44,842 bases of DNA, taken from NCBI GenBank assembly GCA_018901125.1, contig JAHIFE010000127.1:1-44842 (forward strand), written 5' to 3'. The translations under genes and the position numbers were made by a program. The stretch comes from Pseudomonadota bacterium. Lineage in GTDB: Bacteria > Desulfobacterota > Desulfobacteria > Desulfobacterales > RPRI01. The notes beneath the pieces are model-generated. The model worked only from the letters and a program-made list of their open reading frames with translations, was not told where the DNA came from and ran no database searches. Positions 1 through 44,842 of this stretch are shown piece after piece (positions within the stretch are counted from its first letter, which is position 1; the number at the start of each line of letters is the position of its first letter).

Positions 1-2
1 AA

Positions 3-113
3 TTACCCGGAGCATGGTGGAAAGAAAAAAACGCTGAACACATGCTTGCATTAAGAATAATTCGAGAGAATGACGAATGGAATAAATACTGGGAATGTAG
101 TAAAGCTGCATAA
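3..113 (+). CDS. C-terminal end of a transposase (partial, ISKra4-like)
   Basis: An open frame enters from the left edge and stops at 111-113. The 36 residues include PGAWWKEKNAEHMLALR and end in a Trp-rich stretch (EWNKYWE). This resembles the C-terminus of ISKra4-type transposases, where a Trp-rich W-W-x-x-x-N-A-E-x-x-L-x-L-R segment precedes the stop. Only the tail is visible, so I cannot tell whether the element is intact. It lies tail to tail with the initiating sugar transferase and marks the left border of the polysaccharide locus. The family assignment is from memory of the motif and is tentative. Confidence 0.45.
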   Translation, partial: LPGAWWKEKNAEHMLALRIIRENDEWNKYWECSKAA

Positions 114-151
114 ATATTCCCCAACAGTTTTAATTACACCCCTATTATCTA

Positions 152-712
152 TTAGTGTTGAATTCCTTTTCCAAATATAACATTTATTACGGTTTTTGCC
201 AGTATTTTAAGATCGAACAAAAAAGATCGGTTTTGCAAATAGTAATAATCATGGTCAACCTTAACCGGAATAGGAAGATCGTCCCTGCCATTTATCTGTG
301 CCCAGCCGGTAATGCCGGGTATAAGTGTGTGAATGCCTTTTGAAGTTCTGAGCGCAACCAGATCATCCTGATTAAACAAAGCCGGTCTCGGACCTACAAA
401 GCTCATATCCCCTTTAATCACACTGAATATCTGAGGGAGTTCATCAAGACTTGTTTTTCTGAGCCATCTGCCTGCGGGTGTGACATATTTTTCAGGATTT
501 GATAGTAGATGAGTTGCTACAGCAGGAGTATTTACTTGCATGGTGCGAAACTTTGGCATTTTAAATATAGTATTGTTAATGCCTATTCTGTCAGACCAAT
601 AAAGTATGGGGCCTCTTGAGTTTGTTTTAATATAAAACGCTATTGCCAACAAAGGCAAAAACAATATAATCAGTAGTAGTAAAGAAATTATCAGATCAAA
701 ATTACGCTTCAT
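152..712 (-). CDS. Initiating sugar phosphoglycosyl transferase (WcaJ/PglC-type, monotopic)
   Basis: This enzyme transfers a sugar 1-phosphate from a nucleotide sugar to undecaprenyl phosphate at the inner membrane, starting the repeat unit. The 186 residues match the short catalytic form of the bacterial sugar transferase family. An N-terminal hydrophobic re-entrant helix (about residues 8-27) is followed by KFRTM, the Asp-Glu catalytic dyad in TSLDELPQ (about residue 90), the VGPRP motif and PGITGWAQINGRD. It is the last gene of the minus-strand cluster. The WbpV-like gene upstream suggests the first sugar is a QuiNAc/FucNAc-type N-acetylated 6-deoxyhexose (inference). No clear Shine-Dalgarno precedes the ATG. 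The family is certain; the substrate is not. Confidence 0.93.
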   Translation of the reverse strand: MKRNFDLIISLLLLIILFLPLLAIAFYIKTNSRGPILYWSDRIGINNTIFKMPKFRTMQVNTPAVATHLLSNPEKYVTPAGRWLRKTSLDELPQIFSVIKGDMSFVGPRPALFNQDDLVALRTSKGIHTLIPGITGWAQINGRDDLPIPVKVDHDYYYLQNRSFLFDLKILAKTVINVIFGKGIQH

Positions 713-833
713 AATAAAGGGACAAGGAGCAAGGTTAAAGGTGCGAGATTAAAAAGAGAAAAAACTATTTGTGATCTTTCACCGAGTTCACAGAGGTCTC
801 AGAAAACAGTATTTCTCTTACCAGCTTATCAAC

Positions 834-1799
834 TTACCTGCTATTTTGCCAGGTCTTATACCATTCCACCGTTTCTTTGAGTCCTTGTTCTAAGGTGAAT
901 GGGGGCTTCCAATTCAGTTCTTTTCTTATTTTTGACGAATCAACAGCAAGAGAATCCACAAGCCTTTCTATGGTATGAGATTTTCCGGTTAACAAGCCCC
1001 CAAGCCGCAGCATAAATAGAGGTACATAAAACAATCTTGCAGGTTTGCCAAGCGATTTTGCCATTTGCCTTACAAGCTCCGGTGTAGACATATCCTCTCC
1101 ATCACTTACAAGATATGTCATCTGTTCTGTTTTGTTATTCGCTATACAATTTATTATAATATCAACAAGATTCCCCAGATATATCATACTTCGTTTATTT
1201 TTAATGCCGGCAACAGGGAGCGGCATTCCCTTATCAACCGCTTTTAATAATCTTAAAAAATTTGCCCTTACCTCTGGCCCATAAATCATTGGCGCTCTGA
1301 TGATTACTATCTTCATACCGGTTTGATCAGCAATTAATTTTAATTTTTCTTCCGCTTCCCATTTACTTGTACCATATGGATCTTGTGGCTCCGGAATATC
1401 TTCTTCGGTATAAGGAGTTGGTTTCCCCTCTCCATTTACTTTAATGGTACTTATAAAAACAAAAAGCCGGACTCCAGATAAAGCTGCACAGCGTGCAAGC
1501 CTCTCAGTTCCGGCTGTATTTACAATGCGGTATTCAGAAAGAGGATCAGATGTTAAATCGTCCATTACATGGACACGCCCGGCAAGATGTATTACTGCTT
1601 CAACATTTGCCAAGGCTACCGACCAGTCCGTGTCAGGACCGATTGAACCGGTTTCTGTAATTTCTACTTCTCCGGGAAGACTTTGGATATTGTCCCGTGA
1701 CCGGACGGAAGCGCGGATATCCCATCCTTTAATAAGCATTTGAGCACAAAGCGCTCTTCCGACAAAACCGTTTGCTCCGGTAATTAAAATATTAGTCAT
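834..1799 (-). CDS. NAD-dependent epimerase/dehydratase, WbpV-like (UDP-QuiNAc/FucNAc-type 4-reductase)
   Basis: Extended SDR of 321 residues. The N-terminal Rossmann motif is TGANGFVGRAL, the HLAGRVHVM segment follows, FISTIKVNGE is at about residue 115, and the catalytic Tyr-Lys pair is in DPYGTSKWEAEE (about residue 143). These segments are typical of the WbpV group, which reduces or epimerises UDP-4-keto-6-deoxy-GlcNAc to UDP-QuiNAc-type sugars. The WbpM-type 4,6-dehydratase that would supply the substrate is not in the window. Placement next to the initiating transferase is the usual arrangement for this pair, because its product is the first sugar loaded. The function is well supported; the exact stereochemistry is inferred. 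Confidence 0.88.
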   Translation of the reverse strand: MTNILITGANGFVGRALCAQMLIKGWDIRASVRSRDNIQSLPGEVEITETGSIGPDTDWSVALANVEAVIHLAGRVHVMDDLTSDPLSEYRIVNTAGTERLARCAALSGVRLFVFISTIKVNGEGKPTPYTEEDIPEPQDPYGTSKWEAEEKLKLIADQTGMKIVIIRAPMIYGPEVRANFLRLLKAVDKGMPLPVAGIKNKRSMIYLGNLVDIIINCIANNKTEQMTYLVSDGEDMSTPELVRQMAKSLGKPARLFYVPLFMLRLGGLLTGKSHTIERLVDSLAVDSSKIRKELNWKPPFTLEQGLKETVEWYKTWQNSR

Positions 1800-1826
1800 T
1801 ACAAATTAATCTTACCAGAATCTGCA

Positions 1827-3047
1827 TTAGGCGGATATGGGTAAAGAAAAGATTTCTTCTGTCATTTGATCTATAATCTTATTGCGATCATATTCATTGC
1901 TCAAAAGCAACTTCATATTACGGCCAAATTTCTCCAACTCTTGTTGTGGCACGGTTAGAAATTTTTCAAACCCTGTTTTTATGTCGTAAATATTATTTGG
2001 AGATGAATCGAAGCCTATCTTATTATTTATCACTAAAGCAGCTACTTCCCCTCTCATTACGCAATAGATTGGTTTGCTGGATGCAAGGTAGGCCTGGAAT
2101 TTTGCAGGTACGGTTAAAGAAAAAATTGGCTCGTCTATTAGAGATATTATTAAAACATCACTCCCCTCAAACCACCTTGGCATTTCCTTCAGTGGTTTTC
2201 TGCCCCAAAAGTAAACATTTTCAATTTTCTTTTCTTTAACAATATTTTTTAGGACTTCTAAGTTTGAGCCATCACCAATGATGTTTAAATTTATATCTTT
2301 ATAAGATTTTGATATGAGCGAAAAGCCCATGATAACATTTTCGAGATTTTGAACTTTGCCTATATTACCTGCGAATGTAAAATTAAATTTCCCCTTCAAC
2401 ATCTCATGGGGTGTTACATCTTCAAATTTCAAATCATCAGGAGCCCATTGAGGTGAAAAGATTATTCTGGCATCTGAAACATATTTATATATTTTCTGAT
2501 TAAACCCCCTACAAGAAACAAAAACTGCTTCACAGTTCTTGTAAACAATTTTGACAAACGAATTCAGTATCTTTTTCGAAAGAGTTCTCTTCTTGAACCC
2601 ATACGCATACACCGAATCCGGCCATATATCTAAAGTCCATATAAAAAGTTTGCTTCCAAAAACCTTTTTAATAAGTACTGCAGGAATAGCCTGAGTCAAA
2701 GGCCCGATATGGTAAACAAAGACCCTGTTATATTTTCTGCCTACAAATAGAGATACTAAAGATGCAAAAAAAGCAAAACATAAATAATTAAGAATTTTTA
2801 AGAGTACAAATTTTTTGTAGCCCATCAAAGAAAATACTCTGTAAATTTTAATACCCTGCCACTCCTCAGTTTGAAAAAACTTATTTTTATATCCGGTATA
2901 TACCTTATCAAAAGGATAACTGGGAGCTTGTGTTAATACGGCAACTTCATAGCCTTTCGTTTGCCAAGCTATCGCCAGATCATTAATCCCGAACTCTTCC
3001 GGATAAAAACGTTCTGTAATTATCAGCACACTATTATTTATCTTCAT
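1827..3047 (-). CDS. Glycosyltransferase family 4, WbuB/WcaI-like
   Basis: GT-B fold retaining glycosyltransferase of 406 residues. The N-terminal acceptor domain starts with ITERFYPEEFGINDLA. A hydrophobic segment (about residues 85-105) probably binds the membrane face, followed by IWTLDIWPDSV, which is characteristic of WbuB-like enzymes. The C-terminal donor domain has FTFAGNIGKVQNLENVI and a conserved region near FQAYLASSKPI. WbuB homologues usually add the second sugar onto a QuiNAc/FucNAc-lipid, which fits the adjacent WbpV-like reductase. The start overlaps the upstream epimerase by 14 bases, indicating coupled translation. The specific sugar cannot be read from sequence. Confidence 0.88.
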   Translation of the reverse strand: MKINNSVLIITERFYPEEFGINDLAIAWQTKGYEVAVLTQAPSYPFDKVYTGYKNKFFQTEEWQGIKIYRVFSLMGYKKFVLLKILNYLCFAFFASLVSLFVGRKYNRVFVYHIGPLTQAIPAVLIKKVFGSKLFIWTLDIWPDSVYAYGFKKRTLSKKILNSFVKIVYKNCEAVFVSCRGFNQKIYKYVSDARIIFSPQWAPDDLKFEDVTPHEMLKGKFNFTFAGNIGKVQNLENVIMGFSLISKSYKDINLNIIGDGSNLEVLKNIVKEKKIENVYFWGRKPLKEMPRWFEGSDVLIISLIDEPIFSLTVPAKFQAYLASSKPIYCVMRGEVAALVINNKIGFDSSPNNIYDIKTGFEKFLTVPQQELEKFGRNMKLLLSNEYDRNKIIDQMTEEIFSLPISA

Positions 3048-4149
3048 TTCTTACTGCGCTACTCATTCCGGGAGGAAAATCTGCAATGCACTCAATAATT
3101 TCCCAATTATCTTTAAACCATTCAATATTTTTCATGAATCCATCTTTAAATTCTACCATCGGATGATAATTTATTAACTTTTTAGCTTTTTCTATAGATG
3201 CCAATAGCCTTGGTTTTGTGTCCCACTTTCTCCTTGGCTTATATATTAAACCTGCCTTATTCTCTGTTGTCTCGTTTACAAGCGCTGCCATATCCAAAAT
3301 ACTTATTTCTCTGCCTGCGGCCAGATTAAAGTTTTCACCAACCGCCTCCTGATAGAAGCCGGACTTTATAATGCCCTGCACCAAATCCAGCACATAGGCA
3401 AAATCCCTAGTCTCTTCACCTGTTCCTGTAATCGGAAGTGATTGCCCTTTCATTGCCCAATAGATAAAATTAGGGATCACATTACGATACTGCCCCGGGA
3501 CCTCCCCTGGTCCATAAGAGTTGAAAAACCGGCAGTTAATTATCTGCATACCATAATGATGAGCATAAAAATTACAGTACATTTCACCCGTCATTTTGTT
3601 AATTTGGTAAGGTGTTGTTAAGTGCATTGATATAAAATCTTCTTTAAGGGGTAGCTCAGGATATGAACCATATATAGCGCATCCGCTTGAAGCATAAATA
3701 AATTTTTCTGCCCTGACAAGCCGCGAATATTCCAACAGTCTGATCAACCCTATAATATCTACTTCAGCCGAAATTTCCGGGTAATCGATTGAGTTTTGAT
3801 TGGCAAAAAAGGCCGCCAGATGAAACACATGGGTAATATCCTCTTTAAAAACCCTTTTAAGATCAATATCACTCCTTACATCACCTTCAACAAACATTAT
3901 ATTGCTTAATGGAACTACATTCCATGGCTTTTTTTCTTTAATAGATGACAAGTTGTCTAATATAATTACCTTGCCGCCCGAGCCCACCAGTTCCGACAGA
4001 GCTATAATCAGATTGCCACCAATAGCACCCGCACCACCTGTTACAAGGACATTTCTGCCTTTATAGTATTGTGTCAGTTCACTGTCTAACTCTAATTTGA
4101 GCAGGTATTCGTTAACCCATAGGATTCTCTTTTCGTTACTTGTAATCAT
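3034..4149 (-). CDS. NAD-dependent epimerase/dehydratase (extended SDR)
   Basis: Nucleotide-sugar epimerase, dehydratase or decarboxylase of 371 residues. An unusual N-terminal extension of about 30 residues precedes the NAD motif GGAGAIGGNL. HLAAFFANQ is the usual sugar-contacting strand, and the catalytic Tyr-Lys pair is in TPYQINKMTGE. RFFNSYGPGE and TRDFAYVLD are typical of the UDP-glucose 4-epimerase/UDP-glucuronate decarboxylase branch. GGGGAAA lies 4-10 bases before the ATG. A leader of about 130 bp separates it from the radical SAM gene upstream. Substrate unknown. Confidence 0.88.
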   Translation of the reverse strand: MITSNEKRILWVNEYLLKLELDSELTQYYKGRNVLVTGGAGAIGGNLIIALSELVGSGGKVIILDNLSSIKEKKPWNVVPLSNIMFVEGDVRSDIDLKRVFKEDITHVFHLAAFFANQNSIDYPEISAEVDIIGLIRLLEYSRLVRAEKFIYASSGCAIYGSYPELPLKEDFISMHLTTPYQINKMTGEMYCNFYAHHYGMQIINCRFFNSYGPGEVPGQYRNVIPNFIYWAMKGQSLPITGTGEETRDFAYVLDLVQGIIKSGFYQEAVGENFNLAAGREISILDMAALVNETTENKAGLIYKPRRKWDTKPRLLASIEKAKKLINYHPMVEFKDGFMKNIEWFKDNWEIIECIADFPPGMSSAVRNEDK

Positions 4150-4283
4150 TTGGTTTCCCCCTAAGCGGTATCAAATCTGCGGCTGAGTTTATTTTTTACC
4201 GCAGAGTGGATCTACAAAGACCATCGCTGATCTTTCTATTAGTGATTGCAACTATACAAACAACCCTCATATCAACTGTAACG

Positions 4284-5729
4284 TCATCGTAAATACCTCA
4301 TGGCTACCTTTCTTATTGTGCTTCTTACTTTCTTCAGACCTCTGCTACTTGTGAGCGGATCAAAGAATGTCAAAATCGGCTTTCCAATTAAGAACACTAC
4401 CTTGAGCAATAACTTCTTAAATAATAACGGAATATTAATTTTAAAAAGCAACAGCTGCGAGTAAAAGAACAACCCCATTAGATCAAAATGATGTTTCATT
4501 TTTTTGTGGGACATAAACACTCCTTTCAATGAAGGAGATTCCAAATAGCCAGAGACAGAATCAAATTTGTCTAACAGCAAATCGTACTCTAAACAAATTT
4601 CATGGAGTTTGGTTCCTGGATACGGGTAAAAATAAAAGCATTTTCCATAGTTTGGTTGTATCTCTATGTTTAAATTAAGTGTATCTTTAGCCATCTCCTT
4701 TGTTTCAAAGGGCAACCCAACAATATTGGAAGAACCTGTTCTTACCCCATGCTTTCTTGTCAAATAAAATGCGTCTTTTATTTCCTGGTTCGAGTGTTTC
4801 CTGTTAAGAACATGCTTTCTCAACCATTCACTACCGGATTCTACACCAAAATCTATTGACTGACACCCCGCCCTCTTAAGGTTATAAACAACTTCATCGT
4901 TAATCGTTTCAACCCTTGCGTTACACAAAAAAGGGAGCCCAATCTCTTTTTTATATAGTTCACAAAATGACAGCAACCACTTTTTATTTATCGTAAAAGT
5001 ATCATCAGCAAAGGCAATTTTTTCGGTTTTAGGCCATAATTTCAGGTTGTTCTTAATGATATTGACAGCCTTTTGTGGGGTAGGAAGACGAAGGTATTTC
5101 CCCTCATTAGGATAAACCTGACGAATGGCATGGTTACAGCAATAACTACAATCAAACGGGCACCCCCTGCCTAATATCATAGCGAAATTTCCGCCACCAT
5201 CTGAAATGATCCTCTCAAAATCAAATAAAGAGTAGTCGGGTAAAGCTAAATCGTCAATACTTCCTAACGCACCTATGTCATTCTTAACTACGCCACCATT
5301 TCTTTTAAAATATAAACTTGGTATGGAGACAAAATCCTGTCCACTATCGAGTCTTCGACATAATTCTTTTATTGCTGCCTCGCCCTCACCTATACAAATT
5401 GCGTTTATACTTGGTAATTCCTCAAACACTTTTTCGCGTGCCAAGGTACAGTGTACTCCACCCGCAACTATCAACCTTTCAGATCTGTCTATCCTGTTTA
5501 AAAACTTGTACACATGCATTTTTTGATTTGTTGTAAATGACAGTGCTAATAGATCAAACTTTTCTTGCCCGACTAAATCCAGAGTGGAATCAATATTGTC
5601 CGTTAAATGGCTCAGCGTAACCTGGTGCCCTTCAGCTTTAAGACTCCCGATAAGATAAGCCAAGCCATGATGAAAGCCAGGATAATAACCAGTATTTATA
5701 TCAAAATAACAAAAGTGGATTTTAGCCAT
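4284..5729 (-). CDS. Radical SAM protein with N-terminal B12-binding domain
   Basis: 481 residues. The N-terminal half (about 1-130) resembles a cobalamin-binding Rossmann domain: YLIGSLKAEGHQV, then LLALSFTTNQ and ICIGEGEAAIKEL. The radical SAM barrel starts at GRGCPFDCSYCC, with the C-x3-C-x2-C cluster motif at about residues 190-197. Cobalamin-dependent radical SAM enzymes methylate or rearrange unactivated carbons; in a glycan locus a sugar or lipid substrate is plausible (inference). Hydrophobic stretches near the C-terminus suggest membrane association. GGAGG sits 6 bases before the ATG. A second such protein lies at 17930-19435. Confidence 0.9.
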   Translation of the reverse strand: MAKIHFCYFDINTGYYPGFHHGLAYLIGSLKAEGHQVTLSHLTDNIDSTLDLVGQEKFDLLALSFTTNQKMHVYKFLNRIDRSERLIVAGGVHCTLAREKVFEELPSINAICIGEGEAAIKELCRRLDSGQDFVSIPSLYFKRNGGVVKNDIGALGSIDDLALPDYSLFDFERIISDGGGNFAMILGRGCPFDCSYCCNHAIRQVYPNEGKYLRLPTPQKAVNIIKNNLKLWPKTEKIAFADDTFTINKKWLLSFCELYKKEIGLPFLCNARVETINDEVVYNLKRAGCQSIDFGVESGSEWLRKHVLNRKHSNQEIKDAFYLTRKHGVRTGSSNIVGLPFETKEMAKDTLNLNIEIQPNYGKCFYFYPYPGTKLHEICLEYDLLLDKFDSVSGYLESPSLKGVFMSHKKMKHHFDLMGLFFYSQLLLFKINIPLLFKKLLLKVVFLIGKPILTFFDPLTSSRGLKKVRSTIRKVAMRYLR

Positions 5730-5887
5730 TTCTGCCCTCCATGTTGCTCTCTTGAACCTTCTGCCTTTGAGAGGCCCTATGTATGTTTAGAGCGCATAGT
5801 TCATGCCAGGAATTTCCTGAATTTTCATATGGCCCATTTTCTTGCAGTTTAACGCAATTGATAGCATCTAATCTATGTACTGACATC

Positions 5888-7054
5888 CTATTTTATAGGG
5901 GACCTAAAATGTTCTGATATTACTTTGACAATTCTTTCGCTTGCCTTCCCATCTCCATAAGGATTTACTACTTTCGATACGCATTTATACTCATTAGCAT
6001 TTCCTAGAAGCTTCTGCGTTTCCAATACAATGGTTTCAACATCCGTACCTACCAATCTTGCAGATCCGGCTTCTATTCCTTCAGGCCTCTCTGACGTGTC
6101 ACGCATCACGAGAACAGGCACTCCAAGAGTCGGAGCTTCTTCCTGGATGCCCCCTGAATCCGTCAGGATAATATAACTTTGGCTCATTAAAAAGACAAAG
6201 GGTTCATAATCAAGTGGAGGAATCAGATGAATATTGTCCATATCCCCTAAAATAGAATATACTGGCTCCTGAACATTAGGGTTCAGATGCACAGGATACA
6301 CAATCCGTATATCATCATTGTTGTTGGCCAAGATTCGCAAGGCTCTACAAATTCTATGAAATCCGTCTCCAAAACTCTCGCGCCTGTGCCCGGTCACTAA
6401 AATTGTTCTAATCTGATTCGAAAGACAAATGTTGTGTTCAGACAAAAACCATAGCTGCCATTTTTCGTTCACCGTTGGTGCATTATGTTTTGTAAGCACC
6501 CACTTAAGTGCATCAATTACGGTGTTACCTGTCACGAAGATTGAAGCTTCTTCGAAGCCTTCAGCTAACAAGTTCCTCTTTGCACCTTCAGTTGGTGGAA
6601 AATGAAGATCAGCCATAACGCTCGTTATGCGACGATTTATTTCCTCTGGGAAAGGGCTGTACTTATTATTCGTGCGCAATCCGGCTTCGATATGAGCCAC
6701 CGGAATTTTTAAATAAAAAGCCGCCTGTGCAGCCGCACATGTAGTGGTTGTATCTCCCTGAACAAAAACAACATCGGGCTTTTCTCTTTCCAGTACCCTT
6801 GCAACTCCGAGTAAAACATGCGCAGTCAAGTCAGTTAATGACTGCTTCTTTGTCATTATATCAAGATCATAATGAGGGTTAATGTCAAACAGTCCTAGTA
6901 CCTGATCCAACATTTCCCTGTGTTGCGCAGTCACACAAATATGTATATCAATGCTGTCAGCATTACGCTCACATTCTTTAATAACAGGGGCCATTTTTAT
7001 GGCTTCCGGCCGGGTCCCAAAAACAAATAACACCTTTATCTTCTTATTATCCAT
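5888..7054 (-). CDS. wecB: UDP-N-acetylglucosamine 2-epimerase (non-hydrolysing)
   Basis: Interconverts UDP-GlcNAc and UDP-ManNAc in the cytoplasm. The 388 residues match the family length. Diagnostic motifs are GTRPEAIKMAPVI at the N-terminus, QGDTTTTCAAA, HIEAGLRT, PEEINRR, and the C-terminal UDP site LTDSGGIQEEAP with RDTSERPEG. The stop of the preceding epimerase gene lies 3 bases before this ATG, so the two are co-translated. A normal WecC-type UDP-ManNAc dehydrogenase is not seen; the only dehydrogenase homologue (27216-28523) lacks its catalytic Cys. The ManNAc product may be used directly or by a gene elsewhere. Confidence 0.95.
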   Translation of the reverse strand: MDNKKIKVLFVFGTRPEAIKMAPVIKECERNADSIDIHICVTAQHREMLDQVLGLFDINPHYDLDIMTKKQSLTDLTAHVLLGVARVLEREKPDVVFVQGDTTTTCAAAQAAFYLKIPVAHIEAGLRTNNKYSPFPEEINRRITSVMADLHFPPTEGAKRNLLAEGFEEASIFVTGNTVIDALKWVLTKHNAPTVNEKWQLWFLSEHNICLSNQIRTILVTGHRRESFGDGFHRICRALRILANNNDDIRIVYPVHLNPNVQEPVYSILGDMDNIHLIPPLDYEPFVFLMSQSYIILTDSGGIQEEAPTLGVPVLVMRDTSERPEGIEAGSARLVGTDVETIVLETQKLLGNANEYKCVSKVVNPYGDGKASERIVKVISEHFRSPIK

Positions 7055-7057
7055 ATC

Positions 7058-7987
7058 TTAAATCCGATAAAACCATTTCATCCATTCAACCGTTTTTTTT
7101 ATTCCCTCTTGCGGGTCCACCTCCGGATCATGCTTTAAATCTCCGACAGCCTTTGAAAAATCCATTGTTTTAATCTTTGTTGTAAACGGTTCAGCTTCCT
7201 TATATGTCACAAGCGATTCATTCGCACCTGTAGCCTTTAAAATCAAATCAGAATATTCCTTTATATCCATCTCCCACTCTGATCTGCCGCCGACATTATA
7301 AACCTCCCCAGGAATAAAGTTATCAACAATATTGGCAAATGTTCTACAGGTGTCTTCTACATAATCTATTATCCGCTTGTGACCTTCATAAACTGTATAT
7401 GGTTTACGGTGCAAACAATGAAAGATGAATTTGGGAATAAAGCCTCTGTATGGCGTATATTCTTCATGAGGGCCATAACAGTTAACTGGGCGCACCCTTA
7501 CTGTTTCGGTTCCGAACATTTGTGCCGAATTAAGACACATTAGTTCTCCGGCCCATTTTGATATAGCGTAATCGTTCATCTGATAAGTATCACTTATTTT
7601 ATTCTCCACCATCACGGCCTCAGTCATTCGACCTTCATAATCCCCATAGACTTCTGCTGAGGAAAAAAAGATCATGCGAAATTTATGCTTTTCCTGCAGC
7701 CTTATTAAATGCTTAGTTCCAATTATATTTGTCTGCCAAAGATTTTCATAATAGGCTTCTCCATTCCATCGGCCATATTCGGCGGCAAGATGATAAACAT
7801 AATCAAAGGGTCCATAATCCTCAAAAACCCTATCTATTTGATGATACTTTCCCATATCACATCTTATGTGCTCATCTCTGTCTGTATTATATAAATCACA
7901 AGCCAAAACAGTGGTTCCCCGTGATCGCAATTCATTACACAAATTTGTGCCGATAAACCCGGCTCCTCCGGTGACCAATATTTTCAT
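7058..7987 (-). CDS. NAD-dependent epimerase/dehydratase (dTDP-glucose dehydratase-like SDR)
   Basis: Extended SDR of 309 residues from the chosen start. An upstream in-frame ATG at 8002 would add five residues, but the ATG at 7987 has GGAGGAGAG just in front and begins MKILVTGGAGFIG as the family does. YHLAAEYGRWNG is the strand 4 region. The active-site Tyr-Lys pair is in MNDYAISKWAGEL. RPVNCYGPHEEYTPY and the late GEVYNVGG segment fit nucleotide-sugar epimerases and reductases. It lies 3 bases from wecB. Substrate undetermined. Confidence 0.88.
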   Translation of the reverse strand: MKILVTGGAGFIGTNLCNELRSRGTTVLACDLYNTDRDEHIRCDMGKYHQIDRVFEDYGPFDYVYHLAAEYGRWNGEAYYENLWQTNIIGTKHLIRLQEKHKFRMIFFSSAEVYGDYEGRMTEAVMVENKISDTYQMNDYAISKWAGELMCLNSAQMFGTETVRVRPVNCYGPHEEYTPYRGFIPKFIFHCLHRKPYTVYEGHKRIIDYVEDTCRTFANIVDNFIPGEVYNVGGRSEWEMDIKEYSDLILKATGANESLVTYKEAEPFTTKIKTMDFSKAVGDLKHDPEVDPQEGIKKTVEWMKWFYRI

Positions 7988-8219
7988 TCTCTCCTCCAGC
8001 ATAAACTTTTCCGTTTGGATTTGTCTTGATTTATGGCTTTAACCAACAACTTCCGGTCAGGAAATTGCGTATGAATTTGTAAGTTTTCAGCATAATTTAT
8101 TTTGTGTTCATTGAAAAAAGTTGAAGATAATGACATATCTTCAAATCATCCGGTCCTCGATGGGTTTAGATGTGATTCATGGATTGTCATAGATCCGGAC
8201 CAAACGTCCATATAGAAAC

Positions 8220-8243
8220 CTTGATTTGTCACGTCAAATCAAG
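8220..8243 (-). terminator. 9-bp hairpin after the methyltransferase gene (weak terminator or RNA-stabilising stem)
   Basis: Perfect inverted repeat CTTGATTTG / CAAATCAAG with a six-base loop. It starts 22 bases after the stop of the methyltransferase at 8265-9254, inside a 277-base spacer before the next gene. In the minus direction only a short T-rich stretch follows, so termination would be weak. It could instead attenuate or protect the mRNA. I see no gene in 7988-8264. Confidence 0.4.
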
Positions 8244-8264
8244 ATTATACTACTGGCAACCAAA

Positions 8265-9254
8265 TTAAGGTTTACGGGCCCGCGCAACAACGCCATGACC
8301 TGTTAATTCTGTTTCAATATCCACCAAGAAGGATTCTTTAACCCAGCTTTTGAAAGTTTTTTCGCGAACATGCATATCGTACTTCGGTGCCAACATGTCG
8401 AACGTGTCTAAATAAGCCCATTCTTTCAATATCTTTCCGCTCAATCCCAAAGAGCTGTAATCAGCAATCAAAAGCTGCCAATTAATTCCATGTCCTTTGG
8501 GAATCTTTCGGATAAGAGACGCCAACGGCCACATGAAGTCAATATACTTAACAACCGCAGTATAAAGTTTTTCTGGATTGACCTTGCGTGTAAAGGGCCT
8601 AATATAATGCTTCGTATTAAAAAGAGTCCTTCTGAGAGTCGCCTTATAAATGTCTGCGCAAAGCAATCCATTCGATTTTAAAAATTGCGGCAACATCATG
8701 AAAGCCGATTTCGGATCAGGGGTATGTTGTAAGACACCGAAGCAAAAAACCTTATCAAAAAAATCCTTTGCAAATGGCATAGCGAAAATATCGGCATGTA
8801 CAATCAGGACATTCTCACGATGGCCGTTGGATTTGTAGTTTGCCTCAACTGCGCAGCTGTAATCTAGAGAAACGACAGTAGCGCCAGTCAATGCCGCATG
8901 CTCTGTAAATCTGCCCGAACCGCTACCAACCTCCAAAATATGTTGTCCTCTTAGATCACGGGCCCAATGAGTTTGACCATAAAACCGATCCTCTGATGCC
9001 GAAATACCTGAGTAACTGTCATACTGTGTTCGAGCATGTTTTGTCCACTCAAGGCCAAAACCAGATGCGTAATTTTCGCTTGATACGAATCGAGGAATTC
9101 CTTCTACTATGGGGTATTCACTCCCACAACTCTCGCAAGTAAGAACACCACTTATAATATAGCTTGAATTTGTTCCCGTTTGATCAACGCGCGCAACTCT
9201 TAATGGTCCCAAAGAGACCGGGCAAACCAATAGATCTAAATGCCTGATGTTCAT
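8265..9254 (-). CDS. SAM-dependent methyltransferase with Trm112-like zinc-ribbon N-terminus
   Basis: 329 residues. Residues 1-55 form a Trm112p-like segment (LLVCPVS, then CESCGSEYPIVEGIPRF) with Cys pairs suited to zinc. The class I methyltransferase core follows: motif I ILEVGSGSGRFTEHA at about residue 105, the acidic end of strand 2 at VVSLDYS, and FCFGVLQHTPDP as motif IV/post-IV. The C-terminal 120 residues are an extension of unknown role. Such two-part methyltransferases are common in glycan clusters and may methylate a nucleotide sugar or a lipid-linked glycan (inference). Its base composition is richer in G+C than the genes to its left. Confidence 0.85.
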   Translation of the reverse strand: MNIRHLDLLVCPVSLGPLRVARVDQTGTNSSYIISGVLTCESCGSEYPIVEGIPRFVSSENYASGFGLEWTKHARTQYDSYSGISASEDRFYGQTHWARDLRGQHILEVGSGSGRFTEHAALTGATVVSLDYSCAVEANYKSNGHRENVLIVHADIFAMPFAKDFFDKVFCFGVLQHTPDPKSAFMMLPQFLKSNGLLCADIYKATLRRTLFNTKHYIRPFTRKVNPEKLYTAVVKYIDFMWPLASLIRKIPKGHGINWQLLIADYSSLGLSGKILKEWAYLDTFDMLAPKYDMHVREKTFKSWVKESFLVDIETELTGHGVVARARKP

Positions 9255-9281
9255 TAGAATAAATATTCCCTTAAAATTAAA

Positions 9282-10355
9282 TTATTGTACGCACCCTATA
9301 AACTCTATAAAAAGATTCACTATCGGCTTCGCATGGTTTGGCTTTGGCAAAGAGCGCACTTTTTGTCGAAATTGTTCTAGGTCGTTAAGCACCATCAACA
9401 CAGTTTCGTGCATCGCATTCAGGTTGCCGGCAGGAAAAGTGATCACCCCTTCCGGTCGCTTAACACAATCGCTGGCAATAACCGGCAAATCGGCATGTAA
9501 AGCCTCTCGAATAGAATTTGAATCCCCATCGGTAGAAGTTGGTCGGATCATCAAGGCGCAGTTCAACATGGCGGGTAAAAGATCTGTTTCACTTCGGAAA
9601 AGAAAATATCGTCCTTGTATGCCGCGTTTAAGAATTTCTTTGGCAAGACGCTCCTGAGGACCAGCTCCAAGCGTAATTTTGTAAGCATAAAAAATCAAGC
9701 GCAGAGTAGAATCACGCTCAAGTAAATCTAATAGCGCGTAGGCACCGTACAAATCATCATCGTCCGGATCGTGAACCTCCCCTGATGCAAGCATGACGGG
9801 GTTATTCCCCGCCTCTAGAAAAGCCCGTACTTCATCCGGCAATAACTTTTCGTCGCAAGTCTCGGGGATAAATCCAGGAACATGAATAACTCGCTTAGCA
9901 CCCATCAAGGTAGCCAAGCTACAGATTTCCTCACTCACTCCAACAACGACTGTGACATGCCGAATGGCAAACCGTATCATGAAACGTTCAAGAAAACGCT
10001 TGGAAACTGCTGCATGTGATACTGATTCCGAACCTATCCGTAAGACCACCTTGGTTCCCCGCAAAACAGCCAATAGCGAAGCTGCGAATCGTGCTAGGAT
10101 GTTGTCACTAAATACATAGTGTATGGGTTCGCACCGCCCTAACAGAAGACTAAAAAACCATGCAAACCGATGATTTGATACCTGCTTAACTTCCGGGTGC
10201 GCTGAAGAGACGCGACCAATACTATACATCTGGATCGTGATGCCTGCTTCAGTGAGATATGGGCGCAATCGGCGCAGGTGTACTGCCATACCACCGATAG
10301 GTGGAGGAATACGCCCCCAGACTGCGACATCCGCAAGTTTTGTTTTTTTTATCAA
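9282..10355 (-). CDS. Glycosyltransferase, GT4-like
   Basis: 357 residues with a GT-B layout. The N-terminal GRIPPPIGGMAVHLRRL is the glycine-rich acceptor loop seen in GT4 enzymes. A donor-domain segment reads MIRPTSTDGDSNSIREAL, with the E of the family E-x7-E region, followed by DLPVIASD. It lies between the zinc-ribbon methyltransferase and the asparagine synthetase homologue, 43 bases after the latter. The sugar donor cannot be assigned. Confidence 0.82.
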   Translation of the reverse strand: MIKKTKLADVAVWGRIPPPIGGMAVHLRRLRPYLTEAGITIQMYSIGRVSSAHPEVKQVSNHRFAWFFSLLLGRCEPIHYVFSDNILARFAASLLAVLRGTKVVLRIGSESVSHAAVSKRFLERFMIRFAIRHVTVVVGVSEEICSLATLMGAKRVIHVPGFIPETCDEKLLPDEVRAFLEAGNNPVMLASGEVHDPDDDDLYGAYALLDLLERDSTLRLIFYAYKITLGAGPQERLAKEILKRGIQGRYFLFRSETDLLPAMLNCALMIRPTSTDGDSNSIREALHADLPVIASDCVKRPEGVITFPAGNLNAMHETVLMVLNDLEQFRQKVRSLPKPNHAKPIVNLFIEFIGCVQ

Positions 10356-10398
10356 TGAATAAAGCCTCCAAGCAAGATTGGTGAGCTGCGATTTGCTA

Positions 10399-12276
10399 TT
10401 ACGGGCACTCTATAGACCACAAAGCCAATTGCAAAACCTTCCATAAGGTGAAGCCGCGGTCTCGGATACCCCGATAATGTTCACTAAAAGCCATCTCAAG
10501 TTTAGCCCGATCAAACCCCAAGCGGGCAAGAAATATCGGATCTAATACCGTCTCACGGGCAAAGTCGTAAAGAGAGGTTTTTAGCCAACGCTTATAGGGA
10601 ACACCAAAGCCCGTTTTGGGGCCGTCAAGAATGTTATCTGGTACGCGACCACGCATAGCATTGCGTAATATAATCTTCTTCTGTGATCCATTAGCTTTCC
10701 ATTTAGCGGGTAGACTTACAGCAAGGCGTGCCACCGTTTCATCTAAAAACGGCACTCTCGCTTCAAGCCCGTACGCCATAGTAGAACGATCCACTTTTGC
10801 AAGAAATTGCGATGGTAGTTGAAGTGAGATGTCTGTTAATAGCATTTGCTGTACAGGATCTGCATCACTAAAGCGCGCGGCACAATGGCGATAGCTCAAG
10901 AATGGATCCGTGTTGGATGCAAGATGAGATTGGACGTCCCTATTAAGAAGCGCTGAGGGTGGATCTTGCAAGGTTTCAGTGGTTAATAGCAAAGCCATGC
11001 GCATCGCTGGATCCTCAGCGCCAACGGCATCTGCCATGCGCTCAAAGCGCCTCCCGATACTCCCAAAACCAGCACTTACCAAGGGTGTGAGTCTCTTTGG
11101 CCACATTCTCCAATAGGCAACATTGCGCAACATTGCATAACGTCGATAACCAGCAAACATCTCGTCACCGCCATCCCCCTGCAGCACTACCTTTATGCTG
11201 CCTCTCAACTGACGTGCTAACAAATACAATGGAATATTAGCTGCATCAGCAAAGGGTTCATCGTGGCTACGGACTAGCGCGAGAAGAACCTCTTCAAGAT
11301 CAACGCCACTGACCTGAATTTCATGGTGATCAAGCGCCAAGTCCTTGGCAACCCTTCGAGCTTTTGGTAATTCGTTGATACCCCCATCAAAATCGAAGCA
11401 CACTGAATAACTTGCAAGCGGCTTGTTCTGCACATGCATAGCAGCCGCGGCGATCGACGACGAATCAATGCCACCACTTAGGAAAAGACCTACTGGAACA
11501 TCGGCCACCAACTGGCGCTTAACCGCAACATCAAGTGCATCTCGAACTGCAATGGCAGCTTCCTCTTCATTGCTGGCGAACCCATGTGGTTGTATCCATT
11601 CCTCTAACTGCCACCAAGGCTCTATCGTTAGCTTTCCTTTTTCAGCAACCAACCAGTGCCCAGGCAACAAGGAGTTGACTCCACGGTAAATAGTACGATC
11701 TTCATAAGCGTTGCCATACCAGAGATACTCTGCGAGAGCCTGATCATCAATGCTGTTGTCAATATCACCAGACGCAAACAATACTTTGATTTCTGAGCCA
11801 AATACGAGGCGGCTACCGTTCCGAGAAACAAACAAGGGCTTAACGCCAAAGCGGTCACGCATGAGAATGAGACGTTCTTGTGACGGATCCCAGAGGGCAA
11901 ACGCAAAAATCCCCTCAAACCGTCGGAGTCCGGACAGGCCCCACTCTGCATAGGCATGCAGCATGACCTCTGTGTCGGAGTGCCCCTTGAAGGCACGGCC
12001 TAGTGACTTCAGCTCCTGCCTAAGTTCGGTAAAATTGTAGACCTCACCATTGAAGACAATGGTAGGACCATTTTCTCCTAAAGTCATGGGCTGAACCCCA
12101 GATGGCGAGAGATCGAGGATGCTGAGGCGGCGGTGCCCTAAAGCGATTCCGTTCCTTGAATAGACACCCTCAGCATCCGGGCCTCGATGCGCGATCATCG
12201 CCGTCATGCGGCAGACATATTCACCCAACACTCCGGATTGCTTGGAAATATCGTATATGCCGGCAAATCCGCACAT
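10399..12276 (-). CDS. asnB: Asparagine synthetase (glutamine-hydrolysing) family amidotransferase
   Basis: Transfers ammonia from glutamine to an acyl-adenylate: aspartate in housekeeping AsnB, or a sugar carboxylate in WbpS-type O-antigen enzymes. The start was set at the ATG at 12276, which begins MCGFAGIYD so that Cys2 becomes the N-terminal nucleophile; an upstream start at 12318 would bury it. Domain 1 (about 1-220) is the Ntn glutaminase (AHRGPDAEG, GHRRLSI, FNGEVYN). Domain 2 has the ATP PP-loop SGGIDSSSIAAAA at about residue 265 and QGDGGDEMFAGYRRY. The product is 625 residues. In this position, amidation of a uronic acid or another glycan carboxyl is a reasonable alternative to asparagine synthesis. 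Confidence 0.9.
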   Translation of the reverse strand: MCGFAGIYDISKQSGVLGEYVCRMTAMIAHRGPDAEGVYSRNGIALGHRRLSILDLSPSGVQPMTLGENGPTIVFNGEVYNFTELRQELKSLGRAFKGHSDTEVMLHAYAEWGLSGLRRFEGIFAFALWDPSQERLILMRDRFGVKPLFVSRNGSRLVFGSEIKVLFASGDIDNSIDDQALAEYLWYGNAYEDRTIYRGVNSLLPGHWLVAEKGKLTIEPWWQLEEWIQPHGFASNEEEAAIAVRDALDVAVKRQLVADVPVGLFLSGGIDSSSIAAAAMHVQNKPLASYSVCFDFDGGINELPKARRVAKDLALDHHEIQVSGVDLEEVLLALVRSHDEPFADAANIPLYLLARQLRGSIKVVLQGDGGDEMFAGYRRYAMLRNVAYWRMWPKRLTPLVSAGFGSIGRRFERMADAVGAEDPAMRMALLLTTETLQDPPSALLNRDVQSHLASNTDPFLSYRHCAARFSDADPVQQMLLTDISLQLPSQFLAKVDRSTMAYGLEARVPFLDETVARLAVSLPAKWKANGSQKKIILRNAMRGRVPDNILDGPKTGFGVPYKRWLKTSLYDFARETVLDPIFLARLGFDRAKLEMAFSEHYRGIRDRGFTLWKVLQLALWSIECP

Positions 12277-12321
12277 GCTAAGGGGCCCCGTATGCCAAGG
12301 CTTTGCTAACAAGGCCAATCA

Positions 12322-13491
12322 TTAGAACCGACCCTCCAGCACATCCTCGAATAATCGGACCATTGATTCGACTCGCTTCTCCATCCGAAACTCTTCCGCG
12401 CGGTTCCTGCCCGCATCAACGGCCTTGGCTGATTCAACCGGAGACCGATGCAAAGTCTTCAGAATGGCCTTACGCAGCGCATTTGGATCGTCTGGTGAAA
12501 CTATCATCGATTCGGTCCCCAAAAGTATTTCCGGTATAGCTTCGGCATTACTTGCCACAACGGGCAATCCTGCTGCCATGGCTTCTACCAGGCATAGGCC
12601 GAACCCCTCCATTCGTGTCGGGTCCACCAGTACGTCGGCTGAAGCCATTATACGGGGAACATCGTTCCGGAATCCAAGGAACTGAACTCTTTCTCCCCAA
12701 AGATTTTTTGCAATCCGCAGCTTCATTTGCTGTAATATTTTTGCGGTTCCATTGACGTGCAAGTCAGGTAAGCCAACAAAAAATAAAAATAAATCTTCCT
12801 TCACTAAAATTGGGGCAAGGGCATTCAAGAGGGTATCAATTCCTTTATAGGCGGCGAGCCGTCCAACATAAATTACTATGCGCGCATCAGCATGTAACCC
12901 TTGTTCCATACGAACACCTAACCTGTCCGGGTTCGCCGAAAAGAACCTCATAGAGATCCCGTTGTAAATTTTTCGTATATGTTCGGCAGGTATCTTGGCG
13001 TATTTGCTCCAATGCTCAGCAGCAATATCTGAAATAGCATAATACCGGGCACCGTGATTGCGCTGGACTGAATATTTCAGGATATTATGTTGTATGGAGT
13101 TTTCTCGATCCGGGCTATATACTTGGTGCAACCCAACCACAAGCCGCGCTTTAGTGCCCAACGTTGCCCAAGAAGCCAAAATGGTCGGGCCAAGCAACGA
13201 GGTTTCCACGATGTCATATTGTTCCTCCACAATCAATCGCCGCAACTTCATAATTGCCAAGAACAAGCTCATAATTGGTGGTCTCATCCTCAAGCATAGA
13301 AAATGTATTGATGGTATTCCACATTTCAGGAAGGATTTAGTTGCCTCCGGCACTCCCGGAAGATCCTCGGCATACATGCTCAAGATATCAGCACGGATTC
13401 CGCCGTTGTTCAGGGCTTTCGCCAATTCAACAGCCAGCTGCTCAGCTCCGCCCAATTGATAAAACTGTGTGGTGAATATTAGAACCTTCAT
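12322..13491 (-). CDS. Glycosyltransferase family 4
   Basis: 389-residue GT-B enzyme with both domains clear. The N-terminus has TQFYQLGGAEQLAVELAKAL. The hinge/donor domain has YVGRLAAYKGIDTLLNAL at about residue 210. ADVLVDPTRMEGFGLCLVEAMA carries the E-x7-E retaining signature, followed by GLPVVASNAEAIPEI. It is closely spaced to the Wzy-like membrane gene on one side and to asnB on the other, so it is probably co-transcribed. The linkage it forms is unknown. Confidence 0.93.
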   Translation of the reverse strand: MKVLIFTTQFYQLGGAEQLAVELAKALNNGGIRADILSMYAEDLPGVPEATKSFLKCGIPSIHFLCLRMRPPIMSLFLAIMKLRRLIVEEQYDIVETSLLGPTILASWATLGTKARLVVGLHQVYSPDRENSIQHNILKYSVQRNHGARYYAISDIAAEHWSKYAKIPAEHIRKIYNGISMRFFSANPDRLGVRMEQGLHADARIVIYVGRLAAYKGIDTLLNALAPILVKEDLFLFFVGLPDLHVNGTAKILQQMKLRIAKNLWGERVQFLGFRNDVPRIMASADVLVDPTRMEGFGLCLVEAMAAGLPVVASNAEAIPEILLGTESMIVSPDDPNALRKAILKTLHRSPVESAKAVDAGRNRAEEFRMEKRVESMVRLFEDVLEGRF

Positions 13492-13495
13492 ATAC

Positions 13496-14956
13496 TCATA
13501 GAAACTTCAAGACAATCCAATCCAAATGGATAAAGAACATGGCGATTAGGAAAAGTACGAGTAAGTTGCGGTAGGATAGCCGGTCCCGAATGGCCGTTAG
13601 GTTAGGCACCATGGCTATCACTAAAAGAGACGGCAAAAAGGCACCTTGGTGCCGCGTTTCCAGAGAGGTGAAAGCAACGCTTAGGGTAAACCCGCAAATA
13701 ATAAAAAGTAGAAACAGAAGCGGCATGGTGCGTAGCTTTTTCAATGTAGCGATCCGCCATACTGACAAGGCGAAAAGCGGGATGATAGCATACATGAACA
13801 ACGCGTGAAATGATTTCAAAAGTTGGTAGGCCGCCCCTAGTTGTAACCCGACCCAGAAAGGAATAGGGTAGATAAACATGTATATAAAGCCAAAAATCAA
13901 CCGGATAAGGACCGGTTGATTGACAATGAGCGTCATTCCAAGCGAATCCGTACCAGACTCCACTGAGGCCGAATCGCTATACCATTGGTTGCCAGAGAGC
14001 AGGGCCTTGACAAGGTCGCCCCCTGTCATTGAAATCAGGTAAAAACTCATGGGTAGGGCCAGCACAACTACCATGAGCAGAATCTTATTGCGGCTGCCAC
14101 GGATTTTCGTGCTGAACACAGCGGCGGACAACCCGGCCATAAGCATTGCCAAGGGGATGAACACAAACTCCGCTCGCAGCAGTGCGAATGACATGAATGC
14201 GACCAATGAAGCTACTACCAATAGGAGTAAGTTGCATGCGCTTAGATCGTTCAGATAGCGAACCCAACAATAGGTAAGCAACGAGACTGCGAACAGGATC
14301 GATGCATCCCTGTTGTGAATTGCTGCGAACAGCCAAAACATACCGCATAGGGCAAACGTTATCGTAAATCGCCTTATGCGGTCTCTGTCCTGGCCGAACA
14401 CTATCCCTATCATCTTAACGCCAGTAACAGCGGAAAGGGCAACCAGTGTAATGTTCCAGGTAACTCCTATATATCTGCCCTTCTCAAATCCGATGAACGA
14501 AAATACGTCGTAAAGGAACCGCCAAGCGACAATCGCGACCGAACCCTCGGATATGCCCAAAAAGTCTTTTATGCCTAGGCCGGAGAAATCATCGCTGGTA
14601 GACAGGTTGAAGAAGTGGGCAGCATCACCGCTTGAAACTTGTGATGGATCGTTAAAAAAAATCGCATATACAGCTGTGATCCCGGCCCAGAACCAACAAA
14701 CCGAATAGACTAGCAGATATGCTCGGACCTCATCACGACCTCCAACGCCCTTCAAACTCAACAGAAGCATAAAGATCAAAAGGAAAAAAACACCAATAAA
14801 GATAGGCTGGATGGAGCCATAGGCTACGAAGTTCGATAGCATCGCAATGCCCAAAATCCATAGTGCCCAGAAAGTTATCGAAGAAACTGGCACCCGAACT
14901 ATGGGTATTTTTGAAAACACCGATCTCGTGATGAAAGTTGTTTTAACTTCATTCAT
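13496..14956 (-). CDS. Polytopic membrane protein, candidate O-antigen polymerase (Wzy-like)
   Basis: 486 residues, dominated by about 10-12 hydrophobic helices: the N-terminal ones around residues 28-70, a cluster at 180-285 and a C-terminal series at 390-485. A long soluble loop occurs at about residues 115-165. Polymerases of the Wzy type have this size and topology but very little sequence conservation, so the assignment rests on topology and location. No other strong Wzy candidate exists apart from the neighbouring membrane protein at 15152-16762. A GT-C glycosyltransferase role is the main alternative. Confidence 0.65.
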   Translation of the reverse strand: MNEVKTTFITRSVFSKIPIVRVPVSSITFWALWILGIAMLSNFVAYGSIQPIFIGVFFLLIFMLLLSLKGVGGRDEVRAYLLVYSVCWFWAGITAVYAIFFNDPSQVSSGDAAHFFNLSTSDDFSGLGIKDFLGISEGSVAIVAWRFLYDVFSFIGFEKGRYIGVTWNITLVALSAVTGVKMIGIVFGQDRDRIRRFTITFALCGMFWLFAAIHNRDASILFAVSLLTYCWVRYLNDLSACNLLLLVVASLVAFMSFALLRAEFVFIPLAMLMAGLSAAVFSTKIRGSRNKILLMVVVLALPMSFYLISMTGGDLVKALLSGNQWYSDSASVESGTDSLGMTLIVNQPVLIRLIFGFIYMFIYPIPFWVGLQLGAAYQLLKSFHALFMYAIIPLFALSVWRIATLKKLRTMPLLFLLFIICGFTLSVAFTSLETRHQGAFLPSLLVIAMVPNLTAIRDRLSYRNLLVLFLIAMFFIHLDWIVLKFL

Positions 14957-14958
14957 TA

Positions 14959-15147
14959 CTATACTTCCAAAGACAGTAGGACAAGCGAGGGCATTCCTTC
15001 CCCGGGACTGTCACTTTTTTGCATACAATATTCACAGGCTAATTCTTTGAAGAATGGCGAAGGCTTAAAAGCTTTCACGACAAGGTTGTGACCTCCAAAA
15101 TCCCCCTGTTCTGCACAACGTTCGGACTTTAATTTGCTAAAAGTCAA
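14959..15147 (-). CDS. Small hypothetical ORF (62 residues, TTG start)
   Basis: This open frame fits almost exactly between two membrane-protein genes. It starts with TTG 5 bases after one stop and ends TAG 2 bases before the next ATG. The product is soluble, with two Cys in ACEYC and a basic FKPSPFFKEL segment. I do not recognise it. The neat spacing favours a real operon member, but the TTG start, the lack of a Shine-Dalgarno and the composition leave open that it is chance or part of an inserted repeat. Confidence 0.25.
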   Translation of the reverse strand: MTFSKLKSERCAEQGDFGGHNLVVKAFKPSPFFKELACEYCMQKSDSPGEGMPSLVLLSLEV

Positions 15148-15151
15148 TCAT

Positions 15152-16762
15152 TCAACTAATCCCTTTACAACCTATTCTTCTCGACATCATTTTTTTCAGC
15201 GTCTCCAACTTTTTTACCTTATCAACCCCCATTGTTATCAGCATCACAAAGCCCAGTGCCCCGAGCGGATGGAATGGATCCAAAAGCCTTGGGATTGCAG
15301 GGAAGAAAAAGTTCTGAAAAACAATCCCGGCCAAACTAAAGACACAACAGGAAAACAAAATCGAGCCGGGTAAAGATGGAGCAAAAAAGAAAGGAACCAC
15401 GCTAAAGATCAAAGCCACGACAAGAATAGTAAATGTCCAGTTGCTTATCACCCCATGGCTTACTACTAAGCGTGGAAACTGGAAGAGGATATCAGTGTAA
15501 AACCTTTCAGTTGGCGGTCCCTTGATCGTTGGGTCGAAGTCTATTTTAGCAACTGTACGCATGGCAGCACTTACTGCCGACGCAATAGCGTTTGTAGTTG
15601 CAATATTTACCTTTGCCACATTTAATAAGCTATCGTTCCAGGCCCAGTCTCCCCACGATTTCACGGAGTAGTATGAATTTCTTAAGACCATAGAGACATA
15701 TGCCATCGGGCTGGTTTTAATTTTGAGTAGTGCAATCTCTAATAATACTGAATAATTGGGGTCGTTTCCACGAACGGCGGCCCTCGCCGTACGGACAATT
15801 TCCCCATTATTTAACACCTTATATACGAATTGCTCACGAGTTGCCCCCAAGCCGTTGGATGCTCGTATAAAAGGTTCAAGGGCCCTCTGCGTATTGCACA
15901 GGTCTGTATCATCATCCGATGGGCACACATTCGGAATAGGCAAATCAAAAACAAGGGCTGTCAACACCCCACCAAGTTGAGATGGAACTCTGCCGTGCCA
16001 AAATATTGTAAATGAAAAGTGTGCCGTTGCCAACAGCGCTATTCCTATCGTAACGACAGCAATTCGCCTCCATGAAAATATTGCTCTATTCATCATCATA
16101 ATGACCATTACAGGGGCGATGAAGGCGAACGCTGGGCGCATCGAAAAGGCCATCATCCCAAAGAACACGAATATTGCAAGCCAGCCCCATGCCCCGCGGC
16201 TTTGCCTTTTAATACTTACATACATATTCGCATAGGCGCCAATGCATGCCATGAGAAAAGCAGTCGATATACCATCTGTCAGGAAAAAATTGAACCACTG
16301 TGTCAGCGAACTCATTGACCAAATAGTGGGAAGCACGAGAAGCGCCAGCAGGGGACGTCCAGATCGGAGCAAAGCCTTTGCAATGAGCCAGCCTCCCGCA
16401 CAATAGATAGCAATGACGACGTAACGCAAGAGTACGATCCGAGTGCTGCCTAATGCTACTTCGAGTTCTATTAAAGCGCGAGCCAGTAGTGAAAAGGTTG
16501 CGGGAACAATACTACTTACTGACAAATAGAGGACCGAATCCGGTGAAAAATACATACTGCCCGGCATGAGGGCATCGTAAGCAAAAGCATAAACAGCACA
16601 CTGAACAACAAGGACGCATCCACAATGACTTTTTATAAATCCACCAACCAGAAGGGCCTTATTGTATATATATGCCCGGATACTCTGCATAGACAGCGCC
16701 CATATTGACACCAGCGCTATCACCACAGCACATATAAACTTAATTATTACAAATATGTTCAT
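15152..16762 (-). CDS. Polytopic membrane protein, possible GT-C glycosyltransferase or polymerase
   Basis: 536 residues with about 10 hydrophobic helices (first at about residues 5-25, several at 105-270, the last group at 430-520). An Asp-rich periplasmic-looking loop lies at about residues 275-345 and contains CPSDDDTDLC. FSPDSVLYLSVSS early in the protein resembles the first-loop acidic region of GT39/GT-C enzymes that use polyprenyl-phosphate sugars. It stands next to a polyprenyl-phosphate GT2 and DUF2304 pair, which supports a GT-C role (inference). Wzy is the other option. Confidence 0.65.
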   Translation of the reverse strand: MNIFVIIKFICAVVIALVSIWALSMQSIRAYIYNKALLVGGFIKSHCGCVLVVQCAVYAFAYDALMPGSMYFSPDSVLYLSVSSIVPATFSLLARALIELEVALGSTRIVLLRYVVIAIYCAGGWLIAKALLRSGRPLLALLVLPTIWSMSSLTQWFNFFLTDGISTAFLMACIGAYANMYVSIKRQSRGAWGWLAIFVFFGMMAFSMRPAFAFIAPVMVIMMMNRAIFSWRRIAVVTIGIALLATAHFSFTIFWHGRVPSQLGGVLTALVFDLPIPNVCPSDDDTDLCNTQRALEPFIRASNGLGATREQFVYKVLNNGEIVRTARAAVRGNDPNYSVLLEIALLKIKTSPMAYVSMVLRNSYYSVKSWGDWAWNDSLLNVAKVNIATTNAIASAVSAAMRTVAKIDFDPTIKGPPTERFYTDILFQFPRLVVSHGVISNWTFTILVVALIFSVVPFFFAPSLPGSILFSCCVFSLAGIVFQNFFFPAIPRLLDPFHPLGALGFVMLITMGVDKVKKLETLKKMMSRRIGCKGIS

Positions 16763-16778
16763 ATTATTTACGAGTATC

Positions 16779-17210
16779 CTACCCTTTTAGTTTAGAATGA
16801 AGCGCATCATTTTTTAAATCTGTGCCTCGGGTTATCGCGTTATCGTGTTTCATTTTTTTCCACTGTGATTCTATCTCATGGCGCAGAAGACCTGTTTCCT
16901 GAATCAATAGGCGGTTATCCATTTCCAATTTATGAATTTTGATAGTTAGACGATGCACAAAAAGAAAAAGAATTATGAACAGCGCCCCAAACATGATAAC
17001 AAAAGGGAATGCCACCCCGGCAAGATCAGCAATCCAATATGCAAAACTCGGCCAAAAAGTGAATATGGCTGGCACAAAAGCAACCATGGAAAGCATTATT
17101 AAATCATAAAAATCCAGCTGTTGCCGGGCTGTCTTGATCGCAATAAAGATCATGTAAACTAATGCAACGGAGGCTACGAGTACGTAAGTTTTAGTATTTA
17201 CAATATACAT
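16779..17210 (-). CDS. DUF2304-family membrane protein
   Basis: About 143 residues with three hydrophobic segments (about residues 8-24, 37-57 and 68-90) and a C-terminal coiled-coil-like tail (IHKLEMDNRLLIQETGLLRHEIE). This matches DUF2304 proteins, which are nearly always encoded beside a dolichyl-phosphate-mannose-synthase-like GT2, as here. The ATG at 17210 was chosen because GGGG lies 8 bases upstream; a GTG at 17219 is possible. DUF2304 may anchor or regulate the soluble GT2, which lacks its own membrane helices (inference). Confidence 0.82.
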   Translation of the reverse strand: MYIVNTKTYVLVASVALVYMIFIAIKTARQQLDFYDLIMLSMVAFVPAIFTFWPSFAYWIADLAGVAFPFVIMFGALFIILFLFVHRLTIKIHKLEMDNRLLIQETGLLRHEIESQWKKMKHDNAITRGTDLKNDALHSKLKG

Positions 17211-17222
17211 AATAGTCACCCC

Positions 17223-17933
17223 TCATAATAGAGACCTCCTCTTCAACCGAGAGAGCAGAATATAGCCTAAAACTCGGAGAATATATGCAAGCGGTTTAAT
17301 ACCGACAATTGACCCTTGCCCCTTTTGCCTAGCACGCATTTTGATAGGGGTATCTCGCACTGACATGCCAGCTCTCAAAGCCCACGCGAGTGAAATAGGT
17401 TCAGGAAAATCGTACGGATACTGGCGTGCAAAAAATTGGATTGCCCGTCGATTCATGAGGCGCATCCCACTGGTTGGATCAGAAATTTGGCAGTTGGGGA
17501 ACAAAATTTTTAATGTGCGAGCAATTATTTGCCCTCCAAATCGTCTTAGCCAAGTAGATCGAAAAGAGTCATTGGTCAGGAAACGGCTACCAATAACTAT
17601 CTCTGCCGGATCTTTGCCATATGCAGCCAGCAGCTTGGATATTTGACCGGGGGGATGTTGACCATCTCCATCAATCTGCACACAGAAATCAAAATCGTGA
17701 CGATCAGCATACTTGAATCCTGTCTGCACCGCACCACCAATACCAAGATTTCGAAGGAGGTGAACTGTGGGCGATAGAGGCTGTGCTATTTTAAAGGTGT
17801 CGTCAAGTGACCCATCATCGACGACTATAACTTCAAAATCATGGCAAAGATCGTCTATTTCCTTTAACAATGCGGAGATAGACCCCTGTTCATTATAGCA
17901 TGGAATGATGAGGAGAACACGCGGTAAGCTCAT
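17223..17933 (-). CDS. GT2 glycosyltransferase, polyprenyl-phosphate sugar synthase-like (DPM1/GtrB type)
   Basis: 236 residues with the GT-A fold. LIIPCYNEQGSISALL starts the protein, VIVVDDGSLDDT is the first Asp motif, and QIDGDGQHPP carries the DxD metal/nucleotide site at about residue 88. DPTSGMRLMNR is typical of the DPM1-like branch. It is shorter than GtrB because the C-terminal transmembrane domains are absent, and the DUF2304 neighbour may compensate. The likely product is an undecaprenyl-phosphate-linked sugar donor used by the adjacent GT-C-like membrane protein. Its ATG overlaps the stop of the radical SAM gene by 4 bases (ATGA). Confidence 0.9.
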   Translation of the reverse strand: MSLPRVLLIIPCYNEQGSISALLKEIDDLCHDFEVIVVDDGSLDDTFKIAQPLSPTVHLLRNLGIGGAVQTGFKYADRHDFDFCVQIDGDGQHPPGQISKLLAAYGKDPAEIVIGSRFLTNDSFRSTWLRRFGGQIIARTLKILFPNCQISDPTSGMRLMNRRAIQFFARQYPYDFPEPISLAWALRAGMSVRDTPIKMRARQKGQGSIVGIKPLAYILRVLGYILLSRLKRRSLL

Positions 17934-19435
17934 AGATTATGAGCCCTTAGCTGAGATATTTTAAGTCTGGTGATGCCCCAGTAAATGTAAGCGATGCGGC
18001 GTGGAAGATTTTCCATTTTCGTCTGTGGAATACCCCAAAGTGCACGCACTCCTTGGGCCCACAGATCGAATCCAGACTTGAGTTTCTCAATAAAGAACGT
18101 CCGAATTAAGGCTTTACGTCGACGCTCGTAAGTCTCGTAATCTACTCTACCCCTGGGTGAAAAGCTGGGTAGAGCGTTATGGTTATGAAGCAATATTTCA
18201 TTTCGGGAATAAAGCTTGCTGCCGGCAAATGGCGCTATCATGAATATAGCTACTTCATCTAAACCACTATGTACCATTTTTATCAAGTAGTCCCGAGAAC
18301 GCTTAAAATCATGCTCATGCTCATTAGGATGTCCGACCAAAAAGCAAGCTTGGGTGCGAATACCATAAGACCTGCATGTTTTAACGAGGTCAATCCCATG
18401 TCGGTAATTAAATTTTTTCCCGATTATTTGCATCAATTCTTTACTGCCTGATTCCGGGCTGATCGATAAATATCGACAACCAGCACGAGCATATAGCGGT
18501 ATTTTGTCAATATGCAATGTTTCTGCTTTAGTACCACTGACAAAGTAGAAACGTATTCCTGCCTGTTTGGAAATCAGAAGCTCACAGATTTCCTCCCAGC
18601 GCTGATGTTGGATTGTTGGATTAAGATCCTCCACTTGAAAATCCAGAATGCCGTACCGATCACGCAGGGTAATAATTTCTTCCACGACATCAGCGGGAGA
18701 ATTTCCACACCACTGACGGTTGTTTGTTTCAGGAACCACACAGAAGTCACATGGATATGGACAACCGCGTGAAGTAAGAACCGGCAGAAAGCGTCGGGTT
18801 TTGGGACCGTGTGAATACGGAAGCCTCCAATACCCCTCCAAGTTAAAAAGATGCCACGCAGGAATGGGATATTTCCACCCTTTAACTATAGATCTGACAG
18901 GAACCGGATCTGAATGGACTGTGAGCAGATTGGATGGTGCCTTGCCTTTACAACTATTAGAGAGAAATATCTTGATCTTTTCCCAGTTGTAATAAGGCTC
19001 GCCACAAATTAACGCATCAACTCCAGCATTAATAAAAGAGGATGCAACCCTTTGTATTGAATATCCAGTAACAGCCTGGGAATTTTCGAGAACAGCTATC
19101 GGAACGGTTGGGAATATTGTCTTAATCTCCCGCACACTATTCAAGAGCTCCCCATGAGACATATAGGAGATCGCAAACAGAATAAAACAATCGGTACTTT
19201 TAACTTCCTCATTGTTCAATAATTGCGAGAGAGGAACACCCTGCAAGTAATGATCTCCAGCATCGAATAAAACTGACGGATCTGTACCGAACTGGTCCAC
19301 CATATAAACTTGATCACAACTCTCAAGGATAAAAGACGCCAAGGTCGCAAGCTCGACCGGCAAATATGGGACTCCAGATCCAAGAAAGTCACCTTTCTGT
19401 ATCGCAAGTCGCGGTGAAATAAGGGTGAAATGCAT
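17930..19435 (-). CDS. Radical SAM protein with N-terminal B12-binding-like domain
   Basis: 501 residues. The N-terminal region (about 1-180) resembles the cobalamin-binding fold, with SGVPYLPVELATLASFIL, DALICGEPYYNW and similar segments. The radical SAM core begins at TSRGCPYPCDFCVVPE (C-x3-C-x2-C at about residues 229-236). VEDLNPT and LSISPESGSKELM fit the barrel. The tail (about 430-501) is basic and unassigned. It is coupled to the GT2 downstream (4-base overlap) and lies 3 bases from the FAD oxidoreductase, so it is likely to modify the same glycan or its lipid carrier (inference). Confidence 0.9.
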   Translation of the reverse strand: MHFTLISPRLAIQKGDFLGSGVPYLPVELATLASFILESCDQVYMVDQFGTDPSVLFDAGDHYLQGVPLSQLLNNEEVKSTDCFILFAISYMSHGELLNSVREIKTIFPTVPIAVLENSQAVTGYSIQRVASSFINAGVDALICGEPYYNWEKIKIFLSNSCKGKAPSNLLTVHSDPVPVRSIVKGWKYPIPAWHLFNLEGYWRLPYSHGPKTRRFLPVLTSRGCPYPCDFCVVPETNNRQWCGNSPADVVEEIITLRDRYGILDFQVEDLNPTIQHQRWEEICELLISKQAGIRFYFVSGTKAETLHIDKIPLYARAGCRYLSISPESGSKELMQIIGKKFNYRHGIDLVKTCRSYGIRTQACFLVGHPNEHEHDFKRSRDYLIKMVHSGLDEVAIFMIAPFAGSKLYSRNEILLHNHNALPSFSPRGRVDYETYERRRKALIRTFFIEKLKSGFDLWAQGVRALWGIPQTKMENLPRRIAYIYWGITRLKISQLRAHNL

Positions 19436-19437
19436 AA

Positions 19438-20847
19438 TTAATCTAAAACTGGATAATGATTAGTGCGCTCTCGCTCTTTAACCCAATCACCATCTATGCC
19501 TTGCCCGAGCCAACGGGCGAAGCCATATCCTATATCCATGGCATCGAGCGTACCGATATAGTTGAATGCTCCCTGTCTGCCAATGGTACGGAAGTTTTTC
19601 ATGCCATCAAGATGCCGCAAAATATCAGTCAACCCTTCCTCGAAACCTGGTTTAAATACCGGATAACTCTTTGGCAACCTGATTACATAGTGATCAAGGA
19701 TATTGAAGTCTCGATACCCCATATCATGCAAACCCTTTTGCGCTTCAGCCACCAAATCATCATCTGAATGATTCGAGAGCTGCCTGTGTTGGCTGTTCAT
19801 GATTTCGCAGCAAACAATAGTCCCTGAAGGAGACATGTCTGAATCGAAGGATTCCTGTTCGCTCAATCTATGGAATATGATCTCCGGATCCGGGACAAAA
19901 ACCCACGACTCCCTGATCAGGCTATTCACATCAATATAAAAAAAAACGAGGAATAAATCATTTAAAGCGATCACCCGACCAGCCAAATCTGGCATGTAAC
20001 CCGGCAGGGCGTCTGAGAGTAGTTGTACTGTCAGAGCCAGTGGCAATGTCGAGACAACAAAATCGTCCGGGTTAATATCGAAAGTCTTTGCTTTTCCGTT
20101 ACTTTTACATTGGATACTTGTCACACGGGTGTCATCTGCCTTAATTTCTGTGACAGAATGGTTAATAAGAAATTCTCCCTGATCTTTAGCTTTCCTTGCT
20201 ATCGCATCCCAAATCCGTCCCAACCCCCCTTTAGGGTAACGAAAAGTTAACGCCTCAAAATTACTGCTTTTCCTAAGCCTCAGCATACGCGCCAATGTTT
20301 CGGTCAGTGATGGCGTCTGCACTCGCCCACGAGACAACTTAACATCAAGGCCCGCGGGTTCCCCCCAAAGCTTCAATGCGATAGGCTTGAATAGCCTCTG
20401 GTATAAATCATCCCCAACCCGATGGACCAAATCCTCTTCAAATGTTTGGGGTGTTTTCGAAGAAACGATACTTGTCATTCGAGCCCGTGCATAGCCAAAA
20501 ACCATTCTATAAAAAGCCGAAAGACCAAACACCCCAATCAATGAAAACGGGGAGGGCGGATAAGGGAGATAATGTCCCTTCATGTAGATGGCACTGACTT
20601 TGTCACGTGTGAGCCAATCGGAGGGTGGTAAAAGTTTTTCTATACGGGATACCAGGTCACTATCCAGAGAAAAAATCTTGTGCGGCCCAAGATCATGATC
20701 ACCAACATTCTCCCAGTGCATTGTCTGGGCCAATCCACCCAACCTTGGGCCACTATCAATCAACTTGAACTTAAAATCACCTGCATCAACAAGGCCGTCG
20801 ATCAATGCCATCCCGGCAGGGCCACCGCCTAGAATATAAACAGTCAT
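19438..20847 (-). CDS. FAD/NAD(P)-dependent oxidoreductase (HemY/UDP-galactopyranose mutase-like)
   Basis: 469 residues. An N-terminal dinucleotide-binding motif, YILGGGPAGMALIDGL, is followed by GPRLGGLAQTMHW and the segment HDLGPHKIFSLD. The last recalls the G-P-H-x-F loop of UDP-galactopyranose mutase and of protoporphyrinogen-oxidase-like amine oxidases. The C-terminal FAD contact is in GRQGAFNYIGTLDAMDIGYGFA. The role may be a flavin-dependent mutase or oxidation of a sugar or lipid-linked intermediate. It is coupled to the upstream methyltransferase by a 4-base overlap. Substrate unknown. Confidence 0.83.
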   Translation of the reverse strand: MTVYILGGGPAGMALIDGLVDAGDFKFKLIDSGPRLGGLAQTMHWENVGDHDLGPHKIFSLDSDLVSRIEKLLPPSDWLTRDKVSAIYMKGHYLPYPPSPFSLIGVFGLSAFYRMVFGYARARMTSIVSSKTPQTFEEDLVHRVGDDLYQRLFKPIALKLWGEPAGLDVKLSRGRVQTPSLTETLARMLRLRKSSNFEALTFRYPKGGLGRIWDAIARKAKDQGEFLINHSVTEIKADDTRVTSIQCKSNGKAKTFDINPDDFVVSTLPLALTVQLLSDALPGYMPDLAGRVIALNDLFLVFFYIDVNSLIRESWVFVPDPEIIFHRLSEQESFDSDMSPSGTIVCCEIMNSQHRQLSNHSDDDLVAEAQKGLHDMGYRDFNILDHYVIRLPKSYPVFKPGFEEGLTDILRHLDGMKNFRTIGRQGAFNYIGTLDAMDIGYGFARWLGQGIDGDWVKERERTNHYPVLD

Positions 20848-21746
20848 ATATACCTTGCAATTGCCGTCGTCTGGCTTGCATAATAGGGAACTGGAAACCG
20901 TTGAATAAATTGTGGAGTAAGTTTAGTAATAATTGATGTCAACGGAATCTTGTAATGAACAGCCATCCGTTCAAGGTAACCGAACTCCAGCGTTTGCCAA
21001 TAGCGCCGAAAGTGTAAGACTTCAAGCCCGCTTCGTCTGCAAATATCGTGGATTGTCGATTTGGAAAAATGATGCAGGTGCACTGAAAGAATCCACCAGA
21101 ACTTCTTTCCAGCCACCTTTGACTGCCATGTGCCAATATCGGGAAAATTAATGAGGAGTACACCATTTGGTTTTAGTAGATTACGTATTTCGATAAGTGC
21201 AGCCTTTGGATCTGGAAGGTGTTCAATAACATCCCAGAGGCTCACCATATCGAAGCTATGCGCTTCAAAATCATGGTTCTCTATGGTGCCCTGCTCGATC
21301 TTTAACCCACGAGACTTGCCACGTTCGACAAGATCCTTTGAAGGTTCCATGCCGTAAGCATCAAACCCGAACTCATTAGCAGCATCCAAGAAAGCCCCAC
21401 CTGCTGTCCCAATATCAAGGACCCTGGCGCCAGGCAAAGGAAGATGTTTTGCATTCTTCTTTAGTGCCCTATAGAAGCTCAAGACACGCATTCGATACTG
21501 GCTGTCATGGACAGCCTCCTCAGATGTCATGTATCCTTTAACAATGACTTCCGCAGGATAGCGTGGGTTTTCGTAAATCATACCACAATCCGAGCAAGTC
21601 ACTAAACGCTGGGTGCCGCGTATACCTGATGCCGCTCCGTACAGGACCGCAGGATTGCTTTCATTGATTACTGGTTCCAAAAATACATCATACCGACTGG
21701 AACCGCAATTTGAACAATTTACATTATTTTTTGTGTGAGTATCCAT
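20844..21746 (-). CDS. Class I SAM methyltransferase with N-terminal zinc ribbon
   Basis: 300 residues. The N-terminus has a four-Cys ribbon (CSNCGSS about residue 11, CSDCGMIYENPRY about residue 52). The methyltransferase core has VLDIGTAGGAFLDAA as motif I (about residue 108), MEPSKDLVERG as the acidic strand-2 end, and SLWDVIEHLPDP as motif IV. HxH-rich HLHHFS in the C-terminal half is typical of the Methyltransf_23-type proteins found in glycan loci. It overlaps the FAD oxidoreductase gene by 4 bases. Probable sugar or lipid-linked glycan methylation; exact target unknown. Confidence 0.87.
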   Translation of the reverse strand: MDTHTKNNVNCSNCGSSRYDVFLEPVINESNPAVLYGAASGIRGTQRLVTCSDCGMIYENPRYPAEVIVKGYMTSEEAVHDSQYRMRVLSFYRALKKNAKHLPLPGARVLDIGTAGGAFLDAANEFGFDAYGMEPSKDLVERGKSRGLKIEQGTIENHDFEAHSFDMVSLWDVIEHLPDPKAALIEIRNLLKPNGVLLINFPDIGTWQSKVAGKKFWWILSVHLHHFSKSTIHDICRRSGLEVLHFRRYWQTLEFGYLERMAVHYKIPLTSIITKLTPQFIQRFPVPYYASQTTAIARYI

Positions 21747-21826
21747 TAAAAATAGCCTCTCGCACAGCCATAAATTTGAAGAAGCACACGGCCTCCTAAT
21801 ACCTGCACTAAATCTACTGAATTTAA

Positions 21827-22543
21827 TTAGATTTTATAATTGGCTAATTGGGCATCCTTGTAGAACATCTTAACCGTATCTAGAGAATAATCATCTAAAT
21901 CATAACCCACCAAAGATAGTTTCTTCAAAAGATCATTCGTAACAGTAATTACCTGACAACCAATCGCGTCCGCCTGAAAGATATTAAGCAACTCGCGAGG
22001 ACTGGCCCAGATCAGCTCAGAAGAGGGCGCTACTTTCAGCATTTCCACAGCAGCAGCCATCATCGGCAAAGGATCACGCCCCGTATCAGCAATGCGACCG
22101 GCAAATACGGAAACATAGCTGGGAATCATAGGATCGAGAACTGCCACCACATCGCGTACCTGCTCAAGCGTCATCAACGCCGTGACATTCACTTTAACCT
22201 TTTGAGATACTAGCTTTTTAACCAGTGAATAACAGGGTTCGCGTCTGGTATTGGTGACAGGAATCTTGACATAGACGTTGGCCCCCCACCCTGCAATCTC
22301 TAACGCTTGCCTCTCCATTTCTTTGAAGTCGTCAGAAAATACTTCAAAAGAGATTGGACAATCAGTAATTACAGCAAGGATATCTTTAGCAAAAGCCCTG
22401 TAATCCGTAATTCCCGCCTTGCGCATTAATGTAGGGTTTGTCGTCATACCCTTGATATAGGGTTTGTCATGCATCTCAAAAATCCCAGCCTTATCCGCAC
22501 CATCGGCAAAGATCTTCACTCTTAATTTCTCAATTCTATTCAT
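21827..22543 (-). CDS. Transaldolase family protein (TalC/fructose-6-phosphate aldolase-like)
   Basis: 238 residues, the short class of transaldolase. Recognisable segments are KIFADGADKAG, KGMTTNPTLMRKAG, the Schiff-base Lys in VYVKIPVTNT (about residue 92) and SVFAGRIADTGRDP. Transaldolases can make sedoheptulose 7-phosphate, the substrate of the adjacent GmhA, from fructose 6-phosphate and erythrose 4-phosphate. Its position 2 bases after gmhB makes a local heptose-precursor supply likely (inference). A related aldolase forming a different ketose phosphate is an alternative. Confidence 0.88.
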   Translation of the reverse strand: MNRIEKLRVKIFADGADKAGIFEMHDKPYIKGMTTNPTLMRKAGITDYRAFAKDILAVITDCPISFEVFSDDFKEMERQALEIAGWGANVYVKIPVTNTRREPCYSLVKKLVSQKVKVNVTALMTLEQVRDVVAVLDPMIPSYVSVFAGRIADTGRDPLPMMAAAVEMLKVAPSSELIWASPRELLNIFQADAIGCQVITVTNDLLKKLSLVGYDLDDYSLDTVKMFYKDAQLANYKI

Positions 22544-22545
22544 GT

Positions 22546-23085
22546 CTAAACTCCCTCTAAAATTGTATTTGCAGCTTCATTTATCGAAGAAACACGAAAA
22601 TCAAACAGTTGCGGGCGCTTTTCATCATAGCCATAATCAATAAATATCGTCTTGCATCCAGCGGCAATGCCCGCTTCTACATCACGCCAGCGGTCACCTA
22701 CCATGAAACTGGCAGCCAGATCAACATCAAATTCCTTCGCCCCAGAGAACAGCATCCCGGGCCGGGGCTTCCGGCAGTTACATCCATCAATGCTGTCATG
22801 GTAACACATAATGAAGCGATCTATCGGCAGATGCTCTGCCAAATGAGAATTAATCGCCTCGACCGTTGTCCTTGGTGTCCTGCATCTTGCCACATCCGGC
22901 TGATTCGACACGACAATCAAAAAATATCCTGCCTCTTTCAAGCGCTGTAAAGCACTAACTACACCGGGCAAAATCTCCACTTCAGCAACACTGTCGGGCG
23001 GATAAGGCTTGCCCTCGCGCACCACCGCACGGTTGAGTACGCCATCTCGATCCAGAAAAACCGCCCTACGTTTTATCCTGTCCAC
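22546..23085 (-). CDS. gmhB: D-glycero-D-manno-heptose 1,7-bisphosphate 7-phosphatase
   Basis: HAD phosphatase that removes the 7-phosphate from heptose 1,7-bisphosphate before nucleotidyl transfer. The 179 residues match GmhB. Motif I is FLDRDGVLNRAV with the nucleophile Asp, motif II is VVSNQPDVA, and the zinc loop C-Y-H-x5-C-x-C is complete with KPRPGM following. MVGDRWRDVEAG supplies the late Asp pair. It lies between gmhA and the transaldolase in the heptose operon. The anomer handled (alpha versus beta) is predicted to be alpha because HddA and HddC homologues are present. Confidence 0.93.
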   Translation of the reverse strand: MDRIKRRAVFLDRDGVLNRAVVREGKPYPPDSVAEVEILPGVVSALQRLKEAGYFLIVVSNQPDVARCRTPRTTVEAINSHLAEHLPIDRFIMCYHDSIDGCNCRKPRPGMLFSGAKEFDVDLAASFMVGDRWRDVEAGIAAGCKTIFIDYGYDEKRPQLFDFRVSSINEAANTILEGV

Positions 23086-23090
23086 TATTC

Positions 23091-23690
23091 CTATCTAACC
23101 GTCGACTCCCATTTGGTCTGATTGGACTTCAGCTTTGGATGCGACACGAGTAAATGCCAGATAATTGCCTGAAACGCCTCGGAATGTGGCGTCACTGTAT
23201 CTGGGTTGACCGTTGGAACGATCACACAAGCATCCGCTACCTGAGCCGTATATCCACCATCCCGACCGACAACACCCGTAATTTGGGCACCCACAGCTTT
23301 GGCATATTGCAATGCCATTACCAGATTCGGACTCACATTCTTTTCAAGGTTACCTCCGCCAACGGAAAAGATAAACACCGCATCTTTGGCGGAGAGCTTG
23401 CTTGTTTTTAACCACTCGACAAAGACCGTTGCCCAACCTTCATCGTTGGTGCGAGCCGTCAATTCTGAAACATTGTCTGTCGGCGCGTAGGACTCTATCC
23501 CGACAATCTTACGAAAATCATTCACCGCATGGGAGCAGTTTCCTGCGCTTCCCCCTACACCTAGAAAAAATACTCTCCCATCTCCCTGCTTGACAACTGC
23601 AAGCAAATCCACCATCTTTTCAATGGCGATTACATCCACCTTGTTCAGGATATCGATTGTCTCCCTCACATGCTGCTGCACGTAACTCAT
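23091..23690 (-). CDS. gmhA: Phosphoheptose isomerase (SIS domain)
   Basis: Converts sedoheptulose 7-phosphate to D-glycero-D-manno-heptose 7-phosphate. 199 residues with a single SIS fold. FFLGVGGSAGNCSHAVNDF carries the Ser/Gly phosphate-binding loop, LTARTNDEGWATVF follows, and FSVGGGNLEKNVSPNLV is the second SIS motif. TVNPDTVTPHSEAFQ is the C-terminal catalytic region with Glu and His. It overlaps hddC by 4 bases (ATGA), so translation is coupled. First step of the GDP-heptose pathway. Confidence 0.93.
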   Translation of the reverse strand: MSYVQQHVRETIDILNKVDVIAIEKMVDLLAVVKQGDGRVFFLGVGGSAGNCSHAVNDFRKIVGIESYAPTDNVSELTARTNDEGWATVFVEWLKTSKLSAKDAVFIFSVGGGNLEKNVSPNLVMALQYAKAVGAQITGVVGRDGGYTAQVADACVIVPTVNPDTVTPHSEAFQAIIWHLLVSHPKLKSNQTKWESTVR

Positions 23691-24394
23691 AAATTACCTT
23701 CCTTTTTGAAATACTCTATGGTTTCTTCCAGTCCTTTATGGGAGCCAATTTCATAAAATCGTTCAAAGACCTCGTAGCCCGCCAACAACCCCCGAATCGA
23801 AAGATCGTGATAAATATCCGCCAAATCACAGGGCTTATTGACAGGGATATCCTCTAGAACCGAAGCAGACAAAATTCCAAGTCCATAGTCTATAAATGAC
23901 ATTTCCGGCAGTGGCCCATGCTTGTTGTATTCCACCAATTCGCCTTCACAGAACAAGACGTTGCTTTTGTCCCATCGGTTCTCATTCTTTAGTACCGTCA
24001 TCAACGCTGGCTTGGCGCGTGTGAGGAACTCCTGCTCCACTGCCCAAAAATCAATTGGTAGATAAGAATCTCCATAAAAAACAAAAAACTGCTCGCCCAA
24101 AAGCGGCAAGGCTTGCCTCAAGGCACCACCCGTACCCAACAAGCGAGGGCCATCCCATGAATAACAGACCTCCAAGTCAAAGGCTGAACCATCACCCACA
24201 ACCGCCTCCACTTGCTCACCCAGATAGCCCAGGCACAGCACCACGCGAGTAATCCCTTGTCGCTTCAAATAATCCAGTTGCCGGGCCACAAAGGGTCTAC
24301 CCACCACATCGATCAGTGACTTAGGAATTTTTTGGGTAATCGGGCGCAAACGTGTCGCAAGGCCACCTGCCACAATAGCCACCGGCAAACTCAT
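23687..24394 (-). CDS. hddC: D-glycero-alpha-D-manno-heptose 1-phosphate guanylyltransferase
   Basis: 235-residue nucleotidyltransferase. The N-terminus has VAGGLATRLRPITQKIPKSL, the NTP-binding G-x-x-T-R-L-x-P signature with the catalytic Lys. FYGDSYLP contains the metal-binding Asp. It is shorter than RmlA, which suits HddC. Coupled to hddA by a 4-base overlap and to gmhA by another. Together with gmhA, gmhB and hddA it completes the GDP-D-glycero-alpha-D-manno-heptose route. The guanylyl specificity is inferred from pathway context. Confidence 0.9.
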   Translation of the reverse strand: MSLPVAIVAGGLATRLRPITQKIPKSLIDVVGRPFVARQLDYLKRQGITRVVLCLGYLGEQVEAVVGDGSAFDLEVCYSWDGPRLLGTGGALRQALPLLGEQFFVFYGDSYLPIDFWAVEQEFLTRAKPALMTVLKNENRWDKSNVLFCEGELVEYNKHGPLPEMSFIDYGLGILSASVLEDIPVNKPCDLADIYHDLSIRGLLAGYEVFERFYEIGSHKGLEETIEYFKKEGNL

Positions 24395-25371
24395 GAAAGA
24401 ACCACCTTGGTTCCCTCAAAATCGTAACTAAAGCGTACTTCTTCCAGCCCAGCCTTTCTCATGGCATGACGCAGTTTGTTCCGGTCAGTCGCATAGAACA
24501 TCAGAAACCCGCCTCCTCCTGCCCCCACCAGCTTGCCGCCGATTGAGCCATTCTTAATACCAAGATTGTACCATTCATCAATTTTAGGATTGCTCATACC
24601 ACCCGAACGCGCTTTCTTATGCTCCCAGTGTTCATGCAACAGCTCACCAAACTTTATAGTATCACCATCCTCCAGAGCGTTTTTGCATCGGATACCGAGT
24701 TCCTTTACAAAATGCAGATTTTCCAGCATTTTGTCATCGCAGCTATTGGTGCGTGTGTTTTGATCTTTTAGAATTGTACCGGCCTTGCGTGTATAGCCGG
24801 TAAAAAACAGAAGTATATTGTCTTCCAGATCATAAACTGTATCTACAGATGCTTTGAGTGGTACAGCTGTAACAGTATCATCCTTGTGAAACGTAAAACA
24901 TGTTAAACCACCGTATGCTGCAATATACTGATCCTGTTTACCCACGGGTTCGCCCAACCTGTCAATTTCAATATGGCAGGCTAATTCGGCTAACTCACGT
25001 GGGTGAATAAGCCATCGGCGATGTGCATACAAAGCTTCTAATAATGCAGTAGTAAAACTTCCGGATGATCCCAATCCGGTTCCTGCAGGAATATCAGCTA
25101 AAGTAGTAATTTCTATCTGCGGTGTTTGCAACTTCTGCATAAGAAGGGCTTCCCGGATGATTCTATGCTTTATATCTTCAACAGAGAGAACTTGTTCAAG
25201 CTCAGAGTATTTAAGATAAATACCTTCTTTAAAGGGACGTATTACTGTAACATAGACATATTTATTGATGGCTGCGGCAATCAAAAAACCTTCATGGTTT
25301 CTATAGTAAGAAGGCAGATCTGTTCCACCGCCTCCCAAGGTAATGCGTAAGGGACTACGCGCAATAATCAT
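24391..25371 (-). CDS. hddA: D-glycero-alpha-D-manno-heptose 7-phosphate kinase (GHMP family)
   Basis: Phosphorylates C1 of the heptose 7-phosphate. 326 residues from the ATG at 25371, which has AAGGAG 7 bases upstream; a more distal in-frame start at 25401 would add 10 residues and lacks this site. The GHMP motifs are present: SPLRITLGGGGTDLPSYY at the N-terminus, PAGTGLGSSGSFTTALLEAL as the ATP loop (about residue 100) and GAGGGGFLMFY near the C-terminus. The gene overlaps the end of the Gfo/Idh/MocA gene by 17 bases. Confidence 0.93.
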   Translation of the reverse strand: MIIARSPLRITLGGGGTDLPSYYRNHEGFLIAAAINKYVYVTVIRPFKEGIYLKYSELEQVLSVEDIKHRIIREALLMQKLQTPQIEITTLADIPAGTGLGSSGSFTTALLEALYAHRRWLIHPRELAELACHIEIDRLGEPVGKQDQYIAAYGGLTCFTFHKDDTVTAVPLKASVDTVYDLEDNILLFFTGYTRKAGTILKDQNTRTNSCDDKMLENLHFVKELGIRCKNALEDGDTIKFGELLHEHWEHKKARSGGMSNPKIDEWYNLGIKNGSIGGKLVGAGGGGFLMFYATDRNKLRHAMRKAGLEEVRFSYDFEGTKVVLS

Positions 25372-26344
25372 AGCCGGACTCCTTATAAATCCCTTCAACA
25401 ACCTTTAACGCCTGATAGGCATCTGTTAAACCTGTTGATGGTTCACGGTTCAGTTGAATGTCCTCATAAAATTCTGCCAACTCTACTGCCCAAGAGTCAT
25501 CACCCATTGGGTATTCCCAGGTCGTCGTCTCAGGCGGCCCCATCTCAGGCAACATCTTGTAATAGGTAAGTCGCTCAACCCCATAACTGCCACCCAAACC
25601 GGAAATTTCCAGCTTGGCATCACGTCCGTATATCTCCATGGAAAACATGTTCTTCCACTCGGTGCAACTCGCATGTAAAAACGCCACCTGCCGCTTCGCT
25701 GTCTTCAGCAACATAAAGCCATTATCGTCAACCGGCATATCCCAGTAATAGGTATGAGCAAACCCCTGAATCTCAGCAAAATCACCCAAAAACCAGCGGG
25801 AAAGATCTATCAGATGCGGACCTTGGTCCATCAATTCTCCACCCCCGCAAAGCTCCGGATTGGCACGCCATTCCTTGTCATAACCAATCCGCCCTCCATG
25901 GCCATATCGCGCCCTGATGAACATCAAATCGCCCAAAGCACCGGCTTTAAACAATTCCCATGCCTTGCGGAAGGCCCGGTGATACCGGTGATTAAAACCC
26001 ACATGAACCTTCACTCCATGTCGCTTAGCCGCAACTATCACAGGTTCCAACTCCGCTGGATTGCGTGCTGCTGGTTTCTCTACCAGCACATGCTTGCCAG
26101 CCTCAATCGCCGCTTGCGTTATTGCTGCAAGCGAATCATGCCGCGTAGCAATGATAACGATATCTATCGCCGGTAGATCCAGGAGTCTACGCCAATCACT
26201 AAACACTTTGGCTTTCCCGCCGGATAGTACTTCTGCGCAGCTCTGATTGATATCTGCACAGGCAATCAACCGCCCTTCACCCAAAGCATTGGCCCGCTTC
26301 CTACCGATCAGGCCACAGCCGATAATTCCAATACCGTAACTCAT
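25355..26344 (-). CDS. Gfo/Idh/MocA family sugar oxidoreductase
   Basis: 329-residue NAD(P)-dependent oxidoreductase. The N-terminal Rossmann motif is IGIIGCGLIGRKRANAL. The catalytic Lys is in HVLVEKPAARNP (about residue 94), and the substrate-binding half has GGGELMDQGPHLIDLSRWF with the usual Asp/His pair. It overlaps the SDR gene by 4 bases (ATGA). It could oxidise or reduce a ring hydroxyl or keto group of the GDP-heptose or its precursor, working with the SDR and dehydrogenase homologues upstream (inference). Confidence 0.9.
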   Translation of the reverse strand: MSYGIGIIGCGLIGRKRANALGEGRLIACADINQSCAEVLSGGKAKVFSDWRRLLDLPAIDIVIIATRHDSLAAITQAAIEAGKHVLVEKPAARNPAELEPVIVAAKRHGVKVHVGFNHRYHRAFRKAWELFKAGALGDLMFIRARYGHGGRIGYDKEWRANPELCGGGELMDQGPHLIDLSRWFLGDFAEIQGFAHTYYWDMPVDDNGFMLLKTAKRQVAFLHASCTEWKNMFSMEIYGRDAKLEISGLGGSYGVERLTYYKMLPEMGPPETTTWEYPMGDDSWAVELAEFYEDIQLNREPSTGLTDAYQALKVVEGIYKESGYDYCA

Positions 26345-27216
26345 TTGTCACCCCAAGAAACACCACGATCCCGGCCAGCGATACGCCGCAACGTATAAAT
26401 ATCGCTTTTATACAATTCATCCTTATGTTCAGGCCAATTCTCCCATTTATCCCACACAGCACTGATCAGCTTGCCCGTTATACCATTGCTGGCATCGGAA
26501 GCCAGAAATACGGCAAGTTCCGCGCCTCGATCAAAGCCGGTTCCCCCCGATTCTTTCTGCTGGACCGCCTTATCGAAAAATGCTTGCCCAACCTTATCCG
26601 GGCCAGCTGCAAGCACTTCGTCAAGCATTCGGGAATTTAAGGCGCCGGGAGCAATCGCGTTCACATCAATGCTGAAATCGCGGACTTCCTCTGCAAGCGT
26701 CTCAGAAAAACGTACGATTGCGGCTTTAGAGGCAGCATAGGCGCTAATATTCGGCATCGGATTTGTGGCTCCACCACCGGAAAGCTGAATGATCTTACCT
26801 TTCTTCTGTTCCTTCATGGTTGGCAATACTGCGCGGCACATCAATATCGAGCCGAACAGATTGATCTCGATTGCCCTGATCCACTGCGCCCAATCGACCT
26901 CTTCGATTGGACCCATCGCGCCGTAAACACCTGCATTATTGACCAGAATGTCGATTCGGCCGAAGCGCTGCATAGTGGCCTTGAGCAATTGCTCAACACT
27001 CTTTATATCTGATACATCTGCCGGTATCACCTCAATGACCTGCCCGGGCGCCAATTCGGCGGAAAGTTCTCTCTTTGCCCTTGTCAGAAGATCATTATTC
27101 CGTGCGCACATGACAAGCGAGGCGCCAGCATTCACATATTTATGCGAAATCGCTAGACCAAGCCCCTGATTAGCACCAGTTATGATCGCCACCTTTCCGT
27201 TAAGTAAAAACGACAT
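26341..27216 (-). CDS. Short-chain dehydrogenase/reductase
   Basis: Classical SDR of 291 residues. TGANQGLGLAISHKY is the cofactor motif, DILVNNAGVYG contains the NNAG motif, the catalytic Ser is near IQLSGGGATNP and the catalytic Tyr-Lys pair is in SAYAASKAA. The ATG at 27216 overlaps the preceding stop as TGATG; a GTG one codon earlier is less likely. The C-terminal 40 residues are longer than a minimal SDR. It probably makes or removes a keto group on a sugar in the heptose pathway (inference). Confidence 0.9.
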   Translation of the reverse strand: MSFLLNGKVAIITGANQGLGLAISHKYVNAGASLVMCARNNDLLTRAKRELSAELAPGQVIEVIPADVSDIKSVEQLLKATMQRFGRIDILVNNAGVYGAMGPIEEVDWAQWIRAIEINLFGSILMCRAVLPTMKEQKKGKIIQLSGGGATNPMPNISAYAASKAAIVRFSETLAEEVRDFSIDVNAIAPGALNSRMLDEVLAAGPDKVGQAFFDKAVQQKESGGTGFDRGAELAVFLASDASNGITGKLISAVWDKWENWPEHKDELYKSDIYTLRRIAGRDRGVSWGDK

Positions 27217-28523
27217 CACACCAATCCTTTAATCGAAGGGGTTCCAACAGCAACGTAACAAATCGTCGCGACTGTTCCCAAAGATGACAGGAAACGATTC
27301 GGGTCAAGCACCACCAAACCTGGAGCCGCTTTGACGACATGATCCTTAGGAATATTTTTATATTCAGGCCACTCCGTTCCTACCAGTAGAACCTGAGCCC
27401 CCTCCAGCGCCCCCAACGCCGCATCGAAACGTTGAACAAGACCATACCATTCTGGCGGCAGCTCTTTCACGACAGGGTCATGCACCCTCACCTTTGCACC
27501 TTGCCCAATCAGCCAATCACATAATTCAACTGCCAATGATCTACGCAGGGTATCAGTATCAGGTTTGTACGTAAGCCCCCATACAGCGATAGCCACACCA
27601 TCCAATCTTGGCAAAAGTCTTTTTAGCTTGCGGCGCACCCAAGACTTGTGAAGATCGTTGCTCGTCTTCACAGATTCCAGCAAAGGAATGGCGATCTGAT
27701 GCTCCTGACTGACCTCTTTCAGAAACTCGATGTCGCGCGCCAGCGTACCACCTGCAAAAGGACCTCCTGGTGACAGATAAGCCTTATGGCCAATCCGCTG
27801 CTCCGACTTTAGACCACGCTCCACCTCCTTCGCGTCAGCACCAATCGCTTCGCAAATAGTGGCTATTTCATTAGCAAAAACAACCGAGGTCGCCAAAAAC
27901 GCATTGATTGCGTGCTTGGTCATTTCCGCCGACTCAACCGACATCCACTCGATCCTGTCGGTTATCGGCGCCAGCAATTGCCCGATGCGCTTTCTATCAC
28001 TATCAATTCGCACCCCAACAACAACACGGTCAGGTTTTAGAAATACGTCCAAAGCCTTGCCCAGCCTCAGATTCTCTGGTGAGTAAGCAACGCTTAATGC
28101 CTTGTCAGGGCAGAGCTTGTCGGCAATCGCTTCCATCCTTCGAATAGAACCTACCGGCATCTGTGAAGACACAAGCACCGTTGAATTGATAGATAGAAAG
28201 GGCAGCACCTTCTCAACTTGAGCAACAACAAAATCGACATCCGCCACATCATCTTCATCGACTGGTGTATCATAGGCAATCCAGAGAAGTTCGATGTCGC
28301 TCGGGAGCTCATCAGGGTTTGCCACAAATTCCAACCGCTCGGAATCCACACCAGCCCTAATCATCTCCTCCAACCCTGGCTCGAAAATGGGGGGCTCGCC
28401 TACCCGAAGTCCACGGATTACATCCTCATCAAAATCGAGACCGACAACCTTATGCCCTACCGAAGCAAGACATCCAGCCGTGACAGAACCGAGGTGCCAG
28501 AGACCCTGAACACAAACTTTCAT
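27216..28523 (-). CDS. UDP-glucose/GDP-mannose dehydrogenase homologue lacking the catalytic cysteine
   Basis: 435 residues from the ATG at 28523, which overlaps the previous stop as TAATG and has GGAGG 7 bases upstream. All three family domains are visible: an N-terminal NAD domain with the unusual motif VQGLWHLGSVTA in place of G-x-G-Y-V-G, a middle domain with AEMTKHAINAFLATSVVFANE, and a C-terminal domain with AVWGLTYKPDTDTLRRS. The catalytic block reads SPGGPFAGGTLARD instead of the usual G-F-G-G-S-C-F-P-K-D, so residue 260 is Thr rather than Cys and the neighbouring Pro and Lys are Ala and Arg. A four-electron oxidation to a uronate is therefore unlikely. Confidence 0.9.
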   Translation of the reverse strand: MKVCVQGLWHLGSVTAGCLASVGHKVVGLDFDEDVIRGLRVGEPPIFEPGLEEMIRAGVDSERLEFVANPDELPSDIELLWIAYDTPVDEDDVADVDFVVAQVEKVLPFLSINSTVLVSSQMPVGSIRRMEAIADKLCPDKALSVAYSPENLRLGKALDVFLKPDRVVVGVRIDSDRKRIGQLLAPITDRIEWMSVESAEMTKHAINAFLATSVVFANEIATICEAIGADAKEVERGLKSEQRIGHKAYLSPGGPFAGGTLARDIEFLKEVSQEHQIAIPLLESVKTSNDLHKSWVRRKLKRLLPRLDGVAIAVWGLTYKPDTDTLRRSLAVELCDWLIGQGAKVRVHDPVVKELPPEWYGLVQRFDAALGALEGAQVLLVGTEWPEYKNIPKDHVVKAAPGLVVLDPNRFLSSLGTVATICYVAVGTPSIKGLV

Positions 28524-29476
28524 TACCGCGCCTCCAACACCCACTCGTTGCTTTTCAAAAACTCCACAGTTTTAACTACCCCCTCACTAATGGAAGCTTT
28601 CGGCACCCACCCCAAAGAACGAATCTTTTGGGTATCAAGAAAGATAAAGGGGTTATCACCAATCCAGCCACGATCCCCTCCTGTGTACTCCAGGCTGGGC
28701 TGTACCTCCAATGTCTGGCTAATCCAATTGATGGAGTCATTAACCTCGCAATATCCATCCACTCCCAAGTTGAAAATATTAACCTTGTCGTTCGCCTTCT
28801 CAACGGCAAGCTGAATTCCATCAAGGCAATCCTGAATATAAAGATAAGATTTACGCTGCTTCCCATTGCCCAGAACCCGCAGTTTTGCGGGATCAGTTTT
28901 CAATTGCTTGTAGAAATCGAAGACATGACCATGGGTATAGCGTTCACCTAAGATGGAGACAAAGCGAAAAATCCAGGACTGCAAATCAAACCCTTCGCAA
29001 TACGCAGCAATCAACCCTTCACACGCGACTTTCGAAGCACCATAAAGAGATGTCTGTACAGGAAACGGCGCATCCTCCGGAGTGGGAATAACCGCAGCCT
29101 CACCGTAGACAGATCCGGTAGAAGAAAACACGATCTGCTTAATGTTATTCGCCCGCATAGCCTCCAGCACGTTGTAAGTGGCGAGGGTGTTCTGCTCCAA
29201 ATCTCTCCGTGGATGTTCCGTGCCGAGGCGAACATCCGCATTGGCGGAAAAATGGAAAACCATGTCGCCCCCGAAAAACGCCTGGGTCAAGAACGGAAGA
29301 TCAAGCAGATCCCCTTCTATTAAGCGGAATAAAGGGTTCTTCAAGGCTCCTTCGAGAAACTGATGTTGGCCCGTGGAAAAGTTGTCAATCCCGGCGACAC
29401 GGCACCCTTGGGCAATAAGCCTGTCTACCAGACTACTGCCAATAAACCCGGCACAGCCGGTTACTATACAGACCAT
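28523..29476 (-). CDS. NAD-dependent epimerase (GalE/WcaG-like extended SDR)
   Basis: 317 residues. The cofactor motif is VTGCAGFIGSSLVDRL, followed by GIDNFSTG. HFSANADVRLG is the strand 4 region, STGSVYGEAAVIPTPED is the substrate loop with Ser, and the catalytic Tyr-Lys pair is in TSLYGASKVACEG. SILGERYTHGHVFDF fits nucleotide-sugar epimerases. It is the first enzyme of the heptose block, translationally coupled to the dehydrogenase homologue. It may epimerise a GDP-heptose or UDP-hexose; sequence alone does not settle it. Confidence 0.9.
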   Translation of the reverse strand: MVCIVTGCAGFIGSSLVDRLIAQGCRVAGIDNFSTGQHQFLEGALKNPLFRLIEGDLLDLPFLTQAFFGGDMVFHFSANADVRLGTEHPRRDLEQNTLATYNVLEAMRANNIKQIVFSSTGSVYGEAAVIPTPEDAPFPVQTSLYGASKVACEGLIAAYCEGFDLQSWIFRFVSILGERYTHGHVFDFYKQLKTDPAKLRVLGNGKQRKSYLYIQDCLDGIQLAVEKANDKVNIFNLGVDGYCEVNDSINWISQTLEVQPSLEYTGGDRGWIGDNPFIFLDTQKIRSLGWVPKASISEGVVKTVEFLKSNEWVLEAR

Positions 29477-29480
29477 TATT

Positions 29481-30323
29481 TCACCTCTTTAAACACTTCT
29501 CCAAGAACCATCCGGGAGCAGATTTGATTAGTCTTGAACATAAATATGCATAAGTGAACAACGTGACATACCACCACTTAAATCCAACTTTCTTAAACAA
29601 CCTTATTCCGTAAAATGTTCTAAATAAAGCCAATTTGGCTGTTTGATTAATCCCTCTCGTTATGCTGATATTTGCGTTATGTGCCTTTCTGTACCTGACA
29701 TAAGGCTCCGGTAACATATAAAAGCAAACGCCGCCCACATACCAGCGATATAGCCAGTCAAAATCTGCAGCATACTCGCATTGCCACCGCCACATCCCAT
29801 GAGCCGCAAGGACTTCCTTCCTGAACATTAAGCACGGATTTCTAACAGGTGGCGCGGCATTGAGCACATTCTTTTCGACGGTAGTCTCAACAAGATTGTT
29901 AAAATCATCATTAAACTCATAGCAATTACAGCCAACAGCCCCTACAGCTGGGTTGGTCAGCAAATAGTTCGCCTGTGCTTCAATACGCCCAGGCATCGAT
30001 ATATCATCAGGGTCATTGATCGCGATATAGTTTCCGTTACAATTCAGGAATCCGATGTTATACGTTATCGCGGGATACTTGACATAGGAATCGCAATAGA
30101 TTTTCTTTATTCTTGAATCTCGCTCAGCATAGGAATCTATCAGCAATCTTGAGCCATCAGAAGAAAAGGCATCCACAACCACTATCTCGATATGGCGGTA
30201 TGTTTGTGCTAAGAGTGCATCGAGACAACTTTCCAGATATTGTTCGTTATTATAGTTGTTGACGACGATAGAGACTAATGGATGGTCTAAATCATGAGTC
30301 AGTTGAGATTCAGAAACACTCAT
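29481..30323 (-). CDS. Glycosyltransferase family 2
   Basis: 280-residue GT-A enzyme. VSIVVNNYNNEQYLESCLDAL opens the nucleotide-binding half, VVVDAFSSDGS follows, and AINDPDDISMPGR contains the DxD metal site (about residue 100). The acceptor half has NPCLMFRKEVL and the base-containing AADFDWLYRW. A weakly hydrophobic C-terminus (FTYAYLCSRLI) may associate with the membrane. It overlaps the unrecognised upstream gene by 14 bases. Confidence 0.92.
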   Translation of the reverse strand: MSVSESQLTHDLDHPLVSIVVNNYNNEQYLESCLDALLAQTYRHIEIVVVDAFSSDGSRLLIDSYAERDSRIKKIYCDSYVKYPAITYNIGFLNCNGNYIAINDPDDISMPGRIEAQANYLLTNPAVGAVGCNCYEFNDDFNNLVETTVEKNVLNAAPPVRNPCLMFRKEVLAAHGMWRWQCEYAADFDWLYRWYVGGVCFYMLPEPYVRYRKAHNANISITRGINQTAKLALFRTFYGIRLFKKVGFKWWYVTLFTYAYLCSRLIKSAPGWFLEKCLKR

Positions 30324-31455
30324 CGAAAATCCTCAAGGTTATGATAGAGTCGCCAAGACTGTGGACAACCAGGCTTTTATTGGTATAAAAATATTCGCCA
30401 GAGCCGTGCTCTAAAATAGTCTCAAGTGACTGACATGTAACGAGCACTTTCCCGTTCTCAACCAGGATATGGACAACCGGCGCTCTGCTAATTCTCCCTC
30501 TATGACTGAAATATGTGCAGTCATACATTTCATCATTTCGTAAACGCACACGGAAACTTATCTGAGGCGTTTTCTTTGCATCGTGGGTTTGTTCAAGTCG
30601 AGGTTGGAATGGATAAAGGCCCCTTTTGATAAGGCTTTCCCCGTAAGGTCCGTTATCGTCATCGAAATTGGCATACAACTCCGCTGCCAGAATCCCAAAT
30701 TTCCAAGAGCGCTGAAAGCAGTCCATATCTAGCCAACTTTTTTCGATATTAAAGGGACTATCCGGTGGATACAAACAAAAACATATGCCACAATTACTAA
30801 CGAGGCTGTTTATTACTTTTGCCACTCTTCTATTCCCTGGATAAGGGTACAATCGGGACAACAGTGCGGTAGCAGTTTTGCTATAAAATTTAAAACGCGT
30901 GTTGCATGATGTCATTATTGATTTTAGATAATCAACTGAGGATATGCTCACAAGGGAAAAGGGGTAGTATCCCGGTGATATCTTGCCAATCAGAGCATTT
31001 TGAGCTTTTGAATAATCAAACACATGCAGGGTCACTCCCCTTTCTGGATTCAAGGGCAAGAGATTTTCTGTCCCCAGGGCCGATGCCTTGAACCATGAAT
31101 AACACAGATAGTCCAGGCCCTGTTTGTCAAAATCAATTAGCACAGACTCAAGGTGGTCTCTTGTTGACACAAGCTTGTGGTCCTCAAAATATATGAAAAT
31201 AGAGCGACTTTTTATATTGCCCAGCATATTCAGCGTGGCATCTACCCAGTCGTCTTCCCGCAGATCCTGATAGGTCGACAACGACTCACTAGTATCAAAA
31301 AATTCCTTTACAACCTCAAGACACTTATCGCTGTAAGCGCCGCGAAACTTTATGTGGCATTCGTTAAATAGTCCGCACAAATCACCCAAAGTAACTTTGA
31401 AGAGATTGAACTTCTCTTCGTTCTCTATTCTTATGTTAATTAATAGTGCAGGCAT
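30310..31455 (-). CDS. Hypothetical protein (381 residues), possibly glycosyltransferase-like
   Basis: I do not recognise this protein. It has no signal peptide and no membrane helix. Its N-terminal part (LLINIRIENEEKFNLFKVTL, then RSIFIYFEDHKLVS) alternates beta and alpha segments, as in a nucleotide-sugar-binding GT-A fold. The C-terminal 80 residues (ISFRVRLRNDEMYDCTYFSHR and on) look like a beta-sandwich add-on. It is coupled to the GT2 downstream by a 14-base overlap, so it should act in the same glycan step. A glycosyltransferase-like or carbohydrate-recognition role is plausible but unproven. Confidence 0.7.
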   Translation of the reverse strand: MPALLINIRIENEEKFNLFKVTLGDLCGLFNECHIKFRGAYSDKCLEVVKEFFDTSESLSTYQDLREDDWVDATLNMLGNIKSRSIFIYFEDHKLVSTRDHLESVLIDFDKQGLDYLCYSWFKASALGTENLLPLNPERGVTLHVFDYSKAQNALIGKISPGYYPFSLVSISSVDYLKSIMTSCNTRFKFYSKTATALLSRLYPYPGNRRVAKVINSLVSNCGICFCLYPPDSPFNIEKSWLDMDCFQRSWKFGILAAELYANFDDDNGPYGESLIKRGLYPFQPRLEQTHDAKKTPQISFRVRLRNDEMYDCTYFSHRGRISRAPVVHILVENGKVLVTCQSLETILEHGSGEYFYTNKSLVVHSLGDSIITLRIFDECF

Positions 31456-31461
31456 ACAACG

Positions 31462-31545
31462 TTAGGATTCCAAGGGAGTCAATGGTGAGTATTCTCCGTA
31501 ATAAATCCCAGAATTATCAAAGACGGCTAACATTGGCGCTGGCAT
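31462..31545 (-). CDS. Very small ORF (27 residues) upstream of the 381-residue gene
   Basis: ATG at 31545, preceded by AAGG about 7 bases upstream, stop at 31462, ending 6 bases before the next gene's start. The peptide starts MPAPMLAVFDNSG. It may be a leader peptide that couples translation, the 5' remnant of a decayed gene, or chance. Apart from this ORF and a similar 25-codon frame just before it, I see nothing in 31456-31618. Confidence 0.2.
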   Translation of the reverse strand: MPAPMLAVFDNSGIYYGEYSPLTPLES

Positions 31546-31618
31546 TATTTTTCCTTGAGGAACCTTCAAACAAGTTGTTAATTACAGTTTCCATATAGCC
31601 CCTGTATTAAAAAGAAGT

Positions 31619-32554
31619 TTAAGCAAGGATAAAGCGATTTACTGCCTCTTCGAGTTTTGTTATTACAGAATAAAATTTCTGTACGGCATAATAGCGAATC
31701 AAATCCGAGTAGATTCCATGCGGATTTAACAAGTTTAGATGATCGCCAAACACAACTAATTGCGATTGGCCATTATCAAACGCCGATAACCAGCGATGAG
31801 TAGGGGACAGTACAAAAACATTCTTTCCAATTGAGCGAAGTGCGTCCACGAATTCTGGTAGACTAAACCCACCTATAGGCACACTGTGAGTGTGAAAATT
31901 CGTAATAAAGTACCCATTCTTCGCCGTAGAGATAAAATTAGCAAAATAAATTTCCTGTAGCTCCCTATCCATTTCCGAATACGCACCGTTTGAAATAACT
32001 AAATCAATTTGATCTTTTACGTAATTTATGTCGCTCACTATTTCTACATTTTGATCATAACCAAAAAAATTAAGATACCGTCGAATTAGACCTATTGACG
32101 TTGGAAGATCAAGTATCAAATAGGATTTAGGCGGTGCCCCAATCACAACCCCAAAATCATAAATTATTTTACACTCGCCGCCATATCCGCCACCAATGTC
32201 TACTATATTTCCACCTAAGGCATTCAAGCCAAATAGGTTTAAAAGGTTAATAGTATTGTTACAATATCTGGCTGTGGTGGGACTAATGTTAAAAATCTTC
32301 CCGTTTACATGCCCTTTCAATATACGGGGTGGTACAAAAATCTCCGACCTTTCAATTAGATCTAACGCATCAATAAAAAAAGAGTCTCTCTTGAGTCTTA
32401 ATAATAAGTGCGCACCCCCAGCAATGCTTGTGCCCTCAATAACCCTTTGAAAGATTGGCAAGGTTCTAAAGTTCCTAAATATGGTATCAGGCGCTTCGGC
32501 GAGGTATTTGGTAATTTCCACCCATTCATAAATTTGTGATGTAGCAGATTTCAT
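31619..32554 (-). CDS. Putative sugar O-methyltransferase
   Basis: 311 residues. A methyltransferase-like core has NIVDIGGGYGGECKII as motif I (about residue 115), YLILDLPTSIGL as the strand-2 region and DLVISNGAYSEMD as motif IV, with the acidic Glu of the family. The N-terminal third (STARYCNN-type segment SPTTARYCNNTINLL) resembles the putative sugar O-methyltransferase family found in O-antigen loci. It would cap or decorate a sugar hydroxyl. It is separated by 67 bases from the C-methyltransferase upstream. Confidence 0.82.
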   Translation of the reverse strand: MKSATSQIYEWVEITKYLAEAPDTIFRNFRTLPIFQRVIEGTSIAGGAHLLLRLKRDSFFIDALDLIERSEIFVPPRILKGHVNGKIFNISPTTARYCNNTINLLNLFGLNALGGNIVDIGGGYGGECKIIYDFGVVIGAPPKSYLILDLPTSIGLIRRYLNFFGYDQNVEIVSDINYVKDQIDLVISNGAYSEMDRELQEIYFANFISTAKNGYFITNFHTHSVPIGGFSLPEFVDALRSIGKNVFVLSPTHRWLSAFDNGQSQLVVFGDHLNLLNPHGIYSDLIRYYAVQKFYSVITKLEEAVNRFILA

Positions 32555-32621
32555 ATTTCATATCCATTCCGGAAAAATGTGTTTAATACGCTCCGCCATT
32601 TCCTTGTGGGTCAGCGCCCAA

Positions 32622-33755
32622 CTACTCCCAAAACACCACATTGGGATTGATTTTATCGACAATGTCTTCCTTGACTTCCTCGTTGTAAACCCCTGCCCTG
32701 AGAATGACGGCTGCTTTTTTTACATCTTTCAGAATCTTCGGTGATTGCACCATGAGGGATGTACCGTAAAGACGCTTCCCCTGTTTATTTATATCATTAT
32801 CCAGGATACATTCAATTTTACTTTCATCCAGTCCAAAACAGATCAGGTATTGGGAAAAGACATGTCCGCCAAACAAATAGACAGGACTATCGTGGCAATC
32901 CATATGCCTGTTAATTTCATCGATTTCATCAAGATGATTACTGATAAACTGTTCATAAATACCTCGATTAGCAGCATATGCCATTGGGGTATATCTTAGA
33001 TATTTGTTCCCAGTTTTTCTGGTAGCATAAAAAATTGAATGATTATCGTGATAGTATTGCTTTTCTATGATGCTAAATCCATTTTTTGCCAATAGATAAT
33101 CAACAAACATTTCTGTGAGAAAAACTGTATGTTCAAAATTAATACAGTTTGTATAGCCCATTTCAAGCATCACTTGCATTCTTGGAACAGAAAAAATATG
33201 CAATCCGCCTTCATCAAGAAACCCGCTTATATTCGAAATGAATTCATCTGGTTCATAAACATGTTCGAATACATGCGAATGGACTACTGCATCGATATTA
33301 CCATCAAACCGAAACTTGTCATCAAAAAAACCCTTGATGACTTTTATGTCAATATCCTCATGCAAATTCGGATTCGGCTCCAGCATGGTCCAGTTCACAT
33401 CATCAACTGATGACATATACTCTTTTGCTAATAAGCCATGAGCGCCACCAATCTCCAATATATTTCCGCACTGATATCCAGCAATAAATTTTGCGAACTC
33501 TTTATGGTGCTCTTGCCAAAGACTACCTACAGAACCTGCATGCTGTTCTTGATATAGTATATCCAGTGGCAACAAGGGGTTTAGTTGTATTGACCCGGTA
33601 CTCTTGCTGATCCACCAATTCATGTCAGTCTTGAGATCTTCTTCAGGCGGCTGATCCACACATCCCATGAAAACAGGAAAGTCCTTAAACGAATAGAGCA
33701 ATTCAAGATCTTCATTCCCTGAAATTACACAATGGTTACGTTCAATCAACTCCAT
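32622..33755 (-). CDS. Class I methyltransferase with C-terminal domain (NDP-sugar C-methyltransferase-like)
   Basis: 377 residues in three parts. The N-terminal segment (1-75) contains a FPVFMGCVDQPP stretch. The methyltransferase core has GNILEIGGAHGLLAKEY as motif I (about residue 97) and VVHSHVFEHVYEPDEF as motif IV. A C-terminal Rossmann-like domain (about 280-377) has VYLFGGHVFSQYLICFG. This three-part layout is that of C-methyltransferases acting on keto-sugars, although the usual N-terminal four-Cys zinc site is not obvious. It starts one base after the stop of the kinase/nucleotidyltransferase gene, so it belongs to the KbaZ block. A branched-chain sugar is a possible product (inference). 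Confidence 0.85.
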   Translation of the reverse strand: MELIERNHCVISGNEDLELLYSFKDFPVFMGCVDQPPEEDLKTDMNWWISKSTGSIQLNPLLPLDILYQEQHAGSVGSLWQEHHKEFAKFIAGYQCGNILEIGGAHGLLAKEYMSSVDDVNWTMLEPNPNLHEDIDIKVIKGFFDDKFRFDGNIDAVVHSHVFEHVYEPDEFISNISGFLDEGGLHIFSVPRMQVMLEMGYTNCINFEHTVFLTEMFVDYLLAKNGFSIIEKQYYHDNHSIFYATRKTGNKYLRYTPMAYAANRGIYEQFISNHLDEIDEINRHMDCHDSPVYLFGGHVFSQYLICFGLDESKIECILDNDINKQGKRLYGTSLMVQSPKILKDVKKAAVILRAGVYNEEVKEDIVDKINPNVVFWE

Positions 33756-33756
33756 T

Positions 33757-35325
33757 TTAATGCTTCTCCAATTCCTCTTTCAGCATTCTTTTCCCCAGCG
33801 CATAAAGAAGCATGCAATAGGGATAATGGTGCAATGCCGCGATATTTAAATAAATAAGGGCTGTCAAAACACGCACTTTTTTTAGGTTATACCCTTTCGT
33901 CACCAACCAGTCGTTTAGCAAACGCTCACATTCGACCAACACTTGTTTCCGGTGGAAAGCATAGAGAATTTCATCGTCTTTCCATTCCACTTTAAACAGA
34001 TCTCTTGCAATCAACTCATGAGAAATAATGAGTCCATGCAGGAGTTTAGCCAGGTCATAATAGATATCCCCAGTTGTCAACGAACCACCAAAATCCTGCC
34101 GCCAATCCAAAAATGTAAAGTGATCATTTTCTTTTGAATAAAGAATGTTTTCAAAATGAAAATCACCATGAAACCTCCCAGGCAACCCATCCGACATCCA
34201 ACTCCAATCGATAGAATCCAAGAGTTCCCTGAGCATAGGCATCGACTCCCCATTGATTGACTCGGTTCCATCTGATCGCTGATAGCGTTTATAAAAAAGC
34301 TGAATGCGTTCTTGAGTCTTGTCACGGTAAAAACGAAGGCATGTCTGTTGGAATTTTTGTTGCGCTTCCTTATCCAGTGCTACCGTCTTCCAAAATCTCT
34401 TGGAATGTTCAAGCAACCGCCGGAAAAGAGGAAGATTGACCACCTCTGAAACAACTCGTCCTTTGACTTCCCGATACTGATACATATGCTCGCCCGAATT
34501 GATCACTTGCGGACAATACTCCCCGATAAGTTCGGAACGTTTGACGCGATTTTGAATAAATTTACTGTCTGCCGAAAACTTGATGACCGTACCATTAACA
34601 AACCAGATAGCTTCATCCGATTTATCCAGAATATTTGGCGCATCCGGCTTGCGAAGGGCAACACGAACCCTTTCCAACATCTTCGTATTGCCCGTGTCGT
34701 ACCACTCAAAGGGATAGGCCAAGATCCCTTTGTCGATCAACTTTCCCATACCGTAGCTTTCCCCTCTTTGGACAGCAAGAGTTCCTCCCTGCTCCATTGC
34801 ATTCCAAAAAAGATCGTGATCGTTGATCCCGGTCAATCCAATATAAGCCTCCAGATCATTGCCTGCCACACCCTTCTCGCAGATTTCCGTCACTTGTCCA
34901 TTCCGAATACGCAATGTACGGTATGGAGTAATATCTTCAACCGATGCATAACTCATCCAATTGTGATCAGGCGCAGGACAAGGTGATGTGACGATGGTGT
35001 CATTGGAACAAAAAACAAAGGGTTGCTGAAGATGCTGGCGACAGCACAACAAAGTATATCCCAAGCCTGACACTGGGCCTTCATAGGGGTCCACATTTAC
35101 AAATATAAAAATCCGCGTTGGATAGGCGATTTCCAGATATTCACGCGCAAGATCGCCTTTATACCCGAGAGCGATAACAAACTCTGCATCCATCGGGAAC
35201 TGGTTAATGACATGAGAGATAACCGGTTGATTGGCCACAGTGACCAATGACTTGTTAACATATTTTGTAAGCTCTCCCAAACGGGTCCCCGTTCCCGCCA
35301 TCGGGATACAGACCCTGTAACTCAT
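33757..35325 (-). CDS. Bifunctional sugar nucleotidyltransferase / APH-type kinase fusion
   Basis: 522 residues in two domains. Residues 1-230 are a nucleotidyltransferase with IPMAGTGTRLGELTKYVNKS (NTP loop and catalytic Lys), FVFCSNDTIV with the metal Asp, and EWYDTGNTKML at the domain end. Residues 260-522 are a choline/aminoglycoside-kinase-like domain with the catalytic loop FHGDFHFENILYS and the metal Asp in FLDWRQDFGG. The fusion could phosphorylate a sugar, or a choline-like group, and then activate it with a nucleotide in one protein, by analogy with Fkp or LicA/LicC. It overlaps the cupin gene by 4 bases. The substrate is unknown. Confidence 0.9.
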   Translation of the reverse strand: MSYRVCIPMAGTGTRLGELTKYVNKSLVTVANQPVISHVINQFPMDAEFVIALGYKGDLAREYLEIAYPTRIFIFVNVDPYEGPVSGLGYTLLCCRQHLQQPFVFCSNDTIVTSPCPAPDHNWMSYASVEDITPYRTLRIRNGQVTEICEKGVAGNDLEAYIGLTGINDHDLFWNAMEQGGTLAVQRGESYGMGKLIDKGILAYPFEWYDTGNTKMLERVRVALRKPDAPNILDKSDEAIWFVNGTVIKFSADSKFIQNRVKRSELIGEYCPQVINSGEHMYQYREVKGRVVSEVVNLPLFRRLLEHSKRFWKTVALDKEAQQKFQQTCLRFYRDKTQERIQLFYKRYQRSDGTESINGESMPMLRELLDSIDWSWMSDGLPGRFHGDFHFENILYSKENDHFTFLDWRQDFGGSLTTGDIYYDLAKLLHGLIISHELIARDLFKVEWKDDEILYAFHRKQVLVECERLLNDWLVTKGYNLKKVRVLTALIYLNIAALHHYPYCMLLYALGKRMLKEELEKH

Positions 35326-35678
35326 GAATCTGTCCCTCGCTGGTAGTCATCACTTAAACGCACTACGTCTTCCATTTCCGGTGTACTTGCCTCAAGATAG
35401 ACACAATCTTCCACGGCTTCCATACGGTGCACTGTAAAGGGTGTGATGGTAATACTCTCGTCCGGCCCATAGACCTTAGATTCAAGCTCTTTTGCTGATT
35501 TTCCTGAATGGATTCGAAGCCGACCACTCAACACATAGATCGTCTCCTGTTTAACCTTATGGTATTGCAGACTACATCGGTGCCCTTTTAGCATGGTGAG
35601 TTTCTTCATCATATAGCGTTCATTGATTTCGATAACCTCTTCTTTTCCCCATGGTTTTTCGATAATTTTCAAAATCAC
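35322..35678 (-). CDS. Cupin-domain protein (type II mannose-6-phosphate isomerase C-terminal-like)
   Basis: 118 residues forming one cupin. KPWGKEEVIEI is the usual opening of phosphomannose-isomerase-type cupins. Metal ligands are suggested by SLQYHKVKQETIYVLSG (His and Glu) and FTVHRMEA (His). The C-terminal YLEASTPEMEDVVRLSDDY is family-typical. As a stand-alone domain it may isomerise an aldose/ketose phosphate, which would fit between an aldolase and a kinase (inference). It sits 16 bases after the GT gene and overlaps the fusion gene by 4 bases. Confidence 0.87.
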   Translation of the reverse strand: MILKIIEKPWGKEEVIEINERYMMKKLTMLKGHRCSLQYHKVKQETIYVLSGRLRIHSGKSAKELESKVYGPDESITITPFTVHRMEAVEDCVYLEASTPEMEDVVRLSDDYQRGTDS

Positions 35679-35694
35679 CTCCTATTACGACAGA

Positions 35695-36519
35695 TTAGAT
35701 ACGATAATATTCAAACTCCGGATAGAATTCAAAAAACTTTTCATAGAAAAACTTTGCGTACATCTGCATTGTCCATCGGCTGTTAAATCCATATTTTCTT
35801 CGCATCCATTTCCGGCCTTCTTCAAGATATAATTTTAAATTTTCTTCATATGCTTCTGTTTTTATCAAACCGGCTTTTGTTTGAAGATGTTCTTCATTTT
35901 CATTTACCCAGACTTTAGTCGTAATAGCAGTCGCCCAGTCATTTGCGTAACCCTTGGCAACAAGTTCCATTTCCAGGCCATATCCTCTAAAATTGGTGCC
36001 GTCATATAGAAAATTAAGGTAAGAAGGGTTTTCTGTTTCCATAACGGCTTCTATATATTCTCGTCTCATCATGTACGCTACATTATGAACATACCAGAAG
36101 TATTTAGTATTCTCATAACCAAGAAGTCGGGCTTCTCCCCACTGTTTTGAGCAAGGTGATAAAATACCGACATGGGGATGATCTTCCATTACTGCAACCA
36201 TGGCATCAACTACCGGCTTATCTTCGAATTCAGCGTCATTTGTCAGCATTATATAATAATCATACTTGTTAAACTTTTCTTCGGTTAATAGCTGTAAAAG
36301 CGCATAGTTTACTCCCCTTGGAACCCTGAGTCCATCTTTCATGGCTTCAGCCCAGTTAGCCCACCATGTGTAATGTTTTGATAGTTTATTCTCATCAGAC
36401 CCAGCCTCAACCACATAAATATCTGTATTGTCAGAATTGTTTCTAAACATTGATTCATACAATCTATCTGTAACTTCAGGCAGATTGCGATTAAGAATTA
36501 TTGTAGCTGTTTTTTTCAT
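35695..36519 (-). CDS. Glycosyltransferase, GT2-like
   Basis: 274 residues with a GT-A-type layout: TATIILNRNLPEVTDRLYESM at the start, IYVVEAGSDENKLSK, then YYIMLTNDAEFEDKP with an acidic N-D-A-E motif in the DxD position (about residue 98). AYMMRREYIEAVM and GYGLEMELVAKGY fit the acceptor half. The ATG overlaps the KbaZ-like stop as TAATG. It is a good candidate for transferring the sugar made by this block. Confidence 0.82.
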   Translation of the reverse strand: MKKTATIILNRNLPEVTDRLYESMFRNNSDNTDIYVVEAGSDENKLSKHYTWWANWAEAMKDGLRVPRGVNYALLQLLTEEKFNKYDYYIMLTNDAEFEDKPVVDAMVAVMEDHPHVGILSPCSKQWGEARLLGYENTKYFWYVHNVAYMMRREYIEAVMETENPSYLNFLYDGTNFRGYGLEMELVAKGYANDWATAITTKVWVNENEEHLQTKAGLIKTEAYEENLKLYLEEGRKWMRRKYGFNSRWTMQMYAKFFYEKFFEFYPEFEYYRI

Positions 36520-37685
36520 TATCTCCCCACCAGGCGAAAATTGACCAGATACCTCATGATAGATTTCTTAACTTTTGATTTAAGATACTCATCAAGATCA
36601 ATGTTATGATTTTGCAATTCAGTTTTTGCATGCAATTTTATCTCGATAAATTCAGGATCAGAAAAAACATAATGTCCTGCAATAACAGCCTTTTCAATTT
36701 CACCAGCCTTGCTTTCTGCCGACATCCACTTTTCCCATTTTTTCGATTCATAAGAAAGCTTAACAAATTTTTCAACAAGATCGGTTAGCTTATACTCCTT
36801 TAAAATCTCAATGAAAGCCAAAGTTTCTACCACACCAAATTCAGGCGCTACGTTGGCTGAGTGAATCCCCAGTTTTGGATGCCATGCCAAGGCTTCATCT
36901 GAAAGATAATCGGTATTATGCTGTTTTAAAAAAATATCATATTTATTGCAGATATCCAGCATTTTAGGTATCTCAATCTCAGATGGCAATTCACCTTTAA
37001 TGCGGAACGGAGTATCAAATGTACCTACATTTCTTGTTTCCAGCACTTTTGTGCCGGTCTGGATAACAACAAATGATGGCTTGGGGAGATTGTTTTTATT
37101 GCAGAAATTAATAGTTTCAGAAATTACATATTCTACATCGTGCTGGTTATGATTGCTGCCGCTCTGTTCTTCGCTCCCTATCTCAAAAATAATTTTTCGT
37201 TTTTCCTGTTGGGCAATCGACCAGCAAAACTCATAAAGATCAAATATTCTCAAAAGGGTTTCATTAATAGACAAGTCGCTATATATATCAACACTTGCAT
37301 CTATATGTATCATTTCAAATCCAGATTCAATGTCAACCTGGAATGATTTTTTTGCTGATTCCATGGCATTACGAAGGCTTAATTTCTGTTCCTTTTCAAA
37401 ATTATTCTGCCATGGCCCGCCGTGGTCACGCGCCAGAATAATTTTACCTTTTTGATCGTGCTCAATTACATATTCGGCAAAACGCTCCGTTGACCAGTTA
37501 TTCACATACCCGCCTCCAAAATCTTCCGCCTCTATCTGCCTGCGGCTGGCAATTATTATCAAAGGTATTTCATAATCATTTGAAAGCTCAATTGTCGCAT
37601 CAACACAATTCTTGCTCATAGGACCAACGCCCAAAAGAGTGCAGCACCTGTTATCCATAAATCGCTTTAATCTTTCGTTTATCAT
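36519..37685 (-). CDS. Class II tagatose-bisphosphate aldolase non-catalytic-subunit family protein (KbaZ/GatZ-like)
   Basis: 388 residues from the ATG at 37685, which overlaps the preceding stop as TAATG; a GTG at 37697 would add four residues. TIM-barrel segments align with KbaZ/GatZ: LLGVGPMSKNCVDATIEL, IIIASRRQIEAEDFGGGY, ILARDHGGPWQ and FEMIHIDASVDIYSD. The D-H pair and the strand-end Asp resemble the class II aldolase active site. The catalytic partner KbaY/GatY is absent from the window, so this protein probably acts alone, as an aldolase or related lyase making a phosphorylated keto-acid or ketose (inference). Confidence 0.85.
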   Translation of the reverse strand: MINERLKRFMDNRCCTLLGVGPMSKNCVDATIELSNDYEIPLIIIASRRQIEAEDFGGGYVNNWSTERFAEYVIEHDQKGKIILARDHGGPWQNNFEKEQKLSLRNAMESAKKSFQVDIESGFEMIHIDASVDIYSDLSINETLLRIFDLYEFCWSIAQQEKRKIIFEIGSEEQSGSNHNQHDVEYVISETINFCNKNNLPKPSFVVIQTGTKVLETRNVGTFDTPFRIKGELPSEIEIPKMLDICNKYDIFLKQHNTDYLSDEALAWHPKLGIHSANVAPEFGVVETLAFIEILKEYKLTDLVEKFVKLSYESKKWEKWMSAESKAGEIEKAVIAGHYVFSDPEFIEIKLHAKTELQNHNIDLDEYLKSKVKKSIMRYLVNFRLVGR

Positions 37686-38227
37686 TACACCATCCACTCT
37701 CCAGAAAGTTTTATTTGATCACTTGGTAAGTTTTCGGGATTATAAGGGTCGAAAAATTTTTCTAATATATGCAAACAAGCTTCGGCAACAGCTCTGTTGC
37801 CACCGGATCTTTTTGTAACGTAGTGAGCATGTTTTTTGGCATTTTCATCAGCATTGCTTGTAGCAATTGAGTATCCCACTTCTTTAAAAACATAATGGTC
37901 GAATATTCCATCCCCCATATAAATGACTTCATCCATTGAATACCGTTCTGCAATCCAATCAACACGCCTTATTGTACTCACAAGTTCCAGCGGATATTTC
38001 ATATCATCAACGATTCTTTTTCTGGAGATGCTAAACCCCTTTTTATCACCTGTTATAAATAAGATTTCAAGATGTGGTTTTAAAAGCGAAAGAGCATCGT
38101 TATCATCAGGCCCGAATACTTTCATGGCCTTGCCTTCTTCGGTATAAAAAAAATGACCTGTTGTCATAACACCATCGACATCAAGAATCAGTGCTTTCGG
38201 TCTCACAGTATCTTTCCCTTTTCCCAT
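37685..38227 (-). CDS. KdsC-like HAD phosphatase
   Basis: 180 residues, the cap-less HAD form of KDO-8-phosphate phosphatase. Motif I is LILDVDGVMTTG (nucleophile and general-acid Asp). The Thr of motif II is in LFITGDKKGFSISRKR. Lys and the late Asp are present in EVIYMGDGIFDHYVF, and GYSIATSNADENAKKHA is family-typical. No KdsA or KdsB homologue is nearby. The overlapping KbaZ-like gene suggests it dephosphorylates that aldol product. First gene of the block. Confidence 0.9.
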   Translation of the reverse strand: MGKGKDTVRPKALILDVDGVMTTGHFFYTEEGKAMKVFGPDDNDALSLLKPHLEILFITGDKKGFSISRKRIVDDMKYPLELVSTIRRVDWIAERYSMDEVIYMGDGIFDHYVFKEVGYSIATSNADENAKKHAHYVTKRSGGNRAVAEACLHILEKFFDPYNPENLPSDQIKLSGEWMV

Positions 38228-38323
38228 TATTATTGCCCTCTTAACCTCGCCTTATAACACCTCTTTACTCTTTTGTTATTATCCGTCTCATACTTAATGG
38301 GCTACTGCCCCATTTATTGTCTA

Positions 38324-39613
38324 CTATACGGGCGTGCACACCGATAATCGCACCCTTCTTTTTACATAAAAAAAGGACAATAGGAAGGCTATTGCGGTTG
38401 CAACGACTGTCGCAAACGCGGCGCCATAAATGTTGTATTGGGGTATTAGAAGAATATTTAAAGCAACATTGCCTATGTTTGAAACAACACTTATAAAGAA
38501 AATAACATACGTTATTTCGAAAAATGTTATGAAATTCATATACAGATGTGTAACAGCTTGCAAAATTGAAGAGATTAAAAGGAATGGCAACAAAAATATA
38601 ACCGCACCGTATTCTTTATTAAAGATATTAGCATGGATCATAACCCAACTGGCCAGGATAAGGCCTGCACCGATCAACATAAAGCCTGGGATCGCAATCT
38701 TTAGAATTCTTTTAACACTCTCAAAATTAACGGCTGGATCCTTTTCTTTGAAGAATATAGGCGCGTAAACACCTTGAAAGGAGACCATCAATATACTAAT
38801 GACACTGGCAATAGTCACCCCGAGATTATATATGGCAAGCGTATCAAAACCCGTGTACTTTTCGAGAATGAACCTGTCACTCAAATTATAAAGCATAGCG
38901 AATATAGCACTTAGCATCATTGGAATTCCTATTTTCAATGAACGCCACGCAATTTTAAACCTGAATCTTGGGTGCATCTCTTTTATTAAGAAGACACCAA
39001 AGAATATCAAGATCACTAGTTGTGCCTCCACAGTATACTTAAGCCTTATCAGTACTGCGTCCGAATGACTGGAATATAAGAAATAGATCACCACTGCATT
39101 TATCAAGAATAATTTTGCAAGATTGTTAAGCTGAATTAAGGCAATGTTTTCGGAGGCCATGAAATAGCTGTACACCATTACACTGAAAACGGAGATTGCA
39201 ACACTCAAGAAAACCAACATTCTATAGTCGGCGTAGTTTATAGGATGTGAAAACATAAAGGAAACGATAGCGTAGTCTACCCCCGATAAATAGGTGGCAA
39301 CCAACATAATGCATAGGGATACAGATAAGAGCGCATTTACACTAAAGAGCATGGAGCCTCTTTCTTTGCCTTCATAAACAGAATGGAGTTTTATTTGGGA
39401 AACATACAAGCCTAGATTCAAACATAGCGCAAAAGCAGCTATAATCGATGTCAAGTATCCGTACAAGCCATATTCTTCCTGGGTCATTAGTTTCAAATAG
39501 ACCGGCAAAAGAATAAACCCGGATGCGTTTATTAAAACATCAACACTTAGGATTCTAAAAAATCGATTAATTATCAGATTTGATCGATACACCGATACAA
39601 TTCTATCGATCAT
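38324..39613 (-). CDS. Oligosaccharide flippase (Wzx-like, polysaccharide biosynthesis family)
   Basis: 429 residues with about 12-14 predicted membrane helices along the whole length. The N-terminus has the conserved LINASGFILLPVYLKLMTQEEYGLYGYL (split here only by reading), in which the Y-G-x-Y-x-x-x-x-S/I pattern is the hallmark of Wzx/RfbX proteins. It moves undecaprenyl-linked repeat units across the inner membrane. It lies between the IS3 relic and the KbaZ block, 96 bases from the latter. Substrate specificity cannot be read. Confidence 0.88.
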   Translation of the reverse strand: MIDRIVSVYRSNLIINRFFRILSVDVLINASGFILLPVYLKLMTQEEYGLYGYLTSIIAAFALCLNLGLYVSQIKLHSVYEGKERGSMLFSVNALLSVSLCIMLVATYLSGVDYAIVSFMFSHPINYADYRMLVFLSVAISVFSVMVYSYFMASENIALIQLNNLAKLFLINAVVIYFLYSSHSDAVLIRLKYTVEAQLVILIFFGVFLIKEMHPRFRFKIAWRSLKIGIPMMLSAIFAMLYNLSDRFILEKYTGFDTLAIYNLGVTIASVISILMVSFQGVYAPIFFKEKDPAVNFESVKRILKIAIPGFMLIGAGLILASWVMIHANIFNKEYGAVIFLLPFLLISSILQAVTHLYMNFITFFEITYVIFFISVVSNIGNVALNILLIPQYNIYGAAFATVVATAIAFLLSFFYVKRRVRLSVCTPV

Positions 39614-39685
39614 TGATGGTAGATCTTTTTTTCATGTAAGATAAGATATTATTTCTGAATATAAAAGAATAATATTTTTGCTTTC

Positions 39686-39712
39686 AAGCACTAATATAAA
39701 AAAATAGTGCTT
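39686..39712 (-). repeat. 8-bp inverted repeat (AAGCACTA/TAGTGCTT) beside the IS3 relic
   Basis: Perfect 8-base stem with an 11-base A-rich loop, immediately next to the outer end of the IS3-type remnant and upstream of the flippase gene. In the minus direction a T-run falls in the loop and not after the stem, so it is a poor terminator. It may be a relic structure at the insertion border. Confidence 0.45.
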
Positions 39713-39736
39713 TGGAGTGAACCCCCAAAGTTGCAC
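39713..39736 (-). repeat. Putative terminal inverted repeat of the IS3-family element
   Basis: The segment begins TGGAGTGAACCCCCAAAGTT on the plus strand. It resembles IS3/IS150-type ends, which are typically TG...ACCCC-AAAGTTG. It lies 2 bases beyond the stop of the transposase remnant, where the right end of such an element should be. The matching left end was not found nearby. Confidence 0.4.
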
Positions 39737-39738
39737 AA

Positions 39739-40029
39739 TTATAACGTATCATAAGTAGCTTTTGAACAGGGATTTTGAGTAAACAGAAATAAATTTTCAT
39801 ATTCACTTGGGGGTTGATATCCCAATGAAGAATGAAGCCGTTTTTGATTATAAACATCTTGAATAAAATATGGTATTCTTTTGCGGACATCTTCAATGGT
39901 AATATATTCCCATAACCAAATTTCTTCTGATTTTAAGGTTTTAAAAAAGCTTTCAGCATAAGCATTGTCATAGGGATTGCCTTTACGGCTCATGCTGATT
40001 TGTGCGATAGGAGGGACTTCACTTTTTCA
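39739..40029 (-). pseudogene. IS3-family transposase OrfB, C-terminal remnant
   Basis: About 96 codons of an OrfB. In-frame codons before the first ATG read IAQIS, then SRKGNPYDNAYAESFFKTLK, the conserved block carrying the last Glu of the DDE triad. RLHSSLGYQPPSEYE is the usual C-terminal signature. A TGA interrupts the frame just upstream (about 40030) and the two catalytic Asp regions are missing, so the element is dead. It separates the Wzz-like gene from the flippase and records an old insertion/deletion in the cluster. Confidence 0.88.
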
Positions 40030-40087
40030 ATAAATTCTGTTGGGAAAAAGAAAAATATGATAAATTTAAACTAATTTGTGAAACAAC

Positions 40088-41035
40088 CTATTTAGATGTG
40101 AATCCCTTTTGTTTCAACCTTTGAGGTCTGAATCTTTCAAGAATCAATGCTATAATAATACTTAAAATCAATGAACTAAAGAAAACCGCAGTAGTGATAT
40201 AAAGTATTTTAGGTTTAACCGGCTTACCATCGATTGTCGGAGATGAACGTATTATAATTCCGTGTATAGCTGAGGCCTCTTGCTTCAGTTCTGTAAGTTT
40301 AATCTCTGAAACCTTTATTTCCAAATCTAACCTCTTAATATTATCTATAAGCGAATTTAAGTAAATCTGTTTATCCAGAATTTCTTTGGAATAAAGAAAC
40401 TTCAGCATACTATCAGTAGACTCACTAATCACAGCTCTTTTATACATATCTTCAAGTCTCTGCATCTTGTTCTGAAGTTGGGTCTTCCGTTCCTTCTCAA
40501 GTTCCATATTGATTATTTTGTCCTGATATTCATTCTCACAGGCTTTTAATTTGCTTTCTATCAACATCTTATCAGATTCGAACTTTATCTGAACATAACT
40601 TGAAATTTTGGAAATAACTTCATTTACAATGGCGAGTCCTTTTTGAGTATCCCTGCTTTCAATTGAAATTTCCAGTATATTTGTACTGCCAATAATTTTA
40701 GTTTTAATTTTTGGGATATCTGATATTTTCAGTACCAATTTTTCTGCAATCTCTTTATTGAAAATTCCTCCAATTAGCACATCGCTGATCTCAACCGGAG
40801 AAACTATGATCTTTTGATCAACTATTTGTCCATTCTGATCGAAAACTAATTTTCCCCCCGGTTCAATGACAGTTGTAATGCGATAAACTTTCGGCAGATA
40901 GGAAGTAATTGCCAATGTTAGCAGCGTACAAACCATGCAAACACCTGCGATCATCAATCTCCAGCGCCAGAACACCCGAAGAAGATCAAGCAAATCAATT
41001 TCATTTTCTTGGTTCATTTTTTCAATGTTGTCCAT
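40088..41035 (-). CDS. Wzz-type polysaccharide co-polymerase (chain-length determinant)
   Basis: 315 residues. The N-terminal EIDLLDLLRVFWRWRLMI leads into the first membrane helix (about residues 28-50). The periplasmic part is rich in coiled coil (about 140-250). A second helix at about 280-303 is preceded by the Pro-rich TIDGKPVKPKILY, the usual family site. Wzz proteins set glycan length together with Wzy. No tyrosine kinase domain follows, so it fits the O-antigen type better than the capsule Wzc type. AAAGGATAAAAAATA precedes the ATG. It is the first gene of the polysaccharide cluster. Confidence 0.9.
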   Translation of the reverse strand: MDNIEKMNQENEIDLLDLLRVFWRWRLMIAGVCMVCTLLTLAITSYLPKVYRITTVIEPGGKLVFDQNGQIVDQKIIVSPVEISDVLIGGIFNKEIAEKLVLKISDIPKIKTKIIGSTNILEISIESRDTQKGLAIVNEVISKISSYVQIKFESDKMLIESKLKACENEYQDKIINMELEKERKTQLQNKMQRLEDMYKRAVISESTDSMLKFLYSKEILDKQIYLNSLIDNIKRLDLEIKVSEIKLTELKQEASAIHGIIIRSSPTIDGKPVKPKILYITTAVFFSSLILSIIIALILERFRPQRLKQKGFTSK

Positions 41036-41322
41036 TATTTTTTATCCTTTTGAAATTAGAGCAAGAATTAGAGTAAATTAATTTGTTTATGCTTGTATTT
41101 CAACCTCATATCACTAATACGATCGTAAAAAAACAAAAGGAGACAGTTTACTGGGGTGGATCAGAACGCCCTTTCAGGACGTTTGAAGTAAATTAGAGAT
41201 TCTTTACAGTGAACATCAGAGATGTACGGCCGTAAGAAAATATTATCGATTTTTGGATTCGCTCATATTTTATGTAAAAAACTACAGTGAATATGCTTTC
41301 TGTTACAGTTTAAAGAAGCTGC
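41036..41322 (-). promoter_or_regulatory. Leader region upstream of the Wzz gene with a weak promoter candidate
   Basis: 287 bases separate the regulator from the first polysaccharide gene. In the minus direction TTGAAA (41098-41103) and TAATTT (41075-41080) are 17 bases apart and could act as -35/-10, with a 5' leader of about 33 bases. The -10 match is poor. The rest of the region holds no gene I can support and no clear JUMPstart/ops element. If the cluster has a single main promoter, this is where it should be. Confidence 0.3.
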
Positions 41323-41964
41323 TCAGCCCATGCCAGAGATTATCCACCCTCGGCCTGTTGATGAACTTATTACAAGTCCATCAACACTGGTTATTGCTAA
41401 TTTGTCTTTTGATATATTCTTCACATTTATCTCTTCAAAAAATGCTTCAACCGGTTTTTCATCAGTATAAAGAAGCTTATCATATACAAAATCGTTTAAG
41501 CAATCTATCGATTCAATATTTAAACCCATAAATTGCCCCCCTTTTTTATCTTCATCAAAGATAGTAACTATCTGAATCGATGTATCATAAAGACATAAAA
41601 AAGCAATTTCGGCAAGGTCTGTTGCACCATAGAAAGCTATTCTTGTTATATTTTGTTTGGTAAGAAAGGCAAATAGATTCTTAAGCTTTTTCCGGGTATC
41701 TTTATAAAAATAATAGGAGTATTGAATATACTGATAGGTGAGTCGTGTCTTTTCAGCAGCACCCGTGGGTGTCAACAGATATCTGACTCTATTGCTCGGA
41801 ATAGTTGTAATTTTTAAAAAACCCTTGCGGACAAGTCTCTTTATAAAAGAATTTACTAATCCAAGAGAAATATTGAGATTTTTTGCAATATCCCTTTGGC
41901 TGGGGACTGTTCCTTTATCAATTTCTTCAAGTATTTTTAAAGTATGTATATCCGGGTTTTTCAT
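41323..41964 (-). CDS. Winged-helix transcriptional regulator with C-terminal Rossmann-like domain
   Basis: 213 residues from the ATG at 41964 (a TTG one codon earlier is possible). Residues 1-75 form a winged helix-turn-helix (TVPSQRDIAKNLNISLGLVN recognition region, then KGFLKITTIPSNRVRYLLT as the wing). A helical linker (about 80-105) follows. The C-terminal half has RIAFYGATDLAEIAFLCL and VTIFDEDKKGGQFMG, reminiscent of a nucleotide-binding Rossmann domain. Placement just before the Wzz gene, in the same direction, suggests it controls the polysaccharide locus, perhaps sensing a nucleotide or nucleotide sugar (inference). Confidence 0.82.
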   Translation of the reverse strand: MKNPDIHTLKILEEIDKGTVPSQRDIAKNLNISLGLVNSFIKRLVRKGFLKITTIPSNRVRYLLTPTGAAEKTRLTYQYIQYSYYFYKDTRKKLKNLFAFLTKQNITRIAFYGATDLAEIAFLCLYDTSIQIVTIFDEDKKGGQFMGLNIESIDCLNDFVYDKLLYTDEKPVEAFFEEINVKNISKDKLAITSVDGLVISSSTGRGWIISGMG

Positions 41965-42018
41965 CAAAGTTTTTTAAAGCTCTCTTTTCGTTATTGTTCA
42001 AACAGTTCTTATATTTTA

Positions 42019-42054
42019 CGGAGTCAGGATACAGCTCCGCCCGGTAAGTTACAA
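42019..42054 (-). promoter_or_regulatory. Candidate promoter and operator of the winged-helix regulator
   Basis: In the minus direction TTGTAA (42049-42054) and TATCCT (42026-42031) are 17 bases apart, each matching four of six consensus bases, and would give a leader of about 55 bases. A short inverted repeat CGGAG/CTCCG (42019-42023 and 42035-42039) surrounds the -10 and could be an operator, possibly for autoregulation. No direct evidence of binding. Confidence 0.3.
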
Positions 42055-42420
42055 AATGTTTCATTTGAATAAATATCCCTTTTTAGCCTACTACTGAGTC
42101 ATGTATAAAAATAGCGCGTCTAAATATCTAATATATTAGGGTATAATATAATCAATTGATATTGCAAAAATACCTGTTCCATACTGATTTGATTATTGAA
42201 GTGCTTTAAAAAACTGGAATTTATTATGTTCATATTTTGAACAAGTCTTTGGAAATTGTCAAGCAGGAATTGCATTTAACCGAAATTATACAGCGTTGAT
42301 TAAATTATAAGGGTTAGTTTAATTTATAAAATTAGCTAACTGTTTCTTATAAATACTATATTATAATTATTCAAAGATGTTATCAAAATGGCTGGAAGAT
42401 AAAAATCTAAATAAAAATGC

Positions 42421-42456
42421 AAATCCGGCCACAGATAATTATCTTTGGCCGGATTT
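42421..42456 (-). terminator. Rho-independent terminator of the HHH gene
   Basis: A perfect 10-bp inverted repeat AAATCCGGCC / GGCCGGATTT, with a further short stem inside (AGAT..ATCT), starts 20 bases after the stop of the gene at 42477-42764. In the minus direction it is followed by a T-rich stretch (GCATTTTTATTTAGATTTTT). This is the clearest terminator in the window and separates the HHH gene from the polysaccharide regulon. Confidence 0.8.
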
Positions 42457-42476
42457 AGGGAAATTTGGTAAATTTA

Positions 42477-42764
42477 TCAGGGCGTAATTACACTTATCAT
42501 ATTTTTATTAAGATCGAAGATTTTCTGACCGATACCGGGCACTTTCATTATATCTTCCGGTTTTGCGAAAGGACCGTTTTTTTCTCTGTAATCAACTATT
42601 TTTTTAGCGACTTTAGTACCGACCTTCTTAAGCTTTGTAAGCTCTTGAACGGTCGCTTTATTGATGTTAATCTTAACCTCATCTTTTGCAAAGGCAGAAA
42701 TTCCTGAAGCTAAAACAAACGCAATCACAACGCACAAACTAACAAATCGTTTTAAGTTTCTCAT
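42477..42764 (-). CDS. ComEA-like helix-hairpin-helix DNA-binding protein, exported
   Basis: 95 residues. A signal peptide (about residues 1-25, ending ISAFA) precedes a ComEA-type HhH domain: ININKATVQELTKLKKVGTK, then IVDYREKNGPFAKPEDIMKVPGIG. These domains bind DNA without sequence preference; ComEA carries DNA across the periplasm in competent bacteria. Stand-alone short forms are common and not all are competence proteins. AAGGAG lies 7 bases before the ATG. It has its own terminator, so it is probably a single-gene transcript not functionally tied to the glycan cluster. Confidence 0.9.
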   Translation of the reverse strand: MRNLKRFVSLCVVIAFVLASGISAFAKDEVKININKATVQELTKLKKVGTKVAKKIVDYREKNGPFAKPEDIMKVPGIGQKIFDLNKNMISVITP

Positions 42765-43250
42765 GTTTCTTCTCCTTAGTGAAATGTTTATTTGTTATTG
42801 GCAATATAACCAAATACGCCCAACATCGTATAGATTGGATCAATAATTCAAAGGCACGCTTCAGGCTTTTACAGATTAGACCATTAATATTTTGATACTT
42901 TACATAAAGGTCTCTTTTGCCCGATTAATCTCTCGCAGAGTTCTAAGAGCCATATTTTCTGGATTTTATTAATATTCTGGAACTCTGACTTCTGGCATCT
43001 CGGGAAGGTGGTGTCGAATGTTCTTCAACTTTTCTGTAAGTTACTATTATGCTTTATTGAACATATTACAAGCGGCTTGTCAAGCTGCAGTTTGTATTAA
43101 AATTCGAATATTTATAAAAACGGTAGTAATTATTTCTCGCGGACTTGTAAAAAGCAATAATTATCTTGACATTTAAATTTATAATTCTATCTTTTAGAGA
43201 AAATTTAGGTAGATATATCGGCTGATTTAAAAATAATGAGGTAAGCTTTC
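42765..43250. other. 486-base divergent intergenic region
   Basis: It separates the minus-strand HHH gene from the plus-strand DUF1573 gene. The right part holds the promoter at 43166-43193. I see no supported gene, RNA or repeat in the remainder, and no convincing promoter for the HHH gene. Confidence 0.6.
43166..43193 (+). promoter_or_regulatory. Sigma-70-type promoter of the DUF1573 selenoprotein candidate
   Basis: Perfect -35 TTGACA (43166-43171), 16-base spacer, -10 TATCTT (43188-43193). Transcription would start near 43200, about 50 bases before the ATG at 43251, with GAGGT 8 bases before the start codon. Confidence 0.6.
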
Positions 43251-43952
43251 ATGAAACACAAAATAGTCGTTGCCTGTTTTTCTGTTTTTTTATTAATACT
43301 GTCGTATTCGCATTCGCACGGTGACAACGGGCAAGATCAGCCAAATGCCGTTATACCCAATAGCAGTTACGAATTTGATCAAATACCCGAAGGAACCAAA
43401 GTAGTACATGATTTTGTTGTTCAGAACACCGGGAAGGCACCTCTTGAGATTTATCAGGTAATAACAGGCTGAGGGTGCGCCGTTGTTTCTTTTCCGAAAC
43501 ATATCCCTGCCGGAGGCGAGGGAATAATAACAATAAGCATCAAAACAGCTGAATATGGCGGAAAGTCACTTAAAAAAAATATAGTTGTTCATACAAATGA
43601 TTCAAAAAAGCCGAAACTTAATATTGCTATACGCGGGCTTGTAGAAAAAATTGTTGATATCAGACCCAAAGAAGTGATCTTAAGCGGACCCCCGGATAAG
43701 GAATTATCGGTTTCAGTAATTGTTACTCCTGAAGATAAATATCCCTTTAAAATAAAAGAAGTTAAAGCTCAAAGCGGCTATAACATAAGAGTGACGCTTG
43801 AAAAAGACAGCGGATCAAAACCCAATAGATATGTTTTAACCGTTAAAAACACAGCAAAAGCTAAACTTAAATACTTCGATTGGATTATTATCAGAACAGA
43901 TGGCTCAATTAATAACGAAATGAAGATCCATGTGACTGGAAACATATATTGA
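43251..43952 (+). CDS. DUF1573-family exported protein, candidate selenoprotein (in-frame TGA as Sec74)
   Basis: Read through the TGA at 43470-43472, the frame encodes 233 residues with no other interruption. A signal peptide covers about residues 1-23 (FSVFLLILSYSHSHG). The DUF1573 Ig-like domain follows: FDQIPEGTKVVHDFVVQNTG, then KAPLEIYQVITG, then Sec-G-C-A, then VSFPKHIPAGGEG. In this family the same place usually reads S-C-G-C-T, so the TGA replaces the first Cys of the C-x-C pair and leaves Cys76 as partner. A second domain (about 150-233) has DIRPKEVILSGPP. GAGGT precedes the ATG. A nonsense-mutated pseudogene is the alternative, but the exact placement at a redox Cys and the intact downstream frame argue for selenocysteine. 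Confidence 0.82.
43472..43508 (+). promoter_or_regulatory. Candidate SECIS-like hairpin directly after the UGA
   Basis: A 6-bp stem TGTTTC (43484-43489) / GAAACA (43496-43501) closes a six-base loop beginning 17 bases after the UGA. An outer AGGG (43472-43475) / CCCT (43505-43508) pairing would extend it from the UGA itself. The distance suits a bacterial SECIS, but the loop lacks the expected leading G. An alternative hairpin at 43504-43523 (TCCCTGCC / GGC-G-AGGGA) has a GGA loop but lies 39 bases from the UGA. Confidence 0.45.
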
Positions 43953-44013
43953 GATCAAAGGCATAAAGCAGGGGCCGGGGATCAGGAGTCGGCAGGAGCA
44001 AGGCAAGGATAGC

Positions 44014-44029
44014 TCATGAGTTCATGAGT
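44014..44029 (+). repeat. Two tandem copies of TCATGAGT before the HAD gene
   Basis: Exact 8-base tandem repeat in the 91-base spacer between the DUF1573 and HAD genes. Each unit contains the palindrome TCATGA. It may be chance or a small regulator site. Confidence 0.3.
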
Positions 44030-44043
44030 TGATAAGGGAAATT

Positions 44044-44661
44044 ATGAATGATTTTAAAGTAGTTGCTTTCGATTGTGATGGGGTTATGTTTGACTCAGGA
44101 CAAGCCAATATGGATTATTATAACAGCATCCTTAAACATTTAGAAATGCCCCGGATGACGGCAGAGCAGTTTATTTATGCTCATATGCATACGGCGGATG
44201 AAGTACTTGCCAATCTTTTTAGAGATCCTGAAAGTTTTGAGGCTGCCAATTTATTCCGGAAAAAAATGTCATACAAACCATTTTTCAAGAGCATGAAAAT
44301 TGAACCGGATTTGGTAAGCCTGCTTAAAAAGATCAGGCCGAAATATAAAACCGCCATCGCCACCAACAGAACAGATACCATGCAAGGAATTTTATCCGAA
44401 TTCAATCTTGAAGGCTTCTTTGACCTTGTTGTGTGTGCTCTTGATGTAAAGCACTCAAAACCCCATCCGGAATCTCTATTAAAAATTGTTGAATATTTTG
44501 ACGTTAAGCCAACGCAGATTATTTATATAGGGGATTCGGTTGTTGATGAAACTGCTGCAAAAGCTGCTGGTATCCCGCTTGTTTCATACCGGAATAGCAC
44601 ACTTTCTGCTGATTACCACATTTCACACCTGAAAGAGCTTGGAGAAATTCTTCTTGCGTGA
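44044..44661 (+). CDS. HAD-superfamily phosphatase (phosphoglycolate phosphatase-like)
   Basis: 205 residues from the ATG at 44044, which has AAGG 6 bases upstream; a TTG at 44029 would add five residues. Motif I is AFDCDGVMFDSGQ with the nucleophile Asp, motif II is the Thr in AIATNRTDTMQG, Lys is in KHSKPHPES, and motif IV is YIGDSVVDETAAKAAG. An alpha-helical cap lies at about residues 15-80. It follows the DUF1573 gene on the same strand. A phosphoglycolate or small phosphometabolite substrate is likely, but the exact one is unknown. Confidence 0.88.
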   Translation: MNDFKVVAFDCDGVMFDSGQANMDYYNSILKHLEMPRMTAEQFIYAHMHTADEVLANLFRDPESFEAANLFRKKMSYKPFFKSMKIEPDLVSLLKKIRPKYKTAIATNRTDTMQGILSEFNLEGFFDLVVCALDVKHSKPHPESLLKIVEYFDVKPTQIIYIGDSVVDETAAKAAGIPLVSYRNSTLSADYHISHLKELGEILLA

Positions 44662-44664
44662 ACT

Positions 44665-44841
44665 CTATTTTTTATCTTTTCTACTTGCAAGAAATCCTTT
44701 TACCATCATTACCGGCACATAACTTATTACTGGCCAGGATAACAGGCTTAAAGAATCCCATAGATCTTTAGGTTTACAATATATGGAAGTCACCATTGCA
44801 CCCATCATTCTTCCCTTTACTACTATGTTATCCCCATCACG
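44665..44841 (-). CDS. 3' end of an unidentified gene (partial)
   Basis: An open minus-strand frame enters from the right edge and stops at 44665-44667, 3 bases from the stop of the convergent HAD gene. The 58 visible residues include GRMMGAMVTSIYCKPKDLW, a hydrophobic LLSWPVISYVPVMMV stretch and a basic tail ending SRKDKK. It looks like the C-terminus of a real protein, but I cannot assign a family. Confidence 0.5.
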   Translation of the reverse strand, partial: RDGDNIVVKGRMMGAMVTSIYCKPKDLWDSLSLLSWPVISYVPVMMVKGFLASRKDKK

Positions 44842-44842
44842 A

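Follow-up and report, generated by a model that had tools for sequence, protein, structure and literature searches.

A predicted OS_HP2/DUF1573 selenoprotein gene in a Desulfobacterales genome and the stem-loops downstream of its in-frame UGA

We analysed a stretch of 44,842 nucleotides (hereafter the window) from a genome of 4.45 Mb in 241 contigs that is 98.4% complete. On the plus strand, a reading frame is open from an ATG at 43251 to a TGA at 43470-43472, and is then open on to a further TGA (43950-43952) that was taken as the real end of the gene. The initial annotation had described a single TGA within an otherwise continuous DUF1573 frame, and we confirmed this in both the sequence and the translation. 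The features of the locus are listed below.

43237..43242, plus strand: likely ribosome-binding site TGAGGT, upstream of the ATG, read from the sequence
43251..43952, plus strand: predicted OS_HP2/DUF1573 selenoprotein gene, 233 amino acids with the UGA read as selenocysteine (Sec), stop codon TGA 43950-43952
43251..43325 (end approximate), plus strand: probable signal peptide with a basic start and the hydrophobic stretch MKHKIVVACFSVFLLILSYS, read from the translation
43359..43637, plus strand: DUF1573 (ASH/PapD-like Ig) domain with the U-G-C motif, from the Pfam match and the structural model; a second Ig-like domain then runs to the C-terminus
43470..43472, plus strand: UGA codon with a predicted selenocysteine (residue 74) that opens the U-G-C motif; TGA in 53 of 66 aligned domains and a Cys codon in the other 13
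43484..43501, plus strand: hairpin SL1, 6-bp stem with core GUUUC/GAAAC, loop UUUUCC, 17 nt from the UGA to the apical loop
43504..43523, plus strand: hairpin SL2, apical loop GGA, 39 nt from the UGA to the apical loop
44029..44661, plus strand: HAD-superfamily phosphatase-like gene, conserved downstream partner, HAD_2 match of 107.8 bits

The read-through product of 233 amino acids matched the Pfam family DUF1573 (PF07610) with an E-value of 2.1e-19 and 69.8 bits, for a cut-off of 26.1. The TGA occupies the first Cys of a C-G-C motif, because the translation around it reads NTGKAPLEIYQVITG-U-GCAVVSF (in a longer reading, ...EIYQVITG-U-GCAVVSFP). The annotation had placed it at the first Cys of S-C-G-C-T; the Cys assignment holds, but the preceding residue is Gly (T-G-U-G-C) and not Ser.

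To assign the protein to a family, we compared it with the NCBIfam model NF041425, named “OS_HP2 family (seleno)protein”, and obtained 139.9 bits, over the curated cut-off of 100. Members of this family carry either Sec (UGA) or Cys at the first position of C-G-C, and the window protein has the UGA there. For the DUF1573 selenoprotein, the source that reviews cite is reportedly a 2007 paper by Zhang and Gladyshev in Nucleic Acids Research on an Olavius symbiont. The tables of prokaryotic selenoproteins in the available excerpts of two reviews (PMC9312934; PMC13188914) list a DUF1573 domain-containing protein, pfam07610, with the motif UGC, both citing Zhang and Gladyshev 2007, and an excerpted table in PMC2398784 gives OS_HP2, pfam07610, with the motif UxC. 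The window protein shares the U-G-C motif listed in these excerpts, and we found no difference that separates it from the family, of which three named relatives come from Desulfobacterales/Desulfobacteraceae metagenome-assembled genomes. The idea that this could be a new or little-described selenoprotein is thus right in its second half only: the family is not new, because NF041425 and the review tables already list a selenoprotein with the UGC motif, and it is little described, no function being stated for the DUF1573/OS_HP2 selenoprotein in the excerpts of PMC9312934, PMC13188914 or PMC2398784. The window gene is a further member of the already described OS_HP2/DUF1573 selenoprotein family, new as a gene only.

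We then searched the source genome for the selenocysteine machinery, as the initial annotation had proposed for selA, selB, selC and selD, and all four were present, each over its family cut-off: a tRNA-Sec with the anticodon tca (UCA) (76.1 bits, gathering threshold 47), SelB (391.7 bits, cut-off 242.25), SelA (599.9 bits, cut-off 267.9) and SelD (384.3 bits, cut-off 125). The SelD gene (L120, G000:C63:3594-4520, minus strand) is itself a selenoprotein gene, with an in-frame TGA at GAG-U-ASKL. This genome has three DUF1573 genes that exceed the Pfam cut-off; in two of them the motif carries a TGA, in the third a Cys. The second TGA paralogue (L003, C97:7438-7734) has the TGA at the same codon (...VKAG-U-GCTAALAS) and scored 80.3 bits on NF041425, under the cut-off of 100, as a more distant relative. 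The third, on contig C13 (L002), is a Cys form, TSCGCTTANYTK. Such Cys members of DUF1573 (PF07610), present in this genome and in the order, share the domain and the C-G-C motif with the window protein; they differ in that the window protein has Sec for the first Cys, and in the two hairpins, which are strong among Sec forms but weak among the 11 Cys forms that we counted.

To detect relatives, we searched a set of 59 genomes comprising the source genome, its genus and its order. NF041425 matched in 52 of them and exceeded its cut-off in 50; the 7 genomes with no match included 3 of the same genus that were 85-87% complete. In total, 64 matches exceeded the cut-off; 51 of these contained one TGA and the other 13 had no TGA. 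For the alignment we retained domains scoring at least 200 bits in a search with our own profile, resulting in 66 distinct domains, namely those 64 and two weaker ones; the 5 regions under 200 bits, out of 71 distinct regions, were excluded, the second TGA paralogue of the source genome among them. Exactly one TGA, at the site of the window's, was present in 53 of the 66 aligned domains, and the remaining 13 had no TGA and a Cys, so that both of the forms to be looked for among homologues according to the initial annotation were recovered. Its argument that a random nonsense mutation would hardly fall on the one redox Cys codon is borne out by the same 53 domains, whose single TGA excludes chance. 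The motif reads U-G-C in 52 of them and U-A-S in one (L105). Over all 71 distinct regions, the site was TGA or Cys in 70 (55 Sec and 15 Cys), and one region without a clear motif (L107) was left out. Two divergent TGA members have an altered partner residue: L105, with U-A-S, has no second Cys, and L108 has U-S-C. A draw of 297 genomes from the phylum gave matches in 119 and over the NF041425 cut-off in 35; the 26 loci retained from it (L122-L147) had TGA at the site in 23 cases and Cys in 3, and the three named Desulfobacterales/Desulfobacteraceae loci had TGA at the site in 3 of 3 (L131, L148 and L149 duplicate earlier loci). In the 59 genomes, which are drafts, SelB was present in 53; a TGA member exceeding the NF041425 cut-off was present in 47, of which 5 gave no SelB match at 1e-60. 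A search of a phage collection at 1e-5 returned no relative.

On a tree of the 66 domains, the Sec/Cys state requires 5 changes, on a topology in which 39 of the 63 inner branches are weak. In one genome (G043), a Sec copy (L079) and a Cys copy (L041) are sisters with an SH-aLRT support of 98, a Sec/Cys exchange perhaps preceded by a duplication. We estimated substitution rates in the part of the gene that follows the TGA, and dN was lower than dS in 6 of the 6 pairs tried: 0.206 versus 0.65 between the window gene and L038 (159 codons), 0.048-0.126 versus 0.396-0.493 in three closer pairs, and 0.219 versus 1.214 and 0.323 versus 1.702 in two wider pairs. Protein-level selection goes on downstream of the TGA.

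We next quantified pairing in the two hairpins across 50 gap-free Sec forms and 11 Cys forms, having dropped the sequences in which the reference positions held indels or different residues (5 of the 55 Sec and 4 of the 15 Cys sequences). The five core pairs of SL1 were paired in 0.908 of cells in the Sec forms, compared to 0.542 (maximum 0.604 of 500 draws) when codons were sampled from elsewhere in these genes and 0.79 when synonymous codons were permuted within columns, with 0 of 1000 permutations reaching the observed value, in controls that treat the sequences without regard to relatedness. When the 3' strand of the seven SL1 pairs was shifted by 1-3 positions, the pairing fell from 0.826 to 0.31-0.40. 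The SL2 pairs, which overlap the codons of the conserved PPGGEG motif, were formed in 0.843 of cells versus 0.581 for codon draws (maximum 0.637 of 500) and 0.829 under column permutation, where 4 of 1000 reached the observed value; SL2 therefore carries a strong codon-choice signal with little covariation. Mean energies in the Sec forms were -7.58 versus -2.09 kcal/mol in the null for SL1 and -10.23 versus -5.37 kcal/mol for SL2. In the 11 Cys forms, SL1 pairing was 0.473 versus 0.387 for codon draws (maximum 0.509) and SL2 pairing 0.649 versus 0.534 (maximum 0.675), with energies of -1.64 versus -0.84 for SL1 and -4.65 versus -4.94 for SL2 (observed versus codon draws); the Cys forms thus have a mild pairing excess inside the range of the draws, and the signal is not wholly absent from them. 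In the window alone, 2.25% of 2000 synonymous versions folded SL1 at least equally well, the 67-nt fold was not unusual against dinucleotide shuffles (z = -0.48), and an Rfam search over 43000-44100 returned no SECIS or other credible match (one match, E = 5.5). Taken over the family, a downstream stem-loop signal is under selection in the Sec forms, well past synonymous controls that ignore relatedness, and is weak in the Cys forms.

The published model of the bacterial SECIS (bSECIS), in the available part of its source, requires a G within the first two loop positions together with a spacing of 16-37 nt, and some elements fail it (PMC13188914). The window resembles it in having a hairpin right after the UGA, in the 17-nt spacing of SL1, which falls within 16-37, and in an SL2 loop that begins with GG; it differs in that no single hairpin of the window satisfies both the loop G and the spacing (SL1 has UUUUCC at 17 nt and SL2 has GGA at 39 nt). 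A G in the first two positions of the SL1 loop was found in 8 of the 50 Sec forms and was missing from 42, the window included. We tentatively propose, as a possibility that we rate somewhat short of even, a two-hairpin bacterial SECIS in which SL1, with no loop G, would fold out the spacer and present the GG-looped SL2 to SelB beyond the accepted distance; the published single-hairpin model would therefore miss it. Among the matches listed in the literature for such a two-hairpin element, available in part, the term bacterial SECIS is absent, which is weak evidence of absence. This RNA signal is the less ordinary part of the finding and is modestly interesting; should a tandem-hairpin signal be proved, it would add to the rules for finding bacterial selenoprotein genes in genomes.

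For structure prediction, we used an alignment (A1) of the window protein with 64 of the 66 domains, leaving out L049 and also L001, the window gene itself. The AlphaFold2 model (65 sequences) has a pLDDT of 94.6 and a pTM of 0.82, with two all-beta domains, and places the U-G-C motif (model residues 53-55) in a turn leading into strand 55-59 of domain 1. The highest Z score (12.6) was to ciliary central-apparatus proteins, with an rmsd of 8-13 over both domains. Domain 1 alone aligned to the Ig domain of VesB with Z 12.1 and an rmsd of 1.8 A over 96 residues, and to HYDIN with Z 10.2 and an rmsd of 3.3 over 103 residues. The model, a confident one, shows two ASH/PapD-like Ig domains. Domain 1 has the fold of those of the VesB Ig domain, HYDIN and CEP192, but shares the fold alone with them, at 9-15% identity, and a common fold does not show function. 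A sequence search of solved structures up to E = 1 gave no relative other than two RNA polymerase chains (E 0.65-0.69).

Two other accounts of the TGA were weighed against selenocysteine insertion. If it were a nonsense mutation or a sequencing error, the gene would be a pseudogene; a mid-gene TGA is formally a stop, and the gene is situated in the last 1.6 kb of its contig. Against this stand the TGA that 53 of the 66 aligned domains share at this site, the dN below dS after it, the full-length two-domain model (pLDDT 94.6) and the presence of the Sec machinery. A sequencing error is untenable because many other genomes have the same TGA, and we rejected both variants, which we hold to be vanishingly improbable, since the TGA recurs at a single codon in many genomes. 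The UGA might instead be decoded otherwise, as Trp through a reassigned code or by general suppression, or might act as a stop that gives a regulated short form, and UGA read-through without a SECIS is known in other systems. However, TGA ends 16 of the 41 ORFs taken as the main ones of the window, and the window gene itself; of 71 distinct regions, 70 have TGA or Cys at the site and none, by eye, has Trp; and the hairpins mark the Sec forms. On these three grounds Trp reassignment and general read-through were rejected, and we consider decoding of these other kinds very improbable.

Selenocysteine decoding is supported by every informative comparative test. Comparison established the machinery, the conservation of position, the Sec/Cys exchange, the selection after the UGA, the hairpins that mark the Sec forms and the confident fold model. 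We are nearly certain that the UGA is decoded as predicted and that the protein belongs to the OS_HP2/DUF1573 family; the original call of a likely selenoprotein is upheld by the machinery, the Cys and TGA homologues, the selection after the TGA and the hairpins of the Sec forms. In the mechanism that we propose, SelB with Sec-tRNA(UCA) would insert selenocysteine at the ribosome that has reached the UGA at 43470, directed by SL1 and SL2 downstream. On the likeliest division of labour, SL2, whose apical loop begins with GG, would bind SelB and SL1 would fold away the extra spacer. Decoding would have to depend on context, because the same gene terminates at an ordinary UGA.

We inspected the genomic neighborhood of the relatives. 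Among loci with at least 700 nt of downstream sequence, a same-strand HAD gene lay within about 620 nt downstream in 44 of 52 Sec forms and 4 of 13 Cys forms, and four Cys rows of the tree share the HAD neighbour with Sec rows. The linkage between DUF1573 and HAD genes is strong. The window's HAD gene was over no equivalog cut-off among the matches listed (25 families). PriA (identified by Pfam) lies upstream of 27 of the 66 domains and is not found in the window. The finding as a whole speaks for the use of selenocysteine by a widespread, functionally undescribed family of Desulfobacterales and relatives, mostly in a conserved gene pair with a HAD phosphatase. Outside this pair, MauE, rhodanese or thioredoxin genes were found near six Sec paralogues, and in a six-row Cys clade that includes the Cys form of the source genome (L002), three members adjoin an IscA/HesB-like or FlpD gene. 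Sec-type DUF1573 paralogues clustered with MauE, rhodanese or thioredoxin genes, named partly by reading, are those at L060, L074, L076, L094 and L096; the L060 cluster also holds an ArsP-type permease (Pfam), and at L094, by reading, one protein resembles a cation-efflux transporter and has a MauE-like part at its end. A literature search found nothing that joins at least three of the terms selenoprotein, MauE, DoxX and rhodanese.

The product is probably exported, as its signal-like start suggests, and its Sec-Gly-Cys would most likely cycle between a selenol/thiol pair and a selenenylsulfide. On the strength of the Sec use and of the paralogues' neighbours, we lean slightly towards a redox role for the U-G-C site of the predicted exported protein. 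Reduction would come from membrane MauE/DoxX-type or thioredoxin partners, perhaps in the paralogues, and any role of the HAD neighbour is one that we infer. Counting against the redox reading, a HAD phosphatase and not a redox gene is the neighbour in the group to which the window gene belongs. A selenoprotein whose U-G-C mainly binds a metal or metalloid, and does not carry out thiol-disulfide exchange, is a live alternative that we consider unlikely: the L060 paralogue cluster has the ArsP-type permease assigned by Pfam, L092 and L094 hold relatives of this permease, and reading alone suggested ArsR-like regulators at L060, L074 and L092 and a cation-efflux protein at L094. These neighbours are, however, those of the paralogues and not of the window's HAD-linked group, and at two of the same loci (L074 and L060) MauE, rhodanese or thioredoxin genes are also present, which speaks for thiol chemistry.

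Elsewhere in the window, we noted a long minus-strand run of genes (152-39613), several members of which look like parts of an O-antigen or exopolysaccharide cluster, including epimerase, glycosyltransferase, asparagine synthase and flippase-like genes named by reading (ten window genes were translated). Beside this polysaccharide-like run lies a short remnant (39739-39993, minus strand) that we take to be transposase-like, with an IS3-type integrase core by reading. Between it and the selenoprotein gene, at 42477-42764 on the minus strand, is a gene for a ComEA-like helix-hairpin-helix protein with a signal-like start (TIGR00426, 70.8 bits, cut-off 53.1).
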